From positions 1 through 64,000 of the forward strand of contig JAJZBI010000004.1 of NCBI GenBank assembly GCA_021798985.1: DNA of 64,000 nt, in the 5' to 3' direction. The DNA comes from Actinomycetes bacterium (GTDB lineage Bacteria; Actinomycetota; Acidimicrobiia; Acidimicrobiales; Bog-793). Every line of letters starts with the position of its first letter. Positions within the stretch are counted from its first letter, which is position 1. The notes under the pieces are model-generated. The model made no database searches. It had not been told where the DNA came from and was given only the letters and a program-made list of their open reading frames with translations. The position numbers and the translations under genes are program-made. Below, one piece after another: positions 1-64,000 of the stretch.

Positions 1-318
1 CGTGTCCTGCTCAAGTCCATTCCAACGTGCAACATGGTGTCCGGGGCCTCCTTCGTGTGGTTGGTTCCGTTGAGAACCCAACATCCCACTCGGGGGAGGC
101 CCCACCTCCTGCATGGCATTCAGTCGTTGACGGGCTGTCAGTCGTTGACGGGCCGTCGGACGTTAACGGGCTCGTTGATGGCCTAAAGGACATTGATGGG
201 GAGTCCGTGGTGCTGGTCCGCCAGGCCAGCGCCGAACGACCGGCGAGGCCGCTCGGGCGAGCACGGACCCTTCGCGACGCGGCGCCCTGGAGCCGCCCAG
301 GCCTGACGCCGGCCCCGC
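1..318. other. Gene-free left edge
   Basis: I see no supportable gene here. The open frames on both strands are short, lack a convincing ribosome binding site and resemble no family I recognise. The only structure is the triple 18-bp repeat at 120-173. The stretch ends at the stop codon of the minus-strand permease gene. Confidence 0.5.
120..173. repeat. Three imperfect 18-bp tandem repeats
   Basis: Units at 120-137, 138-155 and 156-173 share the core GTTGACGGGC. Units 1 and 2 are almost identical and unit 3 has diverged; a fourth, partial GTTGATGG follows. There are no spacers, so this is not a CRISPR. The repeat length is a multiple of three, so it would keep a reading frame, but the surrounding frame does not look coding. 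Function unknown. Confidence 0.7.
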
Positions 319-1458
319 TCAACGCAGCAGCGAGAGCACGCCAGCACCGACCAGCGCGAAGAGCGCGACGAATCCCGCGGTCGCGGCGATCACCCGCCAG
401 CCGAGCGTCCTCCCGACCATTGCCATCGAGGGCAGGCTGATCGCGGGGAGGGCGATCAGCAGCGCCCCGAGCACCGCAGGGCTCACCCCGACGGCCGCCA
501 AGCCGAGGAGCACGGGAACCTCACCAGCGGTGGGGATCACGATGAGCACGCCGGCGGCGGCGGCGATGAGCACCGCGAGGAACCCCCAGTGGAGCGTGTC
601 GGCACCGAGCGGCATGAGCCACCCCCGAAACGCGCCGATCAACAGGACCACGACGAAGTACTCAGGGACCAAGGTGATGCCGAGGCGGGCGACCGCAGCG
701 ACAAAGCGTCGCGGCGCTCGCCGCAGATCGAAGGGTTCTGCACCGACCGCCGAGCGTGGCGCTGACACCGCTGCGCCCTCTGGGGAACCAGGGACAAGGC
801 GCGTGGCGATCGTGGGGACGACGAGCACGAGCAGCGCGCCGACAGCGACGCGAGTGACGGCCCACTGCCACGGCGCCACGAGGAGCAGGAAGGCGATCAC
901 CGCAGGATTGAGCACCGGATTTCCGAGCCAGAAGCCGAGCGCCGACGCCCGCGGCGCACCGTTGCGGCGCAAGGTGACCGTGAGCGGCGCGCTGCAGCAC
1001 GTGCACATCATGGCCGGCACCGCAATGAGCGCCGCGATGACCGTGCCGCCGAGCGTGGACCGTCGGGTGAGGAGCGACGCAACGCGCTGGCGAGGGATCA
1101 GGGCCTCCATCGCCGCGGCGATCACAATCGCTGCCACGAGCGCAACCCAGATGTCTTGCCCATAGGCCACCGTGAAGGACCAGGCGCTGTGCCAGCTCGG
1201 CGCGCTCTTTGCGGGCACGCTCCCCGTCTGGAGAATCGAGGACCCGCTCCAGGCTCGGGTGTCCCAGAGCTTGCCGAACTTCCCGGCGTAGGGATACCAC
1301 TTTGCCCAGGTCACCCCGGCGGCTGCGATCACGAAGAACGCGATCGCCGCCGCGACGAGCGTGCGCCGAGTGTGCTGGCGCTGCATGAAGCGCGGGGTGC
1401 CCCCGCCTTGTGGGTCGAGCGAGATCGCGCCAACGGGCGGCCTGATCGTCGGGTCCAT
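319..1458 (-). CDS. Permease of the ArsP/YraQ (DUF318) type
   Basis: A 379-aa polytopic membrane protein, probably an efflux permease of the family that includes arsenic-exporting ArsP and YraQ. The first membrane helix is near residues 33-54, followed by a loop rich in Trp and Ser and then several hydrophobic segments. The Cys-Thr-Cys-Cys cluster at residues 152-155 in a helix resembles the cysteine motif of these permeases, and the phrase GNPVLNPAV after it is typical of them. The ATG at 1458 is chosen over the longer frame because GAAGGAG sits just upstream. It stands alone on the minus strand. The substrate cannot be read from sequence; a trivalent organoarsenical or thiol-reactive metal species is only a guess. 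Confidence 0.75.
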   Translation of the reverse strand: MDPTIRPPVGAISLDPQGGGTPRFMQRQHTRRTLVAAAIAFFVIAAAGVTWAKWYPYAGKFGKLWDTRAWSGSSILQTGSVPAKSAPSWHSAWSFTVAYGQDIWVALVAAIVIAAAMEALIPRQRVASLLTRRSTLGGTVIAALIAVPAMMCTCCSAPLTVTLRRNGAPRASALGFWLGNPVLNPAVIAFLLLVAPWQWAVTRVAVGALLVLVVPTIATRLVPGSPEGAAVSAPRSAVGAEPFDLRRAPRRFVAAVARLGITLVPEYFVVVLLIGAFRGWLMPLGADTLHWGFLAVLIAAAAGVLIVIPTAGEVPVLLGLAAVGVSPAVLGALLIALPAISLPSMAMVGRTLGWRVIAATAGFVALFALVGAGVLSLLR

Positions 1459-1793
1459 GCCTGCTCCTTCCTCGAATCGAGGACGGCGCGCGACCACCTA
1501 CTCCCGCGTCGAGGACCAGCCCCGACCGAGCGCGCGAACGAGCGGCACGGGATCTTCGCCCGTCATCGTCGCGTCAGCGATAACCGGGCTGCTCAGGACG
1601 CGGTGCACTCGGAACCTCGCCACCCGACCGGGCGGCACGGCGCGAGCTCAGTGGCGGTGGCGCATGCCGCCCCCCTTCCGAGCTCGCGTGCGGGCGCGAC
1701 CTGCGCCCGGGGCGCGTTACCCAGAGCTCGACGGCGGCAAACCGCGGGGAGCCGGCCCCTCGCTCGGGACGCGTCGGGCAGGTCAAGCATCTT

Positions 1794-2147
1794 CTAGGGC
1801 GCGGGGTGCTGGTGGAGCGCCTCGAGCCGGTGGAGCGCCACGGTCGCGTGCGCGAACGCGCCTCCGGCCCGCATCTCGGCGGCGACCCAGATCGCCTCCA
1901 TGATCTCCTCATCGCTGGCGCCGTGCTTGGACGCCAGCTCGCTGTGCCCGGCGATGCAGTAGGGGCACTGTGTGACGTGCGCGACCGCCACGGCGATGAG
2001 CTGCTTGGTCTTTTTCGGCAGCGCGCCGTCGGCGAAGACGGTCCGGCTGAACTGCTCGAAGGCTTGGTGGATCTCCGGCGCGAGCTCCCTGCGACGCTTG
2101 GAGATCTCGGCGGTCGCCGGTGGATAGATGCCGTCTGACCAAGACAT
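1794..2147 (-). CDS. Carboxymuconolactone decarboxylase / AhpD-like protein
   Basis: A 117-aa single-domain protein of the CMD/AhpD family. The motif CPYC at residues 61-64 followed by His68 is the redox-active CxxC...H signature of AhpD-like alkylhydroperoxidases and related members; it lies at the start of a helix as in the family. The ATG is preceded by GAAGGGAGAG, a good ribosome binding site. The gene lies upstream of the permease on the same strand but about 330 bases away, so co-transcription is uncertain. The likely role is peroxide or thiol redox chemistry in the cytoplasm. The exact substrate is not visible, and the family also contains true gamma-carboxymuconolactone decarboxylases, which usually lack the CxxC. 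Confidence 0.85.
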   Translation of the reverse strand: MSWSDGIYPPATAEISKRRRELAPEIHQAFEQFSRTVFADGALPKKTKQLIAVAVAHVTQCPYCIAGHSELASKHGASDEEIMEAIWVAAEMRAGGAFAHATVALHRLEALHQHPAP

Positions 2148-2492
2148 GACTCTCCCTTCACCTTCGCGGTGTGCACCGCGATGCTCTGCGCACGTGCCCG
2201 CGCGTTAGCGGACGAGCGCACCCGATCGAACCGACCGCCGCGCCCCGGCCTCGCCCCAGCAAGGGCCCCGACGGTCTCGGCCTCAGATGCTAGCGCCGCT
2301 TCTCTAGTTGGTGCTAGATAAATACGCACCGATCGCCAAGCCTTCCGTCCAGACGCTCGACACGGCAGTTCCATCGTGTAGCGATATTCGTCATCCGCCG
2401 TGCGCGACCAGCGCGGGAGCGCCACGACGTCTCCACGCAGGTGAGGGGACGAAGCGATAATGGCGCTGCGAGCAGCAATGATCGCCCTCGCG

Positions 2493-2528
2493 GTGATCGG
2501 CTCGGTGATCGGCTCGGTGATCGGCTCG
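2493..2528. repeat. Three perfect 12-bp tandem repeats
   Basis: The unit GTGATCGGCTCG occurs three times in a row, followed by a diverged fourth copy beginning GTGGTC. In the plus-strand frame it encodes Val-Ile-Gly-Ser repeated. This is probably slippage-generated; no regulatory meaning is evident. Confidence 0.8.
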
Positions 2529-2861
2529 GTGGTCGTGGTGGGGGCCGTGCGGCTCGCCGTGGTCGGCCTGTGGGCCTTCCTCACCGGCGCCGCCATCGAC
2601 CGCTGTGGGCGCTACTACCTACAGACTCCGGGTGCTCCCCACGCCTGCCGTGTTCAAGGGACGCTGCTCCCCGTGGCCCACCTGAGCGCTCACTCGGCGC
2701 GAGCAGCGCACCGGGGGCGACCAGGTCGTCTGCTCCATCACCGATCGCCGGCAACGCGGCGCGGTGCTGCCCCGAGGCCGCGATTGGAGGCGCGACCATG
2801 GCGTCGCGCGGCCGTCTCCGACGGGGCGGCGGGCCACCGGCTAGCGCCGTCCGTCAAGTGC

Positions 2862-2888
2862 ACAAGTCTGCCGGTACCTGGCCGTTAC
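2862..2888 (+). promoter_or_regulatory. Possible sigma-28 promoter of the MCP remnant
   Basis: CACAAG (ACAA at 2862-2865), 15 bases, then GCCGTTAC at 2881-2888. This resembles the sigma-28 motif repeated elsewhere in the window (CTCAA, 15-16 bp, GCCGATA-like) and lies directly in front of the chemoreceptor fragment, the kind of gene FliA normally controls. The -35 half is imperfect. Confidence 0.35.
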
Positions 2889-2919
2889 CAGTAAGCGCAA
2901 AGCACCGCTTCGGTGCCCA

Positions 2920-3420
2920 CTGACGCTCACCCGCCTCGCCGACAACTCCAAGCTGTTTGCGCTGAACGCCAGCATCGAGGTGGCGCGCGCCGGGGAGCAT
3001 GGACGTGGCTTTGCCGTCGTCGACGAGGAGGTTCGCCGGCTCACCGAGCAGTCCAAGCAGGCGACCGGCCAGGTCGAGTCGATCCTTGTCGACATTCAGT
3101 TCGCGACGATCGCGGCGGTTCAAGCGAGCGATGACGGCCAAGCGGTGGTCGCCAACGGCTTCGCGTTCGCCGAGCGCGCCGCCGCGGGGATCCACAGCCT
3201 GTCGGGAACCATTCGGGCGGCGTCGGATACGCCAGCAGAGATCGCAGCATCTGTCCAGCAACAAAGCGCTGCTAGGACGCAGATGGCCGCCGTGATGCAG
3301 GAGATCACCGCCAGAACGGCCTCCTTCCTCGACGGTGCCCGCCAGTCGCAATCGGCTGCCGAGGCACGCAATGGGCGCTCCCGCAAGCTCGTGGCGCTCG
3401 CCAGCCGCTATCGAGTCTGA
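2920..3420 (+). pseudogene. Remnant of a methyl-accepting chemotaxis protein
   Basis: The frame from about 2920 to the TGA at 3418-3420 encodes the hairpin tip of a chemoreceptor signalling domain. It reads NASIEVARAGEHGRGF followed by AVVDEEVRRLTEQS, which matches the highly conserved tip that binds CheA and CheW. Coiled-coil-like sequence and a QQQSAARTQMAAVMQEI stretch follow. Everything N-terminal is missing: no ligand domain, no membrane helices, no HAMP. No start with a ribosome binding site precedes the tip; the first usable start is a GTG at 2980, inside the tip. Some normally invariant positions differ (SKLFALNASIEVA where NLLALNASIEAA is usual). I read this as the surviving 3' end of a deleted receptor gene. 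A soluble receptor fragment is possible but unlikely. Confidence 0.75.
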
Positions 3421-3911
3421 GACCACGGCGCGGGCGCGGCCCCGCGCCAGACGAATGCCCCGCCGCTGCTTGTTCGTGTTCGCGCGCGCCAATCGCGGGT
3501 CCACCGCCCGGAGTTCCCGCGCCGCTCCCGGCCGCTCTGCTCCCCCAGTGCGAGTTCGAGCGCGCTCTTCCACCTGACGAGCCTTCTCGAGCGCTTCTCG
3601 CCGGCGGTCGCACCACCTCCCCGATGGGTGATGGCGGGCGCGAGACCGCGCCGGTGAGTACAGGGAGGCCAGCGACCAGGACGGCGGGCGCGAAGGTCGC
3701 GCAGGTGCGCAATGCATGCGACGTGGTCCCAGCGGAATGCTCGAGCACCGGGGCGCCATGGCGTGCTCGGCCGCCGGCCAGGCCCGCTGAGGTGGGCAAG
3801 GAGACCAAGGTCGGCTGCCCCGGTGACTTTCGTCCGCGCGCTCGGCCCGCGGGCCGCCGCAAGACTGCAAAAAGGCGCCCGTCGTGTGGCGCCAGCTGGA
3901 GGTGAGCGCTC
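3421..3911. other. Gene-free stretch
   Basis: About 490 bases with no supportable gene on either strand. Overlapping Arg/Pro/Ala-rich open frames run through it, as expected by chance at this base composition. A ribosome binding site (GGAGGT) for the next gene lies at its right end. Confidence 0.5.
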
Positions 3912-6695
3912 ATGGCCCGCCCACTTCGTGGAGCTGTGCTCGTTCCCGTCCTCGTTGGTGCCGCCCCTCGCTCACATGGCCACCACCTGACCCCTCGAGC
4001 GGGCGCGGCGGTGCTCATGGCCGCCGCCCTCATCACCACCGCAGACCTGGGCGTCGCCGGTGCCGCGACCGGCAACTTCACCGTGACCGGATCGCTCGGC
4101 ACGGCGCGCGCCAGCGCGATCAGCGCCCGCCTCGCCAACGGCCAGGTGCTCATCGCCGGTGGCGAGGCCGCCGACGGTACGCCGCTTGCCTCGGCCGAGC
4201 TCTACAGCCCCGCCACCGCCAGCTGGTCGCCGACCGGCGCGCTCCCGCTGCCGGTGACCCAGGCCGCCATGAGCCTGCTCGCCAACGGTGACGTCCTGCT
4301 CGCCGGTGGCCTGACCCTGTCGGGCGGCTCGGTCGTCCCAACCGCCGCGACCGAGATCTACCACGTCGCAACGGGAACCTGGACGACGAGCGGGTCACTC
4401 TCGGCTGCCTCCTATGGGGCCGGCGCGGCGCTGCTGAGCGGTGGGGATGTGCTGTATGCCGGCGGGTTCACCTCGACCGGCACCCTCGCGCCCGCGAGCG
4501 CCGCCGCCCAGCGCTTCAATCCGTCGAGTCAGACCTGGTCGGCGACCGGTTCGCTTCCTCTCGGGGTCGCCCGTGCCCAGATGCGCGCCCTCAGCGACGG
4601 CAGCGTGCTGCTTGCTGGCGGCCAGACGAGCGTCCAGGGCGCGCTCTCCGCCCTCGCCGAGGTCTACCACCAGGCCACCGGGAGCTGGACATCAGTCGCC
4701 CAGCTCCCGACCGCGGTCGCCGGTGCGGCCACGGTCCTGCTCACCAGCGGGCAGGTCCTTGTGATCGGGGGGACGACTGCGCCGGGCGTGGTGCCAAGCG
4801 CCCTCACCCAGCGCTACGAGCCGACCACTGGCTCGTGGACGATCACCGGATCGCTGCCGAGCGCGAGCGTCGGCGGGATCGGGGTGCTCCTTGGCTCTGG
4901 CCAGGTGCTCTACAGCGGCGGGCTCACTGCGGTGGCCAGCCCGACGAGTGCCGCCGCGCTCTTTGACCCGGGCACGGGGCAGTGGGTGTCGGCGGGGAAC
5001 CTCACCGTCGCCCGGTCCGACGCCGCGGCGGTGCGCCTTTCTGATGGCAACGTGCTCATCGCCGGCGGTCGCACGGCGAGCGGCGTGACGGCCGTCAGCG
5101 AGCTCTACGGCGGGGTCGCGCCCATCATCACGAGCGCGGCGAGCTTCGCCATGGCCGTCGGGATTCCCTCCCGCTTCACCGTGACGGCGACCGGCACGCC
5201 GACGCCGACGCTCAGCCTGAGCGGCGCCTTGCCGGCGGGGGTCTCCTTCTCCGCCGCCACCAACGGCACCGCGGTGATCTGGGGCACGCCGGCGAGCTGG
5301 TCGGTGGGTCGCTACGACCTCCTCATCACCGCGTCGAACGGGATCGCGACGCCCGCCACCCAGCACTTCGTGCTCAGCGTGGCCTACCCGAGCGCGCCGA
5401 CGATCACGAGCCCGGAGAGCTTCCTTGCCCACGCCGGCACGTTCAACAGCTTCAGCGTGGCAACCTCGGGCTGGCCGACCCCGACGATCAGCGCGTCGGG
5501 CCTGCTGCCTCCGGGGCTCGCCTTCCATGACAACGCGAACGGCACCGCGACGATCGCTGGCGTCGTGGCGAGCTACGTGAGCGGCGACTGGGCGCTGACG
5601 ATCGTGGCGAGCAACGGCGTGTACGCGAGCGCCAGCCAGCACCTCGTGATCAGCTTCCCGAGGGCGCCGCAGATCACGAGCGGCGCGAGCTTCGCGGTCC
5701 ATGACGGGGTCGCGGCCAGCTTCACCGTGACGACCTCGGGCGTGCCCGCCCCGCGCCTCTCCCTCGCCGGCGCGCTCCCTGAGGGCTTGAGCTTCAGCGA
5801 CCACGGGGATGGCACGGCCACGATCGCCGGCACGCCGAGCGTGGCCGCCGATCGCGACTTCACCGTCTCGCTGACGGCCGAGAACGAAGCGGGACGCGCG
5901 GTGGCCGACCTGCACATCAGCGCCTTCGCGGCGCCCGGACGCGTCGCTTCGGGCACGGGGTATTGGTACGTGAGCGCCCGCGGTCGGGTCGTCGCCAAGG
6001 GCGCCGCCCGCATCCTCGCCCCCATCACCCCCCAGCACCCCCGCCAGATCGTCGGCATGGCGAGCAGCCTGCAGGGCGCTGGCTACTACCTCGTCAGCTC
6101 CTCGGGCGGGGTCTTCAACTACGGGGACGCCATCTGGTACGGCTCGATCGCAAGCAAGCACCTCGCCACCCCGACCGTCGCCATCGCCGTGACGCCGAGC
6201 GGCCGGGGCTACTACCTGATCACGCGGGCGGGCAACGTCTTCTGCTTCGGTGACGCCCACTTCTTCGGCTCGACCGCGCGCCGAGGCCTGCCGCCGCTCA
6301 GCGGCATGGCCCTGATGCCGAACGGGACCGGCTACTGGCTCGCCACGACCAAGGGCAACGTCTACGCCTTCGGGGCGGCGCGCTTTGTCGGATCGCCCGC
6401 GCGCTTGGGCCTCACCGCCGTGCGGGCGATCGCGGCGGCCCCGGACGGCCTTGGCTATTGGGTCGTCGCCGCCAACGGGCAGATCTTCAACTACGGAAGC
6501 GCCCGGCACTTCGGCTCGATGGCGGGCCGGCCGATCCCGCCGGTGACGGCCTTCGCCCCGACCGCGGACGGCGGCGGCTACTGGCTGCTCACCCGCGCCG
6601 GCAACGTCTTCAACCTCGGCGGCGCCCGCTTCTACGGCTCGTCGATCCACCAGCCGCTGGTCGCTCCCTACACGGGCTTTGCGGCACGCTTTTGA
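3912..6695 (+). CDS. Secreted kelch / Ig-like / GYWL-repeat protein
   Basis: A 927-aa protein with a hydrophobic N-terminal region (about residues 1-50) that looks like a signal peptide. Residues 50-400 contain seven blades of the form G-x-V-L-x-x-G-G, so probably a complete seven-bladed kelch/galactose-oxidase-like propeller. Three putative Ig-like domains follow, starting near residues 401, 494 and 585, each opening with an APxITS motif. From about 681 to the end are six repeats of GYWL or GYYL, then G-x-V-F-x-F-G-x-A-x-F-x-GS, a surface-protein repeat I associate with Acidimicrobiia. No sortase signal or transmembrane anchor is seen at the C-terminus. It is probably exported, with an adhesive or carbohydrate-binding role by inference. 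The ATG has GGAGGT eight bases upstream. Confidence 0.85.
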   Translation: MARPLRGAVLVPVLVGAAPRSHGHHLTPRAGAAVLMAAALITTADLGVAGAATGNFTVTGSLGTARASAISARLANGQVLIAGGEAADGTPLASAELYSPATASWSPTGALPLPVTQAAMSLLANGDVLLAGGLTLSGGSVVPTAATEIYHVATGTWTTSGSLSAASYGAGAALLSGGDVLYAGGFTSTGTLAPASAAAQRFNPSSQTWSATGSLPLGVARAQMRALSDGSVLLAGGQTSVQGALSALAEVYHQATGSWTSVAQLPTAVAGAATVLLTSGQVLVIGGTTAPGVVPSALTQRYEPTTGSWTITGSLPSASVGGIGVLLGSGQVLYSGGLTAVASPTSAAALFDPGTGQWVSAGNLTVARSDAAAVRLSDGNVLIAGGRTASGVTAVSELYGGVAPIITSAASFAMAVGIPSRFTVTATGTPTPTLSLSGALPAGVSFSAATNGTAVIWGTPASWSVGRYDLLITASNGIATPATQHFVLSVAYPSAPTITSPESFLAHAGTFNSFSVATSGWPTPTISASGLLPPGLAFHDNANGTATIAGVVASYVSGDWALTIVASNGVYASASQHLVISFPRAPQITSGASFAVHDGVAASFTVTTSGVPAPRLSLAGALPEGLSFSDHGDGTATIAGTPSVAADRDFTVSLTAENEAGRAVADLHISAFAAPGRVASGTGYWYVSARGRVVAKGAARILAPITPQHPRQIVGMASSLQGAGYYLVSSSGGVFNYGDAIWYGSIASKHLATPTVAIAVTPSGRGYYLITRAGNVFCFGDAHFFGSTARRGLPPLSGMALMPNGTGYWLATTKGNVYAFGAARFVGSPARLGLTAVRAIAAAPDGLGYWVVAANGQIFNYGSARHFGSMAGRPIPPVTAFAPTADGGGYWLLTRAGNVFNLGGARFYGSSIHQPLVAPYTGFAARF

Positions 6696-6702
6696 GGTGA
6701 TC

Positions 6703-6719
6703 GAGGGCCGAGCGCCCTC
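6703..6719. terminator. Hairpin between convergent genes
   Basis: GAGGGC, five-base loop, GCCCTC between the convergent 927-aa protein gene and the isochorismatase gene. There is no U-tract, so termination is inferred from position only. Confidence 0.4.
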
Positions 6720-6758
6720 AACGCACCCGCCGGCGCCGGCGCATCGACACCACGGGGC

Positions 6759-7322
6759 TCAGGCGCTCGGCGCGCCGAAGTCGACCTCGGCAGTGTCGAG
6801 CACCCGGGCTTCCCGGCCCGGGGCGCGCTGGAAGGCCCAGTAGAGGTTGGTGTGGGCGATCACCTGCTCGGGTGGCGGGGCGCCGTACTCGCTCAGGTCG
6901 TCGGTCGTGTGCGCGTCGGCAACGAGCGTGGCGTCATAGCCCCGCGCGATGGCACCGTGCAGGGTGGAGCGGATGCACGCATCGGTCTGCGCCCCGGCGA
7001 TGACGAGGTGGCCGACCCCGAGCGCCGCCAGGTGCGCTTCGAGGTCGGTCGCCTCGAAGGAGTCGCCGTAGCGCTTGTGCACGAGCGGCTCGCCTTGGTT
7101 GCGCACGAGCTCGGGGACATAGCCCCACGCCTCGCTCCCCTCGACCAAGTCCTCGTCGCTGTGCTGCACCCACAGCACCGGGACCTTGCGTGTCCGGGCG
7201 CGCTCGACCAGTGCGGCGACGTTGGCGACGACGCGATCGCGCTGATAGCCGTTGGCCACGACGCCGTTCTGCACGTCGATGACGACGAGCGCCGTGCGGG
7301 GCCGGTCGCAAAGCGTGGTCAT
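6759..7322 (-). CDS. Isochorismatase-family cysteine hydrolase
   Basis: A 187-aa alpha/beta hydrolase of the isochorismatase superfamily. The N-terminal ALVVIDVQNGVV supplies the catalytic Asp. The central VLWVQHSDEDL and the later LVIAGAQTDACI, with Cys in the nucleophile position, complete the expected Asp-Lys-Cys arrangement. Length is normal for the family (nicotinamidase, isochorismatase and uncharacterised amidohydrolases). A good ribosome binding site (GGGGAGG) precedes the ATG. It is a single gene downstream of an ABC exporter pair on the same strand, with a 55-base gap. The substrate is not predictable; a small amide or ester is likely. Confidence 0.88.
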   Translation of the reverse strand: MTTLCDRPRTALVVIDVQNGVVANGYQRDRVVANVAALVERARTRKVPVLWVQHSDEDLVEGSEAWGYVPELVRNQGEPLVHKRYGDSFEATDLEAHLAALGVGHLVIAGAQTDACIRSTLHGAIARGYDATLVADAHTTDDLSEYGAPPPEQVIAHTNLYWAFQRAPGREARVLDTAEVDFGAPSA

Positions 7323-7377
7323 GGAGGCCTCCCCTCCTCGGCGACACGCTAGCCGCGCGCGCTGACGCCAGTTCGGC

Positions 7378-9354
7378 CTACGGCGAGTCGCTGAGGGACA
7401 TCGCGCTCGCGAACTGCGCCGCGTACAGCCGGGCGTAGGCCCCGCCGGCCTCGAGGAGCGAGCGGTGGGTTCCCTGCTCGACGATCCGGCCAGCCTCCAT
7501 CACCAAGATGAGGTCGGCGTCGCGGATGGTCGAGAGCCGATGGGCGATCACGAAGCTCGTGCGCCCCACGCGCAGCGCCGCCATCGCCCGCTGGATCAAC
7601 AGCTCGGTGCGGGTGTCGACCGAGCTCGTCGCCTCGTCCAGGATCAAGATCGCCGGCTCGGCGAGGAAGGCGCGGGCGATCGTGATCAGCTGCCGCTCCC
7701 CCGCCGAGACGCTCGAGCCCTCCTCGTCGATGACGGTGTCGTAGCCCTCGGGCAGGGTGCGCACGAAGTGGTCGACGTGGGTGGCCCGGGCCGCCGCCAC
7801 GATCTGCTCGCGGGTGGCGTGGCGCGCGCCATAGGCGATGTTCTCGGCGATGCTGCCGCCGAACAGCCAGGTGTCTTGGAGCACCATCCCGGTCTTGGCC
7901 CGCAGGTCGTCGCGCGCCATGGTGGCGATGTCCACCCCGTCCAGGGTGATCCTGCCGGCGTCGACCTCATAAAAGCGCATCAATAAGTTGACGAGCGTCG
8001 TCTTGCCGGCCCCCGTCGGCCCGACGATCGCGACCGTCTGGCCGGGATCCACCCGCAAGGAGAGGTCGCCGATCAAGGGCTGGTCGGGCGAGTAGGAGAA
8101 GCTGACGTGCTCGAACGCGACGCGCCCTTCGACGAGGGGCACCACGCTCGGCGCGGCGCCATCGGGCGCCTCCTCCTCGGCGTCGAGGAGCGCGAAGACC
8201 CGCTCGGCCGAGGCGACGCCGGACTGCAGCAGGTTCGCCATGCTGGCGACCTGGGAGACCGGCTGGCTGAACTGTCGCGAGTACTGGATGAAGGCTTGCA
8301 CGCCCCCGAGGCTGAGCTGGCCCGAGGCCACCCGCAGACCACCGACGACGGCGACGAGCACGTAGTTCAAGTTGCCGACAAAGGTCAGCGCCGGCTGGAT
8401 CAGCCCCGAGATGAACTGCGCCTTGAAGCTCGAGGCGAACAGCGCCTCGTTGTGCTCGGCGAACGCCGCGGTCGCCTCGGCGCGGCGCCCGAAGACCTTG
8501 ACGAGCGCGTGGCCGGTGTACATCTCCTCGATGTGGCCGTTCAGCTGGCCCGTCGTCGCCCACTGGGCGAGGAAGTGCGGCTGGGCGCGCTTTCCGATCC
8601 GGGCGGCGATGGCGACCGAGGCGGGGACGGTCACGAGCGCGATCAGCGCCAGCACCCAGGAGATCACGAACATCATCACCAGCACGCCGACGATCGTGAG
8701 CAGCGACGTGACGAGCTGGCTGAGGGTCTGCTGCAGGGTCTGGGAGATGTTGTCGATGTCGTTCGTCACCCGGCTCAAGATCTCGCCGCGTGGCTGGCGG
8801 TCGAAGTAGGAGAGCGGCAGGCGCGACAACTTGGCCTGGACGTCCCCGCGCAGCCGTTGGACCGAGCGCTGGCCGACCATCGCCGTCAGCCGGCCCTGGA
8901 ACAGCCCGGCGACCGACGAGCCGGCGTAGACGGCCAACACGAGCGCGAGCACCTGGCCGACGTGGGCGAAGTCGATCCCGCCGCGCTGCAGCGGCGTGGC
9001 GTTGATCAAATCGGCGAGCGTCCCCTGCCCACTGTGGCGCAGGTGCGCGACTACCGCCGCCTTGCTCACCCCCGCAGGGAGCTTGCGCCCGAGCACGCCG
9101 GCGAAGATGAGGTTCGTGGCGTCGCCCAAAAGGCGCGGGCCAAGCACCGAGAGCGTCACGCTGGCGATCCCGAGGACCAGCACGGCGGCGATCCGCAGCC
9201 GCTCGGGGGCGAGCGTCCGCAACAGGCGGAGCGCGGAGTTGCGGAAGTCGAGCGAGCGCTCGAGCGGGGCGCCGCCCATCATCGCCCGGTGGCCGAAGCC
9301 CCCGCCGCCGTGTGGGGCGCGCCGCTCGGGGGTCGTCCCAGGTGGCCGGCTCAC
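7378..9354 (-). CDS. ABC exporter half-transporter, catalytic partner
   Basis: A 658-aa fusion of six-helix exporter transmembrane domain (about residues 40-350) and nucleotide-binding domain. It has Walker A GPTGAGKTT, signature VSAGERQ and Walker B ILILDEATSSVD with the catalytic Glu present. The signature deviates from LSGGQ. It starts at GTG 9354, which overlaps the stop of the preceding ABC gene as GTGA, so the two are translationally coupled. Together they form a heterodimeric exporter of the TM287/288 or LmrCD class. In such pairs one ATP site is degenerate; here the SAGER signature would face the Asp-containing Walker B of the partner. The role is probably drug or lipid efflux, under control of the divergent TetR. 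Confidence 0.92.
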   Translation of the reverse strand: MSRPPGTTPERRAPHGGGGFGHRAMMGGAPLERSLDFRNSALRLLRTLAPERLRIAAVLVLGIASVTLSVLGPRLLGDATNLIFAGVLGRKLPAGVSKAAVVAHLRHSGQGTLADLINATPLQRGGIDFAHVGQVLALVLAVYAGSSVAGLFQGRLTAMVGQRSVQRLRGDVQAKLSRLPLSYFDRQPRGEILSRVTNDIDNISQTLQQTLSQLVTSLLTIVGVLVMMFVISWVLALIALVTVPASVAIAARIGKRAQPHFLAQWATTGQLNGHIEEMYTGHALVKVFGRRAEATAAFAEHNEALFASSFKAQFISGLIQPALTFVGNLNYVLVAVVGGLRVASGQLSLGGVQAFIQYSRQFSQPVSQVASMANLLQSGVASAERVFALLDAEEEAPDGAAPSVVPLVEGRVAFEHVSFSYSPDQPLIGDLSLRVDPGQTVAIVGPTGAGKTTLVNLLMRFYEVDAGRITLDGVDIATMARDDLRAKTGMVLQDTWLFGGSIAENIAYGARHATREQIVAAARATHVDHFVRTLPEGYDTVIDEEGSSVSAGERQLITIARAFLAEPAILILDEATSSVDTRTELLIQRAMAALRVGRTSFVIAHRLSTIRDADLILVMEAGRIVEQGTHRSLLEAGGAYARLYAAQFASAMSLSDSP

Positions 9355-11084
9355 GCGGCTTCTTCCTCGCTCAGCTGGGAGAGGACGATCTCGCGATAGG
9401 TGGCGCACTCGGCCATGAGCTCCTCGTGGCGGCCCGTCCCCACGACCTCGCCCCGCTCGAGCACGACGATGCGATCGGCGTGGCGGATCGTGCTCACGCG
9501 CTGGGCGACGATCAGCACCGTCGCGTCAGCGGTCTCGCTCGACAATGCGGCGCGCAGCGCCGCGTCGGTGGCGTAGTCGAGGGCCGAGAAGGAGTCGTCG
9601 AAGAGGTAGAGCTTGGGGCGGTGCACGAGGGCGCGGGCGATGGCGAGGCGCTGGCGCTGGCCGCCCGAGACGTTGCTGCCGCCCTGGGCGATCGGCGCCT
9701 CGAGGCCCTCGGGCATCGCCTCGACGAAGTCGCGCGCCTGGGCGATCCCAAGGGCGCGCCACAACTCCTCGTCGCTCGCGTCCGGGTTGCCGTAGCGCAG
9801 GTTCGAGGCGACCGTCCCCGAGAACAGATACGGGCGCTGGGGGACGAGGCCGATCAGCTTGCTGATGGCGTCACCGTCGAGTCGGCGCACGTCGACGCCG
9901 TCGATGCTCACCGTGCCGGCGGTGGCATCGAACAGGCGAGGGATCAGGTTCAACAGCGTGGTCTTGCCGCTGCCGGTGCTGCCGATCACCGCCGTCACCT
10001 CGCCGGGATTGGCGACGAGGTCGACGGCGCGAAGGACCGGCTCCTCGGCGCCGGGGTAGCCGAAGTCGACGCCAGCGAGCACGAGGCGGCCGGTCGGCGC
10101 GGCGAGCACCACGGGGTCGCGCGGCGCCTCGACGCTCGGGGCGGTGTCGAGCACCTCGCAGATGCGCTCTGCGCAGGCCTCGGCGCGCGGCACCATCACG
10201 AACATGAAGGTCGCCATCATGACGGCCATCAGCACCTGGACGAGGTAGCTCAAAAAGGCGATGAGGGCGCCGATCTGCATCGAGCCGTCGCCGATGAGAT
10301 GCCCGCCGAACCAGAGCGCGGCGATGCTCGCCAGCTGGATGATCAGCATCACCGCCGGGAACATCAGCGCCATCAGCCGGCCGGTGCCGAGGCCGACGGC
10401 GAACAGCTCGTCGTTGGCCACCCCGAAGCGCTCGCGCTCGTCGGTGTCGCGCACGAAGGCGCGCACCACCCGCACGCCGGAGATCTGCTCGCGCAGCACC
10501 TGGTTGATCCGGTCGATGCGGCGCTGCATGGCGCGGAACAACGGCCGCATGCGCGAGACGATGAGCGCGATCACGACCGCCAGCACCGGCACGACCACGA
10601 CGAGCAGCCCCGAGAGCGCGACGGACTGGTTGAGCGCCATCAACACGCTGCCGACCCCCATGATCGGAGCGGTCACCATCAAGGTGAAGGTCATCAAGGT
10701 GAGCTGTTGGACCTGGAGCACGTCGTTGGTGGTCCGGGTGATCAACGACGGCGTGCCGAGATGGCCGACCTCGCGCAAAGAGAAGTCCTGGATGTGGCCG
10801 AAGACCGCGCCGCGCACGTCGCGCCCGAGCGCCATCGCGGTGCGCGCGCCGTAGAAGACGGCGCCGATCGAGCAGAGGATCTGGCCGAAGGAGACGGCGA
10901 GCATCACGCCGCCGTTGCTCAAGATGTAGCCGGTGTTCCCCGCCACCACGCCGTTGTCGATGATGTCGGCATTGAGCGTCGGAAGGTAGAGGGTCGCAAG
11001 GGTCGAGCCCAGCTGCAAGACCACCACCGCGAGGATCGCCCGCCGGTAGGGGCGCAGATAGGCGCGCAGCAATCGGAGCAGCAC
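9351..11084 (-). CDS. ABC exporter half-transporter, degenerate-site partner
   Basis: A 577-aa half-transporter: six predicted membrane helices over about residues 15-310, then a nucleotide-binding domain with Walker A GSTGSGKTT, signature VSGGQRQRL and Walker B LYLFDDSFSALD. The residue after the Walker B Asp is Asp instead of the catalytic Glu, the hallmark of the degenerate half in heterodimeric ABC exporters. The GTG start at 11084 has AAGGA upstream. It is the first gene of a two-gene operon, divergent from a TetR gene across a 70-base region holding two matching palindromes. Repression by that TetR and induction by an exported compound is the natural inference. Confidence 0.92.
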   Translation of the reverse strand: MLLRLLRAYLRPYRRAILAVVVLQLGSTLATLYLPTLNADIIDNGVVAGNTGYILSNGGVMLAVSFGQILCSIGAVFYGARTAMALGRDVRGAVFGHIQDFSLREVGHLGTPSLITRTTNDVLQVQQLTLMTFTLMVTAPIMGVGSVLMALNQSVALSGLLVVVVPVLAVVIALIVSRMRPLFRAMQRRIDRINQVLREQISGVRVVRAFVRDTDERERFGVANDELFAVGLGTGRLMALMFPAVMLIIQLASIAALWFGGHLIGDGSMQIGALIAFLSYLVQVLMAVMMATFMFVMVPRAEACAERICEVLDTAPSVEAPRDPVVLAAPTGRLVLAGVDFGYPGAEEPVLRAVDLVANPGEVTAVIGSTGSGKTTLLNLIPRLFDATAGTVSIDGVDVRRLDGDAISKLIGLVPQRPYLFSGTVASNLRYGNPDASDEELWRALGIAQARDFVEAMPEGLEAPIAQGGSNVSGGQRQRLAIARALVHRPKLYLFDDSFSALDYATDAALRAALSSETADATVLIVAQRVSTIRHADRIVVLERGEVVGTGRHEELMAECATYREIVLSQLSEEEAA

Positions 11085-11109
11085 GTGGGTGTCCTTGTTC
11101 GCGTACTAA

Positions 11110-11142
11110 GTACCCTTGGGGTACGTCGTACGCTCAGAGTAC
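11110..11142. promoter_or_regulatory. Twin 15-bp palindromic TetR operators
   Basis: Two palindromes of the form GTAC-N7-GTAC lie between the divergent ABC and tetR genes: 11110-11124 (GTACCC, three bases, GGGTAC) and 11128-11142 (GTACGCT, C, AGAGTAC). Their centres are 18 bp apart, on nearly the same helix face. The second overlaps a possible -10 box (TACACT, 11140-11145) for tetR, whose transcript would start at or just before the ATG at 11155. Binding by the adjacent TetR is inferred. Confidence 0.7.
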
Positions 11143-11154
11143 ACTGTCTTTTCG

Positions 11155-11994
11155 ATGTCGAGCGAGCCCGTGACGCCGCCGAGCAGTTCGTACTGGAGCG
11201 GCTATGAGATGCTGTGGGGGTTGCGCGCCCCCACGCGCCGGACGGCGCTCGACCGCCTCCAGATCGTCGACGCGGCGATCGCCATCGCGGATCGCGAGGG
11301 CCTGGCGGCCGTCACGATGCGCAGCGTCGCCCGCGCGCTGCACTGCGCGCCGATGTCGCTGTACCGCCACGTCCCCGACAAAGAGGCCCTCGTCTCGATG
11401 ATGGTGGACCGGGCGATCGAGACCTCGCGGCGCGGCCGCAGCGAGGCGGAGCCGCCGGCGAGCTGGCGGGAGGGCCTCGAGCTCGTCGCCAGCTCGATCT
11501 GGCGCCTGTGCCGAGCACATCCCTGGTTCGCCGAGGCGAGCATGGCGCGCCCCCCGATCACGCCGAACGGCATCGCCGGCTTCGAGTCCGCCCTCTCGCT
11601 CTTCGACGGCCTGCCCGTCGACATCACCACGACGGCGCAGTTCGTGAGCACGGTCTTCTCCACGGTCGTCGCGTCTGCCTTCAGCCTGGCGATGAACGAG
11701 GCGGCGCGCCTTCGGGCCCAGCTCAGCGAGCGCCAGCTCTACGCCGAGGCGGCGCCGGTCTTCGCCCAGATCGTCCAAAGCGGCGCCTATCCCCGCGTCG
11801 CGGACTTCATCGCGAACGCCAGCCACCGCGACGACGAGGCCCAGATGCGGGCGCGGGTCGAGCTCATCTTGGACGGCATCGCCGCGCGCCTTGCCAGCAG
11901 CCCAAGGCCCGCCCCCGGGGCCCGATCATGGCGCACCTCTGGCCGCGACGCTGCACCTTCGGGCAAGGTTGCTCAACGCCGCGCGCCCGGTTGA
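11155..11994 (+). CDS. TetR/AcrR-family repressor of the ABC exporter
   Basis: A 279-aa regulator. A TetR-type helix-turn-helix occupies about residues 25-75: IVDAAIAIADREGLAAVTMR, then SVARALHCAPMSLYRHV, with the recognition-helix SLYRHV phrase typical of the subfamily with a TetR_C-like ligand domain. About 140 residues of helical ligand-binding domain follow. The last 35 residues are Arg/Pro/Ser-rich and probably disordered. The ATG at 11155 is preferred over an upstream in-frame start because it follows the operator region and -10 box; no clear ribosome binding site is seen, in keeping with a leaderless message. Divergent from the ABC pair, it probably represses both itself and the exporter. 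Confidence 0.88.
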   Translation: MSSEPVTPPSSSYWSGYEMLWGLRAPTRRTALDRLQIVDAAIAIADREGLAAVTMRSVARALHCAPMSLYRHVPDKEALVSMMVDRAIETSRRGRSEAEPPASWREGLELVASSIWRLCRAHPWFAEASMARPPITPNGIAGFESALSLFDGLPVDITTTAQFVSTVFSTVVASAFSLAMNEAARLRAQLSERQLYAEAAPVFAQIVQSGAYPRVADFIANASHRDDEAQMRARVELILDGIAARLASSPRPAPGARSWRTSGRDAAPSGKVAQRRAPG

Positions 11995-12039
11995 CGTAGG
12001 CAACCCGTACCCGGCGGCAGGGTAAGCGCCGCACCCGCA

Positions 12040-12075
12040 CGACAACGCCTCGCGCCCCCGCGCGGGGCGTTGTCG
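12040..12075. terminator. 15-bp stem hairpin between convergent genes
   Basis: A stem of 15 pairs (12040-12054 with 12061-12075, one G-U wobble) around a 6-base loop, between the 3' ends of tetR and the patatin gene. No T-run follows on either side. It is well placed as a bidirectional terminator. Confidence 0.7.
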
Positions 12076-12138
12076 CGAGCCAGCCGCCCCCCGCCTCGAG
12101 CCCAGAGCTGCGCAAGCTCCTGCACCGGGCCCACCGCT

Positions 12139-13014
12139 TCAGGTGTGCCGCGTGCTCCAGCGTCGCGCCAGCGCGCTCGCCCGCCCGGCCCCGAGCCGCC
12201 GGCCGGCGCGCACGGCGGCGGGCCGGCTCGCCGCATCGAGCGGGTTGTCGCCGATAGCGGCCACCGACGCCTCGTCGGCGCTGATCACGACGACCTCCGC
12301 CGAGCCCAGCGCCGCGATCTCGCGCTCGAGGCTCCCCCACGGCGCCGTCTCCTCCGGGAGCGGCTGGAGGATGAGGACGCGCCCCGCGCCCTGCGCGAGG
12401 TCGGCGTTCGTCATCGAGCGCACCGCGCCGTCGATATAGCGCCGACCGCCGATCTCGACCGGCGGCCAGATGCCCGGCACCGCCGAGCTGGCCGCGACGG
12501 CGTCGCGCAGCGACACCCCCGCGGCAGCGGTGAAGACGCGCAACTCCCCCGACTCGGCGTCCACGGCCGTCAGCCGCAGGTCGCACGCCGGCCAGGCCGC
12601 GGTGGGCAGGCGCGCCGCGATTGCCCGGAGGCGCTGGTCCGGCTCGACGGTGCGGGCGGCGAGCGCCATCGCCCCGATCCTGCGACCCGCCGCCTCGACG
12701 TCCCTCGCCCCTCGGGCGAGCTCGGCGAGGCCGGTGAAGATCTCATAGAGGTTGTCGCTCGTCGCAAGCTCGGCCGTCGGGGGCACCAGCTGGGCGTCGG
12801 CGAGCTTGGCGAGCGGCAGCCCGCTCGTGAGCTGCACCGCCACCGTCGCGCCCGCAGAGGTCCCGACGATCATGTCGGCCCCGAGGATCACCGAGGCGAG
12901 CTCGGGCGCCGCGGCGACGAGGCCATCGAGCACCCCGAGCTCCCAGGCGATGCCGGCGAGGCCACCGCCGGCGAGCACCAAGGCGGTGCTCGCCGACTCG
13001 CCGACTGGCTCCAT
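12139..13014 (-). CDS. Patatin-like phospholipase
   Basis: A 291-aa cytoplasmic serine lipase/acyl hydrolase of the patatin family. It shows the oxyanion-hole glycine run LVLAGGGLAG near the N-terminus, the nucleophile elbow VGTSAGA with the catalytic Ser, and the dyad Asp in YIDGAVRSM. A short tail rich in Arg and Ala follows. Start choice is uncertain: ATG 13014 is used here; GTG 13023 and ATG 13050 are in frame and an AGGAGA lies upstream of the GTG. It probably releases fatty acids from membrane phospholipids or handles neutral lipid. It sits downstream of and on the same strand as a NUDIX gene, with a gap of about 160 bases. Confidence 0.88.
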   Translation of the reverse strand: MEPVGESASTALVLAGGGLAGIAWELGVLDGLVAAAPELASVILGADMIVGTSAGATVAVQLTSGLPLAKLADAQLVPPTAELATSDNLYEIFTGLAELARGARDVEAAGRRIGAMALAARTVEPDQRLRAIAARLPTAAWPACDLRLTAVDAESGELRVFTAAAGVSLRDAVAASSAVPGIWPPVEIGGRRYIDGAVRSMTNADLAQGAGRVLILQPLPEETAPWGSLEREIAALGSAEVVVISADEASVAAIGDNPLDAASRPAAVRAGRRLGAGRASALARRWSTRHT

Positions 13015-13177
13015 GTCCGTCACCGACCCACCATCTCTCCTGTCGAGCATTTGCCCGGAGCTCGGCCCGCTCTCGACGAGCGGCGGGTGGTGCCGATGGC
13101 TCGTCGCGGGAAGGTCGACAGCCTCGCAGGACACGGCCCGGCCTGCCAGCGCCGCGCGGCGAAGGCGAGGGCGCGCC

Positions 13178-13711
13178 TCACCCCGCGCCGAGCAGGCCGA
13201 GGTGGTCGAGCGCGAGGTAGCCGAGGTCGACGTCGGTGAGCGCCCCACCGCGCAGATGGCGGCGGAACGCTGCGAGCGAGCAGGTGCGCACCTCGCAGAA
13301 CTCGCCGGGCTCGGGGCTGGGCGGCCCGACGATGTGCGCGTCGCGCGCCACGACGGCAAAGCGCCGGGTCCGGCTCGACGCCGAGAGCCACGACGCCCCA
13401 GCGAGCTCCAGCTCACCGGCATAGCCCGTCTCTTCGCGAAGCTCCCGGGCGGCAGCGACGAGCACGGCTTCGCCGTCTTCGACATAGCCGCCGGGCAGCT
13501 CGTCGAGCAGGACACCTGGCCCGGGACGGAACTGGCGCACGAGCACGACCTCGCGCGCCGCGGTGAGGGCGAGCACGCCGACCGAGGCGTCGCGCCCATA
13601 GACGTCCCAGTCGCTCTCGCTGCCATCTGGCAACTGGAAGGTCTGCGTCTCGATCGGGAGGTAGCCGGCACTCCCCGGCCGGCGCGACAGCAGCTTCCAG
13701 GTGGGGTCCAT
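13178..13711 (-). CDS. NUDIX hydrolase, ADP-ribose pyrophosphatase-like
   Basis: A 177-aa protein with an intact NUDIX box. GGYVEDGE is followed seven residues later by RELREETGY, fitting Gx5Ex7REUxEExGU, so metal-dependent hydrolysis of a nucleoside diphosphate derivative is expected. The N-terminal strands (VYGRDASVGVLAL, REVVLVRQFRPG) and the RQFRPG phrase fit the ADP-ribose pyrophosphatase branch. The ATG at 13711 has no ribosome binding site. Instead GATAAT ends about five bases upstream, flanked by GGCGCC on both sides, so the message is probably leaderless. Confidence 0.9.
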   Translation of the reverse strand: MDPTWKLLSRRPGSAGYLPIETQTFQLPDGSESDWDVYGRDASVGVLALTAAREVVLVRQFRPGPGVLLDELPGGYVEDGEAVLVAAARELREETGYAGELELAGASWLSASSRTRRFAVVARDAHIVGPPSPEPGEFCEVRTCSLAAFRRHLRGGALTDVDLGYLALDHLGLLGAG

Positions 13712-13878
13712 GGCGCCATTATCGGCGCCACCCGCTGGGCTGGCCGCCGCATCGACGCATCCGGCCCCGAGCGGCCCGAGGCATCACCGGCGCGGCGGCA
13801 CCCACCTCGAGGGGGCGGGCGAGCGGCCACGCCGGCGTGGCCGGCGTTGGATCGCCGCGGCGAGGGTAGGGACGCGCG

Positions 13879-14232
13879 ATGAGCAAGTACCAGGTCAACC
13901 AGGACGGCGTCGCAAAGGCGCGCCAGATGATCGAGTCGCATCACTACGACCTCGACACGCCGTGGTCAGACGGCGCCCCCTCGGCCGAGGGGGCCAACGA
14001 GTTCATCGAGCGCCACGGCTACGACGGCTACGGCGAGTGGCACCTCGCGATCGACACGGAGGCCTCGCAGGAGACCAAGGACCGCTACGGCTTTCCCTTC
14101 GGTGACTTCCGGCGCGTCAGCCGTGCCGCGCTGATCCACGCCAAACAGCGCGCCGCGCAGAACGGGCACGACGCGGTGGCCGATGCGGCTGGTCAGCTGC
14201 TCGAGCGCCTCGATCGGGCGCACGCCGCCTGA
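13879..14232 (+). CDS. Conserved actinobacterial hypothetical protein
   Basis: A 117-aa soluble protein containing HGYDGYGEWHLAID and KDRYGFPFGDFRRV, a pattern I recognise from a small conserved family of unknown function widespread in Actinobacteria. It has no signal peptide, membrane segment or known catalytic motif; the C-terminal 40 residues should be helical (ALIHAKQRAAQ onward). A ribosome binding site (AGGGTAGGGA) lies upstream of the ATG. It is divergent from the NUDIX gene and convergent with the VapC-like gene. I propose no function. Confidence 0.8.
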   Translation: MSKYQVNQDGVAKARQMIESHHYDLDTPWSDGAPSAEGANEFIERHGYDGYGEWHLAIDTEASQETKDRYGFPFGDFRRVSRAALIHAKQRAAQNGHDAVADAAGQLLERLDRAHAA

Positions 14233-14256
14233 GCGTCGAGCACTCCCCCGCCGGCC

Positions 14257-14694
14257 TCACGCGGGCAGCAACGCGAAGCCCTCCGCCGCCGCGCTGGCGC
14301 GCAGGGGACCATGGAACGCCGCGAGCATGGTGCAGGAGGGATCGGCCCGTCGCGTCGCCATCGCGCTCGCGAGCTCGATGCCCTCCTGGGCGCGCAGGCC
14401 GTAGCGGGCGCACAGCCGCGCCGCCTCGTTCATCACCTCGGCGCCGAGCCGCACCACGGCGAAGCGGGGATCGTCGCCAGCAGCGCCGAAGTAGTCAGCC
14501 TCGAAGGCCGCGGTCAGCACCTGGGCGTCGTCCGCACTCAGCTCGCCGATGCGGTGCTTGCGCCACAGCGCGGCGGGGACCTGCACCCGCACGATCTGCG
14601 CCACGGCGAGCGCGTTCAGCGCCCGCATCTCCTCGAACCCCGACTCGTCCGCGTACAGCTTCACCAGCGCCGTCGAATCGGCGAACGTGCTCAA
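14257..14694 (-). CDS. VapC-like PIN-domain protein, active site degenerate
   Basis: A 145-aa PIN-domain protein encoded just downstream of a ribbon-helix-helix antitoxin, the layout of a type II VapBC module in which VapC is an RNase. The first acidic residue (Asp6 in FADSTALVKLY) is present. The usual Glu of the second motif is replaced in VRVQVPAALW. The third Asp aligns with Glu in QEGIELASAM, and the last Asp aligns with His in AAFHGPL. Three of four metal ligands are thus changed, so RNase activity may be lost. The fold, partner and length are otherwise normal. It could be an inactivated toxin kept for autoregulation. Confidence 0.8.
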   Translation of the reverse strand: MSTFADSTALVKLYADESGFEEMRALNALAVAQIVRVQVPAALWRKHRIGELSADDAQVLTAAFEADYFGAAGDDPRFAVVRLGAEVMNEAARLCARYGLRAQEGIELASAMATRRADPSCTMLAAFHGPLRASAAAEGFALLPA

Positions 14695-14709
14695 GAAAGG
14701 TGGGCCTAG

Positions 14710-15006
14710 CTAGAGCTCGCGGGCGATCAGGTCCGAGAGCGGCGTCCCCTCGCCAGCACTGGCGCGCGCCCGCGCCACGCGCTCGGCGGCCGGCCGGCGG
14801 TGCGGCCCGGGCTCGACGTTGACGAGCAGCCCAGCGCGCGCCAAGCGCTCGCGGAGCCGCTCGGCCTCACTGCCCGCCAAGTCCGGGTCCGTCGCTGCGT
14901 CGAGCACGGAAGTGACGTAGTCGTTGAGGCTCTTGCCGCGACGCGCCGCGGCGAACTTCACCCGCTCCATCAACTCTTCGGGCGCCCTCCAGCTCATCTG
15001 GGCCAT
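14710..15006 (-). CDS. Ribbon-helix-helix antitoxin (VapB-like)
   Basis: A 98-aa protein whose first 45 residues (SWRAPEELMERVKFAAARRG, then KSLNDYVTSVLDAA) fit a ribbon-helix-helix DNA-binding domain. The charged C-terminal half would wrap the toxin. It is followed after 15 bases by the PIN-domain gene. A TATTGT box ends about eight bases before the ATG, suggesting a leaderless transcript. Upstream is a striking array of five GCAT sites at 12-bp intervals (15031-15084), the expected kind of target for cooperative RHH dimers. Autorepression with the toxin is inferred. Confidence 0.87.
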   Translation of the reverse strand: MAQMSWRAPEELMERVKFAAARRGKSLNDYVTSVLDAATDPDLAGSEAERLRERLARAGLLVNVEPGPHRRPAAERVARARASAGEGTPLSDLIAREL

Positions 15007-15030
15007 GCTCGCACAATAGCATCGCGGTTT

Positions 15031-15084
15031 GCATGCATGCTTGCATCCTCGGGAGCATGCGTAGGAGCATACGCACGTGCATGC
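15031..15084. promoter_or_regulatory. Five GCATNC sites at exact 12-bp spacing
   Basis: GCATGC at 15031, GCATCC at 15043, GCATGC at 15055, GCATAC at 15067 and GCATGC at 15079: five sites with starts exactly 12 bp apart, the three perfect palindromes 24 bp apart. The array lies in the divergent region between the antitoxin gene (start 15006, minus) and the metallopeptidase gene (start 15141, plus). It is probably the cooperative operator of the RHH antitoxin; it may also affect the divergent gene. Confidence 0.75.
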
Positions 15085-15140
15085 GTGGTGTCTAGCAGCG
15101 GTCCCTCGCGCTGTCGCTACCGTTTGCTACGAAGACGCCG

Positions 15141-15881
15141 ATGGAAGCCCGACCGCGCCACCTCCCGGCGTACGCCGTCCGCCGGAGCCCCCGAGCTCGC
15201 GTGCCGCGCCTCACCTACGACCCGCGTTTCGGGCTGACGGTCGTCGTCCCGGCCCGCTACGACGAGCGCCGCATCGAGGCCCTCGTCGCCGACAACCTCG
15301 GCTGGGTCGACCGCGCCCGGGGACGACTCGGCCCGCAGCGGGCGATCGACCCCGAACGCGACGGTCCGCTGCCTCGCAAGCTGTCGCTGCGCGCCATCGA
15401 GGCGGAGTGGGCGGTCCGCTATGCGCCAAGCGGTCGTCGCGTGCGCGTGGAGGTGACGGGCCGCCGCGAGCTCACGGTCCGCGGCGTCAGCGCCGGCGTG
15501 CCCCAGCACGCCCAGCAGGCGCTCGCCGACTGGCTCTCGGTCCAGGCGCGACGGTCCTTCGAGCCAGCGCTCGCCGAGCTCGCCGGGCTGCTCGAGGTCC
15601 AAGAGCGCCTGCGCGCCGTGCACATCCGGGTCCAGCGGAGCCGCTGGGGCAGCTGCTCGGCACGGGGCAACGTCTCGCTCAACCGCAACTTGCTGTTCCT
15701 GCCCGAATCGCTGGCCCGCCTGGTGCTCGTCCACGAGGCCTGCCACCTCAAAGAGCTCAACCACTCGCCCCGCTTCTGGGCGCTCTTGCACGCCCATGAG
15801 CCCGACGCAGCCGCGCTGCGGCGCGAGCTGCGCGACGCCTGGCGCTATGTCCCCGCGTGGGCCGAGCCGGCGGCCCCTTGA
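15141..15881 (+). CDS. YgjP-like (DUF45) metallopeptidase
   Basis: A 246-aa predicted zinc-dependent peptidase of the YgjP/WSS1-like family. The motif VHEACHLKELNHSPRFW contains HExxH with a third His further on, the gluzincin-like zinc site. RWGSCSARGNVSLN and LNRNLLFLP before it are typical of the DUF45 domain. The N-terminal half is the usual beta-rich region. There is no signal peptide or membrane helix. It is divergent from the VapBC-like pair, and the 3' end lies close to the next small membrane protein gene. The substrate is unknown; members of this family have been connected to DNA-protein crosslink or zinc-protease roles only by homology. Confidence 0.85.
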   Translation: MEARPRHLPAYAVRRSPRARVPRLTYDPRFGLTVVVPARYDERRIEALVADNLGWVDRARGRLGPQRAIDPERDGPLPRKLSLRAIEAEWAVRYAPSGRRVRVEVTGRRELTVRGVSAGVPQHAQQALADWLSVQARRSFEPALAELAGLLEVQERLRAVHIRVQRSRWGSCSARGNVSLNRNLLFLPESLARLVLVHEACHLKELNHSPRFWALLHAHEPDAAALRRELRDAWRYVPAWAEPAAP

Positions 15882-15925
15882 GCAGCGCTGCCGCAGCGCG
15901 CGCCGAGCCAGATAGCCTGGCGGCC

Positions 15926-16330
15926 GTGAGCGCGAGTGAAGTGCGTGCCGCGCCGCCCGCCACGAAGTGGTCGAGCGCCGACACGGTCATGTGCCGGCTG
16001 CTGTGCGTCCAGACGCAGCCGAAAAAGCGGGTCCGTGAGCGCGACGTCCAGCGCATGTTCTCGACCGGCATCGTCCTCTCGGCGCTCCGGTGCCTGCTCA
16101 CCTACATCGTCCTGCCCTTGCTCGGGCCGGTGCTCGGGGTCTCCGGCGGAGTCGGCCCGGCGATCGGCCTGCCCCTTGCCGTCGTCGCCCTCGTCTTCGA
16201 CGTCCTTGGGATCCGACGGTTCTTCGTCGCCCACCACAAGAACCGCTGGCAGGCCGCCGCCGTCTACCTCGGCGTCATGGGCCTCGTCGTCGCCTTGATG
16301 GTCATCGACGTCATCGACCTCGTGCACTAA
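15926..16330 (+). CDS. Small hypothetical membrane protein
   Basis: A 134-aa protein if translation begins at GTG 15926, soon after the metallopeptidase stop (an ATG at 15857 would overlap it). There are three hydrophobic segments, roughly residues 52-75, 80-98 and 112-130, and basic residues between them, including RRFFVAHHKNRW. I recognise it as the kind of small conserved membrane protein common in Actinobacteria but know no function. It is followed immediately by a strong inverted repeat. Confidence 0.7.
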   Translation: MSASEVRAAPPATKWSSADTVMCRLLCVQTQPKKRVRERDVQRMFSTGIVLSALRCLLTYIVLPLLGPVLGVSGGVGPAIGLPLAVVALVFDVLGIRRFFVAHHKNRWQAAAVYLGVMGLVVALMVIDVIDLVH

Positions 16331-16359
16331 CCCTCAACCTCAACTAGAGGTTGAGGGTT
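16329..16359. terminator. 13-bp perfect inverted repeat, terminator or MerR-type operator
   Basis: Left arm 16329-16341, loop AACTA, right arm 16347-16359; 13 perfect pairs. It overlaps the stop of the small membrane protein gene and could terminate it. The core (ACCTC...GAGGT) also resembles MerR-family operators, and a MerR-controlled MFS gene starts 150 bases on. I cannot decide between the two. Confidence 0.6.
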
Positions 16360-16409
16360 CCTCCTGAGCTGCCTCTTCTCTCGGCTGGCGCCGACGTCGG
16401 CGCGCCAAA

Positions 16410-16441
16410 CTTGACGTGGGCGTCAAGAACTCCGTTAGCAT
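16410..16441 (+). promoter_or_regulatory. MerR-type promoter of the MFS exporter gene
   Basis: A palindrome CTTGACG-N4-CGTCAAG (16410-16427) overlaps a -35 box TTGACG (16411-16416). A -10 box TAGCAT lies at 16436-16441, giving a 19-bp spacer. Overlong spacers spanned by a palindrome are the signature of MerR-activated promoters, and a MerR gene is the second gene of the operon. Confidence 0.6.
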
Positions 16442-16507
16442 GCGCAACGACTTCCCCGGAGCGCCCCACGGGCCGACTCCGCCGACGCGCACAGAAAGCG
16501 AAGCTGC

Positions 16508-18304
16508 ATGGATCGACCCAGCCCTGCGACGCCCGCCGAGGCGCTGCACCGCGACGGCTACAAGTGGATCGCCCTGTCGAACACGACGCTCGGCATCTTG
16601 ATGGCGACGGTCAACTCCTCGATCATCTTGATCGCCCTGCCGAACATCTTCCGCGGCATCGGCCTCAACCCGCTGAGCCCCGGCAACACGGGCTATCTGC
16701 TGTGGATGCTGATGAGCTTCCTCGTCGTGACCGCCGTCTTGCTGGTCAGCCTGGGCCGCGTCGGGGACATGTTCGGCCGGGTACGGATGTACAACCTCGG
16801 CTTCGCCGTCTTCACGATCTTTTCGATCCTGTTGTCGGTGACGTGGCTGAACGGGTCGGCGGGCGCGCTCTGGTTGATCTTGATGCGCGTCGGCCAGGGC
16901 GTCGGCGGCGCCTTCTTGTTCGCCAACTCGAGCGCCATCATCACCGACGCCTTCCCGCACCACCAGCGTGGCCTGGCGCTCGGCATCAACACGATGGCGG
17001 CGATCGGCGGCTCGTTCATCGGCCTCGTGCTCGGCGGGCTGCTCGGCCCGGTGCAGTGGCACCTCGTCTTTTTGGTCTCGGTCCCCTTCGGGCTCTTTGG
17101 GACCATCTGGGCCTACCTCAAGCTCGAGGACTCCGGCATGCGCACCCACTCGCGCATCGACTGGTGGGGCAACGCGACCTTTGCCATCGGTCTCGTCGCG
17201 GTGCTCGTCGGCATCACCTATGGCATCGAGCCCTACGGCGGCCACACGATGGGCTGGACGAGCCCCTTCGTCCTCGCCTGCCTCCTCGGCGGGATCGCCA
17301 TCCTCGGCGTCTTCGGCATCATCGAGACCCGCGTCGAGTCGCCGATGTTCAAGCTGCCGCTGTTCAAGATCCGCGCCTTCGCCTTCGGCAACATCGCCAC
17401 GCTGCTTGCCGCGCTCGCCCGGGGTGGGCTGATGTTCCTGCTCATCATCTGGCTCCAGGGCATCTGGCTGCCCGAGCACGGCTACAGCTTCGCCCAGACG
17501 CCGCTGTGGGCAGGCATCTACATGCTGCCGCTGACCGCGGGCTTCCTCATCGCTGGGCCGCTCGCCGGCGCGCTGTCGGACCGCTTCGGCGCCCGTCCGT
17601 TCGCGACGACCGGGATGGTCTTCACCGCCCTCTCCTTCGGCCTCCTCGTGGCGCTGCCGGTGAACTTCTCCTACGTGCTCTTCGCCCTCGTGTTGTTGTT
17701 GATGGGCCTGTCGATGGGCGTCTTCTCCTCGCCGAACCAGGCAGGCATCATGAACAGCCTCCCGCCCGACAGCCGCGGGGCGGGCGCTGGGATGGTGAAC
17801 ACCTTCATGAACTCAGCCCAGGTGCTCTCGATCGGCGTCTTCTTCACGCTGATGATCCTCGGCCTCGCCGCCGGGCTGCCACACGCCCTCTACAGCGGCC
17901 TCGTCGCCCAGGGCGTCCCCGCCGCGGCGGCGCACCAGGTCTCCACCTTGCCCCCGGTCGGCAGCCTGTTCGCCGCCTTCCTCGGCTTCAACCCGATGCA
18001 GCAGCTACTCGGGCCGACGCTGCACCACCTGCCCCACGCGCGGGCCGCGTACCTCACCGGGCGACGCTTCTTCCCCGGACTGATCGCCGGGCCCTTCCAG
18101 ACCGGCCTCGATCGCGCGTTCACCTTCGCGATCGTCGCCGCGCTCGTGGCCGCCGGCGCCTCGTGGCTGCGCGGCGGGAAGTACGTGCACGGGATGGCCG
18201 AAGAGGGCGGGGAGACGCCGATCGCCCCGGTCGGTCCGGTCGCACTCGACGACGCCGGCGACCCGATCGTCCTCGGCGATCCCGAGATCGCGGCCGAGCC
18301 GTAG
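16508..18304 (+). CDS. MFS multidrug exporter, DHA2 (EmrB/QacA) type
   Basis: A 598-aa major facilitator with about 14 hydrophobic helices. The early helices read LGILMATVNSSIILIALPNI, the conserved start of DHA2 exporters with the usual acidic residue of that motif replaced by Asn (ATVNSS where AxLDxT or AxVDxS is common). Motif A appears as LGRVGDMFGRVRMYNLG and motif C-like glycine-rich segments follow. An acidic tail of about 50 residues is cytoplasmic. A MerR regulator gene follows after two bases, and a MerR-type promoter precedes. The likely role is proton-driven efflux of a hydrophobic compound sensed by the MerR. Confidence 0.9.
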   Translation: MDRPSPATPAEALHRDGYKWIALSNTTLGILMATVNSSIILIALPNIFRGIGLNPLSPGNTGYLLWMLMSFLVVTAVLLVSLGRVGDMFGRVRMYNLGFAVFTIFSILLSVTWLNGSAGALWLILMRVGQGVGGAFLFANSSAIITDAFPHHQRGLALGINTMAAIGGSFIGLVLGGLLGPVQWHLVFLVSVPFGLFGTIWAYLKLEDSGMRTHSRIDWWGNATFAIGLVAVLVGITYGIEPYGGHTMGWTSPFVLACLLGGIAILGVFGIIETRVESPMFKLPLFKIRAFAFGNIATLLAALARGGLMFLLIIWLQGIWLPEHGYSFAQTPLWAGIYMLPLTAGFLIAGPLAGALSDRFGARPFATTGMVFTALSFGLLVALPVNFSYVLFALVLLLMGLSMGVFSSPNQAGIMNSLPPDSRGAGAGMVNTFMNSAQVLSIGVFFTLMILGLAAGLPHALYSGLVAQGVPAAAAHQVSTLPPVGSLFAAFLGFNPMQQLLGPTLHHLPHARAAYLTGRRFFPGLIAGPFQTGLDRAFTFAIVAALVAAGASWLRGGKYVHGMAEEGGETPIAPVGPVALDDAGDPIVLGDPEIAAEP

Positions 18305-18306
18305 CG

Positions 18307-18759
18307 ATGTCGCAGCCGACGGGCGAGTGCGCTGATCTCCGCATCGGCGAGGCGGCGGCGCGGGCGGGCGTCTCTGAGCGCACACTGCGCTACTACGAAG
18401 AGCTCGGGCTGCTGTGCCCCGCCGAGCATCGCCCGGGCGGCAACCGCCGCTACGGCGAGGCGGAGATCGAGCGGGTGCGGCGCATCCGCCACCTCCAAGA
18501 GCTCGTCGGCCTCAACCTTGACGAGATCCGCTCCGTGCTGGCGAGCGAGGACCGCATCGGGGCGCTGCGCGCCCAGTGGCACTCGAGCGAGGACCACAGC
18601 TCGCGTACGGCGGTGCTGCGGGACGCGATCGCTGCCACCGAGCCGCTTCTCGCCCAGGTCACCGACCGGCGCCAGCAGCTCGACGCCTTCCTCGGCGAGC
18701 TCCAAGCGCGCCTCGAGCGCTACCGCACCTTGCTCGGGGAGCTCGAGACGACCCACTAA
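18307..18759 (+). CDS. MerR-family regulator of the MFS exporter
   Basis: A 150-aa MerR protein. The N-terminal winged helix-turn-helix (RIGEAAARAGVSERTLRYYE, then ELGLL and GGNRRYGEAEIERV) is textbook. A coiled-coil dimerisation helix and about 60 residues of effector region follow. No Cys-rich metal site is seen, so an organic ligand is more likely than a metal. It begins two bases after the exporter stop, so the two genes share a message. The probable target is the long-spacer promoter at 16410-16441. Confidence 0.9.
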   Translation: MSQPTGECADLRIGEAAARAGVSERTLRYYEELGLLCPAEHRPGGNRRYGEAEIERVRRIRHLQELVGLNLDEIRSVLASEDRIGALRAQWHSSEDHSSRTAVLRDAIAATEPLLAQVTDRRQQLDAFLGELQARLERYRTLLGELETTH

Positions 18760-18957
18760 GCGGGCGGTGCCGCCGTCTCGGGTCGCAGCGCGTCGGCCTC
18801 TCGAGCGGCGACCGGCTCCGCCACTGCGCACCGGCGCCACCCTGCCAAGGCACCACGCGATCGATCCGCCAGGTGGGCGCCGCTACCGCGAGGCGATCCT
18901 CGCCCCCGGCGAGCGCGTCGAACGCGCGCAGTGGTGACCGCCTAGCGCCGCGCGTCG

Positions 18958-19143
18958 TTGGTCGCCCGGGACGGCGGGCTCGCCTCGGCGCCCCACGCCG
19001 ACGAGCACGCCGGGCCCGAGTCGGTGCGCGCCGTCTGCGACCACCTCGGTGCCGACCACATCCGCCACGGGATCGGCGCCATTGAGGATGCGGCGCGAGT
19101 CGCCGAGCTCACCGCCGATGTGCGGCACCGATCTCATCGCTGA
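18958..19143 (+). pseudogene. Fragment of an adenosine deaminase gene
   Basis: The frame encodes GLASAPHADEHAGPESVRAV followed by CDHLGADHIRHGIGAIED. This matches the adenosine deaminase region running from the HAGE motif (here HADE) to the GHG motif (here RHG). Both motifs are damaged and the fragment stops soon after. About 60 of the usual 330-360 residues remain, with no start or ribosome binding site. It is a relic, not a working gene. Confidence 0.7.
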
Positions 19144-19357
19144 GCACGAGGTCGTCGCCGCGATGGGGGCCGATCTCCGCTAACTGGAGGAATCCGCGAT
19201 GCCCAGGGCGCGCGGTGGCGAGGCCCCGCGCCAGCACGTGGCCGGCCCGGGCGCGATGGCGCACTGGCCGGCGCCGCGACCGACCATCCGGTAGGGGTCG
19301 GTCGCTCGATTCGGGCCGCGCCCGGCTGCTCACCACGGCGCGTGGTCGAGAACGCGC

Positions 19358-19385
19358 TCAATCCCACTCTTCGCGCGTCCGTTGT
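19358..19385 (+). promoter_or_regulatory. Weak sigma-28-like site upstream of flgB
   Basis: CTCAA (TCAA at 19358-19361), 16 bases, then TCCGTTGT (19378-19385), about 105 bases before flgB. The geometry is the same as for the stronger sites in this window, but the -10 half matches poorly. It may be coincidental. Confidence 0.3.
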
Positions 19386-19489
19386 TCGGGGTGGCGGCGC
19401 AACGGAATGCCCCGCTGACTCGGCCCACGGACGGGCTCGGCACGGCGCCCTGGCGCCTTGGTTGCGATCGTCCGCGAGGGGTTGACACA

Positions 19490-19837
19490 GTGAGCAGTGG
19501 GATCATCGGCATCCTCCAGTTCGCCATCGACGGCATCACGAGCCAGCAGAACGCGACCTCGAACAACATCGCGAACGAGGCCACGCCCGGCTACACCGCC
19601 ACCGAGGTCAACTTCGCCCAGAGCCTCTCCCAGGCGCTCGGCTCGCCGGGCACCCAGGTCGCGCAGGTCTCCTCCTCGCCGTATGCCGGGGTTCCCGCGA
19701 CCAATGGCAACAACGTCGACATCGGCACCGAGATGGTCAACGCCGAGCAGGAGACGCTGCACTACCAAGCCGTCAGCGAGTCCTTGAACGCCCAGTTCCG
19801 CCTCATCCAAGGGGCCACGGGAGGCAGTTACCAGTGA
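19490..19837 (+). CDS. flgB: Flagellar basal-body rod protein FlgB
   Basis: A 115-aa proximal rod protein. The N-terminal helix and the rod/hook signature (SQQNATSNNIANEATPGYTA) are clear, as is the C-terminal helix ending in FRLIQGATGGSYQ. It is slightly shorter than most FlgB proteins (about 130). It starts at GTG 19490 with GAGGGG upstream and is the first gene of the plus-strand flagellar operon. It overlaps flgC as GTGA. It is secreted through the flagellar export gate and assembles on the MS ring with FliE and FlgC. Confidence 0.95.
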   Translation: MSSGIIGILQFAIDGITSQQNATSNNIANEATPGYTATEVNFAQSLSQALGSPGTQVAQVSSSPYAGVPATNGNNVDIGTEMVNAEQETLHYQAVSESLNAQFRLIQGATGGSYQ

Positions 19838-20238
19838 GCTCGCTCTTCTCCGTCCTCGGTATCGCCGGCAGCGGCGTCGACGCCATGCAGACCTGGCTCG
19901 ATGCCGCCGGCGGAAACATCGCCAACGCCAACGACGTCGTCTCGCCCAACCAGAAGACCTACGCGGACGAGGAGACCTTGCTGTCGCCGACCGGCGCGCC
20001 GGGCCAAGCGGGCATGGGCGTGCAGGCGAGCATCGTCCTCGGCCCGAACAGCGGCGTGCTCGCCTACGCCCCGAACAACCCGCTCGCCAACGCCCAGGGC
20101 GACGTCAAGTACCCGCAGGTGTCGACCTCACACGAGCTCGTGAACCTCATCCAGGCCCAGGACGCCTACCAGGCGAACACCTCGGTGCTGCAAAAGGCGA
20201 TCTCCGCCTACCAGTCCGGCCTCACGATCGGCAGCTGA
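19834..20238 (+). CDS. flgC: Flagellar basal-body rod protein FlgC
   Basis: A 134-aa rod protein with the N-terminal signature AAGGNIANANDVVSPNQKTY, a variable middle, and the C-terminal helix (LVNLIQAQDAYQANTSVLQK) that packs against the N-terminal one. The GTG start overlaps the flgB stop (GTGA), so translation is coupled. Its length is normal. It stacks on FlgB in the proximal rod and is exported as an early substrate. Confidence 0.95.
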   Translation: MSSLFSVLGIAGSGVDAMQTWLDAAGGNIANANDVVSPNQKTYADEETLLSPTGAPGQAGMGVQASIVLGPNSGVLAYAPNNPLANAQGDVKYPQVSTSHELVNLIQAQDAYQANTSVLQKAISAYQSGLTIGS

Positions 20239-20239
20239 G

Positions 20240-20551
20240 ATGTCCATCGCCGCGATCCCCTCGGTCCCGAGCCTGCCGCCGCTGCCGAGCATCACCCCGC
20301 TCTCCTCCAGCCCCACGACGCCGGCGAGCGGGACGGACTCGTTCTCCAACCTCATCGGCAACGCCGTCAACGCCCTCCAGCAGGCCCAGAACAGCGCCTC
20401 GAGCGCCGAGGCCCAGGCGGCCGCCGGCCAGGGAAACCTCGCCGACACGATGATCGCCGCCTCGAAGGCCTCGCTCGACACCCAGGTGACGACGGACCTG
20501 TTGGACAAGGCGATCACGTCCTACAACTCGATCATGCAGATGAGCTTCTGA
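20240..20551 (+). CDS. fliE: Flagellar hook-basal body complex protein FliE
   Basis: A 103-aa adaptor that joins the MS ring to the rod. It has a Pro/Ser-rich N-terminus and then two helices; the C-terminal part (ADTMIAASKASLDTQVTTDL, then LDKAITSYNSIMQMSF) is the conserved FliE core. ATG 20240 lies one base after the flgC stop. The position between flgC and fliF is the usual one. Confidence 0.93.
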   Translation: MSIAAIPSVPSLPPLPSITPLSSSPTTPASGTDSFSNLIGNAVNALQQAQNSASSAEAQAAAGQGNLADTMIAASKASLDTQVTTDLLDKAITSYNSIMQMSF

Positions 20552-20552
20552 G

Positions 20553-22097
20553 ATGGCCCTCGTCCCCGCCGACCTCTCCCGCTTCAAAGAAGGCGCCCGT
20601 CGCTTCGCCTCGGGTTTCTCCCGCGGCCAGAAGACGGTCACGGTGCTGGCGGTCGTGGGCGCGATCTTGGTCGGTGTCATCTTCATGTCGATGTCGGGCA
20701 AGCCGAGCTACTCGGTGCTGTTCACCAACCTCCAGCCCTCCGACGCGGCGGCGATCACCAACCAGCTGGCGAGCAACCACGTGCCCTACCAGCTCGAGAA
20801 CGGCGGCTCGACGATCCTCGTGCCCCAGAACGCGGTCGACCAGCAGCGCCTCGTCGCGGCGGCGGCGGGCCTGCCCTCCCAGGGCACCGTCGGCCTCTCC
20901 CTGCTCGACAAGGAGGGCCTGACCACCTCCCAGCTCACCCAGCAGGCCGACTACCTCCAGGCCCTCCAGGGCGAGCTCGAGCAGACGATCGACGCCATCA
21001 CCGGGGTGCAGAGCACCCAGGTGAGCATCGCCCTTCCTGCCAACCAGACCTTCGCGCTCGGCAACACCAACCCGACCGGCGCCTCGGTGCTCGTCAGCCT
21101 GAAGCCGAACTTCACCTTGAGCTACGGCCAGGTGCAGGCGATCACCTCGCTCGTCGGCTCGGCCGTGCCGGGGCTGAACGCCCGCAAGGTGACCGTCGCG
21201 GACTCCAACGGCAACCTGCTCGCCGGCCCCGGCGTGAGCGACAGCGGCGCCGCGCAGTCCAATGCCCAGTCTGCCTACGACGCCACCGCGGCGGCCAAGA
21301 TCTCGGCCTACCTGACAAGCGTCCTCGGCCCGAACAACGCCGATGTCCAGGTCAACGCGCAGCTCTCGTTCAACCAGGTCACCACCACGACCCACGGCTT
21401 GTTGTATGCAAAGAACGGCAAGGTGCAATCCGCGTGCACGAGCACCAGCCGATCGAATGAGAAGTACACCGGATCCGGCAAGCCCGCCGGTGTCGCCGGG
21501 GCGGTGACCAACACGGCGACGACGGCCAACGGCTCGGGGAACTACTCCCAGTCCTCGGTCCAACAGACCTGTGAGACCGGCACGATCGACCAGACGACCG
21601 TCGAGTCGCCGGGCAACCTCATGCGCCAGAGCGTGGCCGTCCTCGTCAACTCGCGCTCCCTGCCAAAGGGCCTCACCCTCACCGCCTTGCAGCGCGGCGT
21701 CGCCGCAGCGGCCGGCATCCAGGTCGCCCGCGGAGACGTGCTGAACGTCTCGGCCGCACCCTTCAAGACTCAAAAGCAGCTCGTGACGACGACCAAGCCG
21801 AGCATGCTCTCGCTCTACCTAAAGCCCGGCATCGCCTTGTTGTTGGTCCTCTTGGTGCTCTTGTTGCTCTGGCGGGCCTCCCGCAAGGCCCGCAAGGCGG
21901 CGGCCGCCAACGACGCGCTCTTGGACGCGATGCTCCTCGAGCAGCTCTCGCCACTTCCGGCGGCCGAGATCACCGGCGAGATCCCGGCCATCCCCGGCCC
22001 GGCACGGCGCGGCTCGGGCATCAGCGTCCAAGACATCGTCGACAACCAGACCGAGGAGGTCGCCTCGGTCCTTCGCGACTGGCTGCACCAGTCCTGA
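20553..22097 (+). CDS. fliF: Flagellar MS-ring protein FliF
   Basis: A 514-aa MS-ring protein. The first membrane helix is near residues 28-48, followed by the ring-building YscJ/FliF domain (VLFTNLQPSDAAAITNQL; LPSQGTVGLSLLDKEGLTTS), a periplasmic loop and the second membrane helix near 423-443. The last 25 residues (VASVLRDWLHQS) form the FliG-binding tail. The central loop has three Cys, which is unusual for FliF. It overlaps fliG as TGATG. Confidence 0.96.
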   Translation: MALVPADLSRFKEGARRFASGFSRGQKTVTVLAVVGAILVGVIFMSMSGKPSYSVLFTNLQPSDAAAITNQLASNHVPYQLENGGSTILVPQNAVDQQRLVAAAAGLPSQGTVGLSLLDKEGLTTSQLTQQADYLQALQGELEQTIDAITGVQSTQVSIALPANQTFALGNTNPTGASVLVSLKPNFTLSYGQVQAITSLVGSAVPGLNARKVTVADSNGNLLAGPGVSDSGAAQSNAQSAYDATAAAKISAYLTSVLGPNNADVQVNAQLSFNQVTTTTHGLLYAKNGKVQSACTSTSRSNEKYTGSGKPAGVAGAVTNTATTANGSGNYSQSSVQQTCETGTIDQTTVESPGNLMRQSVAVLVNSRSLPKGLTLTALQRGVAAAAGIQVARGDVLNVSAAPFKTQKQLVTTTKPSMLSLYLKPGIALLLVLLVLLLLWRASRKARKAAAANDALLDAMLLEQLSPLPAAEITGEIPAIPGPARRGSGISVQDIVDNQTEEVASVLRDWLHQS

Positions 22098-23101
22098 TGT
22101 CGACCCTCACCAAAGCCCAGCAGGCCGCCGTCATCATCGCCCAGCTCGATGAGCACCGCGCCCAGCGGGTCTTAAAGGCGATGAGCGAGGCCGAGGTGAT
22201 CGAGCTCATGGCCGAGGTCGCCCGGCTCCCGGTGATGACCGTCGAGGAGGTCGACGAGGTCATCCAGGACCTCGCGCTGCACGCCGGCGCGCTCGCTGAT
22301 GTGCGCCAGGGCGGCACCGACATCGCCCAGCGCCTGCTTGCCGAGCGCCTCGGCGCCTCCCGGGCGGCCGAGGTGATGGAAGAGCTCCAGCACGTCGCCC
22401 AGGACCACCCGCTCGCCTTCATCAACCGCATCGACCCCGCCCAGATCGTCGGCTTCATGGCGAACGAGCACCCCCAGATCCTCGCCCTCGTCCTCGCGCA
22501 CGTGCACCGCGACCACGCGGCGCGCATCGTCGAGCGCCTCGAGGACTCGCTGCGCGTCGAGGTCGCCCGCCGGGTGGCCAAGATCAGCCCGCTGCCCCCC
22601 GACGTCGTGCGCCGGGTCGGCAACGACCTCGAGTACCGCCTCTCCGCCTTCGTGCGCGGTGGCGGAGGCGCCTCGGACGTCGAGGGCCTGGCGACCGTCG
22701 TCGGCATCTTGACGAGCGCCGACCAGGCGACCGAGAAGCAGATCCTCGCCGACCTCGACGAGCGCGACCCCGAGATCGCCGAGATGATCCGCAACGAGAT
22801 GTTCGTCTTCGAAGACGTCGTCCAGCTCGACGACATGACCCTGCAGACCGTCCTTCGCACGGTGGTGACCAAGAACGTGGCGCTCGCGTTGAAGGGAAAG
22901 CCCCAGGCCGTGGTCGAGAAGTTCACCCGCAACATCTCCCAGCGCGCCGCCGAGGAGCTCATCGAGGACATGAACGCGCTCGGCCCGCAGCGCCTCTCGG
23001 TGGTCGAAGCCGCCGAGTCGGCGATCGTGAAGGCCGTGCGGGCGCTCGCCGATGCGGGCACCATCACCTTGGAGCGAGGCGACGATGAGCTTGTCGGCTG
23101 A
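22097..23101 (+). CDS. fliG: Flagellar motor switch protein FliG
   Basis: A 334-aa rotor protein. The N-terminal domain (AVIIAQLDEHRAQRVLKAMS) binds FliF. The middle domain contains EHPQILALVLAHVHRDHAAR, including the EHPQ motif that contacts FliM. The C-terminal domain (RNISQRAAEELIEDMNALGP) carries the charged ridge that MotA acts on. The length is typical. It overlaps both fliF and fliH, so the three are translated together. Confidence 0.97.
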   Translation: MSTLTKAQQAAVIIAQLDEHRAQRVLKAMSEAEVIELMAEVARLPVMTVEEVDEVIQDLALHAGALADVRQGGTDIAQRLLAERLGASRAAEVMEELQHVAQDHPLAFINRIDPAQIVGFMANEHPQILALVLAHVHRDHAARIVERLEDSLRVEVARRVAKISPLPPDVVRRVGNDLEYRLSAFVRGGGGASDVEGLATVVGILTSADQATEKQILADLDERDPEIAEMIRNEMFVFEDVVQLDDMTLQTVLRTVVTKNVALALKGKPQAVVEKFTRNISQRAAEELIEDMNALGPQRLSVVEAAESAIVKAVRALADAGTITLERGDDELVG

Positions 23102-23771
23102 GCTCCCCCGAACCGCCCCGAAGGTACTGCGCGGCGCGGCCGCGGCGAGCCTGCGCCCTGCCGAGCGCCTCGGGATCACCGCGCCGGCGGCGCTGTTCGA
23201 CCACGTCGCGCCGGGCGAGGAGGCCGGCGACGACCTCGCCGCCGAGGCGATGCGCGAGCGCGCCCAGGCCTACGACGAGGGCTACGCGGCCGGGCGCGCC
23301 GAGGCACAAGCGAGCGCCGAGCAGGCCCGCGTCGTGGCGATCGAGCAGCTCGCGGCGGCGCTCACCAGCGCCGCCCACCAGGCCGCCACAGAGCGCGCCG
23401 CGCTCGTCGCCGAGGTCAGCGGCGACGCGCTGACGCTCTGCTACGAGCTCGCCCGCACGATCCTCGGCGACGACAGCTTCCTCGCCGCGCTCGCGCCCCA
23501 GGCGATGGTCGCCCGCGCCCTCGAGCTCGCGCCCGACGGCGAGGACCTGATCGTGCGCCTGGCGCCGAACAGCGCGCTTGGCCCCGAGGAGCTCGCGGAG
23601 CTCTGCGACCCCGCACGCATCGCCGTGCGCGAGGACGCCTCGATCGAGCCGGGCGGTTGTGTCGTCGAGGTCGGCTCGTGCCGGATCGACGCCCAGATCT
23701 CCACCGCGCTCGAACGGGTCCGCAAGGTCCTCGCCGAGGCCAAGGGCACCCCGCTCGGGGCGCGGCCGTGA
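23085..23771 (+). CDS. fliH: Flagellar assembly protein FliH
   Basis: A 228-aa regulator of the export ATPase. A long Ala/Glu-rich helix with the spaced glycine pattern AYDEGYAAGRAEAQ (about residues 60-75) is a FliH hallmark. The C-terminal domain (ASIEPGGCVVEVGSCRIDAQ) is the conserved FliH/YscL core that binds FliI. ATG 23085 overlaps fliG by 17 bases; the stop overlaps fliI as GTGA. Confidence 0.92.
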   Translation: MSLSAELPRTAPKVLRGAAAASLRPAERLGITAPAALFDHVAPGEEAGDDLAAEAMRERAQAYDEGYAAGRAEAQASAEQARVVAIEQLAAALTSAAHQAATERAALVAEVSGDALTLCYELARTILGDDSFLAALAPQAMVARALELAPDGEDLIVRLAPNSALGPEELAELCDPARIAVREDASIEPGGCVVEVGSCRIDAQISTALERVRKVLAEAKGTPLGARP

Positions 23772-25102
23772 CCCTGCTCGGTTCCGACAGCCTGCGCCAG
23801 GCGCTCGTCGACGCGGTGCAGCCGCGGCGCACCGGGCGGGTCTCGCGCCTCGTCGGGCTTCGCCTGGAGGTGCGCGGGCTGCAGGCCGCGGTCTCCGACG
23901 CCGTCATCGTCACCCGACAAGACGGCACGGAGCTGCCCGCCGAGGTCGTCGCCCTCGAAGGCGACAGCCTCGCCTGCATGCCGCTCGGCTCCCTTCACGG
24001 CGTCCGCTACGGCGACACCGTCGAGGCGCTGGGCGGCCCGCTCCCCGTCCGGGTGGGCGAGGGGCTGCTCGGGCGCGTGCTCGACGGGCTCGGCAACCCG
24101 ATCGACGACGGCCCGCCGCTGCTCGACCTCGAGCCGGTCAGCGTCGCCGCCGATCCGCCCCATCCCCTAAAGCGCGAGATGGTGGACCGCCAGCTCTGCC
24201 TTGGGGTGCGCGCGCTTGACACCACGATCCCGTGCGGGCGCGGCCAGCGCATCGGCATCTTCGCCGGCTCGGGGGTGGGCAAGTCGAGCCTGCTGTCGAT
24301 GATCACGCGCGGCACCGCCGCGCCGGTGTGCGTGCTGGCGCTGATCGGCGAGCGCGGGCGAGAGGTGTCCGAGTTCATCCACCGCGACCTCGGCCCCGAG
24401 GGCCTCGCCCGTTCGGTCGTCGTGGTCGCCACCTCTGACCAGCCCGCCCTCGTGCGCATCCGCGCCTCGTTCACCGCCACGCGCATCGCCGAGTGGTTCC
24501 GCGACCAGGGCAACGACGTCGTGTTGATGATGGACAGCCTCACCCGCTTCGCCATGGCCCAGCGCGAGGTCGGCCTGGCGGCCGGCGAGCCCCCAGCGAC
24601 GCGGGGCTATCCCCCCTCGGTCTTCTCGCTGCTTCCCCGGCTCTTAGAGCGCGCCGGGGCCGGCGAGCGCGGCTCGATCACCGGGCTGTACACCGTGCTC
24701 GTCGACGGCGACGACATGAACGAGCCGATCGCCGATGCCGCCCGCTCCATCCTCGACGGCCACATCGTCCTCTCCCGGCGCCTCGCCACCGCCGGCCACT
24801 TCCCGAGCATCGAGGTGCTCGAGTCCATCTCCCGCGTCGAGTCCGCGATCACCACGCCCGAACAGCGCGGCCTCGCCCGCGAGCTGCGCGCCCTGATGGC
24901 CGCCTACCGCGAGGCGCGCGACTTGGTCGAGATCGGCGCCTACGTGCGCGGCACGAACCCGCTCGTCGACCGGGCGATCGACCTGCGCGAGCTGATCGAC
25001 GCGTTCTTGCGCCAAGACATGGCCGAGGAGACCACCTTGGAGCAGGCCTGGGGCTACCTCGCCGCCCTGCTGGCCCCCGCCGTCGCCGAGGGCGCGCAAT
25101 GA
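23768..25102 (+). CDS. fliI: Flagellum-specific export ATPase FliI
   Basis: A 444-aa F1-like ATPase that energises flagellar export. Walker A GSGVGKSS is near residue 167, Walker B is in VVLMMDSLTRFAMAQREVGL, and the conserved GEPPATRGYPPSVF loop and the LASAIEV-like region (HFPSIEVLESISRVE) follow. GTG 23768 overlaps the fliH stop, and a further overlap (ATGA) leads into fliJ. The order fliH-fliI-fliJ is standard. Confidence 0.97.
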   Translation: MTLLGSDSLRQALVDAVQPRRTGRVSRLVGLRLEVRGLQAAVSDAVIVTRQDGTELPAEVVALEGDSLACMPLGSLHGVRYGDTVEALGGPLPVRVGEGLLGRVLDGLGNPIDDGPPLLDLEPVSVAADPPHPLKREMVDRQLCLGVRALDTTIPCGRGQRIGIFAGSGVGKSSLLSMITRGTAAPVCVLALIGERGREVSEFIHRDLGPEGLARSVVVVATSDQPALVRIRASFTATRIAEWFRDQGNDVVLMMDSLTRFAMAQREVGLAAGEPPATRGYPPSVFSLLPRLLERAGAGERGSITGLYTVLVDGDDMNEPIADAARSILDGHIVLSRRLATAGHFPSIEVLESISRVESAITTPEQRGLARELRALMAAYREARDLVEIGAYVRGTNPLVDRAIDLRELIDAFLRQDMAEETTLEQAWGYLAALLAPAVAEGAQ

Positions 25103-25545
25103 AGCGCTACCACTTCCGCCTCGCGGCTGTGGCACGGCTGCGCCGCGCCGAGCAGGAGGTCGCCCGCAACGCCCTGGCGGTCGCCAACGCCGCGCTGCGG
25201 GCCCGGCTCGTCGAGCGCGACGCCGAGGTCGAGCGCTACCGCACCGTCGCCAACCAGCACAGCGCGACGACCCCGGCGGGCCTGTCGGCCGAGCGCAACG
25301 ACGCCGAGCTCGCGCTCGAGCGGCTGCGCGCGGCGGAACAGCGTGTCGCCGAGGCCGCCAGCACCGCCGCCATCGCGCAGGTCACCTGGCTCGCCGCCCA
25401 CCAAAAAGTCGCCGCGCTCGAGCGCTTGGAACAGCGCCAGCGCGAGGAGCACGCGCTCGCCACGAGCCGCGAGGAAGCGGCCCTCCTCGACGACTTGTCG
25501 ACCGCCCGCTACCTCGCCGACAAGGCCTCCGGGAGCGCGCGATGA
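25099..25545 (+). CDS. fliJ: Flagellar export chaperone/stalk FliJ
   Basis: A 148-aa protein that should be one long antiparallel coiled coil. It begins MKRYHFRLAAVARLRRAEQE, the typical FliJ start, and ends with a basic Gln/Glu-rich helix (ERLEQRQREEHALATSREE). Its size and position directly after fliI are as expected for the central stalk of the FliI hexamer. It overlaps both neighbours as ATGA. Confidence 0.9.
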   Translation: MKRYHFRLAAVARLRRAEQEVARNALAVANAALRARLVERDAEVERYRTVANQHSATTPAGLSAERNDAELALERLRAAEQRVAEAASTAAIAQVTWLAAHQKVAALERLEQRQREEHALATSREEAALLDDLSTARYLADKASGSAR

Positions 25546-26687
25546 CCATGTCGGCGGTCCAGGGCTGGATGTCGGAGATCCAGTCCACGATGAGCGGCCT
25601 CGGCGCCGCCTTGTCGGCGGCCGCGCCGACGGGCAACTTCGCCTCGGTGCTTCAGAGCGCGCTCGAGGTGCTGGCGAGCCCGATCGATGCCGCCGGCCTC
25701 AATGCGCCGAGCACCCCGGCCGCCCCGACGTCCTCCTCCCCACTGCCCTTCGCAAACACGACGCCGGCGACGAGCGCGGCGGGCACGCCGAGCGGGACCG
25801 CGGTCGTGAATACGGCCGAGCAGTTCCTCGGCGTCCCCTATCTCTGGGGCGGCACGACCCCCGCGGGCTTCGACTGCTCGGGGCTCGTGCAGTACGTCTA
25901 TGCAAAGCTCGGCGTCTCCCTGCCGCGCACGAGCGAGGAGCAGGCGCTCGTCGGCACGCCGGTCGCCAGCCTCGCCCAGGCCCAGCCGGGCGACCTCGTC
26001 TTTTACGCCGGGAGCGACGGGACGCCGAGCGCGCCCGGCCACGTCGGCATCTACATCGGCAACGGCCAGATGATCGACGCCCCCTACACCGGTGCCGACG
26101 TCCGCATCGACCCGGTCGGCACGCCCGTCGCCATCCGCCGCGTCCTTTCCCAGGCCGCAGCGGCGACAACCTTCGCCGGACTGCAGCCCGCCGGTGGCGC
26201 CGCGGCGCCGAGCGCGAGCACGCCGGTGCCGAGCAACCTCGCGCCGCTGTTTTTGGCCGCGGCCGCCAAGTACCAGGTGCCCGTGAGCGTGCTCACCGCG
26301 ATGGCCCAGCAAGAGTCCGGATACACCACCACGGCAATCAGCAGCGCCGGAGCGGAGGGTCTCATGCAGCTCATGCCACAGACCGCAAGCTCGCTCGGGA
26401 TCGACCCCTTCGATCCCGCGCAGGCGATCGATGGGGCGGCCCAGCTGATGTCGGGCTACCTGAAGCAGTTCGGCTCGCTGGCCGAGGCGCTGGCGGCCTA
26501 CAACGCCGGGCCGGCCGCCGTCACCCGCTACGGCGGGGTCCCCCCCTACGCCCAGACCCAGGCCTATGTCTCCCAGATCCTCGCCCGCCTGGGCCAGGCC
26601 CCCGCCACCGCCACGACGGGCCCGGCCAGCCCAAGCCCCTCGGCGACGCCCGCCGGCATCCGAGCGAGCGCGGCGGTCGGCGCATGA
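25542..26687 (+). CDS. Flagellar peptidoglycan hydrolase: NlpC/P60 plus lytic transglycosylase
   Basis: A 381-aa two-domain wall hydrolase. Residues about 85-200 form an NlpC/P60 endopeptidase with the nucleophile Cys112 in FDCSGLVQYVY and the catalytic His in APGHVGIYIG. Residues about 230-355 form an SLT lytic transglycosylase with Glu258 in QQESGY and the GLMQLMPQTA motif. No signal peptide is visible, so export through the flagellar gate is likely. Coupled to fliJ and fliK by ATGA overlaps, it occupies the role FlgJ has in other bacteria: opening the wall for the rod. The combination of an endopeptidase and a glycan-cleaving domain in one flagellar protein is unusual. Confidence 0.88.
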   Translation: MTMSAVQGWMSEIQSTMSGLGAALSAAAPTGNFASVLQSALEVLASPIDAAGLNAPSTPAAPTSSSPLPFANTTPATSAAGTPSGTAVVNTAEQFLGVPYLWGGTTPAGFDCSGLVQYVYAKLGVSLPRTSEEQALVGTPVASLAQAQPGDLVFYAGSDGTPSAPGHVGIYIGNGQMIDAPYTGADVRIDPVGTPVAIRRVLSQAAAATTFAGLQPAGGAAAPSASTPVPSNLAPLFLAAAAKYQVPVSVLTAMAQQESGYTTTAISSAGAEGLMQLMPQTASSLGIDPFDPAQAIDGAAQLMSGYLKQFGSLAEALAAYNAGPAAVTRYGGVPPYAQTQAYVSQILARLGQAPATATTGPASPSPSATPAGIRASAAVGA

Positions 26688-28318
26688 AGGGCCTCAACGC
26701 CCTGCGATCGGGCGCGCCGGACGCGCCGAGCCGGCCGGCGTCGAGCAACAGCGCGAGCTCCCAAGCCGGTGGGTTCTCGAGCGTGCTCGCCGCCCAGTCG
26801 GGACCACCAGCACCCGCCGCGGCCAACGACGGCAGCGGCGGCGGCCAAGCCGGCGGCTCGCCGGACCCCCAGGCCGGCGCCGACACCGCCGGCGCGAACA
26901 CGTCGCAAACAGCGGGTCCGACCGGCGCGCCATCGAACAGAACCGCGGGGGCGCCCGAGGCCGGCAACGCCAGCACCCCCACCCCACCGACCAGCACGGC
27001 GCTCAGCGTGCTGCTCGCGCTGCGCGCAGCCGGTGGGGCCCTCCCCGACCTCAGCGGCCCGGGCGCGCCCGGCACGACCGACGCGCAGGGCAGCACCGGT
27101 GGGCACGGCAAGGGCCACCAGGCGGACGCGGCGAGCAGTGCGCCGAATGGGAGCGGCCTGCTCGCCGCCATGGCGGCCCAGGCGGCCAGCACGGGGGCGC
27201 CCGGAAGCATCGCAGCCTGGAGCGCTGCCAGTGCCAAGGCGGCACCGGGCGCATCGGATGGAGCCGGGGCGATCGCCGGTGCAGCGGGCACCGGTGCGAC
27301 GAGCGCGAGCACCGCGACCGCCGGAGCGAGCGCTGGTGCCGGGACCGGCGCACAACGCAGCACCGACAGGGCAACAGCGAGCCGCTCGACCTCGACGGGC
27401 GAGGGCACCAAAGCCGGACCCGCCAGCTTCGCGGCGCTGAGCGGCGCCGCCGGCAGCCCCCCCGACCACGGCGCAACCCACCACACCGGCCACCTGGCCG
27501 CTGCCGAGACGGGCGCGAATACTGCTGGCGGCTCGGGCAGCACAGCCCAAGCCTCGAGCGGCCCCGCGTCCTCGAGCGCCGACACCGCCGCAGCGGGCGG
27601 CGCAACCTCGCCCGGCCTTGCCCCCGACGCGCCAGCACCCAAAGCGGCCGCAACGGGCATCACGAACGCGACGATCGGGCAGGCCGCCAAGGCGGACGCA
27701 CCAGGCACGCCAAGTGCCGGCCAGACGGCGCCGCAAGCCCAGGGCCCCGCGCTCGGTGCCCTCGGCGCCCCGAGTGCCTTCGGCCTCCCCGCCGCTCCCA
27801 CGCACGGCGCCGTCGCCACCGGCGCGCCGAGCCCTGGCGTGCCGTCTGCGGCGGCGAACCAGCTGCCTGGGGTCGCCAGCCAGCTCGTCTCGGTGCTGAA
27901 CCCGTTGCGGGTCAGCCCCGGCGGCACCCAGTCGATCACGCTCGTGCTCCATCCCGAGTCGCTCGGGGACGTTAGGGCTACCGTGACCGCAACCAGCAAC
28001 GAAGTCGTGGTGCGCCTCGCCGCCTCGACGAGCGCTGGAACCGAGGCCCTGCGGGCCGCGTTGCCCACCTTGCACAGCGATTTGCGCGACGTCCGCCAGC
28101 GCGCCGTCGTGGTGCTGGCGGACGCCAATCCAAACGGTGGCGCGTTCGGTGGTGCCTTCGGTGGCCAGAACCCCGCCGCCTACCAACAAGGCGCCCGCAC
28201 CACCCAGACGAGCCGCCTCGCGCCGAGCGCCGTGCCCACCCCGGCACCGGCGAGCGCCGAGCCCGTCATCACCGCGACGCGCGCCGCCACGGACCGCCTC
28301 CTTGACGTTCGCATCTAG
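26684..28318 (+). CDS. fliK: Flagellar hook-length control protein FliK
   Basis: A 544-aa protein made of about 400 residues of Ala/Gly/Ser/Thr/Pro low-complexity sequence, expected to be extended, and a folded C-terminal hook-length domain at about residues 405-485. The core RVSPGGTQSITLVLHPESLG followed by VRATVTAT matches Flg_hook, with the LxPExLGxVxV pattern. Position between the wall hydrolase and flgD fits. It is secreted during hook growth, measures hook length and switches FlhB specificity. The low-complexity part leaves long open frames on the other strand that are not genes. Confidence 0.92.
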   Translation: MKGLNALRSGAPDAPSRPASSNSASSQAGGFSSVLAAQSGPPAPAAANDGSGGGQAGGSPDPQAGADTAGANTSQTAGPTGAPSNRTAGAPEAGNASTPTPPTSTALSVLLALRAAGGALPDLSGPGAPGTTDAQGSTGGHGKGHQADAASSAPNGSGLLAAMAAQAASTGAPGSIAAWSAASAKAAPGASDGAGAIAGAAGTGATSASTATAGASAGAGTGAQRSTDRATASRSTSTGEGTKAGPASFAALSGAAGSPPDHGATHHTGHLAAAETGANTAGGSGSTAQASSGPASSSADTAAAGGATSPGLAPDAPAPKAAATGITNATIGQAAKADAPGTPSAGQTAPQAQGPALGALGAPSAFGLPAAPTHGAVATGAPSPGVPSAAANQLPGVASQLVSVLNPLRVSPGGTQSITLVLHPESLGDVRATVTATSNEVVVRLAASTSAGTEALRAALPTLHSDLRDVRQRAVVVLADANPNGGAFGGAFGGQNPAAYQQGARTTQTSRLAPSAVPTPAPASAEPVITATRAATDRLLDVRI

Positions 28319-28327
28319 GAGATCTCG

Positions 28328-29218
28328 ATGAGCTACCTCGACGCCGTCCAGTTCCCGTCCCTCGTTGGCCAGTTGTCGATGGCCGCGGCGACCAACAACG
28401 CCACGGGCGGAACCAACGCCGCAGGCGCCAACGGGACCGCCACCACCTCCAACGCGAGCGGGGCGAGCGCAGCGGGGGGCAGCTCGAATTCGACATTGAG
28501 CCCGAACGAGCTCAACCAGCTCTCCAATCCGCAGCTCTTCTTGCAGCTGCTCGTCGCCGAGCTGCAGAACCAGGACCCAACCAACCCGATGAACCCGAGC
28601 ACGATCTTGTCCCAGACGGCCAACCTCTCCCAGATGGAGGCCGTGAACTCGATGACCACGGCCATCGCGGCCGAGCAGCACGCGACCCAGACGAGCGAAG
28701 CGGCCGGACTGATCGGCCAGACGGTCACCGCCAGCGTCAACAAGACGCCCCTCATCGGCAAGGTCAGCCAGGTCCAGCTGAACAGCAATGGCACCCCGAC
28801 GCTCGTGATCGATGGCACCGCCGTGCCGCTGTCCGCCGTCACCGCCATCGGCGTGGCCCCGACTGGCGGCACGGCCGCGACCGCCCCGGCCTCCGGCACC
28901 GGCGCGACCAGCGGAACGCCCAGCACCGGCACCTCGACCCAAGCGGCGTCGACCTCGACGGCCGGCGCGCAAAGCAGCGGAACGAGCGCGGGCGCTCCGA
29001 GGGGCACCCTCGGCACCGGAACCAGCACCTCGACCACCGCTGCGTCGACGTCCAGCGGTACCGTGCCGACCTCGACCAGCACCGCTGGGAGCAGCGCCAC
29101 GAGCACCGGCGCGACCAGTGCAGCGCCGAGCGCCGGCACCACAACCTCTGGCGACACGGGCACGTCGAGCGTCGCGACGTCCTCGACCGGCTCCGCCGGA
29201 ACCGGCACCGGCGCCTAG
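28328..29218 (+). CDS. flgD: Hook cap protein FlgD with Ser/Thr-rich tail
   Basis: A 296-aa hook scaffolding protein. The core signature LFLQLLVAELQNQDPTNPMN is at about residues 70-90, followed by the LSQMEAVNSM helix and the start of a beta domain (VTASVNKTPLIGKVSQV). The last 100 residues are almost only Thr, Ser, Ala and Gly, instead of the usual C-terminal Ig-like FlgD domain. An AGGAG site lies before the ATG. It is required for FlgE polymerisation. Confidence 0.92.
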   Translation: MSYLDAVQFPSLVGQLSMAAATNNATGGTNAAGANGTATTSNASGASAAGGSSNSTLSPNELNQLSNPQLFLQLLVAELQNQDPTNPMNPSTILSQTANLSQMEAVNSMTTAIAAEQHATQTSEAAGLIGQTVTASVNKTPLIGKVSQVQLNSNGTPTLVIDGTAVPLSAVTAIGVAPTGGTAATAPASGTGATSGTPSTGTSTQAASTSTAGAQSSGTSAGAPRGTLGTGTSTSTTAASTSSGTVPTSTSTAGSSATSTGATSAAPSAGTTTSGDTGTSSVATSSTGSAGTGTGA

Positions 29219-29277
29219 GCGCCCCGGCGTCACAGCACTCATCGTCGTTCTTGATCATCACCTGAAGGAGCAAGGCA

Positions 29278-30633
29278 ATGACCCAGCAGTCGATCCTGTC
29301 GGCGGTGTCCGGGATCCAGTCGAACCAGACCTATCTCGACAGCATCGCCAACAACATCGCCAACGTGAACACCAACGGCTACAAGTCCGAGAGCGTGCAG
29401 TTCCAAGACCTGCTCGCCCAGCAGCTGACCGGCGCGTCGGCCCCCACCGCGACGGCCGGTGGTGTGGACCCGATCGCGATCGGCTCTGGAGTACAGATCG
29501 GCACGACGCAGCTGAACTTGAACGAGGGATCCCTCGAGACCACCGGACAGGCGACCGACGTCGCGATCGACGGCAACGGCTACCTCGTGGTCAACAACAA
29601 CGGCCAGCAGCTCTACACCCGCGACGGCGCGCTCACCCAGGACGCCAACGGCAACCTCGTGACTGCCTCGGGCGGCCTCGTGCAGGGCTGGATGGCCAAC
29701 GGCTCGGGCACCGTCAACAACAGCGCGCCCATCGGCAACATCAAGATCCCGACGGGTGAGTCGATCGGCGCGACGCCGAGCACGACCTTCACCCTCGGCG
29801 GCAACCTGCCTGCCTGGAGCGGCAGCGCCACAGCCACCCCGCCGACGGTGACCACCACGCTCAACGGCTACGACGCCCTCGGCGATGCGATTCCGGTCAC
29901 GCTGACCTTCACCGGCGTGCCAGGACACACGAACACCTATACGGTCCAGGGATCAATCCCCAACCAAAGCGGCAGCGGGCCCAACCCGACGCCGCTATGG
30001 AGTTCCCCGCAGCAGATTGCGTTCACGAGCTCCGGCCAGCTTGACCCGACAAATAGCTCCCCGCAGCTTAACTTGAATCCAGATGGCTCCTACTCGCTGG
30101 CGAGCATCCCCGTGACCACGCTGACGGGTGCAGGTTACAACTTCCCGACCGATGTCCCCGGCACCACAACCCCCCTCACCTGGTCGTTCAACCTACCCGC
30201 GCCCAACAGCGCCGGGGCGGTAACCCAATATGCGTCGTCCTCGAGCCTCCAACTCCAGGGGACCGACGGGCACACCTCGGGCACCCTGTCCGGCTTCTCC
30301 ATCGCCAAGGACGGCACGATCACCGGGTCGTTCTCCAACGGGACCACGCTCGCGCTCGGTCAGATCGCGCTCGCCGACTTCGCGAACCCCGGTGGGCTCG
30401 CGGACCAAGGTGGCGGCCTGTACTCCTCGAGTCCGAACTCCGGCCAGCCGCTGATCGGCGTGCCGGGCGCCGGGGCGCGCGGCCAGCTGCTCGGCGGCCA
30501 GCTCGAGCAGTCCAACGTCGACCTCGGCACCGAACTCACCAACCTGATCAACGCGCAGGAGGCCTACACCGCGAACACCAAGGTGCTCACGGCCACCAAC
30601 GCCGTGATCCAGGCGCTCGAGGCGGTCCAGTGA
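29278..30633 (+). CDS. flgE: Flagellar hook protein FlgE
   Basis: A 451-aa hook subunit. The N-terminal rod/hook signature (IQSNQTYLDSIANNIANVNT, then NGYKSE) and the C-terminal helix (ELTNLINAQEAYTANTKVLT) flank hook-specific beta domains, which makes it FlgE and not FlgF or FlgG. GAAGGAG lies just before the ATG. DNA of the middle part (about 29,930-30,260) looks less GC-biased than its neighbours, with rare codons such as ATA, TTA and CTA-type choices. It overlaps fliM as GTGA. Confidence 0.94.
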   Translation: MTQQSILSAVSGIQSNQTYLDSIANNIANVNTNGYKSESVQFQDLLAQQLTGASAPTATAGGVDPIAIGSGVQIGTTQLNLNEGSLETTGQATDVAIDGNGYLVVNNNGQQLYTRDGALTQDANGNLVTASGGLVQGWMANGSGTVNNSAPIGNIKIPTGESIGATPSTTFTLGGNLPAWSGSATATPPTVTTTLNGYDALGDAIPVTLTFTGVPGHTNTYTVQGSIPNQSGSGPNPTPLWSSPQQIAFTSSGQLDPTNSSPQLNLNPDGSYSLASIPVTTLTGAGYNFPTDVPGTTTPLTWSFNLPAPNSAGAVTQYASSSSLQLQGTDGHTSGTLSGFSIAKDGTITGSFSNGTTLALGQIALADFANPGGLADQGGGLYSSSPNSGQPLIGVPGAGARGQLLGGQLEQSNVDLGTELTNLINAQEAYTANTKVLTATNAVIQALEAVQ

Positions 30634-31592
30634 GCCAGGGCGCGGCGACGGGCGCGGCGCTGCGGGCGAACACCTCGAGCCCCGTCGTCGTCGACGTCGC
30701 GGCACGCGCCCGCCCCTTCGACTTGCGGCGCCAGGAGACCATCGAGCGCGCCCGGCTGCGGAGCCTGCAGCCGATGCTCGAGAGCGTCGGCCACCGCATC
30801 GGCAGCTCGCTGACCTTGTCGCTTCGCCAGCCGGTGCGCGCCGAGCTCGGCGGGCTCGACCAACTCAGCTGGGAGGACTACTCGAGCCAACTGCCCGAGC
30901 CGACGTTCTTGTCCACCGCGGTCTTCCTTCCCCACGAGGGTCGGGCGATCTTGCACCTGCCGGTGCAGTTGACCTTCCTCGCGATCGACTACTACCTCGG
31001 TGGTGACGGCCTCGTGCAACCCCAGCGCGACGGCCTGACCGACATCGAGCGCACCGTGATCGGCGGGCTGGTCGACGACGTCTGGAAGGAGATCCCCCAG
31101 CCGTTCGCCACCTTCGCGCCCCTGAACCCGGCGATGATCACCACCGCCAACAGCTCGCTCCTCATCCAGGTCGGCAGCCCGAGCGCCCTCTATCTCGTGG
31201 TGCGGATCAACCTCACCGTCGGGGACCACGACCCCAAAGAGATCCAGCTGTGCCTCCCGGCCGCCTTGGTGCTCTCGTTGATCGAGCAGCTCGAGCGGCA
31301 CCAGAGCAACGGCACCAATGGGGGCATGGACCGCCGCCAGACCCGGCGCCGGCTGCTGTCGGCGCCCGTCGAACTGAAGGTCGCCTTCCCGCCGCTCGCG
31401 CTCACGCCGTCGGAGTTGTTGAGCCTCCAGGTGGGCGACGTCGTGCATATCGGCCAAATCGACCAAAACTTGCCCCAAGAACTTGATCTCACCGTCGAAG
31501 ACGTCGTTTATGGAACCGGGGTCATCGTGGAGAACGGCAAACGCCTCGCCTGCACGATCCTGACCAAGAAGGAGGACGTCGATGAGCGTTGA
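30630..31592 (+). CDS. fliM: Flagellar motor switch protein FliM
   Basis: A 320-aa C-ring protein with a CheC-like middle domain (LSWEDYSSQLPEPTFLSTAV; LTDIERTVIGGLVDDVWKEI) and a C-terminal SpoA/FliN-like domain (SLQVGDVVHI). The first 25 residues lack an obvious LSQxEIDALL CheY-binding motif; DLRRQETIERARLRSLQPML begins the conserved part. The CheY-P contact may therefore differ or involve FliN. It starts at GTG 30630 overlapping flgE and overlaps fliN by 11 bases. Confidence 0.95.
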   Translation: MSQGAATGAALRANTSSPVVVDVAARARPFDLRRQETIERARLRSLQPMLESVGHRIGSSLTLSLRQPVRAELGGLDQLSWEDYSSQLPEPTFLSTAVFLPHEGRAILHLPVQLTFLAIDYYLGGDGLVQPQRDGLTDIERTVIGGLVDDVWKEIPQPFATFAPLNPAMITTANSSLLIQVGSPSALYLVVRINLTVGDHDPKEIQLCLPAALVLSLIEQLERHQSNGTNGGMDRRQTRRRLLSAPVELKVAFPPLALTPSELLSLQVGDVVHIGQIDQNLPQELDLTVEDVVYGTGVIVENGKRLACTILTKKEDVDER

Positions 31593-31995
31593 GGATGGCG
31601 ACGATCTGTTGGTCGCCACGCGGCCAACCGGCACGCCGGTAATTCCGAGCCTGCCGGGTGAGCCCGACGGCTCCGCCCAGCTGCGCGTTGTCGAGCCAGC
31701 CCCCCAGCCCGGTGCCCCGAACGACGTCTCGCGAGCCGGCAGGATGCCAATCGAGGCACTCGGCGACGTCGAGCTCAAGGTTGAGGTCGTCCTCGGCCGG
31801 GCGCGCCTTCGTCTCCAAGAGCTCCTCGATGTCCGTCCCGGCCAAGCCGTCGAGCTCGACCGGGCCCGCAACGCACCGGTCGACGTCCTCGTCAACGGCA
31901 TGCTCTTTGCCCGCGGCGAGATCGTGGTGATCGACGACACCAACCTCGGCGTGCGCGTCAGCGAGGTCGTCGGCTCGGACCCGAAGGAGGCCTAG
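31582..31995 (+). CDS. fliN: Flagellar motor switch protein FliN
   Basis: A 137-aa C-ring protein. After about 55 residues of Pro-rich linker comes the SpoA domain: DVELKVEVVLGRARLRLQEL, then VDVLVNGMLFARGEIVVIDD and LGVRVSEVV, all conserved in FliN. There is no CheC/FliY-type phosphatase domain. It overlaps fliM by 11 bases and is followed two bases later by fliO. It forms the base of the C ring and docks FliH-FliI. Confidence 0.95.
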   Translation: MSVEDGDDLLVATRPTGTPVIPSLPGEPDGSAQLRVVEPAPQPGAPNDVSRAGRMPIEALGDVELKVEVVLGRARLRLQELLDVRPGQAVELDRARNAPVDVLVNGMLFARGEIVVIDDTNLGVRVSEVVGSDPKEA

Positions 31996-31997
31996 CC

Positions 31998-32504
31998 ATG
32001 CCCACGCTGCTTGCCACGACCACCACGGCGCCCGACGTGTCGGTCGGCCACGCACTCTTGCAGATGGTGATCGCCCTTGCGGTGATCATCGCCAGCATCT
32101 ACGCGCTGAGCAAGGTGCTCGCCCGCCTGCGCAACGGCACGCCGCGCACCAAGCAGAAGGCGGCCGGCGGCCTGCAGGTGATCTCCCGCCAGCCGCTTGG
32201 CAAAGAGCTGTCGATCGCGACGGTCCGCTGGGGCGAGCGCGAGGTCCTCGTCGGCATCGCCGGCTCGAACATCACCTTCCTCAACGACGCCCGCAGCGAG
32301 GACGCCGGCAGCGAGGTCCTGGCGCGCCGCTCCGGCCCCGCCGGCCCGGCCGAGCAGCAGCTCGCTGCGGCCCAGCACTTCGCCGACTTCTCCCCCGCGC
32401 TCCTCGACGCGCTGAAGCCCGCAGGAGTCCCGGCCACCATCTCGCCGATCGGCCAGAAGCGCACGCTGCTCGACTCGCTGCGCGACGCCACCTTGCGCCA
32501 CTAG
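31998..32504 (+). CDS. fliO: Flagellar export gate assembly protein FliO
   Basis: A 168-aa protein with one membrane helix (about residues 20-42, LQMVIALAVIIASIYALSKV). A cytoplasmic domain follows with GGLQVISRQPLGKELSIATV and the VLVGIAGSNITFL strand typical of FliO/FliZ. GGAGG precedes the ATG. It acts as a scaffold for FliP assembly. The gap to fliP is the largest inside this part of the operon and contains a perfect palindrome. Confidence 0.9.
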   Translation: MPTLLATTTTAPDVSVGHALLQMVIALAVIIASIYALSKVLARLRNGTPRTKQKAAGGLQVISRQPLGKELSIATVRWGEREVLVGIAGSNITFLNDARSEDAGSEVLARRSGPAGPAEQQLAAAQHFADFSPALLDALKPAGVPATISPIGQKRTLLDSLRDATLRH

Positions 32505-32515
32505 GCGCTACCCAC

Positions 32516-32531
32516 CGCGCCAATTGGCGCG
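32516..32531. repeat. Perfect 16-bp palindrome in the fliO-fliP gap
   Basis: CGCGCCAATTGGCGCG, self-complementary over all 16 bases, in the 80-base gap before fliP. It has no loop, so it makes a poor RNA hairpin and a better protein-binding site. A second GC-rich inverted element (GACGGCGCCG/GGCGCCGT-like) follows at once. Function unknown. Confidence 0.7.
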
Positions 32532-32585
32532 ACGGCGCCGTTTGCGCCGTTCCTGAGTCTCCTCCTTGCGCAAGAAAGTGCCTTG

Positions 32586-33269
32586 ATGCTCCACGTCCTC
32601 GCGAGCGGCGCCGTCACGATCAACTTCGGTCATTCGCTGTCCAAGCCGTCGACGAGCATCCTCATCATCCTGGCGGGCACCGCGCTGTCCCTCGCGCCCT
32701 CGCTGCTCATCTTGTTGACGGGGTTCGTCCGCATCATCATCGTGCTCGGCCTCGCCCGCCAGGCCCTCGGGCTGCAGACGACGCCGCCGAACCAGGTGCT
32801 GGTGGGGATCGCCTTTTTCGTCTCGCTGTTTTTGATGGAGCCGACCCTCGCCCAGATCAACCACGTGGCGCTGCAGCCCTACCTGCACGGGGCGATGTCG
32901 GCGAGCTCGGCGATCCATCACGGGGAGATCCCGCTCAAGCACTGGATGCTGCGCCAGACCGGGTCCCAAGAGCTCGCCTTCACCTCCAAGGTGGCGCACC
33001 AGAACTTCCAGCGCCACGTGATGTCGACGCCGCTCGCGACGATCATCCCGGCGTTCTTGCTCACCCAACTAAAGAGCGCCTTCATCATCGGCTTCGTCAT
33101 CTTCGTGCCATTTCTCATCATCGACCTCGTGGTCTCGGCGACCTTGATGGCGATGGGCGTCGTGATGCTGCCGCCGACCCTGGTCTCCCTGCCCTTCAAA
33201 TTGCTGCTCTTCGTCCTCGTGAACGGATGGGTCCTGATCATGCAGACCTTGGTGACGAGCTTCCGATGA
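32586..33269 (+). CDS. fliP: Flagellar export gate protein FliP
   Basis: A 227-aa integral membrane subunit of the FliPQR export channel. Helix 1 follows SILIILAGTALSLAPSLLIL, and the diagnostic FVRIIIVLGLARQALGLQTT-PPNQVL region comes next. The C-terminal pair of helices contains FVPFLIIDLVVSATLMAMGV and ends with VNGWVLIMQTLVTSF. ATG 32586 is used; a TTG lies one codon upstream. It lacks a cleaved signal peptide, unlike FliP in many proteobacteria. Confidence 0.96.
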   Translation: MLHVLASGAVTINFGHSLSKPSTSILIILAGTALSLAPSLLILLTGFVRIIIVLGLARQALGLQTTPPNQVLVGIAFFVSLFLMEPTLAQINHVALQPYLHGAMSASSAIHHGEIPLKHWMLRQTGSQELAFTSKVAHQNFQRHVMSTPLATIIPAFLLTQLKSAFIIGFVIFVPFLIIDLVVSATLMAMGVVMLPPTLVSLPFKLLLFVLVNGWVLIMQTLVTSFR

Positions 33270-33541
33270 CCCAGGCCCAGATCCTCCAGATCGCGGCGGG
33301 GGCGATGATGACCGGGGCGAAGATCGCCGCGCCGATCGTGCTCGGGGCGATGGTGATCGGCCTCGTGGTGTCGCTGTTCCAATCGGTCACCCAGATCCAA
33401 GAACAGACGCTCACCTTCGTGCCAAAGCTCGTCGTCGTCGGCCTGATCATCGCGATCGCCGGGCACTGGATGCTCGGCCAGTTCGCGAGCTACACCGACT
33501 CGCTCTTCGCGACCGTCCCGCAGCTGCTCGCCAACGGCTGA
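33266..33541 (+). CDS. fliQ: Flagellar export gate protein FliQ
   Basis: A 91-aa protein with two membrane helices. The first (APIVLGAMVIGLVVSLFQSV) and the conserved loop TQIQEQTLTFVPKLVVVGLI leading into the second are typical FliQ. ATG 33266 overlaps the fliP stop. Four copies join five FliP and one FliR in the export channel. Confidence 0.95.
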   Translation: MTQAQILQIAAGAMMTGAKIAAPIVLGAMVIGLVVSLFQSVTQIQEQTLTFVPKLVVVGLIIAIAGHWMLGQFASYTDSLFATVPQLLANG

Positions 33542-33549
33542 GCCGCGCC

Positions 33550-34317
33550 GTGGCCTTCAGTTTCGACTACCGCTTCCTCATCGCCTACTTGTTGGTGATG
33601 GCCCGCGGGCTTGCCTGGCTGATGGTCGTCCCGCCCTTCTCGAACCGCCAGAGCGTCCCCCCGATGGTGACCATCGCCATCGCGAGCGGCCTCGCCTTTC
33701 TCATCGCCCCGACGCTGCCCGCCAGCCAGCTGCCCACCGACACCGCCGGGCTGATCGGCGCCCTCGTGATCAACGTCGTGACCGGGCTCGCGATCGGCTT
33801 CGTCGTCTTCTTGTTGATCTCGGCCGTGACGACGGCGGGCTCGCTGCTCGACCTGCTCGGCGGGCTCAACCTGCCCACCTCGATCGACCCCTTAAGCCTC
33901 GACCAGATCCCCGTCCTCGGCCAGTTCTACGAGCAGATCGCCGTGGTGCTCTTGTTCGTGAGCGGCGGATATCTGGCCGTGATCGACGGCTTCGTGCGCA
34001 GCTTTCGCGCGCCGGCGCTCTCGCTCGCTACTTTCGGGCGGCTCGACACCGTCCTCGTGCTCGACCTCGCCACCTACTTCCTCTCGGGCATCGAGATCGC
34101 TGCGCCCCTCCTCATCGTCTTGTTCGCCACCCAGATCGTCCTCGCGCTCCTCACCAAGGCCGCGCCCCAGGTCAACGTGTGGATCCTCGGTATGCCGCTG
34201 CAGGTCTTCTTGGCCATGATCCTCGTCGGCCTCGGCATCGCCGTCGTGCCGGACTTCCTCGGCAACCTCATCACCCGCGCCCTCGGGGACGCGAACGGGA
34301 TCTTGGTGGGCCACTGA
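33550..34317 (+). CDS. fliR: Flagellar export gate protein FliR
   Basis: A 255-aa protein with about six membrane helices. The start region MARGLAWLMVVPPFSNRQSV, the GLAIGFVVFLLISAVTTAGS segment and the late APQVNVWILGMPLQVFLAMI with the NxWxLGxP motif are characteristic. It begins at GTG 33550 and ends sharing one base with the flhB start (TGATG), so FliR and FlhB are probably translated together. Confidence 0.95.
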   Translation: MAFSFDYRFLIAYLLVMARGLAWLMVVPPFSNRQSVPPMVTIAIASGLAFLIAPTLPASQLPTDTAGLIGALVINVVTGLAIGFVVFLLISAVTTAGSLLDLLGGLNLPTSIDPLSLDQIPVLGQFYEQIAVVLLFVSGGYLAVIDGFVRSFRAPALSLATFGRLDTVLVLDLATYFLSGIEIAAPLLIVLFATQIVLALLTKAAPQVNVWILGMPLQVFLAMILVGLGIAVVPDFLGNLITRALGDANGILVGH

Positions 34318-35498
34318 TGCCGCCTGCTGCTGACAAGCACGCGAAGACCGAGAAGCCGACTCCCAAGCGGAAGAAAGAGGCGCGCCAGAACGGCCAGGTC
34401 CCCCGCTCGCCCGACGTCAGCAGCTGGGCCGCCGCGCTGGTCGGCTCGTTCATCCTCCCTCTCTTCTTCGCAAGCGCCAAGGGCCGCATCCTCGGCGTCA
34501 CCTCCCAGGCGCTCGACGTCATGGGCAATCCGTCGGTCAACGGGGCGGTGCGCACCCTGTCGGCGGGACTGCGCGCCGTGCTGTACACCGCCGCCCCGCT
34601 CGCAGGTGGCTTCACGCTCTTGGCGATCGTGGCGAACATCGCCCAGACCGGGCGCACCTTCTCCTTCAAGGCCGCCCAGCCAAAGTTCAACCGCCTCAGC
34701 CCGGGAGCGGGATTCAAGCGCCTCTTCTCGCCCCAGAGCGGGCTGCAGCTCGCGCGTCAGGTCCTCAAGCTCGGCGCGCTCTCGGGGATCGGCTATGAGG
34801 CGATGCGGGGCCTCATGCACGAGGTCATCAACAAACAGCCGGTCTCCCTCTTGCCGCTGCTGTCCGCCACCGCAGCGAGCATCTTCAGCTTCATCCGAAT
34901 CGTCAGCCTCCTCGGCCTGCTGATCGGCCTCGCCGACTACGGCGTCCAGCGGCACCGCATCAACCAGTCGATGAAGATGACCAAGGAGGAGGTCAAACAA
35001 GAGCACCGCAACCAGGAGGGCGATCCCCACATGAAAGCGCACCTGCGCAAGCGGATGTACCAGATCGCTCGCTCCAAGGCGATCCGCAACGTCCGCCAGG
35101 CCGACGTGGTCGTGACCAACCCGACCCACTATGCCGTGGCGCTCGCCTATGACGCCGGGCGGTCGATGGCACCCCGCGTCGTGGCGAAGGGATCTGACCG
35201 CCTGGCGGCGCGCATCCGCGAGGAGGCGGCGACCTTCGCCGTGCCGATCGTCGAGGACCCCCCGCTCGCCCGCTACCTATATGCGGTGTGCGACCTCGAT
35301 GCACCCATCCCCAATGAGATCTACGTCGCCGTGGCGCGTATCTTGGCCTTCGTGTACTCGCTCCCCCCCACCGTGCGCAGCGCAATGGTGCATCGCCCCG
35401 CTCATTCCACCGTCCCCGCCGAGCCCGAGGCGATGGCGAGCCTCAGCGAGGAGCAGCGGCGCAAGATGGCCGCGGTCCTCGCCGGGGACGCCGCGTGA
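34317..35498 (+). CDS. flhB: Flagellar export switch protein FlhB
   Basis: A 393-aa substrate-specificity switch. The basic N-terminus KTEKPTPKRKKEARQNGQV precedes four membrane helices. The cytoplasmic domain has the autocleavage motif NPTH at residues 268-271 (VVTNPTHYAVALAYD), with cleavage expected between Asn and Pro. The tail after about residue 350 is longer than usual. ATG 34317 overlaps fliR. FliK acts on this protein to change export from hook to filament proteins. Confidence 0.96.
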   Translation: MPPAADKHAKTEKPTPKRKKEARQNGQVPRSPDVSSWAAALVGSFILPLFFASAKGRILGVTSQALDVMGNPSVNGAVRTLSAGLRAVLYTAAPLAGGFTLLAIVANIAQTGRTFSFKAAQPKFNRLSPGAGFKRLFSPQSGLQLARQVLKLGALSGIGYEAMRGLMHEVINKQPVSLLPLLSATAASIFSFIRIVSLLGLLIGLADYGVQRHRINQSMKMTKEEVKQEHRNQEGDPHMKAHLRKRMYQIARSKAIRNVRQADVVVTNPTHYAVALAYDAGRSMAPRVVAKGSDRLAARIREEAATFAVPIVEDPPLARYLYAVCDLDAPIPNEIYVAVARILAFVYSLPPTVRSAMVHRPAHSTVPAEPEAMASLSEEQRRKMAAVLAGDAA

Positions 35499-36856
35499 GC
35501 GCGCTCACCAACGAGGCGATGGCGCAGCTGCGCCACGTCCTCGATCGCGTCGGCTACGGCGAGCTATTCGCCACGATCGCCGGCGATCAGCTCTTCGCGC
35601 CCGACCGCGATGCGGCCCTGCGGCGCGTCGAGACCCTGCCGCCGCTCGAGCGCGCCTGTCTGCGGCTCTTCGCGCTCGACGAGGGCGAGCCGGACCTACC
35701 CCCCGCGCTCGACGGCCTCCTCGATGCGCTCGGGGCGCTCGGCCTCGTCGAGGAAGGCGACGGCCCGGTCCGCCTCGACGACCTCGTCGTCGTCCCGGTC
35801 CTTGGGGGTTACCTCCTCACCGCGACCCCGCCGGGTTGGCGGCCGAGCCTCTCGCCGACCGGGCGCGCCTACCTCGGACCGGACTCGCTGCGCGTGGCCC
35901 GGGCGCTGCCCACCGGCGCGCTCGGTTCGATCCTCGACCTCGGGACCGGCTGTGGGATCCAGGGCCTCCTCGGGGTGCGCCAGGCAGCCCACCGGGTCCT
36001 CAGCGACCTCGAGCCGCGCGCATTGGCGCTCGCCCGACTGAACGCCGAGCTCAACCGGCCCGGCGAGGACGTCGCCGTGGTGGCGGGTGACACCTACGCC
36101 CCGGTCGCCGACGAGCGCTTCGACCTCATCGTCTCGCTCCCCCCGTACGTCCCAGCGCTCCAAGGCGACGAGGCACTGGCGACGAGCGGGGGGGCCGACG
36201 GGGCGGACCTCGTCCGCCGGCTGATCGCCGGCGCCCCCGAGCATCTCTGCGCGGGCGGCGAGCTCGTCTTCTTCGCCCAGCTGCTCACCGACGACGCCGG
36301 GCCGCTCATCGCCAACGAGCTCACCACGCTCGCGCCGGGCCTTTCCGGACGGCTGTTGTGCAGCGACTGGCACGCGCTCCAGCCCTACGTGCTCGAGCTC
36401 GCCACCAAGACGGCCGCAGCGACCGGCACGGACGCCGCGGTGCTGCACGCCCGCTACCTCACCGCGCTGCGCGAGCACCAGGCGACGGGGGTCTGCACCG
36501 TGGTTGCCCGCCTCGTGCGCCCCGCGCGCGGCGATGGGAGCGAGGTGGCGGTGATCGGCCCCGATCGGCTGCGCGCCGCGACAAAGCTGCGGGCCGTCGA
36601 TGCCTTGGGCTTTGTCGAGCGCGAGAACGGCGTCGAGGTCCGGCGTTTTGGCGGGCCGGCCCAGCTGCTCTCGCCACCCGCCGCGGCGCTGCTCCGCGCC
36701 TTTCAGGCCGGGGCGTCCATCGATGCCGCCCGGCACGCTGCGTGGGGTGATCCGCCCGGCGCCGATGCGCGCGACCTGCTCGACCAGGCGCTCGAGCGCA
36801 GCGCCGACCTCGTCCGCCTCGGCCTGCTCGAGCGCTCCGCGACTCCCCCGAACTGA
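35495..36856 (+). CDS. SAM-dependent methyltransferase coupled to flhB
   Basis: A 453-aa class I methyltransferase. Residues 1-140 are a variable domain. The SAM-binding motif I is ILDLGTGCGIQGLLG (about residue 147), followed by an acidic loop (LSDLEPRALALARLN) and motif IV as LIVSLPPYVPAL. This resembles the NPPY of the PrmC/HemK and RsmC/TrmN families with Ser-Leu in place of Asn. A C-terminal region of about 150 residues may be a winged helix. GTG 35495 overlaps the flhB stop, making it the last gene of the operon. Likely substrates are a Gln or Lys of a flagellar protein, or an RNA; no flagellar role is established for it. Confidence 0.78.
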   Translation: MSALTNEAMAQLRHVLDRVGYGELFATIAGDQLFAPDRDAALRRVETLPPLERACLRLFALDEGEPDLPPALDGLLDALGALGLVEEGDGPVRLDDLVVVPVLGGYLLTATPPGWRPSLSPTGRAYLGPDSLRVARALPTGALGSILDLGTGCGIQGLLGVRQAAHRVLSDLEPRALALARLNAELNRPGEDVAVVAGDTYAPVADERFDLIVSLPPYVPALQGDEALATSGGADGADLVRRLIAGAPEHLCAGGELVFFAQLLTDDAGPLIANELTTLAPGLSGRLLCSDWHALQPYVLELATKTAAATGTDAAVLHARYLTALREHQATGVCTVVARLVRPARGDGSEVAVIGPDRLRAATKLRAVDALGFVERENGVEVRRFGGPAQLLSPPAAALLRAFQAGASIDAARHAAWGDPPGADARDLLDQALERSADLVRLGLLERSATPPN

Positions 36857-36857
36857 A

Positions 36858-36873
36858 CCCCGAGCGCTCGGGG
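36858..36873. terminator. Palindrome between convergent flagellar operons
   Basis: CCCCGAGCGCTCGGGG, perfectly self-complementary (six-bp stem with GCGC loop), in the 25 bases between the methyltransferase stop and the stop of the minus-strand FliT-like gene. It is well placed as a terminator for both operons; no T-run is seen. Confidence 0.55.
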
Positions 36874-36881
36874 CAGGAGCT

Positions 36882-37175
36882 TCAGCCCCAGTAGTCGACG
36901 AAGACCGGGGCCGGCGTCGGCTGGAAGCCGCCGGCGAGCATCGCCGAGACGACCCCCATCCGGTCGCGCAGCGCCGCTTCGAGGTCGCGCTGCTCATCGA
37001 GAAGTCGGCGGGCCCGCGCCACGAGCGCCGCCGGGACCGGCCCGTCGGGGAGCGCGACGGTCGAGGGCTCGGGCAGCGAGAAGACGGTGAGGCCGCCCCG
37101 GATCGCATCGAGATGGTCCTGCAGGCGATCGAGCGCCGTCGCCCAGGCCACCTCCTCCACCACGTGCTCAGGCAC
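36882..37175 (-). CDS. Small helical protein after FliS, FliT-like
   Basis: A 97-aa protein predicted to be mostly two or three helices (DRLQDHLDAIRGGL; RARRLLDEQRDLEAALRDRM). GTG 37175 overlaps the fliS end by eight bases and has GGTGGA upstream. Sequence identity to known FliT is not evident to me. Its size, helical character and place directly after fliS match the FliT export chaperone for the cap protein FliD. I infer a filament chaperone but call it tentative. Confidence 0.6.
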   Translation of the reverse strand: MPEHVVEEVAWATALDRLQDHLDAIRGGLTVFSLPEPSTVALPDGPVPAALVARARRLLDEQRDLEAALRDRMGVVSAMLAGGFQPTPAPVFVDYWG

Positions 37176-37581
37176 AGGCGTCCACCACGCTCGACTCGGC
37201 GCTCTGCGACGTCGCCGCCTGGCGGTTGGCGGCGGCGATCTGCTCGATCAGCTCCTTCACCGGGGCGATCCGGTTGCGCTGCTTGTGCAGGTTGCACTCG
37301 ATCAGCTCGCGCAGGCAGAAGTCATAGACGCCGGCCAGGCTCTCGCCGAGCGGCGTCGTCCGGTCGAGCGGATCGCGCAGGGCGAACAAGATGTGCTGGG
37401 CGTGCACGAGGTGGTCGCTCACCTCTTTCAGGTCCCCGGCGTCGAAGCCCTCGCCCGCTGCGACGAGGTCGCGCCGGAGGTAGTCGAAGAGCAACAGCAG
37501 CCGCTGGGCGGGGCTGGCGGTCGCGACGAGATCGGCGAGATAGCGCTGCAACATGAGCTCGTCATGCGCGTCGGTCGTCAT
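37168..37581 (-). CDS. fliS: Flagellin export chaperone FliS
   Basis: A 137-aa four-helix chaperone. Conserved features include the N-terminal YLADLVATASPAQRLLLLFD, matching the usual ASPxxLIxMLYD, and the later FALRDPLDRTTPLGESLAGV and VYDFCLRELIECNLH, matching LxxsLDxexGGelAxNLxxLYdym. AAGGAG precedes the ATG. It binds flagellin in the cytoplasm and prevents early polymerisation. Position after fliD is normal. Confidence 0.92.
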   Translation of the reverse strand: MTTDAHDELMLQRYLADLVATASPAQRLLLLFDYLRRDLVAAGEGFDAGDLKEVSDHLVHAQHILFALRDPLDRTTPLGESLAGVYDFCLRELIECNLHKQRNRIAPVKELIEQIAAANRQAATSQSAESSVVDACA

Positions 37582-37622
37582 CGTGGGAACTCCTTGGACT
37601 GCGAACTGGCCCGGATGCGCGT

Positions 37623-40139
37623 CTAGAAGCCGGGGAGCTGGGCGATCGAGCTGGCGAGCGAGCTGCTCTCGGACTTGAGGTTGCCGAGGGTCGCTTCCAT
37701 CTTGGCGAACTCGTTCTGCAGCACGGTCTGCTGCTGGGACTCCATGTTCTGGTAGTTGGTGATCTGGCCGTTGAGGCCGGTCGCCTCTTGTTGAAGCCCT
37801 TGGATCGTCGTGGTGATCGCCCCGGAGGTGACGTTCGCCGCCTGGTCGGTGATCGCGGCGAGCTGCTGGGCGAGGCCCGGGGCGTAGGTGAACGAGCCGA
37901 GGTCCGTCGAGCTCGTGATGTTCGACGCGTTGACGAGCACCGAGAGCCCCTGCAGGGTCGGATCGCTCGTCGGCGCCGCCAGGACCTGGCCGCTGCCGGT
38001 CGCCGCCACCCCGTTGATCGTCCCGACCACGTCGGTGCCAGCAAAGCTCGCGGGGCTGTTGGCGGTCCCGCCGCCGAGGCCGGTCGTGCCCGCGGCCGTG
38101 CTCGACGAGGAGACCGAGAAGGTCGCCGCCGAGCCGTAGTCGTTGCTCGTGATCTGGAGCTGGGTGCCGTTGTTGATGACCTCGGCCGTGAGGGACAGCT
38201 GCTGGGACCCGAAGGCGGCGTTCAGCCCGGCCGCCACGGCTGACAGCGACTCCCCCGAGCTCACCGCGTACTTCGCGGTCGCGCTCCCCTGGGTGATCGT
38301 GAGGTTCTCCGCGGCGGTCGTCGCCCCGCCCGACAGGGTCGCGCCGGTGTCGGTGGCCTGGGTGGCCGAGTGCGACACCGTCACGTCGTAGCTGCCGGGC
38401 TGGGTCTGGGTGCCGGCGTAGACGAAGCTCACCTCGCCCGGGCTGCCGCTCGAGGAGGGGGCGAACGTCCCGCCCTGGGTGAACAGGGCGGCGACCTGGC
38501 TCGGGTTCGCCGCGTACTTCTGCTCGAAGGTGGTCTGGTCGAACGAGAGCGTCCCCTTCGAGCCGACCGTGATCCCAAGCGCCTGGCCGTTGGCGAGCCC
38601 GGAGGTGCCCGCCGCGCTGGCAAAGGCCGACAGGATCGTGTTCTGCAGGTTCGTGAGCACCGAGGACCCCATCAGCGGCCCCCCCGTCTTGGTCTGCTCG
38701 TTGTAGCCGGCGTACTTCTGGATGTCCGCCAGCACCTGGTTGGCCGCGCTGACGAGCGCCGAGACCTTGCTCGCCTCCCCGGACGCGTCCGGGGACACCG
38801 TGACCGTGGCCTGGCCGGTGCCACTCACCGTCACCGCCGTGCCCTGCAAGAGGTTCTTGAAGGTGTCGGTCGAGGAGCTGAGCTGGTAGCCGGCGCTCCC
38901 CGAGCCGACGCTGACCTGCGCGTCTTGGGCCTGGGCGACCGTCGCCATCGAGCCGAGCACGCCCGAGGTGAGGCCCGAGGTGTCGAGGCTCACCGAGCCC
39001 GCCAGCCCGGTGGCGGTGGCGCCGACCTGGAGGAGGTAGGAGCCGGAGTTCTGCTCGACGGCCTGGGCCGTGACGCCGAGCCCCGAGCCGGCGATCGCCG
39101 ACACCACCGAGGACAGGCTGCCGTTGCCCGTGGAGACGACCGCCGCGTTCGCCGTCCCCGCGCTCACGAGCGACCCGCTCGCGCCCGGGGCCGAGGCGAC
39201 CGTCGCCGAGATCGTGCCGCTCGGGGTGTTCAAGGTGACGGCCCCGCCCGGCTGGATGAGGCTGAGGGTCGTCGCCGTCCCGTCCACCGAGACCACGGCG
39301 TTCGTCCCGGTCGCCGTGGCACCGGCGGTGAGCCCGAGGGGTGCGGTCGTGGCGCTGTTGACCGTCAGGCTGGCGCCGCTCCCCTGGTCGGTCGTGGCGA
39401 GCTGCAGGGCGCCCGAGGAGGTAAGCGAGGCCGTCACCCCGGCGCCGGCCGAGCTGGCGGCCGCGTTGATGGCGCTCACCAGGCCAGAGGGCGAGTAGGT
39501 GCCCGAGGTGAGCGTCAGGTTGTAGGTGTTCGAGCCGACCGTGAGACTGAGCGCGTTGTTGGCGCTCGAGATCGTGCTCGACGCGCCGAGGGGGCCCGAG
39601 CCGGCGACCGTGGCGGCGCTCGAGGACTGGGTCACCTGGATCGAGTGCGACCCGACCCCGAGGGCCGAGGTTCCGCTGAAGGAGGAGAAGCCGAGCGCAG
39701 CGCCCCCGGTCGCAAGGAACAGGGTCGGCGAGCTCGTCACCACCGTCCCGGTCGAGGCCGCGCCATCGGTCGACACCAGCATGTTCGCCTGCGCCAGCTG
39801 GTTGACCGTGAAGCTCAAGCTGCCGTTGATCGCCCCCGGGCTGGCGGTGGCGCTCGCCACCGAGGAGTCCGAGCTCGTCGCCGTCGCGAGATTCCAGGTG
39901 TTGTTCATGTTGAGCGCGTTCGCCGCGCTCTGCAGGGACTGCAGGTCGGTGTTGATCGCCTGGTAGTCGCTCGCCTCAGAGTTCAGGGACTTCTGCTGGT
40001 CCTGCAGGTTGGTGATCGGGATCTGGTAGCTCTCGAGCAGCGCCGAGATCACCGAGGAGGTGTTGATCCCCGAGATCATCCCGTTGACCATGAGCGGCGC
40101 GCTGCTCGACGCGCTCGTGCTGGACATCGGACTCGTCAT
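37623..40139 (-). CDS. fliD: Flagellar cap protein FliD, enlarged
   Basis: An 838-aa filament cap. FliD_N is present at the start (NGMISGINTSSVISALLESY, then QIPITNLQDQQKSLNSEASD). The C-terminal coiled region (GAITTTIQGLQQEATGLNGQ; MESQQQTVLQNEFAKMEATL) is also clear. Typical FliD proteins have 450-650 residues; the extra sequence lies in the middle as Gly/Ser/Thr/Val-rich beta modules (about residues 120-520). It is the second gene after fliC, beyond two hairpins, with GAGGAG near the ATG. It caps the growing filament and folds flagellin. Confidence 0.93.
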   Translation of the reverse strand: MTSPMSSTSASSSAPLMVNGMISGINTSSVISALLESYQIPITNLQDQQKSLNSEASDYQAINTDLQSLQSAANALNMNNTWNLATATSSDSSVASATASPGAINGSLSFTVNQLAQANMLVSTDGAASTGTVVTSSPTLFLATGGAALGFSSFSGTSALGVGSHSIQVTQSSSAATVAGSGPLGASSTISSANNALSLTVGSNTYNLTLTSGTYSPSGLVSAINAAASSAGAGVTASLTSSGALQLATTDQGSGASLTVNSATTAPLGLTAGATATGTNAVVSVDGTATTLSLIQPGGAVTLNTPSGTISATVASAPGASGSLVSAGTANAAVVSTGNGSLSSVVSAIAGSGLGVTAQAVEQNSGSYLLQVGATATGLAGSVSLDTSGLTSGVLGSMATVAQAQDAQVSVGSGSAGYQLSSSTDTFKNLLQGTAVTVSGTGQATVTVSPDASGEASKVSALVSAANQVLADIQKYAGYNEQTKTGGPLMGSSVLTNLQNTILSAFASAAGTSGLANGQALGITVGSKGTLSFDQTTFEQKYAANPSQVAALFTQGGTFAPSSSGSPGEVSFVYAGTQTQPGSYDVTVSHSATQATDTGATLSGGATTAAENLTITQGSATAKYAVSSGESLSAVAAGLNAAFGSQQLSLTAEVINNGTQLQITSNDYGSAATFSVSSSSTAAGTTGLGGGTANSPASFAGTDVVGTINGVAATGSGQVLAAPTSDPTLQGLSVLVNASNITSSTDLGSFTYAPGLAQQLAAITDQAANVTSGAITTTIQGLQQEATGLNGQITNYQNMESQQQTVLQNEFAKMEATLGNLKSESSSLASSIAQLPGF

Positions 40140-40158
40140 CGCCTCACTCCTCGCGTGC

Positions 40159-40186
40159 CGCTACCCGCCCCGAAGGGCGGGTAGCG
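40159..40186 (-). terminator. 12-bp hairpin with CGAA-type loop upstream of fliD
   Basis: Left arm 40159-40170, four-base loop, right arm 40175-40186, all 12 pairs perfect. It lies about 20 bases before fliD on the minus strand. With the hairpin at 40213-40238 it probably reduces transcription from the strong fliC gene into fliD, or stabilises the fliC 3' end. Confidence 0.6.
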
Positions 40187-40212
40187 AGGACGTGACCTTC
40201 ACCCGCGGCCCC

Positions 40213-40238
40213 CCTGGGCTGGGGCCGGCCAGCCCAGG
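40213..40238 (-). terminator. 10-bp hairpin after fliC
   Basis: Arms 40213-40222 and 40229-40238 pair perfectly (CCTGGGCTGG with CCAGCCCAGG) around a six-base loop, starting 18 bases past the fliC stop. It is the likely main terminator of the flagellin message, without a T-run. Confidence 0.65.
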
Positions 40239-40255
40239 AGTGCTCGCGTGGTTCA

Positions 40256-41491
40256 TCAGATCAGCTTCAAGATCAGCTGTGGCGCCTGCTGGGCTTGGGC
40301 GAGCATCGAGGTGCCCGTCTGCATCAGGATCTGGTCGGTGGAGAACGTGGTCATCTCCTGGGCCATGTTCACATCGACCAGCTGGCTGTGCGCCGCCGTG
40401 AGGTTCTGCTGGCCAACGGTCAGGTTCGCGGCGATCGCCTGCAGCTCGTTCTGCACCGCACCGACATTCGCCTCGATGGAGTCGACCATGCTGATGGCGT
40501 TCTGCACGGCGGAGATCGCCTGCTGAGCAGAGGTGCTGCTGCCGACGCCGACACTGAGGTCCAGCGACGAAATCGGCTGCGTTGTACCAGTGCCGGGGGT
40601 ACCGGAGACAGCACCAAACCAGTTACCGTTACTACTGCCGTACTGCTCGCTAACGCTGATCCCTGCGCTCCCGGCGGTGGAGGAGTACAGGGCGAGAGCG
40701 CCCTGCGTGGCGCCATTTCCGCCACTGGCCGTACTACCGGTGCCGAACGTGGCGGCGACGCCGATCGCGCTCAGCTGCTGATTGACCGCGTTGGTGAGTT
40801 GCGACTCCGTATACGTGCCTGCCGAAAGCGAAACCGTCACGGCCATGTTGCCGTTCGTCACTTGGAACGCTTCGCCACCGCTGCCAACGGTCACAGTGCT
40901 GGCCCCCGAGGTGGTGATGGCAGCGGTAGTTGCGACCGAGCTCACAGCGGTGGTCACGTTGTTGCCCACGCCGAGGCTCGTTGCGTCAGCGCTCGCGATC
41001 GAGAGCGTGATCTGCTGGGTGGAGACATCGAACGCGCCGACCTGAAGCGTCTGCTGCGTGAACGTCCCGTCGAGCAGGTTCGTCGTCCCGTAGCTGGTCG
41101 TCGACGCGATCTGGTTGATGTCGTTCTGGAGCGCGCTGAACTCCTGCTGGTTCGCTTGCAACGACGTCGGGTCCTGTGTTGCGCCGTTCGCCGAGGAGAG
41201 CGCCAGCTGGTTCATCGTCTGGAGGATGCTCGAGATCTGGTTCAACGCACCCGATGCGGTCTGCACCAGGCTCACACCATCCTGGGCGTTCGAGATCGCG
41301 ACCTGGTAGCCATTCGCCTGGGACTGCAGCGCTTGGCTCTGCACGTACGCAGCGGGCCCATCGGCGGCCGTCTGGATCGACAGGCCCGTGGAGAGCTCCG
41401 TGATCGCCTTCGTCATCTGGGCGTCGGTGGAGTTCAGGGCGTTGTTCGCCGCAATCGCGGAGAGGTTCGTGTCCACGACGAGAGAAGACAT
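40256..41491 (-). CDS. fliC: Flagellin
   Basis: A 411-aa filament subunit. The N-terminal D0/D1 part (about 1-150) has NLSAIAANNALNSTDAQMTK and the GLSIQTAADGPA phrase, a variant of GLRINSAADDAA. The C-terminal D1/D0 (about 315-411) has NLTAAHSQLVDVNMAQEMTT and ends QAQQAPQLILKLI. The middle is a Ser/Thr/Val-rich surface domain with many potential O-glycosylation sites, and its DNA is less GC-biased. GAGGAAACGG precedes the ATG. A sigma-28 promoter, a leader hairpin and GGA motifs lie upstream. Divergent glycosyltransferases suggest it is glycosylated. Confidence 0.96.
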   Translation of the reverse strand: MSSLVVDTNLSAIAANNALNSTDAQMTKAITELSTGLSIQTAADGPAAYVQSQALQSQANGYQVAISNAQDGVSLVQTASGALNQISSILQTMNQLALSSANGATQDPTSLQANQQEFSALQNDINQIASTTSYGTTNLLDGTFTQQTLQVGAFDVSTQQITLSIASADATSLGVGNNVTTAVSSVATTAAITTSGASTVTVGSGGEAFQVTNGNMAVTVSLSAGTYTESQLTNAVNQQLSAIGVAATFGTGSTASGGNGATQGALALYSSTAGSAGISVSEQYGSSNGNWFGAVSGTPGTGTTQPISSLDLSVGVGSSTSAQQAISAVQNAISMVDSIEANVGAVQNELQAIAANLTVGQQNLTAAHSQLVDVNMAQEMTTFSTDQILMQTGTSMLAQAQQAPQLILKLI

Positions 41492-41542
41492 CCGTTTCCT
41501 CGCTTTCGTGATGCCGGCCCGCTTCCGTGCGGACCGCTACGG

Positions 41543-41561
41543 CTGTGTCACTTCGACACAG
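41543..41561 (-). promoter_or_regulatory. Hairpin in the fliC leader
   Basis: CTGTGTC, five-base loop, GACACAG: seven perfect pairs in the roughly 88-base leader expected from the sigma-28 site. On the minus-strand transcript GGA motifs lie between it and the start codon (41526-41524, 41499-41497 within AGGA, and 41493-41491 merging with the ATG). This layout suits control by a CsrA-type protein, as known for hag in Bacillus; here it is inferred. Confidence 0.5.
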
Positions 41562-41586
41562 GGCACCGGGATTGGCGCCACGCTTC

Positions 41587-41614
41587 TCTTCGGCACTTCC
41601 GAGCATCGAGTTGA
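41587..41614 (-). promoter_or_regulatory. Sigma-28 promoter of fliC
   Basis: On the minus strand, CTCAA (TCAA at 41614-41611), 16 bases, then GCCGAAGA (41594-41587). It matches the motif found upstream of flbD, fliA, flhA and the CheY-CheX gene. The predicted start is near 41580. Confidence 0.65.
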
Positions 41615-41721
41615 GCGGTTTCTCCCCCGCTGTCGCACTCGGCTGGGCAGCCACCGCTGCGCTCGATGCGTTGGCCCAGCTCGGAGGACTCGCTGCTCGC
41701 CAAACCTGATGGGCTGAATCC

Positions 41722-41749
41722 TCAACCTCCACCCCTCCGGCTCCGTAAG
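41722..41749 (+). promoter_or_regulatory. Sigma-28-like promoter of the large glycosyltransferase
   Basis: CTCAA (TCAA at 41722-41725), 16 bases, then TCCGTAAGGC (41742-41751), nearly identical in its -10 half to the flhA site (GCCGTAAGGC). The predicted start lies some 35 bases before the ATG. It forms a divergent pair with the fliC promoter. Confidence 0.55.
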
Positions 41750-41790
41750 GCAATGGACGATGCCCAGGCACCGCATCACTGGAGGACCCG

Positions 41791-44700
41791 ATGGTCAATG
41801 CATTCCGGCGAACGCCCATCACGATCGCCGTGACGGTCAGCGACCTTCGTCAACAGCGCAAGCAGGCGCTCCGAGCGCTCGCTCCGCAGCTTAGAACGGG
41901 CGATAGCCTCGTCTTTCTCGGGCCCGGTAGCACCTCTACGCAACTGGGTGCATGGCGCGTCTCGCGCCCCACAGGTGCGATCGAGCGACCGAGCATGCTC
42001 CCCAAGCCCGCCGAGCTCGTCCTTATCTTCGACGCGCGCCTCGCGCCCAGCGACGACCTGATCACCGTGCTCGTCGAGGGGATCGCCGATCGCAGCGTCG
42101 GCGCGGTTGGGAGCATGAGCAACTGCGAGACCGACGATCCCGCGGTCGCGGCCCCCTATGACCCCGGCGATCTCGCCGCCAAGCGGGCGTTCCTTCGCGA
42201 GATCGGGGCGGAATACCCACATCGCTACCGCCCGGCACAGACACTCACGGCACCCAGCATCCTGATTCGTCGCCATGGCGAGCTCGCCGAAACCCCACTC
42301 GACCAACTGGCCACCCCGCATGGCCTACAGAGCGCCCTCGAATACCTCCAACAACGCGGGGAAGGCCTCCTCGTCGCAGAGCACGCCTACGTCGACTGCC
42401 CCCGAGCGCTGCTCCGACGCAGCGCTCCCCTCGTCTCGGCCTGCCTGATCGTGAAAGACGAGGCACACCAGCTGGAGGATTGCCTGCGAGCCGCCTCTCT
42501 ACTTGCTGACGAGATCGTCGTCTATGACACCGGCTCCACCGACGACACGATCGCCGTCGCAAGGCAGCTCGGCGCGCGGGTGATCGCGGGCCACTGGGAC
42601 GACGACTTCAGCCATGCGCGCAACGACGCCCTCGCGCACTGCCATGGGGAGTGGATCCTCTGGGTCGATGCTGACGAACAGCTGCAGTGCGACGAACCCG
42701 CCAAGCTGCTCGAATTCCTCGCCAGCAGCCCCGGCGACGTCGACGCCTATTTGGTGTCGATCGACAATTTGCAGGGCACCGACGCCAGCACGGTATTTAC
42801 CCACCCGGCGGCTCGCCTCTTTCGTCGGGAGCGCGCCATGTGGGATGGGCGAATCCACGAGCAAGTCGTTCGGCGCAAGGACAAGGGCCCCGTTCGCCTC
42901 CAACACCAGGCACTGGCGCGCATCGTGCACCGCGGCTATCTCCAACAAGCCATGCGCGCGCGCAACAAATCTGAGCGCAACCTTCGCGTCGCCTTCGGAG
43001 ATCTCTCGGGCGGATCAGCGCTCGACAAGGCAACACGCACTCTCTCGCTCGCGCGGTCCTACATGCTTGCTGGGCGTTACGAGGAAGGTCGCGAGCTCTG
43101 TAGCCGCGCGGTCGAGCTCGCCACTCTCCCGTCCACCTTACGTCTCGCGCTGCGGACCCTCGGTGACGCGCTCCTCGTCTTGCGGCGCTACGACGAAGCG
43201 CTCGACGTCGCGCAGCAACTCAAGCAGCAGGCCACGCGTCCCACGTACGCGTTCATCATCGAGGGCAAGGCGCGACTCGGCAAGAACGAACCCGAGTTGG
43301 CGCTCGCTGCGTTCGAACACGTCGGCGTCGGCCACGACGACGATGGATTTGAGCATCGCCCGTCGATGGTCGCCGTCCAACGTGCAGAAGCGCTCACCGC
43401 GCTGAACCGCCACGGCGAAGCCTGTGATGTCCTTCTCGACCTGCTTCGTGCGAGCGACGGCCTGGACGACCACATCGGCGTGCTCTTGAACCTGCTGCAC
43501 ATGGCGGGGCGTGAGCCGACCGAAGCGTACGATGCCATTCGGCCTGAGCGTCGGCTTGCGTTTCTTCCTCAGATCGTCCAGCTCGAGCGGTCCTTCGCGG
43601 ACACCATTCTTGAATCGTGGCATCACCGTGACCCATCGTCGCTCCCGCTCCTCGCCGCGGCGGCCGAGGTTTCCTCCGACCTACCAGTCGAACGGAAACT
43701 CATCTGGTCGGCGCGCCTGCGCGCTGCCGGGATCTGGGCGGCGTGCCCGCTCGTGACCGCGACTGCCGACGGCCGGATCCCGGCCGCCACCCGCGCCTTG
43801 GCGGGCGCTGTGGCCTTCCAGAGCTTCGCCGACGAACGCGCCCGCGCTGGCTTCCGCGCGGCGGTGCGGGCCGCCGGGACCGACGAGCGGGCCGTGCTCG
43901 CCCAGCAGATCCCGGCGATCAGCCCCACCCTTGCCGCAGAGCTCGAGGCGCTCCCCGGCTTGGTCCGGCCGGATCACGCTGTGGACACCCTGCCAGAGGT
44001 TTCGCGATCAGTCCTGGTCATCTCGACGCGGGTCAGCGATCTTGCCGCGATGTCGTTCGCGCAACGCGCCGCATCTTTCGGCCACCAGGTCACGCTCCTG
44101 CAACCAGAGCCCTGCAATGCCACGCGCGAGGCGCTCCAGGGGCACGGGATCACGGTTCGCGGATGGACGGGCGCACCGGAGCCGGGCAGCCCGGCAGCAC
44201 GGCGCGCGGCCGCAGTCATGTACGCGGCACGCCGGTACGAGGTTGTCGCACTGAGCGCCAGCCTCGCCGATACGGTGCACCAATTCCGCGAACTGTTCCC
44301 TATCAGCAGCGTGCTCGTCATCGACGAAACCTCTGAAGCGGACCATCTCGAAATTTCGAGCCTCTTTGGCATCAGTGGGACCGTTCCGAGCGCGCTGCGC
44401 AACGGAATCTGCATCGTGGCGGATTGGGAGGACGGCACGGACTCCACGCACCACGTCACGGCGACGCGGATCCTTGGCCTCCTCGACGAGCTCGTCAACG
44501 AACCGCTCACCTTCCTGAACGCCGTGCAAAGTCCCACGGCCCGTCAATGCTTTCCGGCCGCGCTCTTCCCAGCGGCCCTAGCCAATCCGCTCCCCTGGAT
44601 CTCGACCGCCCGCGTCCTACTTGTCAGTGGGGTGCCCGACGCGCCCATCTGGAAGCGCCTCGGCGAGGTCACTGCAACCCCGGTCCTGATCGACACTCCA

Positions 44701-46017
44701 GGCCGCGACGTCCAAGACAGCGCACGCCAGCTTCGCTCTGCATACTCCAACGAGGAAGTCGAAGGCCGCCATCGAAGTGGGATAGGCCCGGCTACCGCTG
44801 GGCGCGTCGATCCCGTCGCGAGCATTCCCCGCAGATCGCCAACTCGACCGAAGCGGTCGAGCGGGGACGCGCCGGTCCATCTGAAGGGTTCCGTCTACGC
44901 TCTCGACAGCCTGGCCCAGGTCAATCGCGAGCTGGCGAGGCACCTCCACGTTCACCTTGGCGACCGGCTCCAGATCACGACCCCCGAAGCGCCAGCTAGC
45001 GGTCTCGCTCGTGCGGCGCAGCTGTCCGCGATGCAGGTCAACCACGGCGGGCGCGGGCCGACCGGCGGGAGCGTCGAAGTCCGCCATCAGTGGCCGCCGG
45101 ATTTCTCGCCTTCATCAGCGGATCATCTCGTGGTCATTCAGCCGTGGGAGTTCGGCGTCTTCCCAGCGGAGTGGATCGGTCCGATTCGCGACCTCGTCGA
45201 CGAGCTCTGGGTACCGACCACCTGGGTGCGCGACTGTGCGATGCAAAGCGGAATTGATCGGGACAAGGTATTCGTGGTGCCCAACGGCGTCGACACCGAG
45301 CGATTCACCCCCAACGGTCCCAAGTACCCGCTCCGCACTCAGAAATCGACGCGGTTCTTGTACGTCGGTGGCTGCATCGAACGAAAGGGCGTCGATGTGC
45401 TGCTTGAGACCTACCTCACCACATTTAGCCGCAATGACGACGTCTGCCTGGTCATCAAGCCCTACGGCTCCAACACGATCTATCGCGGTCTCAACCTCGA
45501 AGACGACATCCGCCGTGCCGCGGCAAGCAATGGTCCGGAGATTGAGCTGATCGATTCAGACCTCGATCTCGACGAGATTTCCGCGCTCTACCGTTCCTGC
45601 ACCGCACTTGTACATCCCTACCGAGGTGAGGGCTTCGGGCTCCCCATCGCGGAAGCCATGGCAAGCGGCTTGCCGGTCGTGACGACCAACGGAGGAGCAT
45701 GCCTGGACTACTGCGACGAATCGGTCGGTTGGCTCATCGACAGCCGGGTCGTTCCCACCGTGGTGCCACCCCTCACGCCGACCGGTCGCGGGTGGTGGTG
45801 GCTTGAGCCAACAAGGGAGCACCTCGCCGCAGCAATGCAGCAGGTGGCCGCCGATCACACGACCGCCCATGCACGCGGCACGCAGGGACGCGTCCGCATT
45901 CTCGAATCCTTCACCTGGCGACATGCCGCTGAGATCGCCGCGACGCGCCTCGATCTCCTCATTGGAACTCGACGCATCGGACCTCTGGAGTTCGCTGCGA
46001 AGGGCGCCCCAGCATGA
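41791..46017 (+). CDS. Multi-domain glycosyltransferase, probable flagellin glycosylation
   Basis: A 1408-aa protein. Residues 1-205 look like a degenerate GT2-like fold (VLIFDARLAPSDDL). Residues about 213-360 are an intact GT2 domain with ACLIVKDEAHQLEDCLRAAS, DTGSTDDT and the metal motif WVDADEQ. Residues about 400-620 are TPR-like helices. Residues about 735-930 form a Rossmann-like region (VLVISTRVSDLAAMSFAQRA). Residues about 1040-1395 form a GT4 GT-B domain with YVGGCIERKGVDVLLETY and EGFGLPIAEAMASGLPVV. GGAGG precedes the ATG. It is divergent from fliC and followed by a second GT4 gene. The TPR resembles substrate-reading modules of O-GlcNAc-type transferases. Flagellin as target is inferred from location. 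Confidence 0.85.
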   Translation: MVNAFRRTPITIAVTVSDLRQQRKQALRALAPQLRTGDSLVFLGPGSTSTQLGAWRVSRPTGAIERPSMLPKPAELVLIFDARLAPSDDLITVLVEGIADRSVGAVGSMSNCETDDPAVAAPYDPGDLAAKRAFLREIGAEYPHRYRPAQTLTAPSILIRRHGELAETPLDQLATPHGLQSALEYLQQRGEGLLVAEHAYVDCPRALLRRSAPLVSACLIVKDEAHQLEDCLRAASLLADEIVVYDTGSTDDTIAVARQLGARVIAGHWDDDFSHARNDALAHCHGEWILWVDADEQLQCDEPAKLLEFLASSPGDVDAYLVSIDNLQGTDASTVFTHPAARLFRRERAMWDGRIHEQVVRRKDKGPVRLQHQALARIVHRGYLQQAMRARNKSERNLRVAFGDLSGGSALDKATRTLSLARSYMLAGRYEEGRELCSRAVELATLPSTLRLALRTLGDALLVLRRYDEALDVAQQLKQQATRPTYAFIIEGKARLGKNEPELALAAFEHVGVGHDDDGFEHRPSMVAVQRAEALTALNRHGEACDVLLDLLRASDGLDDHIGVLLNLLHMAGREPTEAYDAIRPERRLAFLPQIVQLERSFADTILESWHHRDPSSLPLLAAAAEVSSDLPVERKLIWSARLRAAGIWAACPLVTATADGRIPAATRALAGAVAFQSFADERARAGFRAAVRAAGTDERAVLAQQIPAISPTLAAELEALPGLVRPDHAVDTLPEVSRSVLVISTRVSDLAAMSFAQRAASFGHQVTLLQPEPCNATREALQGHGITVRGWTGAPEPGSPAARRAAAVMYAARRYEVVALSASLADTVHQFRELFPISSVLVIDETSEADHLEISSLFGISGTVPSALRNGICIVADWEDGTDSTHHVTATRILGLLDELVNEPLTFLNAVQSPTARQCFPAALFPAALANPLPWISTARVLLVSGVPDAPIWKRLGEVTATPVLIDTPGRDVQDSARQLRSAYSNEEVEGRHRSGIGPATAGRVDPVASIPRRSPTRPKRSSGDAPVHLKGSVYALDSLAQVNRELARHLHVHLGDRLQITTPEAPASGLARAAQLSAMQVNHGGRGPTGGSVEVRHQWPPDFSPSSADHLVVIQPWEFGVFPAEWIGPIRDLVDELWVPTTWVRDCAMQSGIDRDKVFVVPNGVDTERFTPNGPKYPLRTQKSTRFLYVGGCIERKGVDVLLETYLTTFSRNDDVCLVIKPYGSNTIYRGLNLEDDIRRAAASNGPEIELIDSDLDLDEISALYRSCTALVHPYRGEGFGLPIAEAMASGLPVVTTNGGACLDYCDESVGWLIDSRVVPTVVPPLTPTGRGWWWLEPTREHLAAAMQQVAADHTTAHARGTQGRVRILESFTWRHAAEIAATRLDLLIGTRRIGPLEFAAKGAPA

Positions 46018-46057
46018 GCCGCGCTCTGGATATCAGGCTTGGCGGATTGGTCCGGCG

Positions 46058-47254
46058 ATGACCGCGCGATACGCCGCGCCGGTCTGGGTCGGACCACTGC
46101 TCTCCCCGACCGGCTTTGGCGACGAGGGCCGGGGCTTCGTCTCATGGCTCCGCCAGACCGGGGTGCCGATTGCCGCCCAGTCGCTGGACAGCGACGCGAC
46201 CGGGTTGCTCTCTCGCCTCGTCCGCGATGATCCACAGCTCGTCAGGAACCTCCACGCTGCCCTGACGGCACCGCGTGAGCTCTCGTCGGCGACCGCGATC
46301 GTCCACGTGCCGGCCGCCTGGGGGGTCACTGCCCCGTCCGGCGTCGCGTATCGGGTTTGCCGGACGATGTGGGAGACAGACAGCCTCAACGTGTACCAGG
46401 TGAACTGCCTCAACACCTTCGACGAGATCTGGGTGCCCAGTTCGCATAACGCTCGTTCCTTCGTCGATGCGGGCGTGCGAGTTCCCGTCATGATCGTCCC
46501 CGGTGGCGTCGATAGTGCCGTGTTCCGGCCCGACGCGGACCCGCTGTACCTTCCCCAGGCGCGAGGCACGCGGTTCCTCTCGGTCTTTGAGTGGAGTCAT
46601 CGCAAGGGCCCGGACGTCCTCTTGCGAGCATGGGCTGATGCGTTCACGTCAGCCGACGACGTCACCTTGGTACTGCGCTGCTATCCCCAGAACCGTTTCG
46701 GCGATGCGCGCGACCTCACGTCCGAGGTCGATGCATTGATCGCAGAGACGCTCGCAGCGTATGGCCGTCGCCGAGAAGATGGCGCGCCAATCGTCGTGAT
46801 CGGCCGCCATCTCGCGCCGGGGGAGCTGCCATCCCTCTACCGGGCGGTCGATGCCTATGTGTCCCCCGCCCGCGGGGAGGGCTGGGGGCGCCCGCTCATG
46901 GAGGCCATGGCGACGGGCTTGCCCGTGATCGGCACGGGCTGGGGACCGCCGCTGGATTTCATGAACCCGAACAACTCCCTCCTCATCGAAGTGGATCGGC
47001 TCTCGGTGGTCGACGGTCAGATGGAGGTTGCGGCACACCAGGGACAGCGATGGGCAGAGCCCAGCACCGACCACCTCGTCGAACTGCTCCGCCATGTCCA
47101 CACAAACCCTGGTGCCGCTCGCGCCGTCGGGCAGCGAGCCCGGCGCGACATTGAGCAGCACTGGCACTGGCGGCGAATCGCCGGCATCGCCGCCGAGCGG
47201 CTCGCCCACATCGCCACCGAACTGCGGCACGGCGCCGGGGTCGTCACCTGGTAG
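46058..47254 (+). CDS. GT4-family glycosyltransferase
   Basis: A 398-aa GT-B glycosyltransferase related to the C-terminal domain of the preceding protein. It has FDEIWVPSSHNARSFVDAGV, VPGGVDSAVFRP, FEWSHRKGPDVLLRAWADAF and ARGEGWGRPLMEAMATGLPV, the phosphate- and sugar-binding parts of the nucleotide-sugar domain. ATG 46058 starts 41 bases after the previous stop; an upstream start would overlap out of frame and has no support. It probably extends the glycan started by the large enzyme on flagellin. The donor sugar cannot be read. Confidence 0.88.
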   Translation: MTARYAAPVWVGPLLSPTGFGDEGRGFVSWLRQTGVPIAAQSLDSDATGLLSRLVRDDPQLVRNLHAALTAPRELSSATAIVHVPAAWGVTAPSGVAYRVCRTMWETDSLNVYQVNCLNTFDEIWVPSSHNARSFVDAGVRVPVMIVPGGVDSAVFRPDADPLYLPQARGTRFLSVFEWSHRKGPDVLLRAWADAFTSADDVTLVLRCYPQNRFGDARDLTSEVDALIAETLAAYGRRREDGAPIVVIGRHLAPGELPSLYRAVDAYVSPARGEGWGRPLMEAMATGLPVIGTGWGPPLDFMNPNNSLLIEVDRLSVVDGQMEVAAHQGQRWAEPSTDHLVELLRHVHTNPGAARAVGQRARRDIEQHWHWRRIAGIAAERLAHIATELRHGAGVVTW

Positions 47255-47384
47255 CGGTCTTGCGCCAGGGCTCCCAGGCGGCTCGCCTCACCCTGGGCCA
47301 GCTCCCCTCTCCCAGGCCCCTTGCGCGCCGGGGATCCTCGCGATTGGAGCATTCCTCGTGCTCGGCCGGCTGAGCCCGGGGGCC

Positions 47385-47412
47385 TCAAGTCACCCACGCC
47401 TGATGCCGTAAG
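47385..47412 (+). promoter_or_regulatory. Sigma-28-like promoter of flhA
   Basis: CTCAAG (TCAA at 47385-47388), 16 bases, then GCCGTAAG (47405-47412). Only six bases separate it from the GTG at 47419, so a leaderless flhA transcript is predicted. Confidence 0.55.
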
Positions 47413-47418
47413 GCGCGG

Positions 47419-49494
47419 GTGAGCAACCGGCAGCGACTCGGCATCTTCGGGGTGCCCACCGCGGTCATCTTGATCGTGGTGATGCTCGTCGTCCCGCTCC
47501 CCTCCTTCATCATCGACCTGTTCATCACGGTCAACATCTCCGCGGCGATCATCATCTTGTTGACGGTGATGCACGTGAAGAAGGCGAAGGACTTCTCCGC
47601 CTTCCCCTCGGTGCTGTTGGTGGCGACGATGTTCCGCCTCGGCCTCAATGTCAGCGTGACCCGCCTAGTCCTGCTGCACGGCTACGCGGGCGCCGTTGTC
47701 CAGAGCTTCGGCAGCTTCGTCATCGGCGGCCAGGTCGTTGTCGGGATCATCGTCTTTTTGATCCTGATCATCATCCAGTTCGTCGTCGTCACCAACGGCG
47801 CCGGGCGCGTCTCTGAGGTCTCGGCGCGCTTTTCCCTCGATGCCATGGGCCCCAAGCTCGTCGCCATCGACGGCGAGCTGAACAGCGGGATCATCGACGA
47901 GAAAGAGGCACGCCGGCGCCGCCGGGAGATCGATGAGACCTCCGCCTTCTACGGCAACATGGACGGCGCCTCCAAGTTCGTCCGGGGCGACGCCATCGCC
48001 GCGCTCATCATCACCTTCGTCAACCTGCTCGGCGGCCTCGGCATCGGCGTGATCCAGCACCACCTGTCGGTCAGCGCCGCGATCCACACCTACTCGATCC
48101 TCTCGGTCGGCGACGGCCTGGTCTCCCAGATCCCGGCCCTGTTGCTGTCGATCTCGACCGGCCTCATCGTCACCCGCGGCACGAGCGAGGACGACACCGA
48201 CTTCGGCAACGACGTCGTCCGCCAGTTCCGCGCCCAGCCCCGGGCGATGCTCGTCGCCGGCGCGTCGATGGCCGTGCTGGCGGTGGTCCCCGGCCTTCCG
48301 CACCTCCCCTTCGTGATCATCGGCGTCGCGCTGATCGTCCTCGGCATGCGCCTCAAGCGGGCGGCGGAGGAGATCGCCGCCACCGAGGCCGAGGTGCCAA
48401 CGCCGGTCGACCCCGCGGCGAACGACACCCCCCAGGCGCTCGCCACCCAGATGCGCGCCGAGCGCCTCGAGCTCGAGCTCGCCGCGGACCTGACCCCGCT
48501 CGCGGACTCCGCCAACGGCGGCGACCTGCTCGAGCGCGTCCGCGGCCTGCGCCGCAAGATCGCCCTCGAGCGCGGCTTTGCCATCCCGACCGTGCGCACG
48601 AGGGACAACATCAACCTGCCGGCGGGCACCTACGCCATCCGCGTCAACGGTGTCGAGGTGTCGCGCGGCGAGGCCCATCCGGGCCGGATGCTCGCCATCG
48701 GCCCGGGCATCGAGCTCCTGCCCGGCACCCCGACCGTCGAGCCGGCCTTCGGCCTCCCCGCCAAGTGGATCCCCGCCGAGGCACGCGAGCACGCCGTCGC
48801 CGTGGCAGGGATTACCCCGATCGATCCCTCCTCGGCGATCATCACCCATCTCGCCGAGGTCGCCACCCAGAACGCCGGCGCGCTGCTGTCGACCCAGCAG
48901 GTCCAGATCCTGCTCGATGCCACCAAGGCGACCGATCCCGCGCTCGTCGAGGAGATGAAGCTCGCCCAGCTCTCCCTCGTCGAGCTGCACAAGGTGCTCA
49001 CCTCGCTCGTCGAAGAGGGCGTGCCGATCACCGACTTCGTGCGCATCCTCGAGGCGGTCACCGCCCGGGCCCGCCAGCCCAACCGGACCCCAGAGGCCCT
49101 CGTCGAGGCCGCCCGCGCCGCGCTCGGCCCGATGATCACCGCCCAGCACGCCCGTGACGGCAAGCTGGCGGTCATCACGATCGACGCCGGCCTCGAGCAG
49201 GTGCTGCTGGCCGGGCTGAAACAGACCGACACCGGCAGCCTGATCGCGACCGAGCCGCAGGTCACCGAGCACCTCGTCAGCGAGGTGCGCAACTGCTATG
49301 ACGCCGGCACGCGCCAGATGCGCGAGCCGGTCTTGATCACGGCCTCCGCGCTCCGACCAGGGCTCGCCCGGCTCTTTGCCGCGGCCCTCCCCCGGCTGGC
49401 GGTGATGTCGGTCAACGAGATCGGCCGGCAGGTGCAACTCGAGAGAATTGGGGTGGTGGGCAATGTCAACGCCGTCGCAGCCATTGGTCTTTGA
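47419..49494 (+). CDS. flhA: Flagellar export gate protein FlhA
   Basis: A 691-aa export gate component. The N-terminal half has about eight membrane helices with LPSFIIDLFITVNISAAIII, TMFRLGLNVSVTRLVLLHGY and the conserved FHIPEP-type loop (AIDGELNSGIIDEKEARRRR and GAMDGASKF-like NMDGASKFVRGDA). The C-terminal cytoplasmic domain (about 350-691) forms the nonameric ring that docks chaperone-substrate complexes. The GTG start has no ribosome binding site, consistent with a leaderless message. It overlaps the FlhF-like gene by 32 bases. Confidence 0.96.
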   Translation: MSNRQRLGIFGVPTAVILIVVMLVVPLPSFIIDLFITVNISAAIIILLTVMHVKKAKDFSAFPSVLLVATMFRLGLNVSVTRLVLLHGYAGAVVQSFGSFVIGGQVVVGIIVFLILIIIQFVVVTNGAGRVSEVSARFSLDAMGPKLVAIDGELNSGIIDEKEARRRRREIDETSAFYGNMDGASKFVRGDAIAALIITFVNLLGGLGIGVIQHHLSVSAAIHTYSILSVGDGLVSQIPALLLSISTGLIVTRGTSEDDTDFGNDVVRQFRAQPRAMLVAGASMAVLAVVPGLPHLPFVIIGVALIVLGMRLKRAAEEIAATEAEVPTPVDPAANDTPQALATQMRAERLELELAADLTPLADSANGGDLLERVRGLRRKIALERGFAIPTVRTRDNINLPAGTYAIRVNGVEVSRGEAHPGRMLAIGPGIELLPGTPTVEPAFGLPAKWIPAEAREHAVAVAGITPIDPSSAIITHLAEVATQNAGALLSTQQVQILLDATKATDPALVEEMKLAQLSLVELHKVLTSLVEEGVPITDFVRILEAVTARARQPNRTPEALVEAARAALGPMITAQHARDGKLAVITIDAGLEQVLLAGLKQTDTGSLIATEPQVTEHLVSEVRNCYDAGTRQMREPVLITASALRPGLARLFAAALPRLAVMSVNEIGRQVQLERIGVVGNVNAVAAIGL

Positions 49495-50824
49495 GGGCCC
49501 CGATCCCAAGCGGCTCTTGCTCGAGGTGTTCGCCGCGCATGGGCCGGGCGCCAAGATCTCCGAGCCGGTCGCCGTGCGCGAGGGGGGCGTCCTCGGCTTC
49601 TTCGCGAAGATGCACTACCGCGTGGAAGTGACCCCACCCGCGCCCGGCGGCTCGCCGGCCACCCCGGCCCCCACACCCGCTCCCCGATCCGTCGCTGCGG
49701 CCGTCGCCGCTGCGGATGCGACCGCAGCGCCCGGCGCCACGAGCGCGACCGGCGCGGCGCTCGCCGGACTCATCGCGCAGACCGAGGACGAGGTCGACCT
49801 CAACACGTCGCGCCAGGAGAGCTTCGAGGAGATCCTCGACAAGGTGGCGAGCTCGCTCGGCGAGGAGCCGGGTGCCGAGCTGGCGCTCCTCGGCGCCCCC
49901 GCGATCGCGGCCACGCCGAGCATGCCCACCGTCGCGCCGGTCACCCGCCCCGGTCGGGTGCTGCGCAACGACGAGCTCGCGAACGCCGTGTTCAGCGAGC
50001 TCCCGCTCGCCCCACTCGCACCGGGCGACGCGTTGGTCGCGCCCCGCCGACCGCCCATGTCACCAGCGACCAGTGCTCCTGCGGCACCGGTGCACCACAA
50101 GACCATGGAGGAGGAGCTCGCCGGCCTCGCCCTCGAGCCCGCCCGCCGCGGCGAGCTCGGTGGCGTCGTCATGCCGGCTGGCGTCTCGACCGATCTCGCG
50201 CTCGTCGGCTTTCCCCTCCGCCTCCTTGGGTCCCGTGCTGGTGAGCTCTCCTCGCTCTCCGAAGCGTTCGGGCTGGCACCGGTCGCCCGCGCCCTGCCGA
50301 AGACGGCGGGCAGCCTGATCGCCGTGGTCGGCTCGGGCGGCCGGGCGCTGTCGGCCGCCAAGGCGATCGCCGCCGAGATCGGCATGGAGCACGCCGCCAT
50401 CCCCCGCGCGCTGGCCCGACGCGGCCGCAGCGCCGCAGAGGATCACCTCGTCGTGCACGATGCCACCGAGGCAGCCGACCTCTCCCCCGGCTGGCGGCGC
50501 GGCCGCGCCGTGGTCGTCACGGTCTCGGTGCCCGCGACCGCCGACGCCGGGGAGTGGACCCGTGCCGTGCTCGGCGGGCTGGCGCCGTCGATGACCCTGC
50601 TCGTGGCGAGCGCGGCGGCCAAGACCGAGGACGTCCAGGCGATGGTCCAAACCATCGGCGGCGTCGACGGGCTCGTGCTCGAGGACTGCGGCGAGACCCT
50701 CACGCCCGCCAGTGTGCTCTCGGCCGGCCTACCGATCGCCCGCCTCGACGGTCAGCCCGCGGGCGCCTCGGCCTGGGTCGCCGTCGCCGAGCGGGCCCTC
50801 GAACGCCGTTCCCGAGGCTGGTGA
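49463..50824 (+). CDS. FlhF-like protein without GTPase motifs
   Basis: A 453-aa protein overlapping flhA by 32 bases, where flhF normally lies. Residues about 8-55 match the FlhF N-terminal domain (DPKRLLLEVFAAHGPGAKIS, then VREGGVLGFFAKMHYRVEV). A long Ala/Pro/Thr-rich linker follows. In the C-terminal part the place of the SRP-type P-loop (GPTGVGKTT) holds LIAVVGSGGRALSAAKAIAA, lacking Lys-Thr-Thr. The later fold (ADAGEWTRAVLGGLAPSMTL; GGVDGLVLEDCGETLTPASV) still resembles an NG domain. I infer a GTPase-dead FlhF relative, perhaps a scaffold for flagellar placement. No FlhG follows. Confidence 0.72.
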   Translation: MSTPSQPLVFEGPDPKRLLLEVFAAHGPGAKISEPVAVREGGVLGFFAKMHYRVEVTPPAPGGSPATPAPTPAPRSVAAAVAAADATAAPGATSATGAALAGLIAQTEDEVDLNTSRQESFEEILDKVASSLGEEPGAELALLGAPAIAATPSMPTVAPVTRPGRVLRNDELANAVFSELPLAPLAPGDALVAPRRPPMSPATSAPAAPVHHKTMEEELAGLALEPARRGELGGVVMPAGVSTDLALVGFPLRLLGSRAGELSSLSEAFGLAPVARALPKTAGSLIAVVGSGGRALSAAKAIAAEIGMEHAAIPRALARRGRSAAEDHLVVHDATEAADLSPGWRRGRAVVVTVSVPATADAGEWTRAVLGGLAPSMTLLVASAAAKTEDVQAMVQTIGGVDGLVLEDCGETLTPASVLSAGLPIARLDGQPAGASAWVAVAERALERRSRGW

Positions 50825-51168
50825 GCGCGATGCGGGGCGTCCGGCGCTTCGAGCTCGTCATCGTCGCCGCCATCGCGGTCTCCACGCCTTCGATCCTCCA
50901 GGCGCTCTCGGGCGGGATCAGCCTCACCACCGCCCTCGTCCGCCTCGCGCTGGCGCTTGCGGTGTGTTGGGCCGTCGGGGCGGTCGTCGAGGGAACCTTG
51001 GACAACTACGCCCGCCAGGCCCGCCACAAGGAGATCGCCGAGCGCATCGAGCGCGTCCAGGCTTCGCGCGCCGCCTTCTTCGGCGGCGAGGCGGTCGGCC
51101 AGGACACCGAGATCGTCGCCGGGCCCGGCTCGGAGCTCCCCACCGGGGGGAGCGGGCCGGTCCGGTAG
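50821..51168 (+). CDS. Hypothetical small membrane protein
   Basis: A 115-aa protein starting at GTG 50821 (overlap GTGA with the previous stop) or ATG 50830. Two hydrophobic segments, about residues 12-32 and 38-62 (LVRLALALAVCWAVGAVVEG), are followed by a charged helix (RQARHKEIAERIERVQASRA) and a Gly/Pro/Ser tail. I recognise no family. Its position between the FlhF-like and CsrA-like genes suggests a flagellar accessory role. Confidence 0.7.
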   Translation: MSAMRGVRRFELVIVAAIAVSTPSILQALSGGISLTTALVRLALALAVCWAVGAVVEGTLDNYARQARHKEIAERIERVQASRAAFFGGEAVGQDTEIVAGPGSELPTGGSGPVR

Positions 51169-51212
51169 CATCGCGCCGGTCAGAGACCGGCGCGAGCTCG
51201 AGGGAGGCGGCC

Positions 51213-51764
51213 ATGCTGGTACTGCGGCGGCGCCCGCTCGAGTCGATCCTCTTCGACGGTGGGCTGAAGGTCACCCTCGCCGGGGTCGTCGACCAGCGCG
51301 CCTGGCTCTCCCTGAGCGCCCCTTGCCTGAGCGCCGAAGTCGTCCTCTCCCCCGTGCAGAGCACCGCTTCGTCGGTCTGCCTGGCGCTGCGCGGCCCGCG
51401 CGCCCTCACCGAGGAGCAGGACGGCCTGCATCTCGAGCTCGGCGGGAGCGCGGACGCCGTCGTCTTGGTGAACCGATCGATCGGCGACGTCCTGCACACG
51501 AGCGGCCTCACGCTGTCCTTGAAGGCCATCGAGGCGGGGCGCGCGGTGCTCCGCCTCGAGCTCGCCTGCATCACCGGGGAGATCGGGGTCTCGATCTTCT
51601 CGGTCACCGGCTCGGAGGCCAAGATCGGCATCGAGGCGCCCCGCGAGGTGCGCGTGCTGCGCGACGAGGTCTGGCGCGAGCTCGAGGCGGCCAACGCCGG
51701 CGCCGGCGAGGCCTGGAGCGAGTCGGATCTCGCCGCGCTGAGCGCGACGCGCCGCCGCCCCTGA
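51213..51764 (+). CDS. Enlarged CsrA-like RNA-binding protein
   Basis: A 183-aa protein built from CsrA-like units (normal CsrA is about 60-75 aa). Residues 1-45 (MLVLRRRPLESILFDGGLKV, then TLAG) align with a whole CsrA monomer and keep Leu4 and Arg6 of strand 1. Residues 83-117 (VVLVNRSIGDVLHTSGLTLS) look like a second, weaker unit. Residues 118-160 (SIFSVTGSEAKIGIEAPREV, then RVLRDEVWREL) match the C-terminal two thirds, with Arg150 in the place of the RNA-binding Arg44. CsrA makes its RNA site from strand 1 of one subunit and strand 5 of the other; here both could come from one chain. AGGGAGG precedes the ATG. FliW, the CsrA antagonist, is encoded nearby. Confidence 0.78.
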   Translation: MLVLRRRPLESILFDGGLKVTLAGVVDQRAWLSLSAPCLSAEVVLSPVQSTASSVCLALRGPRALTEEQDGLHLELGGSADAVVLVNRSIGDVLHTSGLTLSLKAIEAGRAVLRLELACITGEIGVSIFSVTGSEAKIGIEAPREVRVLRDEVWRELEAANAGAGEAWSESDLAALSATRRRP

Positions 51765-51800
51765 ACCCCAGGCGCAACCCTTCTCCCCCGCCTCCGATCG

Positions 51801-52436
51801 ATGGCGCCTCCGGCCAAATCGCGTCCCGATCTGATCACCGGCGAGGACGGTCGCGCCCGTTGCGCCTGGGGCGCCCCAAACGCCGCCTCCCGCGCCTACC
51901 ACGACGAGGAGTGGGGCCACCCAAGCACGGACGCCCGGTATGTCCTCGAGATCGTCTGCCTCGAGGGCTTCCAGGCCGGGCTGTCGTGGCAGACCATCTT
52001 GAACAAGCGCGCCGCGTTCCGGCGCGCCTTTTGTGACTTCGAGGCGCGCCGCCTCGCCCGCTTTGGCGAGAGCGACGTGGCACGCCTGCTCGACGATGCG
52101 GGCATCGTGCGCCATCGCGCCAAGATCGAGGCAACGATCGCCAACGCCAAGGCCGCGCTCGCCCTCGAGCGCGCCGGAAACTCGCTCGCCGCGCTCATCT
52201 GGCGCTTCGCACCGAGCCCGAGCAATGCCCCAAAGCGCCTCGCGGACCTTCCCGCCGCGACGCCCGCGTCGCGGGCATGCTCAGCGGCGCTGCGGGCGGC
52301 GGGCTTCTGTTTCGTCGGCCCCACGACGCTCTACGCCGCGATGCAGGCGCTCGGTCTCATCAACGACCACCTGGCAGGCTGTTCCGCCCGCGCCGGCGCC
52401 GAGGCCGCCCGGGCGGTTTTCCGGCCGCCGCACTGA
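51801..52436 (+). CDS. tag: DNA-3-methyladenine glycosylase I
   Basis: A 211-aa base-excision repair enzyme. The start RCAWGAPNAASRAYHDEEWG, the phrase FQAGLSWQTILNKRAAFRRA with the catalytic Glu in LEGFQAG, and the C-terminal CFVGPTTLYAAMQALGLIND with HLAGC are diagnostic of Tag. Zinc ligands appear as the early Cys and His and the late His and Cys. It is unrelated to the flagellar genes around it and has no clear ribosome binding site; it may read through from the CsrA-like gene 36 bases upstream. Confidence 0.95.
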   Translation: MAPPAKSRPDLITGEDGRARCAWGAPNAASRAYHDEEWGHPSTDARYVLEIVCLEGFQAGLSWQTILNKRAAFRRAFCDFEARRLARFGESDVARLLDDAGIVRHRAKIEATIANAKAALALERAGNSLAALIWRFAPSPSNAPKRLADLPAATPASRACSAALRAAGFCFVGPTTLYAAMQALGLINDHLAGCSARAGAEAARAVFRPPH

Positions 52437-52485
52437 CCGGTGCTGTGGCGACCAGGGCCGGGACGACCGGGGCCGGCCGACCCGC

Positions 52486-52989
52486 TTACGCTCGGGTGCG
52501 AGCGCTTCTTGCGTCGACGGGCACGGCGGCGGCGAAGCCGGCGTCGTGCAGCACGATCTGGGTCGCGAGCTGGCTGCGGCGGTTGCAGATGAGCGGGCCC
52601 ATCAGGTTCACCGTCGGGACGGCCCCCGGGCGGCGGGTGACGAGCACAAAGACGTCCACGTCGTCGGGCTCGGTGAGGCCGAGCGCGGCGGCGTCGCCCT
52701 CCTCGATGGCAAAGACGTAGTCGGAGAACAACAGCCCCGGCCGCACCACGATGAACTCGAGCCCGGGCTCGTCGATGGAGGAGAACGCCAGGAAAGGCTC
52801 GTAGGCCTCGCCCATGGAGTGCAACTTGAAGGTGAGCGAGTTCGGAAAGCCGATGAGCGGCCGAACGAGCGCGATGAACTGCTCGCCCGAGGGCGCGAGC
52901 GCACCGTCGGGCTGGGCGGTGCGGTCCTCGATCGTCAAGGTCTCTGTCATCGTTCTTGGTGCTCCCAACGAGCCGGGTTCGGCCCTCAT
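52486..52989 (-). CDS. fliW: Flagellar assembly factor FliW
   Basis: A 167-aa (or 154-aa from ATG 52950) protein of the FliW family. Recognised parts are the central GFPNSLTFKL, PFLAFSSIDEPGLEFIVVRP and the late TVNLMGPLICNRRSQLATQI with NLxAPLxIN-like sequence. ATG 52989 overlaps the flgL stop as ATGA. FliW binds both flagellin and CsrA: when flagellin accumulates, CsrA is released and stops flagellin translation. The presence of an unusual CsrA-like protein 0.7 kb away supports such a circuit here. It is the last gene of this minus-strand operon. Confidence 0.92.
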   Translation of the reverse strand: MRAEPGSLGAPRTMTETLTIEDRTAQPDGALAPSGEQFIALVRPLIGFPNSLTFKLHSMGEAYEPFLAFSSIDEPGLEFIVVRPGLLFSDYVFAIEEGDAAALGLTEPDDVDVFVLVTRRPGAVPTVNLMGPLICNRRSQLATQIVLHDAGFAAAVPVDARSARTRA

Positions 52990-53960
52990 AGGTACTTCGC
53001 CAGCGAATCGGTGCTCAGTTGCGCGGTCGCATAGAGCGCTTCTTGGTAGGAGGTCTGCTGCAGCTGCAGGCTCGTGATCGCCTCGGCCATGTTCGTGCTC
53101 TGGACGTTGCCGAGCTGCTGGGTGAGCGCGCTCACCGAGTCACTTGCCTGGGTGGCGAAGCTCTGCATGGAATCCTGCTGGGCCCCGAGCGTGCCGGCGG
53201 CAGCCTCCGCGTTATTGAGCGCCGCCTGCAGGTTGCTGTAGTCGCCGGGCAGGTCGCTCAGGGACCTCGGCGGGGTGCCCGAGGGGGAGCCCGGCGGCGC
53301 GGTGCCATTCAGATCGCAGATGATGGACTGCAAGATGCCGCTACTGCCGAGCAGGCCGCTCGCCCCCGAGCCGAAGATATCTGGGCCGGTCACCGAGACC
53401 GGGATCGAGGTCCCCGGCGCCACCGTGCGCGTCGGCGCATTCCCCGACCCGACGTAGGTGCCATCGGACTGATAGGCGATCGTCGCCCCCGCCGGGCTGG
53501 TCTGTCCGCCGGTGCCGGCGAAGATGGGCTGGCCCCCCGCATAGGTGGTGTTCGCCAGGTTGATGAGGTTCTGCATCGCCGCGTTGACCTGATCGGCGGT
53601 CGTCTGCAGGGTCGAGGCGTTGCCCGTCAGCGAATTCCCGCTCACTCCCTCGACCAGGCTGCGCACGCTCTGCAGCTGGTTGAGGATCGAGGTCGTCGTC
53701 GAGTTGGCAAGCGTCAGCCAGCCGATGCCGTCATTGGCGTTCGCCTGATACTGGTTCGCCCTCGTCAGGCCCGACTGCAAGCGCAGCAGCTGGGCCGCGC
53801 CGGCCGGGTTATCGGATGCCTGGTTGATCGCGTTGCCGGTCGAGATCTGCTGCTCGAGGCTCGCCAGGTTCGTCTGGTCGGCGACGAGCCCGGTGTCCAT
53901 CGTGTTGGCGAGCGTGTTCGGCGTGATGTTGATCGGCGTCGTCGCCTCGATGAAGGACAT
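52986..53960 (-). CDS. flgL: Hook-filament junction protein FlgL
   Basis: A 324-aa junction protein with flagellin-like ends: N-terminal NLASLEQQISTGNAINQASD followed by NPAGAAQLLRLQSGLTRANQ, and C-terminal VSALTQQLGNVQSTNMAEAI with SLQLQQTSYQEALYATAQLS. AGGAG lies just before ATG 53960. It joins FlgK to the filament. It is eight bases from flgK and overlaps fliW. Confidence 0.94.
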   Translation of the reverse strand: MSFIEATTPINITPNTLANTMDTGLVADQTNLASLEQQISTGNAINQASDNPAGAAQLLRLQSGLTRANQYQANANDGIGWLTLANSTTTSILNQLQSVRSLVEGVSGNSLTGNASTLQTTADQVNAAMQNLINLANTTYAGGQPIFAGTGGQTSPAGATIAYQSDGTYVGSGNAPTRTVAPGTSIPVSVTGPDIFGSGASGLLGSSGILQSIICDLNGTAPPGSPSGTPPRSLSDLPGDYSNLQAALNNAEAAAGTLGAQQDSMQSFATQASDSVSALTQQLGNVQSTNMAEAITSLQLQQTSYQEALYATAQLSTDSLAKYL

Positions 53961-53968
53961 GGCCGCTC

Positions 53969-55396
53969 CTACACCGCCGCCAAGAGCGACTGCATCGTCG
54001 TCGCGATGACGCTGACGAGCTTGGCGGAGGCTTGATAGGAGGCCTGGAACTGCATCAGGTTCGTGAGCTCGGTGTTGGTGTTGACCCCCGTCGCGCTCTG
54101 CAGCGCCTGGCTCGCCTGGTTCGCCACCGAGGTCTGCGCGCTCACCTGGGTGTTGACGTTCTGGGTGTCCGAGCCGATGTTCTCGACGAGCTGCTGGTAG
54201 GTGGCATCGGGTCCGCCCGGGGCGGTCGAGAGCTCCGCCATGGCCTGCGCGTTGGAGGCGTCGTAGGTCTGCGTCGCGGGCAACAGCGGTGGAGCCGATG
54301 CGGCCGCGAGCGAACTCGCGCCGTTCGGACCGGCAATGGTCGGGTTGACGGTGATCGTCGCGGCCGTCACGCTCGACGGGGTGGTGGTGCCCCCGCTCGC
54401 GGTGAAAAGTGGCAGCGTTGCACCCGACGTCCCCGAGGCGGTGTAGCCGGCCGCCAGTTGGCCGTTCACCGTGCTGGCGAGGGCGTTCGCCACGCCGTTC
54501 AGCTGATTGAGGTAGTACGGGATCTCGGTGTTGATCCCAGAGAGCAGCCCGGCGATCGACCCGCTCTGCACCGGCACGGCGACGCCACCGTTCTTGGTGA
54601 TGATCGCGGTCTGGCCGTTGGCGGACGTGGTCGTCTGCAGCTGCTCGGCCTGGTTGCCCTGCACGAGCGCCACTCCACCAATCGAGATCAGCGCGCTCCC
54701 GTTCGGCTGCATCTGGACGTTCACGCCCGCCGATCCGGCGAGCTGCGAGGTGACCTGGTTCATCTGGTCGACGAGCTGGTTCGGATTCCCGCCGCTGCCC
54801 TTGGTGGCGACGATCTGGGCATTCAGCGAGGCCGCCTGGCCGAGCAGGGAGTTCACCTGCGCGATCTGGTTGCCGAGGCTGGTCGAGGTGTTGCCGAGGA
54901 GCTGGCTCAGCTGGTTCGCCGCCTCGTTCAGGCTCGTGACGAGCCCCTGGGCCTGGTCGATCACCTGGGTGCGCGGCGCGGGGCTCGAGGGGTCCTGGGC
55001 GATGCCGTCCCAGGAGGACCAGAAGTTCGCCAGCTGGCCGGAGATGCTCGTGTTCGAGCTCGTCTTGCTCGACGAGGCGGCGGCCGCCGAGGACTGGCCG
55101 AGCGGGAAGATGTTCTGGATCCCGCTCAGCACCTGCTGGGTCGCCGACAGACTGGACAGCGCGCCTTGGGCCTGGAGGTTGTTGGCGCTCAAGAGCGCGT
55201 TGTTGAGCTGGCCGATCGAGGTGACCGCGATGCCATCGCCGGTGCCATTCGGGTCCCCGCCGGGGAGCGCGGAGAGCTGCGCCTGCTCGGCGACATAGCT
55301 CGGGTTCTGCGCGTTGGCGATGTTCTCGGAGGTGACGTCGATCTCGGTCGTCGCCGCGGCGATCGATGAGGCGGCGATGGAGAGCCCGGTGTCCAT
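53969..55396 (-). CDS. flgK: Hook-associated protein FlgK
   Basis: A 475-aa junction protein. The N-terminal signature AATTEIDVTSENIANAQNPS and the C-terminal NTELTNLMQFQASYQASAKL with VSVIATTMQSLLAAV are conserved; the middle is Ser/Thr/Gln-rich. The phrase LANFWSSWDGIAQDPSSPAP corresponds to the usual FxxFFxALqdLaxxP. It follows flgN by two bases. It is exported late and needs the FlgN chaperone encoded upstream. Confidence 0.94.
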   Translation of the reverse strand: MDTGLSIAASSIAAATTEIDVTSENIANAQNPSYVAEQAQLSALPGGDPNGTGDGIAVTSIGQLNNALLSANNLQAQGALSSLSATQQVLSGIQNIFPLGQSSAAAASSSKTSSNTSISGQLANFWSSWDGIAQDPSSPAPRTQVIDQAQGLVTSLNEAANQLSQLLGNTSTSLGNQIAQVNSLLGQAASLNAQIVATKGSGGNPNQLVDQMNQVTSQLAGSAGVNVQMQPNGSALISIGGVALVQGNQAEQLQTTTSANGQTAIITKNGGVAVPVQSGSIAGLLSGINTEIPYYLNQLNGVANALASTVNGQLAAGYTASGTSGATLPLFTASGGTTTPSSVTAATITVNPTIAGPNGASSLAAASAPPLLPATQTYDASNAQAMAELSTAPGGPDATYQQLVENIGSDTQNVNTQVSAQTSVANQASQALQSATGVNTNTELTNLMQFQASYQASAKLVSVIATTMQSLLAAV

Positions 55397-55398
55397 GC

Positions 55399-55974
55399 TC
55401 AGGCCTTCGCGTCCAAGATCGCCGCCCCGCCGGCGCTCGCGATGGCGCTGCCGCTGGCGTCGTAGGCGGTACCGGTGGCACCACCGCCGACGCCGAGCAG
55501 GGCCAGCGCCTCGCTCGTCGCGAGGTAGCCGCGCGCCAACAGCTTGCGGTTCTCGGCGCACAGCGCGTTGATCCGCTCGATCACCCGGCGCAGCTCGTCG
55601 CGACCCTGCTCGAAGATGTAGCGCCACGGCTCGCCGGCCGCCTGGGCGACCTCGCGCAGCGTGGACTCGGGCGAGCGCCCAAGCGAGCGCGCCGCGGCCT
55701 GGCTCAGGCAGCGCCGGAACTCCGCATCGGCGCGCTGGACCTGCTCGATCGCCTCGCGCAGCTCGTCGGTCGTCTCGGTGATGTAGGCCCCCCGGCCGCC
55801 GGACAGCATCAGCTGCTGCACCTCGAACTTAAAGCGCAGGTGCCCGAGCGCCTCGACCTGGCGGGCGACCGCGCCAGCGAGTGCCTCGAGCTCGGCGTCA
55901 CGGACAACAGCCATAGCCAGACATTCGACATCGATGGAGCGACAGTTGAGCGAATTCTGTCGCCGCCGCCTCAC
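55399..55974 (-). CDS. flgN: Export chaperone FlgN
   Basis: A 191-aa helical protein. The pattern LREAIEQVQRADAEFRRCLS, a second helix pair (RDELRRVIERINALCAENRK, then LLARGYLATSEALALLGV) and the terminal YDASGSA motif match the FlgN family, chaperone of FlgK and FlgL, encoded next door. GTG 55974 overlaps the fliL stop as GTGA and is used as the start; ATG 55914 is possible but lacks a ribosome binding site. Confidence 0.85.
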   Translation of the reverse strand: MRRRRQNSLNCRSIDVECLAMAVVRDAELEALAGAVARQVEALGHLRFKFEVQQLMLSGGRGAYITETTDELREAIEQVQRADAEFRRCLSQAAARSLGRSPESTLREVAQAAGEPWRYIFEQGRDELRRVIERINALCAENRKLLARGYLATSEALALLGVGGGATGTAYDASGSAIASAGGAAILDAKA

Positions 55975-56549
55975 TGCAAGACGAAGCTCGTGAAGAAGAC
56001 CGACTGGACCTGCTGGGCGCCCTCGCTCAGCCCGAGCGTCGCCTGGAACTGGTGCAACAGCTCGGCCTCGAGCCCGGCGCGGCCGGCCGGGCTGAGCAGG
56101 CCGACGTAGGTGTCGTGGCCGAGGTCCGCGACGACGTCCCCGGTGAACTGGGGCTCGTCTTTGGTCACGACCTTGGAGTTGGCGGGCTTGGTGAGCTGCA
56201 GCACCACGTCGAGCTGGGCGAGGTGGCCGTCGGACAGGTTCGTCGTGATCTGGCCGAGATCCACCGTCGCCCCGAGGGGCACGGGCACGCCCGGGCCGTA
56301 GTGCGGCTTCATGACCTTGCCCTTGACGACGTAGCCCACGGCGAGCAGCAAGACGACGGCGAGGATCGGCTTGATCGGGAGCTTCTTCTTTCCGCCCTCC
56401 GACTCCCCCTTCTTGCCCTTGTGCTTCTTCTGGGGCTCGGGCTCGGCCGCCGCTGGGGCTGGCGCGCCGGCGGGCGGCGGCTTCATGCCGGCCAGTCGGG
56501 CGGCTGCGGCCTGGGCCGCAGGGGTCGAGGGCGCAGGGGCCTGGGCCAT
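55971..56549 (-). CDS. fliL: Flagellar basal-body-associated protein FliL
   Basis: A 192-aa protein with a Pro/Ala-rich cytoplasmic N-terminus of about 55 residues containing a Lys-rich patch (EPQKKHKGKKGESEGGKKK). One membrane helix (about 60-77) follows, then the FliL external domain (TTNLSDGHLAQLDVVLQLTK). It ends VQSVFFTSFVLQ, the family's typical C-terminus. ATG 56549 shares a base with the motB stop. FliL surrounds and supports the stator. Confidence 0.92.
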   Translation of the reverse strand: MAQAPAPSTPAAQAAAARLAGMKPPPAGAPAPAAAEPEPQKKHKGKKGESEGGKKKLPIKPILAVVLLLAVGYVVKGKVMKPHYGPGVPVPLGATVDLGQITTNLSDGHLAQLDVVLQLTKPANSKVVTKDEPQFTGDVVADLGHDTYVGLLSPAGRAGLEAELLHQFQATLGLSEGAQQVQSVFFTSFVLQ

Positions 56550-57328
56550 CAGGGTGCCTCCGTTGTGCTCAAGATGACGACGTCGACGCGGCGGTTCTGC
56601 GCCCGCCCGGCCGGCGTCGCGTTGGACTGCAGGGGGTCGGTCTGGCCATATCCCTGGGCGGACAGGCGCGTCGGGGCGATGCCGTCGACGACGTTCAGTC
56701 GGTTGGTGACGTTCGCGGCGCGCACCGCCGACAGCTCCCAGTTCGAGTTGTACGGCCCGCCGGTGATCGGCTCGGTGTCGGTGTAGCCCTCGACCACGAG
56801 GTCGTTGGGTTGCTTGCGCACCACCTTGGCGATCGTGTCCACGACCTCGTTGCCGATAGTGCCGAGCGCCGCGGAGTCCGAGGCGAAGAAGGCCTTGTCG
56901 GCGAGGATCTGGACGACGACGCCCTTGGCCGACACGGTCACCTGGGCGGCGTTTTGGAGGTGCTTGGCGGCAAGGGCCTGCTCGACCTTGGCGGCGATGC
57001 GATCGAGCTGCGCGTTGGACTGGGCAGAGGACTGGCTCGGCGCGGCGATCTTGCTCGCCGAGTGGCTCTGGATCGACGAGACGATGCTCGTCTGCTTGAG
57101 CAGGCCGCTGCCGCCGGGCTTGGCGATCGCCGAGGGGCTGAAGACCTGCTCGAGGCCGAGCTTGAACTCCAAGAACTTCTGGGCGTTGATCGTGCTCATG
57201 GCGAACAAGACGATGAAGAGCGCGAGCAGGAGGGTGATCATGTCGGCGTAGGTGAGGAGCCAGCGCTCCCCGTTCTCCTCGCCGTGACCGGCGGCGTGGG
57301 CAGCGTGCCGACGCCGAGCCGAGCTCAT
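56549..57328 (-). CDS. motB: Stator protein MotB
   Basis: A 259-aa stator subunit. The single helix carries the proton-binding Asp29 in LLTYADMITLLLALFIVLFA. The OmpA-like peptidoglycan-binding domain follows (VVEGYTDTEPITGGPYNSNW, ANVTNRLNVVDGI and the terminal GRAQNRRVDVVI). The long His/Arg/Glu N-terminus is basic. It overlaps motA and fliL. Confidence 0.95.
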   Translation of the reverse strand: MSSARRRHAAHAAGHGEENGERWLLTYADMITLLLALFIVLFAMSTINAQKFLEFKLGLEQVFSPSAIAKPGGSGLLKQTSIVSSIQSHSASKIAAPSQSSAQSNAQLDRIAAKVEQALAAKHLQNAAQVTVSAKGVVVQILADKAFFASDSAALGTIGNEVVDTIAKVVRKQPNDLVVEGYTDTEPITGGPYNSNWELSAVRAANVTNRLNVVDGIAPTRLSAQGYGQTDPLQSNATPAGRAQNRRVDVVILSTTEAP

Positions 57329-58107
57329 GCCGCCGCGCCCTTCTCCTCACTCGCCCGCACCTGGGGCGCGAGGAACGACTCCATGCGCGTGCGCACGAAG
57401 CGGGAGCTGGCGCCGGCTTGGATGGCGAGCAGGCCCTCGACCTCCATCCGCTTGATCTGGATCTCCATCTCGCTCGAGCGCTTCAGCTTGTTCGAGATCG
57501 GCAGCCAGATCAGGTTGGCCGACAACACGCCCCACAGCGTGGCGGTGAAGGCCGAGCCGATGGCGGGGCCGAGGGCGCCCGGGTTCGAGAGGTTGCCGAG
57601 CACGTGCACGAGGCCCATGACGGTGCCGATGATGCCGAGGGTCGGGGCAAAGCCGCCCATGTCGGAGAAGACCTTGGCGCCCATGCGGTGGCGGCCCTCG
57701 GTCGCCGCGATGTCGTTCTCCAGGACCTCCAAGATCTCCTCGGAGTTCACCCCATCCACCGCGAGCTCGACGCCGCGGCGCAAGAACGGGTCCTCGATCG
57801 CCTGGGTCTCCTTGTCGAGGGCCATGATGCCGTTCGTCTTGGCCACCCCCGCAAGGCGCGACATCTCCTGGATGGCGATCTCCATGTCGTAGGCGTCGCC
57901 CCCCGTCGCCCGCTTCAAGATCAACTTGATGATCTTCAAGTCGCTCTTCATAAAGCCGGCGGTGGCGGCGAAGAAGGTGCCGCCGAAGACCAAGATGATG
58001 GGCGACGGCTTGAGGAGGACCGTCGGGCTGCTGCCGTCGAGGATGGTGGCGATCATCACGCACACCAGCCCGCCGGCGATCGCCATCGGCGTCCAGGTAT
58101 CCTTCAC
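57325..58107 (-). CDS. motA: Stator protein MotA
   Basis: A 260-aa stator subunit with four membrane helices: two at the N-terminus (MAIAGGLVCVMIATILDGSS; PIILVFGGTFFAATAGFMKS) and two near residues 150-200 (FSDMGGFAPTLGIIGTVMGL; AIGSAFTATLWGVLSANLIW). The cytoplasmic loop carries the charged residues that meet FliG. It overlaps flbD and motB as ATGA-type junctions. Confidence 0.95.
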   Translation of the reverse strand: MKDTWTPMAIAGGLVCVMIATILDGSSPTVLLKPSPIILVFGGTFFAATAGFMKSDLKIIKLILKRATGGDAYDMEIAIQEMSRLAGVAKTNGIMALDKETQAIEDPFLRRGVELAVDGVNSEEILEVLENDIAATEGRHRMGAKVFSDMGGFAPTLGIIGTVMGLVHVLGNLSNPGALGPAIGSAFTATLWGVLSANLIWLPISNKLKRSSEMEIQIKRMEVEGLLAIQAGASSRFVRTRMESFLAPQVRASEEKGAAA

Positions 58108-58403
58108 GGCCTCTCCTCTTGCTCGTCCTTGCCAAGCGGTGCCACCAGGCGAAGGGTCGTCGTCGTCTCGCGGCCAGAGCTCGCCTCCGGCCCGGCCTCA
58201 TGGGTCAGGCGGCGGATCGCCAGCGCCTGGACCTCGGCCCGGTCGTCGCGCTGGGCGTTGACCACCTCTTCGAGCGACTCGCGCACGATGTAGCTCGTGC
58301 CGCTCGTCAAGGTGACGTGGGTCTCGGTCTGTCCCTCGACCCGCTCGATCAGCGCACCGTTGATGGCGAGCTGCTCGCCGCGCAGGTTGTGGAGCACGAT
58401 CAT
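58104..58403 (-). CDS. flbD: Flagellar protein FlbD (SwrD type)
   Basis: A 99-aa protein whose first 60 residues match the small Gram-positive FlbD/SwrD family: MIVLHNLRGEQLAINGALIE, then THVTLTSGTSYIVRESLEEV. Known SwrD proteins are about 60-75 aa and raise motor torque; the additional 35 residues here are polar. GAGGAAG lies before the ATG. It is first in the operon with motA-motB, behind a strong sigma-28-like promoter. Confidence 0.9.
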   Translation of the reverse strand: MIVLHNLRGEQLAINGALIERVEGQTETHVTLTSGTSYIVRESLEEVVNAQRDDRAEVQALAIRRLTHEAGPEASSGRETTTTLRLVAPLGKDEQEERP

Positions 58404-58460
58404 TGGTCTTCCTCAGACGTTGGGCGAAAAGGCCGGGACATCGCCGCCGAACCACCTCAG

Positions 58461-58487
58461 ATATCGGCGTGGAAATGCCGGTCTTGA
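58461..58487 (-). promoter_or_regulatory. Sigma-28 promoter of flbD-motAB operon
   Basis: Minus strand: CTCAAG (TCAA at 58487-58484), 15 bases, then GCCGATAT (58468-58461). It is the best match in the window to the classic FliA promoter. The predicted start is near 58454, about 50 bases before the flbD ATG. Confidence 0.75.
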
Positions 58488-58500
58488 GGCGGTTTTGCGA

Positions 58501-59010
58501 TCAGCTGGCGCCGTCGCGGGCACGACGGACGAGGTCGCGCAGGTCCTCTTCGAGGCTCGCGCCCCACGAGTCCATCACCGCCCAGCCGATGCCGGGCCGC
58601 AGGAAGGCGATCGAGGGCCCCCCGGGCGCGAGCGCGCCGTCGAGGCGGCGCGCGACCTCTTTCGTGTCGGACTCGCCCACCCCGGGCAACAGCGCGCACA
58701 GCTCGTTGGCGCCGATCCGGCCGAGCACGTCCTCGCCGCGGACGTTGTGGCTCAGCACCTCGGCGACGTGCTTCAGGCCGAGCTGGTCGACCTCGCCGGG
58801 CGCGGACGCCTCGTGGTCGACGACGACGCACACGACGCCCGTCGGCTCCTCGAGCGAGCGGGAGCGGCGCAGCGCATAGGTGGCGACCGCTTCGAAGGCG
58901 CCACGCTGCAAGAAGCCGGTCAGCTGGTCCCTCGTGCCGCCGCGGGGCGCCGAGCGCCCCCCGAGCGGGAGGCGGAACCGGCGGCGCTCGCGCCAGGCCG
59001 GCGCGCCCAT
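58501..59010 (-). CDS. Degenerate GGDEF-domain protein
   Basis: A 169-aa protein with the fold signature of a diguanylate cyclase: DQLTGFLQRGAFEAV for the DxLTGLxNR start, and GRIGANELCALLPG where GRxGGDEFxxLLP is usual. The catalytic GGDEF has become GANEL, and the metal Asp region (VVVDHEASAPG) has also changed. Loss of c-di-GMP synthesis is expected. ATG 59010 shares a base with the upstream stop (TGATG), so it is coupled to the CheY-CheX gene. It may sense a nucleotide or act as a partner of that regulator. Confidence 0.7.
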   Translation of the reverse strand: MGAPAWRERRRFRLPLGGRSAPRGGTRDQLTGFLQRGAFEAVATYALRRSRSLEEPTGVVCVVVDHEASAPGEVDQLGLKHVAEVLSHNVRGEDVLGRIGANELCALLPGVGESDTKEVARRLDGALAPGGPSIAFLRPGIGWAVMDSWGASLEEDLRDLVRRARDGAS

Positions 59011-59873
59011 CAGCTCGCGAAGGTGATCAGCGAGAGCAGACCGCGGTCATAGCCCTCGACGGCGACCTGGAAGTGCTCGGCGCTCTTGGCCCCCTTGATG
59101 GCCTCGATGTCGGGCAGCTGCTCGCCCGGCGCGAAGCCGGCGATCTCGTTCAGCACGCAGTGGAGGTCCCCGGCATGCACGACCTTGGCGATCACGTTGG
59201 TGACCTCGTGGAAGTTCTCCGACAGCGTGGCGGGAAGGGCGCCCGAGTTCGCCCACTCGGCCGCCACCGACGGCGGCAGCATCGTGAGCGCCGCCGACAG
59301 CGCCGAGGCGAGCTTGGACTCGACGACGCACAGGGCCACCTTGTTGCCGGAGTCGTCGACGTAATCCGCGGTCCAGCGCGGCGCCTGGCGCTCGGGCCCA
59401 CAAGCGGCGGCGCTCACCGTGGTCGGGCGGCGCAGCAAGCCTTCGAGCAGGCTGGCGAAGGCGACGCTGCGCTCGCCGTCGGCGCCACCGCCGCCGAAGT
59501 CGTCCACGGCCTGGCCGGCCAAGGTTGCCGTGACCTTGTGGATCAGCTCGGCCGTGCTGAAGGGCTTGACGACCAAGAAGGCCGCGCCGCTGTCCTTGGC
59601 AGCCGCCACGACGGCCTTGCTCGACTCAGAGGTGATGAAGCCGAAGGGCACCGCCCAGCCGGCCGCGCGCAGCGCCTGGAGGAACTCGAGGCCGGTCATG
59701 CCGCCCATGTTCCAGTCGCACAGCACGAGGTCGACGGGCTCGCTGCCGAGCACCTCGATCGCCGCTTCGGCGCTCTCGGCCTCGGCGACATCGCTCACCT
59801 GATCGACGTTGCGCAGCTCGCGCGTCACGATCATCCGCATCGCGCGGCTGTCGTCTACGACGAGAACCCTCAC
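59010..59873 (-). CDS. Response regulator fused to CheX-like phosphatase
   Basis: About 287 aa. Residues 1-120 form a CheY-type receiver: VLVVDDSRAMRM, phosphoacceptor Asp in LVLCDWNMGGMTGLEF, and VVKPF with the conserved Lys. Residues about 140-285 form a CheX/CheC-like domain with the catalytic pair in HEVTNVIAK (Glu-x-x-Asn). GTG 59873 is preferred over GTG 59882 because GAAGG then sits nine bases upstream. CheX removes phosphate from CheY-P; linked to a receiver, it could dephosphorylate itself or the motor CheY. It is the first gene behind a sigma-28 promoter, divergent from fliA. Confidence 0.8.
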   Translation of the reverse strand: MRVLVVDDSRAMRMIVTRELRNVDQVSDVAEAESAEAAIEVLGSEPVDLVLCDWNMGGMTGLEFLQALRAAGWAVPFGFITSESSKAVVAAAKDSGAAFLVVKPFSTAELIHKVTATLAGQAVDDFGGGGADGERSVAFASLLEGLLRRPTTVSAAACGPERQAPRWTADYVDDSGNKVALCVVESKLASALSAALTMLPPSVAAEWANSGALPATLSENFHEVTNVIAKVVHAGDLHCVLNEIAGFAPGEQLPDIEAIKGAKSAEHFQVAVEGYDRGLLSLITFAS

Positions 59874-59934
59874 CTCAGTCACCCTTCAGCCCCGAGCCCC
59901 CCACGTGCGCGAGGAACCGTGTTGGTCCCTGCAG

Positions 59935-59962
59935 GTATCGGCGCTCGGGGCGGGCGTCTTGA
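59935..59962 (-). promoter_or_regulatory. Sigma-28 promoter of the CheY-CheX operon
   Basis: Minus strand: CTCAAG (TCAA at 59962-59959), 16 bases, then GCCGATAC (59942-59935), an excellent FliA-type site. The predicted start is near 59928. Confidence 0.72.
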
Positions 59963-60016
59963 GTTTCCTTTGCGGGGCGCCTTCAAACCGCGAAGGGGAA
60001 ATCCTTCACAGTTCCC

Positions 60017-60044
60017 TCAAGAACGCGAGCCGAACGACCGTAGA
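60017..60044 (+). promoter_or_regulatory. Sigma-28-like promoter of fliA
   Basis: CTCAAG (TCAA at 60017-60020), 16 bases, then ACCGTAGA (60037-60044). The -35 half is perfect, the -10 half partial. It would make fliA autoregulated and form a divergent pair with the promoter at 59935-59962. Confidence 0.5.
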
Positions 60045-60107
60045 GAGCACCACGGCGCGGTGACGAACACCGCGGCGCGAAACGACAACGGACGAAGGAA
60101 CGCGCGT

Positions 60108-60905
60108 ATGTCGACCATCGAGACCCAGGCTGGCGCGCCCGCGAGCGACGAGCGCGCCCAGCACATCGAAGAGCTGTGGAAGCGGCACCGGGTGGATCAC
60201 GATCCCGAGGCGCGCCGCGAGCTCATTGCCTGCTACTACCCGCTCGTCCAGCACGTGGCGCGCCGCCTGGCCGCCTCGCTGTCGAACCGGGTCGAGCGCG
60301 GCGACCTCGAGGGCTATGGCGCCGAGGGGCTCGTCGACGCGATCGACCGCTACGAGACCGGCCGGGGCGCCCAGTTCAGCACCTTTGCCGCCCACCGCAT
60401 CCGTGGGGCGATCTTCGACGGCCTGCGCGCCGCCGACTGGGCGCCGCGCAGCGTGCGCCGCCGGTCGCGCGAGATCATCGACAACCAGAGCTACCTCGCC
60501 ATCGAGTACGGCCGTGCGCCGACCGAGGCCGAGGAGGCCGCGGCGCTCGGCCTCGAGGTGACGGCGCTGCGCTCGAGCAAGGCACGCATCGCGAGCGCGG
60601 ACGTCGGCTCGCTCGACGAGCGCATCAGCGCCAGCGAGCACGCCTCGGTGCGCGAGCCGGCCGATCCCGACACCGAGCCGGCCGCCATCTACCTCGCCCG
60701 CGAGGAGAGCCGCGCGATCCGAGAAGGGGTGCGCACCTTGAGCGCCCGCGAGCGCCGGGTCACCCAGCTGAGCTTCGGCGAGGGCATGACCCTGGCCGAG
60801 ATCGGCCGGCTGCTCGGGGTGAGCGAGAGCCGCGTCTGCCAGATCCGCTCCAGCGCGATCCGTCAGCTGCGCGAGTACGTCTACGCAGAGGGAGTCGGTA
60901 CGTGA
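60108..60905 (+). CDS. fliA: Flagellar sigma factor FliA (sigma-28)
   Basis: A 265-aa group 3 sigma factor. Region 2 (YYPLVQHVARRLAASLSNRV, GYGAEGLVDAIDRYETGRGA, QFSTFAAHRIRGAIFDGLRA) is followed by a region 3 stretch and region 4 with LSARERRVTQLSFGEGMTLA and EIGRLLGVSESRVCQIRSSA. The domain set and GAIFDGLRAADWAPRSVRR phrase are typical of FliA. GAAGGAA precedes ATG 60108. It overlaps cheA as GTGA. No FlgM anti-sigma is seen in the window. Confidence 0.95.
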   Translation: MSTIETQAGAPASDERAQHIEELWKRHRVDHDPEARRELIACYYPLVQHVARRLAASLSNRVERGDLEGYGAEGLVDAIDRYETGRGAQFSTFAAHRIRGAIFDGLRAADWAPRSVRRRSREIIDNQSYLAIEYGRAPTEAEEAAALGLEVTALRSSKARIASADVGSLDERISASEHASVREPADPDTEPAAIYLAREESRAIREGVRTLSARERRVTQLSFGEGMTLAEIGRLLGVSESRVCQIRSSAIRQLREYVYAEGVGT

Positions 60906-63487
60906 ACGAGATCGTCCAGGAGTTCTTGGTCGAAACCAGCGAGAACCTCGACCAGCTGGATCAAGATCTCGTGGCGCTCGAGCGCGACCCGAGCTCGCGC
61001 GAGCTGCTCGCCAGCATCTTCCGGACGATCCACACCGTGAAGGGCACGACGGGTTTCCTCGGCTTCCGCCGCCTCGAAGACGTGTCGCACGCCGCCGAGA
61101 GCCTGCTGAGCGACCTGCGCGACGGTCGGCTGGTACTCAGCCGGGCGCGCACCGACGTCTTGTTGGAGGTCGTGGACTCGATCCGCGGGCTGCTCGGGGC
61201 GATCGAGGCGACCGGCGAGGAGGACGACCGCGACTTGAGCGCGCTGGTCGAGCGCATCCAGGTGCTCCAACGCGACGAGCCCAACGAGGCAGAGGAGTCG
61301 TCCGGGCGCGTCGATGCGCCAGCGGTCGGCGATGTGGTGCCCGCCCCCCGGGCGAGCGCTCCAGTCAGCGAGGATGCGCCCGTCGTCGAGGAGGCGCCGG
61401 CACGCCCCAAGCTCGTCGTGCCCCCTCCCCCGCCCTTTGCCCGCGCCGTCGCACCGGCAGCCGAGCCGGCCCCCGAGGTGGCCAAGGCCGCACCGGCGCG
61501 AAAGCGCCGCGCGACGAAGCAGGCGCCCGCCACCACCGCCGCGGTGCCCGCGGCCGAACTCGCCACCGCAGCGCTCGGCACGCCCGGTCCCGCCGATGCG
61601 GCACCCCTCGCACCGGTCGTCGTCGACGCGGGCGCTTCCGGCATCGACGCGCCCCCCCACGGCGACGCAACGCCTGGTCAGGACAATGCCGCTGGGGAGC
61701 AGCCCACTGGGGAGCAGCCCACTGGGGAGCAGCACAGCGAGCACCCGACGGGCACCGCCGGGCCGACGAGCGTCGGCGAGCGCAGCGTGCGCGTCGACGT
61801 CGATCTCCTCGACAAGATCATGCGCCAGGTGGGCGAGCTCGTGCTCGCGCGCAACCAGATCTCCTCGCACGCCGGCCTGTCGCAGGACCAGAGCCTGCAC
61901 CAGACGGTCCAGCGCCTCTCGATGATCGTGAGCGAGCTGCAAGAAGGCGTCATGAAGACGCGCATGCAGCCCGTCGAGCACCTTTGGAACAAGGTGCCCC
62001 GCGTCGTCCGTGACCTCTCGGCGATGTTCGACAAGCAGGTCCGCCTGGAGATGGAAGGTGGGGAGACCGAGCTCGACCGCTCGCTGCTCGAAGCGGTGAA
62101 GGACCCGCTCACCCACCTCGTCCGCAACGCCATCGACCACGGCCTCGAGACGCCCGAGCGCCGGCGCGCCGCGGGCAAGAGCGAGACCGGGACGATGACG
62201 CTGCGCGCGTATCACGAGGGCGGCCAGGTCGTCTTGGAGGTCGCCGACGACGGCGCCGGCATCGACCCGCAAAAGATCGCCGCCGTCGCCCTCGAGCGCC
62301 AGGTCGTCACCAGCGCGGAGCTCAACCAGATGTCCGAGCGCGAGCTCGTCGACCTCGTCTTCCGCCCCGGCTTTTCCACCGCGAAGGCCGTCACCAACGT
62401 CTCGGGCCGCGGGGTCGGCATGGACGTCGTGCGCACCAACGTCGAGCGCATCGGCGGCACGATCGACCTCTTGTCGACCCCCGGAGCGGGCACGACCTTC
62501 CGGGTGAAGATCCCCCTCACCTTGGCCATCGTCCCCGCCCTGCTCGTCGGGTGCCGCTCCCAGCGCTACGCCATCCCCCAGGCGAACCTGCTCGAGCTCG
62601 TGCAGCTGCGACCCGAGGAGGCCGGCACGCACCTCGAGCGGATCGAGGGCGCCACCGTCTACCGCCTGCGCGGCAAGCTCTTGCCGCTCGTGCGCCTCGA
62701 GGAGGTGCTCGGCTTCGCCCCTGAGGCGACGGCCCTGCGCCGGGCGGCCGGTGACGACCTCGACGTCGCGCTGACGAGCGGCGAGGCAACGACGATCGTC
62801 GTCGTCCAGTCCGACGACCTCCTCTTGGGCGTCGTCGTCGACGACGTCTTTGGCACCGAGGAGATCGTCGTCAAGCCGCTCGGCCAGCACGTCAAGCAGA
62901 TCCCGGTCTTCGCCGGGGCCACCATCCTCGGCGACGGCGGCGTGGCACTGATCTTGGACGTGCCGGGGTTGGCGGCGGCCGCCCAGGTGCACGAGGTCTC
63001 CCGCAACGTGGCGGCCGCCCAGGCCGCCCGCGACCTCGGCGGCCAGACGCTGCGCGCCGAACAGAGCACCTTCGTGCTTTTGCGGGTCGGCGCCGAGCGC
63101 CAGGTGGCCGTTCCGCTCACCTCGGTCTCGCGCCTCGAAGAGGCCGCCGCCGACGCCATCGAGCACGCCGGCGGGCGCCTCGTGCTGCAATACCGCGGCG
63201 AGCTCTTGCCGCTGGTGCGCCTCGAGGAGGTGCTCGGCGAGCCGCCGGCCGCCACCGCAGGGGCCCGCGAGGGCGGTGTCCCGCTCGTCGTCTACTCCGA
63301 CGGCGAGCGCCACCTCGGACTGGTGGCGAGCGAGATCCTCGACATCGTCGAGGGGGTCTTCGACGTCCGCCAGGTCGGGGCGAGCAGCGCGATCGTGGGC
63401 TCGACCGTCGTCAACGGGCACGCCACCGACGTCCTCGACGTGCGCGCCGCGCTCGAGCTCACCGAAGGGAGCAGCCGTGTCGCTTGA
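60902..63487 (+). CDS. cheA: Chemotaxis histidine kinase CheA
   Basis: An 861-aa kinase. The Hpt domain has the phosphoacceptor His44 in FRTIHTVKGTTGF. A long Pro/Ala-rich linker (about 130-290) replaces a clear P2 domain. The dimerisation helices (VDLLDKIMRQVGELVLARNQ) and ATPase domain (DPLTHLVRNAIDHGLETPER, DDGAGIDPQKI, GRGVGMDVVRTN) follow. After the first CheW-like P5 domain comes a second one from about residue 715 (VLLRVGAERQVAVPLTSVSR). GTG 60902 overlaps fliA; the end overlaps cheW by 11 bases. Confidence 0.95.
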   Translation: MNEIVQEFLVETSENLDQLDQDLVALERDPSSRELLASIFRTIHTVKGTTGFLGFRRLEDVSHAAESLLSDLRDGRLVLSRARTDVLLEVVDSIRGLLGAIEATGEEDDRDLSALVERIQVLQRDEPNEAEESSGRVDAPAVGDVVPAPRASAPVSEDAPVVEEAPARPKLVVPPPPPFARAVAPAAEPAPEVAKAAPARKRRATKQAPATTAAVPAAELATAALGTPGPADAAPLAPVVVDAGASGIDAPPHGDATPGQDNAAGEQPTGEQPTGEQHSEHPTGTAGPTSVGERSVRVDVDLLDKIMRQVGELVLARNQISSHAGLSQDQSLHQTVQRLSMIVSELQEGVMKTRMQPVEHLWNKVPRVVRDLSAMFDKQVRLEMEGGETELDRSLLEAVKDPLTHLVRNAIDHGLETPERRRAAGKSETGTMTLRAYHEGGQVVLEVADDGAGIDPQKIAAVALERQVVTSAELNQMSERELVDLVFRPGFSTAKAVTNVSGRGVGMDVVRTNVERIGGTIDLLSTPGAGTTFRVKIPLTLAIVPALLVGCRSQRYAIPQANLLELVQLRPEEAGTHLERIEGATVYRLRGKLLPLVRLEEVLGFAPEATALRRAAGDDLDVALTSGEATTIVVVQSDDLLLGVVVDDVFGTEEIVVKPLGQHVKQIPVFAGATILGDGGVALILDVPGLAAAAQVHEVSRNVAAAQAARDLGGQTLRAEQSTFVLLRVGAERQVAVPLTSVSRLEEAAADAIEHAGGRLVLQYRGELLPLVRLEEVLGEPPAATAGAREGGVPLVVYSDGERHLGLVASEILDIVEGVFDVRQVGASSAIVGSTVVNGHATDVLDVRAALELTEGSSRVA
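61692..61733 (+). repeat. 15-bp in-frame repeat in the CheA linker
   Basis: The unit CTGGGGAGCAGCCCA occurs 2.8 times, encoding Gly-Glu-Gln-Pro-Thr repeats in the linker between Hpt and dimerisation domains. It keeps the frame and probably varies in copy number between strains. Confidence 0.8.
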
Positions 63488-63965
63488 GGAAGCGGTCATC
63501 TCCGCCGATGCCCAGCAGTACTGCACCTTTCGCGTCGACCACCTCTTGATCGGCGTCGAGGTCTGGCGAGTCCAAGAGGTCATCCGCCACCAGCCGATGA
63601 CCCTCGTGCCGCTCGCACCCCCCGAGGTGCGCGGCCTGATCAACCTGCGCGGCCAGATCGTCACCACGATCGACGTGCGCCACTGGCTGCGCCTCGAGCC
63701 CCGAGACGACGGCGGCCAGGCGATGAATGCCGTGCTGCGCCTCGACGACGAGGCGGTCAGCTTGCTCGTCGACGAGGCGGGCGAGGTGGTCTCGCCTGCC
63801 CGCGACACCTTTGAGCCGCTCCCGCCCACCGCCTCCGAGCGCATCCGGCGCCTCTTCAGCGGCACCTACAAGCTGCCCGAGCACCTGTTGCTCGTCCTCG
63901 ACACGACGGCGATCTCGACCATCACGTCGGGACAGCGCGACGCCGCACTGCGCAGGCCCGCATGA
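63477..63965 (+). CDS. cheW: Chemotaxis coupling protein CheW
   Basis: A 162-aa single CheW domain: YCTFRVDHLLIGVEVWRVQE, VIRHQPMTLVPLAPPEVRGL, INLRGQIVTTIDVRHWL with the conserved NLRGxxxxxxDLR-type motif, and SLLVDEAGEVV. It starts at GTG 63477 inside the cheA end and overlaps the next gene as ATGA. It links receptors to CheA. The only receptor seen in the window is the remnant near 3 kb, so working receptors must lie elsewhere. Confidence 0.94.
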   Translation: MSLEEAVISADAQQYCTFRVDHLLIGVEVWRVQEVIRHQPMTLVPLAPPEVRGLINLRGQIVTTIDVRHWLRLEPRDDGGQAMNAVLRLDDEAVSLLVDEAGEVVSPARDTFEPLPPTASERIRRLFSGTYKLPEHLLLVLDTTAISTITSGQRDAALRRPA

Positions 63966-64000
63966 CAGGCCCGACGGGCGCCGCCCCCATCGAGGTCATG
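63962..64000 (+). CDS. Start of a gene cut by the window edge
   Basis: The first 13 codons (MTGPTGAAPIEVM) of a gene that overlaps the cheW stop as ATGA. The ending IEVM could be the beginning of the first strand of a receiver domain, as in CheB (usually IRVMVVDDS), which would fit the context. Thirteen residues are too few to decide. Confidence 0.45.
   Translation, partial: MTGPTGAAPIEVM

Follow-up and report, generated by a model that had tools for sequence, protein, structure and literature searches.

Locus and genomic context

The whole stretch of DNA analysed here, 64 kb long and called the window from here on, carries a csrA gene whose 183-amino-acid product departs from the short one-unit form of the family (about 65-75 aa, five strands and a helix) by having two repeats and 15 predicted strands. 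Its neighbourhood is flagellar, with, in order, flhA, an FlhF-like open reading frame (ORF), the long csrA, a methyladenine glycosylase gene and fliW, and the minus-strand genes past csrA are fliW, a flgL-like gene, flgK and flgN.

51213..51764, plus strand: long csrA, 183 aa, two expanded CsrA repeats in a single chain
51202..51207, plus strand: Shine-Dalgarno sequence of the long csrA, GGGAGG, read from the sequence
51801..52436, plus strand: methyladenine glycosylase gene, a bystander between csrA and fliW (Pfam Adenine_glyco, 5.2e-63)
52486..52989, minus strand: fliW, convergent with csrA (Pfam FliW, 1.4e-26)
40256..41491, minus strand: flagellin gene, the presumed mRNA target (Pfam Flagellin_N and Flagellin_C)
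47419-49494: flhA

Translation of the long csrA starts at the ATG at 51213, with GGGAGG located 5 bases 5' of it, and GGAGG-like sites are found at the equivalent position in most of the long-CsrA homologues. An earlier note on this DNA had described a single-chain CsrA-like protein of at least two units, encoded beside FliW. The ORF is indeed real, its product matches the Pfam CsrA profile (PF02599) in two stretches (1.4e-15, 57.4 bits, for a gathering score of 27), and the proximity of fliW is borne out, in a flagellar context. When searched in pieces, the protein matches CsrA at both ends, with 21.6 bits for residues 1-37 alone and 39.4 bits for the C-terminal part, as the same note had anticipated. 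With 52.5 bits, it misses the cut-off of 73 bits of the NCBIfam single-unit CsrA equivalog. Judged by these profiles, the long CsrA is a CsrA by family descent, and equivalence to the single-unit CsrA is not claimed. A search of the whole genome returned this gene as its sole csrA.

The ORF located between flhA and csrA (49448-50824, plus strand) has an FlhF-like N-terminus by eye, with VVGSGG at the place of the P-loop, and no GTPase match in Pfam; it is possibly an FlhF that has lost its GTPase. Glycosyltransferase genes adjoin the flagellin gene (41791-47254, plus strand) and probably serve the glycosylation of flagellin. An Rfam search of the 64-kb window gave zero matches.

Two expanded repeats in one chain

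The protein can be divided into two repeats, R1 and R2, followed by a C-terminal tail.

51213..51449, plus strand: repeat R1, residues 1-79, with an intact RNA-binding strand 1 and a degenerate strand 5, without C-terminal helix
51459..51707, plus strand: repeat R2, residues ~83-165, with a degenerate strand 1, an extra hairpin, and intact strands 3-5 and helix
51213..51233, plus strand: strand 1 of R1, MLVLRRR, half of the putative surviving RNA site; L2, L4, R6 and R7 invariant
51648..51710, plus strand: strand 5 and helix of R2, residues 146-166; V148, R150, E152 and N161 invariant
51714..51761, plus strand: C-terminal tail, residues 168-183, with the WSxxDLxxL motif and a predicted second helix at 170-180

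Profile-profile comparison of R1 (1-79) with R2 (80-165) gives a score of 66.9 over 70 columns, against a maximum of 16.6 in 100 column shuffles and 9.3 for the reversed profile, and the alignment extends over 70-78 columns with one gap. Since this score is far above those of the shuffles, the long CsrA is a tandem repeat. Compared with ordinary CsrA, residues 1-37 of R1 match strands 1-4, and residues 118-165 of R2 match strands 3-5 plus the helix. Residues 82-117 match strands 1-4 weakly, with a score of 21.6 versus a shuffle maximum of 15.1, in agreement with the weaker unit placed by the earlier note at residues 83-117, and residues 38-79 of R1 match marginally (20.9 versus 20.2). The layout drawn in that note, with one unit, a second one, and two thirds of a third, is right in that there is more than one CsrA unit and wrong in its count, since residues 38-79 are the counterpart of 118-160. 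Such a three-unit reading is therefore rejected, as the homology of R1 and R2 over 70-78 columns gives two repeats. Each repeat, of about 80 aa, resembles a CsrA unit enlarged by one beta-hairpin.

Distribution of the long form

Full-length long CsrA proteins are encoded in 11 of the 35 genomes of the family, that of the window included. They comprise 183-204 aa, range from 88 to 26% in identity, and all begin at an equivalent M-L-V-L, the most divergent of them being L013 from genome G006, with 26% identity. An orthologue of 190 aa (L038) from another metagenome-assembled genome (MAG) brings the long-CsrA sequences to 12. The scan that found it, with two peptide patterns and one genome per species (84,980 genomes), gave no long CsrA outside this group. 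Likewise, among 296 genomes of the class, two CsrA stretches in one long frame occur in members of the window's family only, and 395 class and 396 phylum genomes gave no further full-length match among the eight candidates scored per genome. The named long-CsrA records are acid-mine-type MAGs labelled Acidimicrobiaceae or Actinomycetes, and all the data on the long CsrA come from MAGs of one family. The FliW tree and the flagellin tree each part the long-CsrA from the short-CsrA members of the family at one branch (100/100), which is consistent with one origin of the long form.

Another genome of the class (G191) has eleven extra partial CsrA matches, on contigs C5, C8, C16, C23, C35, C41, C47, C50, C57, C61 and C88. 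Ten of them cover profile positions 15-49, in short frames dispersed over the contigs, as if a CsrA fragment were riding on a repeated element.

One putative RNA-binding site and one putative FliW site

In CsrA, RNA is bound in a pocket to which one subunit contributes strand 1 and its partner strand 5, L4 and R44 being critical (PMC7652899). The conservation of these positions was mapped over 11 aligned homologues, with identities down to 26%. The site combining strand 1 of R1 and strand 5 of R2 (site A) is invariant in 11/11 at L2, L4, R6, R7, E10, P143, V148, R150 and E152, where R150 of R2 occupies the position of R44 of ordinary CsrA, an assignment of the earlier note that the alignment confirms. 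The reciprocal combination, strand 1 of R2 and strand 5 of R1 (site B), presents an Arg equivalent to R6 in just five of the 11 sequences, Q, E, G, P, S, D or A and never Arg (0/11) in the place of R44, and no conserved residue at the V42 position; its structural positions G91 and P62 are kept. Thus, the set of RNA contacts of CsrA (L4, R6; V42, R44) is present once per chain and absent at the second potential site, a pattern that strongly supports what the earlier note had put forward, namely that a single site survives, formed by strand 1 of the first unit together with strand 5 of the last.

Regarding the second partner, CsrA of Bacillus no longer binds FliW when its Asn55 is changed, and in Campylobacter the binding becomes about ten times weaker (PMC6529632, PMC7829508). 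The counterpart of this residue is N161, located in the helix of R2 and invariant in 11/11, and R1 is devoid of such a helix. The long CsrA therefore presents the traits of FliW-regulated CsrA proteins, that is, an Asn55 equivalent in a helix and an extended C-terminus with WSxxDLxxL. In the comparison with the congener whose protein is 88% identical, the dN/dS of the long csrA is about 0.20 overall. Altogether, this supports a functional protein in which each chain has a single RNA site of the canonical kind and a single site for FliW.

Partners and flagellin leader

CsrA and flagellin co-occur in the identical 18 of the 35 family genomes, and FliW is present in 17 of those 18. A fliW gene accompanies the long CsrA in 10 of the 11 family genomes, and also in G845. 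In the remaining one, G018, with long CsrA L012 and a flagellin, no FliW was detected; this MAG is 95% complete, and a gap could explain it. The flagellin leader of G018 (L100) has the loop AAGAC, the GGA being lost, and this genome is a possible case of natural loss of the FliW branch.

41515..41536, minus strand: flagellin leader hairpin CGGUCCGC-ACGGAA-GCGGGCCG, an ANGGAN hexaloop on an 8-bp stem, presumed CsrA site
41484..41501, minus strand: hairpin GAGGA-AACGGAUG-UCUUC, the Shine-Dalgarno sequence paired with flagellin codons 2-3

Defined as an ANGGAN hexaloop on a stem of at least 3 bp, the first hairpin is found 37-39 nt 5' of the start codon in eight of the nine long-CsrA flagellin leaders read, the exception being that of G018, and in 1.7-3.8% of the dinucleotide-shuffled leaders of those eight genomes. 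Positions 2 and 6 of the hexaloop are variable, and the A, GG and A are fixed. In the window, its stem is the longest among all the ANGGAN hexaloops of the 64 kb. Stem positions pair in 92% of cases versus 31-39% in slid controls, and covariation amounts to just two double changes, with no excess over shuffles. The second hairpin exposes ANGGA over the flagellin start codon, and is a possible second CsrA site. ANGGAUG overlies the start codon in 9/9 of the long-CsrA leaders, where this second ANGGA is 33-35 nt from the first. The TCT TCT at flagellin codons 2-3 (41477-41491, minus strand), which pairs with the Shine-Dalgarno sequence, is kept in most of them; TCT is a rare serine codon, used for 4 of the 169 serines encoded by seven genes in the vicinity of csrA. 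No covariation was seen in the Shine-Dalgarno hairpin. Because the relatives, and with them their leaders, go back to one origin, this conservation represents non-independent evidence.

In the short-CsrA members of the family, the flagellin leader has two hairpins with an ANGGAN hexaloop, of which the second is on the Shine-Dalgarno sequence, and the long-CsrA genomes have one. A correspondence of one protein site with one leader site was considered and rejected, using as a control 16 leaders from 16 further genomes of the order: G078 and G076, with a short CsrA and a flagellin of the MSSLV type, share the long-type arrangement. Since this arrangement also occurs with short CsrA, it follows the flagellin lineage.

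Predicted fold, proposed mechanism and alternatives

AlphaFold models of the protein of the window and of a 47%-identical orthologue share the same plan, in which 15 strands precede two helices (pLDDT 89.5 and 86.5; pTM 0.80 and 0.78, respectively). As to the CsrA beta-barrel topology on which the earlier note had made its reading depend, both models are confident all-beta folds with a C-terminal helix, but neither has a significant match in the PDB by Foldseek (E ≥ 0.15). Only one CsrA chain aligned, weakly (5dmb_D, Z 3.3 over 72 residues), and most of the rows given by VIA-align 2 show a resemblance to beta-barrels (Z < 7). Because the models match no solved structure significantly, it is by inference that strand 1 of R1 is placed next to strand 5 of R2 within a CsrA barrel, and the long CsrA would fold as an intramolecular pseudo-dimer. 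The chances look about even that this is a naturally monomeric CsrA whose two expanded units join into one wide barrel, with about 14 strands rather than 10, and that this barrel has just one site for RNA and one for FliW. If true, flagellin translation would be switched by a protein that does not bridge two RNA sites and whose stoichiometry is set at 1:1:1.

We consider it likely that the product of this gene is an asymmetric CsrA, made naturally as a single chain, and that it regulates flagellin. According to this proposal, an ordinary CsrA would have gained an extra beta-hairpin and then undergone a tandem duplication inside one ORF, after which the halves would have specialised, the first keeping the RNA-binding strand 1, and the second keeping strand 5 and the helix where FliW docks. 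The closed chain would be a pseudo-dimer in which a single ANGGAN-binding site lies beside a single FliW site. Site A would clamp the leader hairpin and repress the translation of flagellin, until FliW, freed from flagellin by the export of the latter, docks on the single helix and the mRNA is released. In this way the partner switch of Bacillus would work in set proportions, a single RNA and a single FliW for each CsrA chain. The tandem repeat, the one-sided conservation, the single N55 equivalent, the co-occurrence with flagellin and FliW and the leader hairpin are seen in the sequences, and from them we infer that the long CsrA binds RNA and FliW and represses flagellin at a 1:1 ratio.

The long chain might, on the other hand, homodimerise by arm swapping, giving a particle with two sites of the canonical kind (and possibly two remnants) that bridges the two ANGGA motifs of the leader. 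Both ordinary CsrA and RsmN are obligate dimers (PMC3791407), and the spacing of 33-35 nt falls inside the bridging range of 10-63 nt quoted in PMC7652899. However, one chain already holds both half-sites and all the strands of two units, and its predictions as a monomer reach a pLDDT of 89.5 and a pTM of 0.80; these two arguments leave room for a dimer, which we regard as unlikely. We give an equally low probability to site B being altered rather than dead, and having as its target either a second, distinct RNA element (for example the octaloop at the start codon) or some other ligand. The conserved G91 and P62, the purifying selection on the middle region (dN/dS 0.28 between the congeners) and the conserved ANGGAUG hairpin overlapping the flagellin start codon would fit with such a role, but the R6, V42 and R44 positions have no invariant basic or polar residues, and the start-codon hairpin also accompanies the short CsrA of G078 and G076, so it did not arise for the long CsrA.

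That this is an ordinary divergent CsrA with a decorative insertion, working as that of Bacillus with no special mechanism, agrees with its genomic place, partner and target class, all of which are as for ordinary CsrA, yet it is made very improbable by the length, the tandem repeat and the one-sided decay, fixed in 11 genomes down to 26% identity. Least probable of all is a decayed CsrA acting only as a FliW sink or anti-regulator, since, even though its RNA binding is a prediction and no second copy in the genome enforces the function of this sole CsrA, the RNA contacts of site A are all invariant, with zero amino-acid changes in its parts between the congeners, and the flagellin leader hairpin is retained.

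Two questions about CsrA, taken to be an obligate symmetric dimer, are to what extent repression needs both RNA sites, by bridging, and whether a single FliW per dimer is the functional ratio. With a natural protein that seemingly keeps one site of each kind, both become directly testable without engineered heterodimers. If the single-chain asymmetric CsrA is true, it would also illustrate clearly how, after a duplication, the two halves of one active site can share out the work. In a single family of actinobacteria living in acid, what is normally a symmetric pair of small proteins with two identical RNA grips apparently became one long protein with a single RNA grip and a single FliW helix.

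Comparison with known systems

The CsrA of Bacillus and Geobacillus is a homodimer of ~74 aa per chain, which has a pair of equivalent RNA sites and can dock FliW at two places. The long CsrA shares with it (complex 5dmb) the strand-1/strand-5 RNA contacts, the N55 FliW contact, the C-terminal extension, the ANGGA hairpins in the flagellin leader and the presence of FliW in the csrA gene cluster. It differs in its 183-aa chain with two repeats, extra hairpins and one conserved site of each kind. The working ratio measured in Bacillus is one FliW per CsrA dimer (PMC6529632). Laboratory heterodimers with one R44A subunit have one functional RNA site (Mercante et al., as summarised in PMC7652899), and those with one N55D subunit have one functional FliW site (PMC6529632). 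Those proteins are artificial and consist of two chains, whereas the asymmetry of the long CsrA looks natural and is encoded in one gene.

In RsmN, or RsmF, from Pseudomonas aeruginosa, the CsrA unit is interrupted between strands 2 and 3 by an insertion, which alters the fold of the chain (PMC3791407). The long CsrA is also built of a CsrA unit with an insertion, and phmmer aligns its residues 97-153 with RsmF. Contrary to RsmN, which has an inserted helix, no C-terminal helix and one unit of ~71 aa forming a symmetric dimer, the long CsrA has a predicted beta-hairpin as its insertion and a C-terminal helix at 151-166, and falls outside the RsmN/RsmF type. No tandem or single-chain CsrA was found described in the open-access literature.

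In the set compared, the other families of the order have an ordinary CsrA of 76-118 aa with a single CsrA domain. These short proteins differ from the long CsrA in length and domain number, and resemble it in the locus convergent with fliW, the flagellin type and the leader hairpins. Since the long gene and ordinary csrA occupy the same locus, the former is an orthologue of the latter. The idea that csrA left the fliW operon on lengthening was rejected, as the convergent order of fliW and csrA is also found with short CsrA in G066, G072, G076, G078, G083 and G093. In G006, csrA lies on the same strand as fliW and downstream of it, an arrangement that differs from that of the other long-CsrA genomes.
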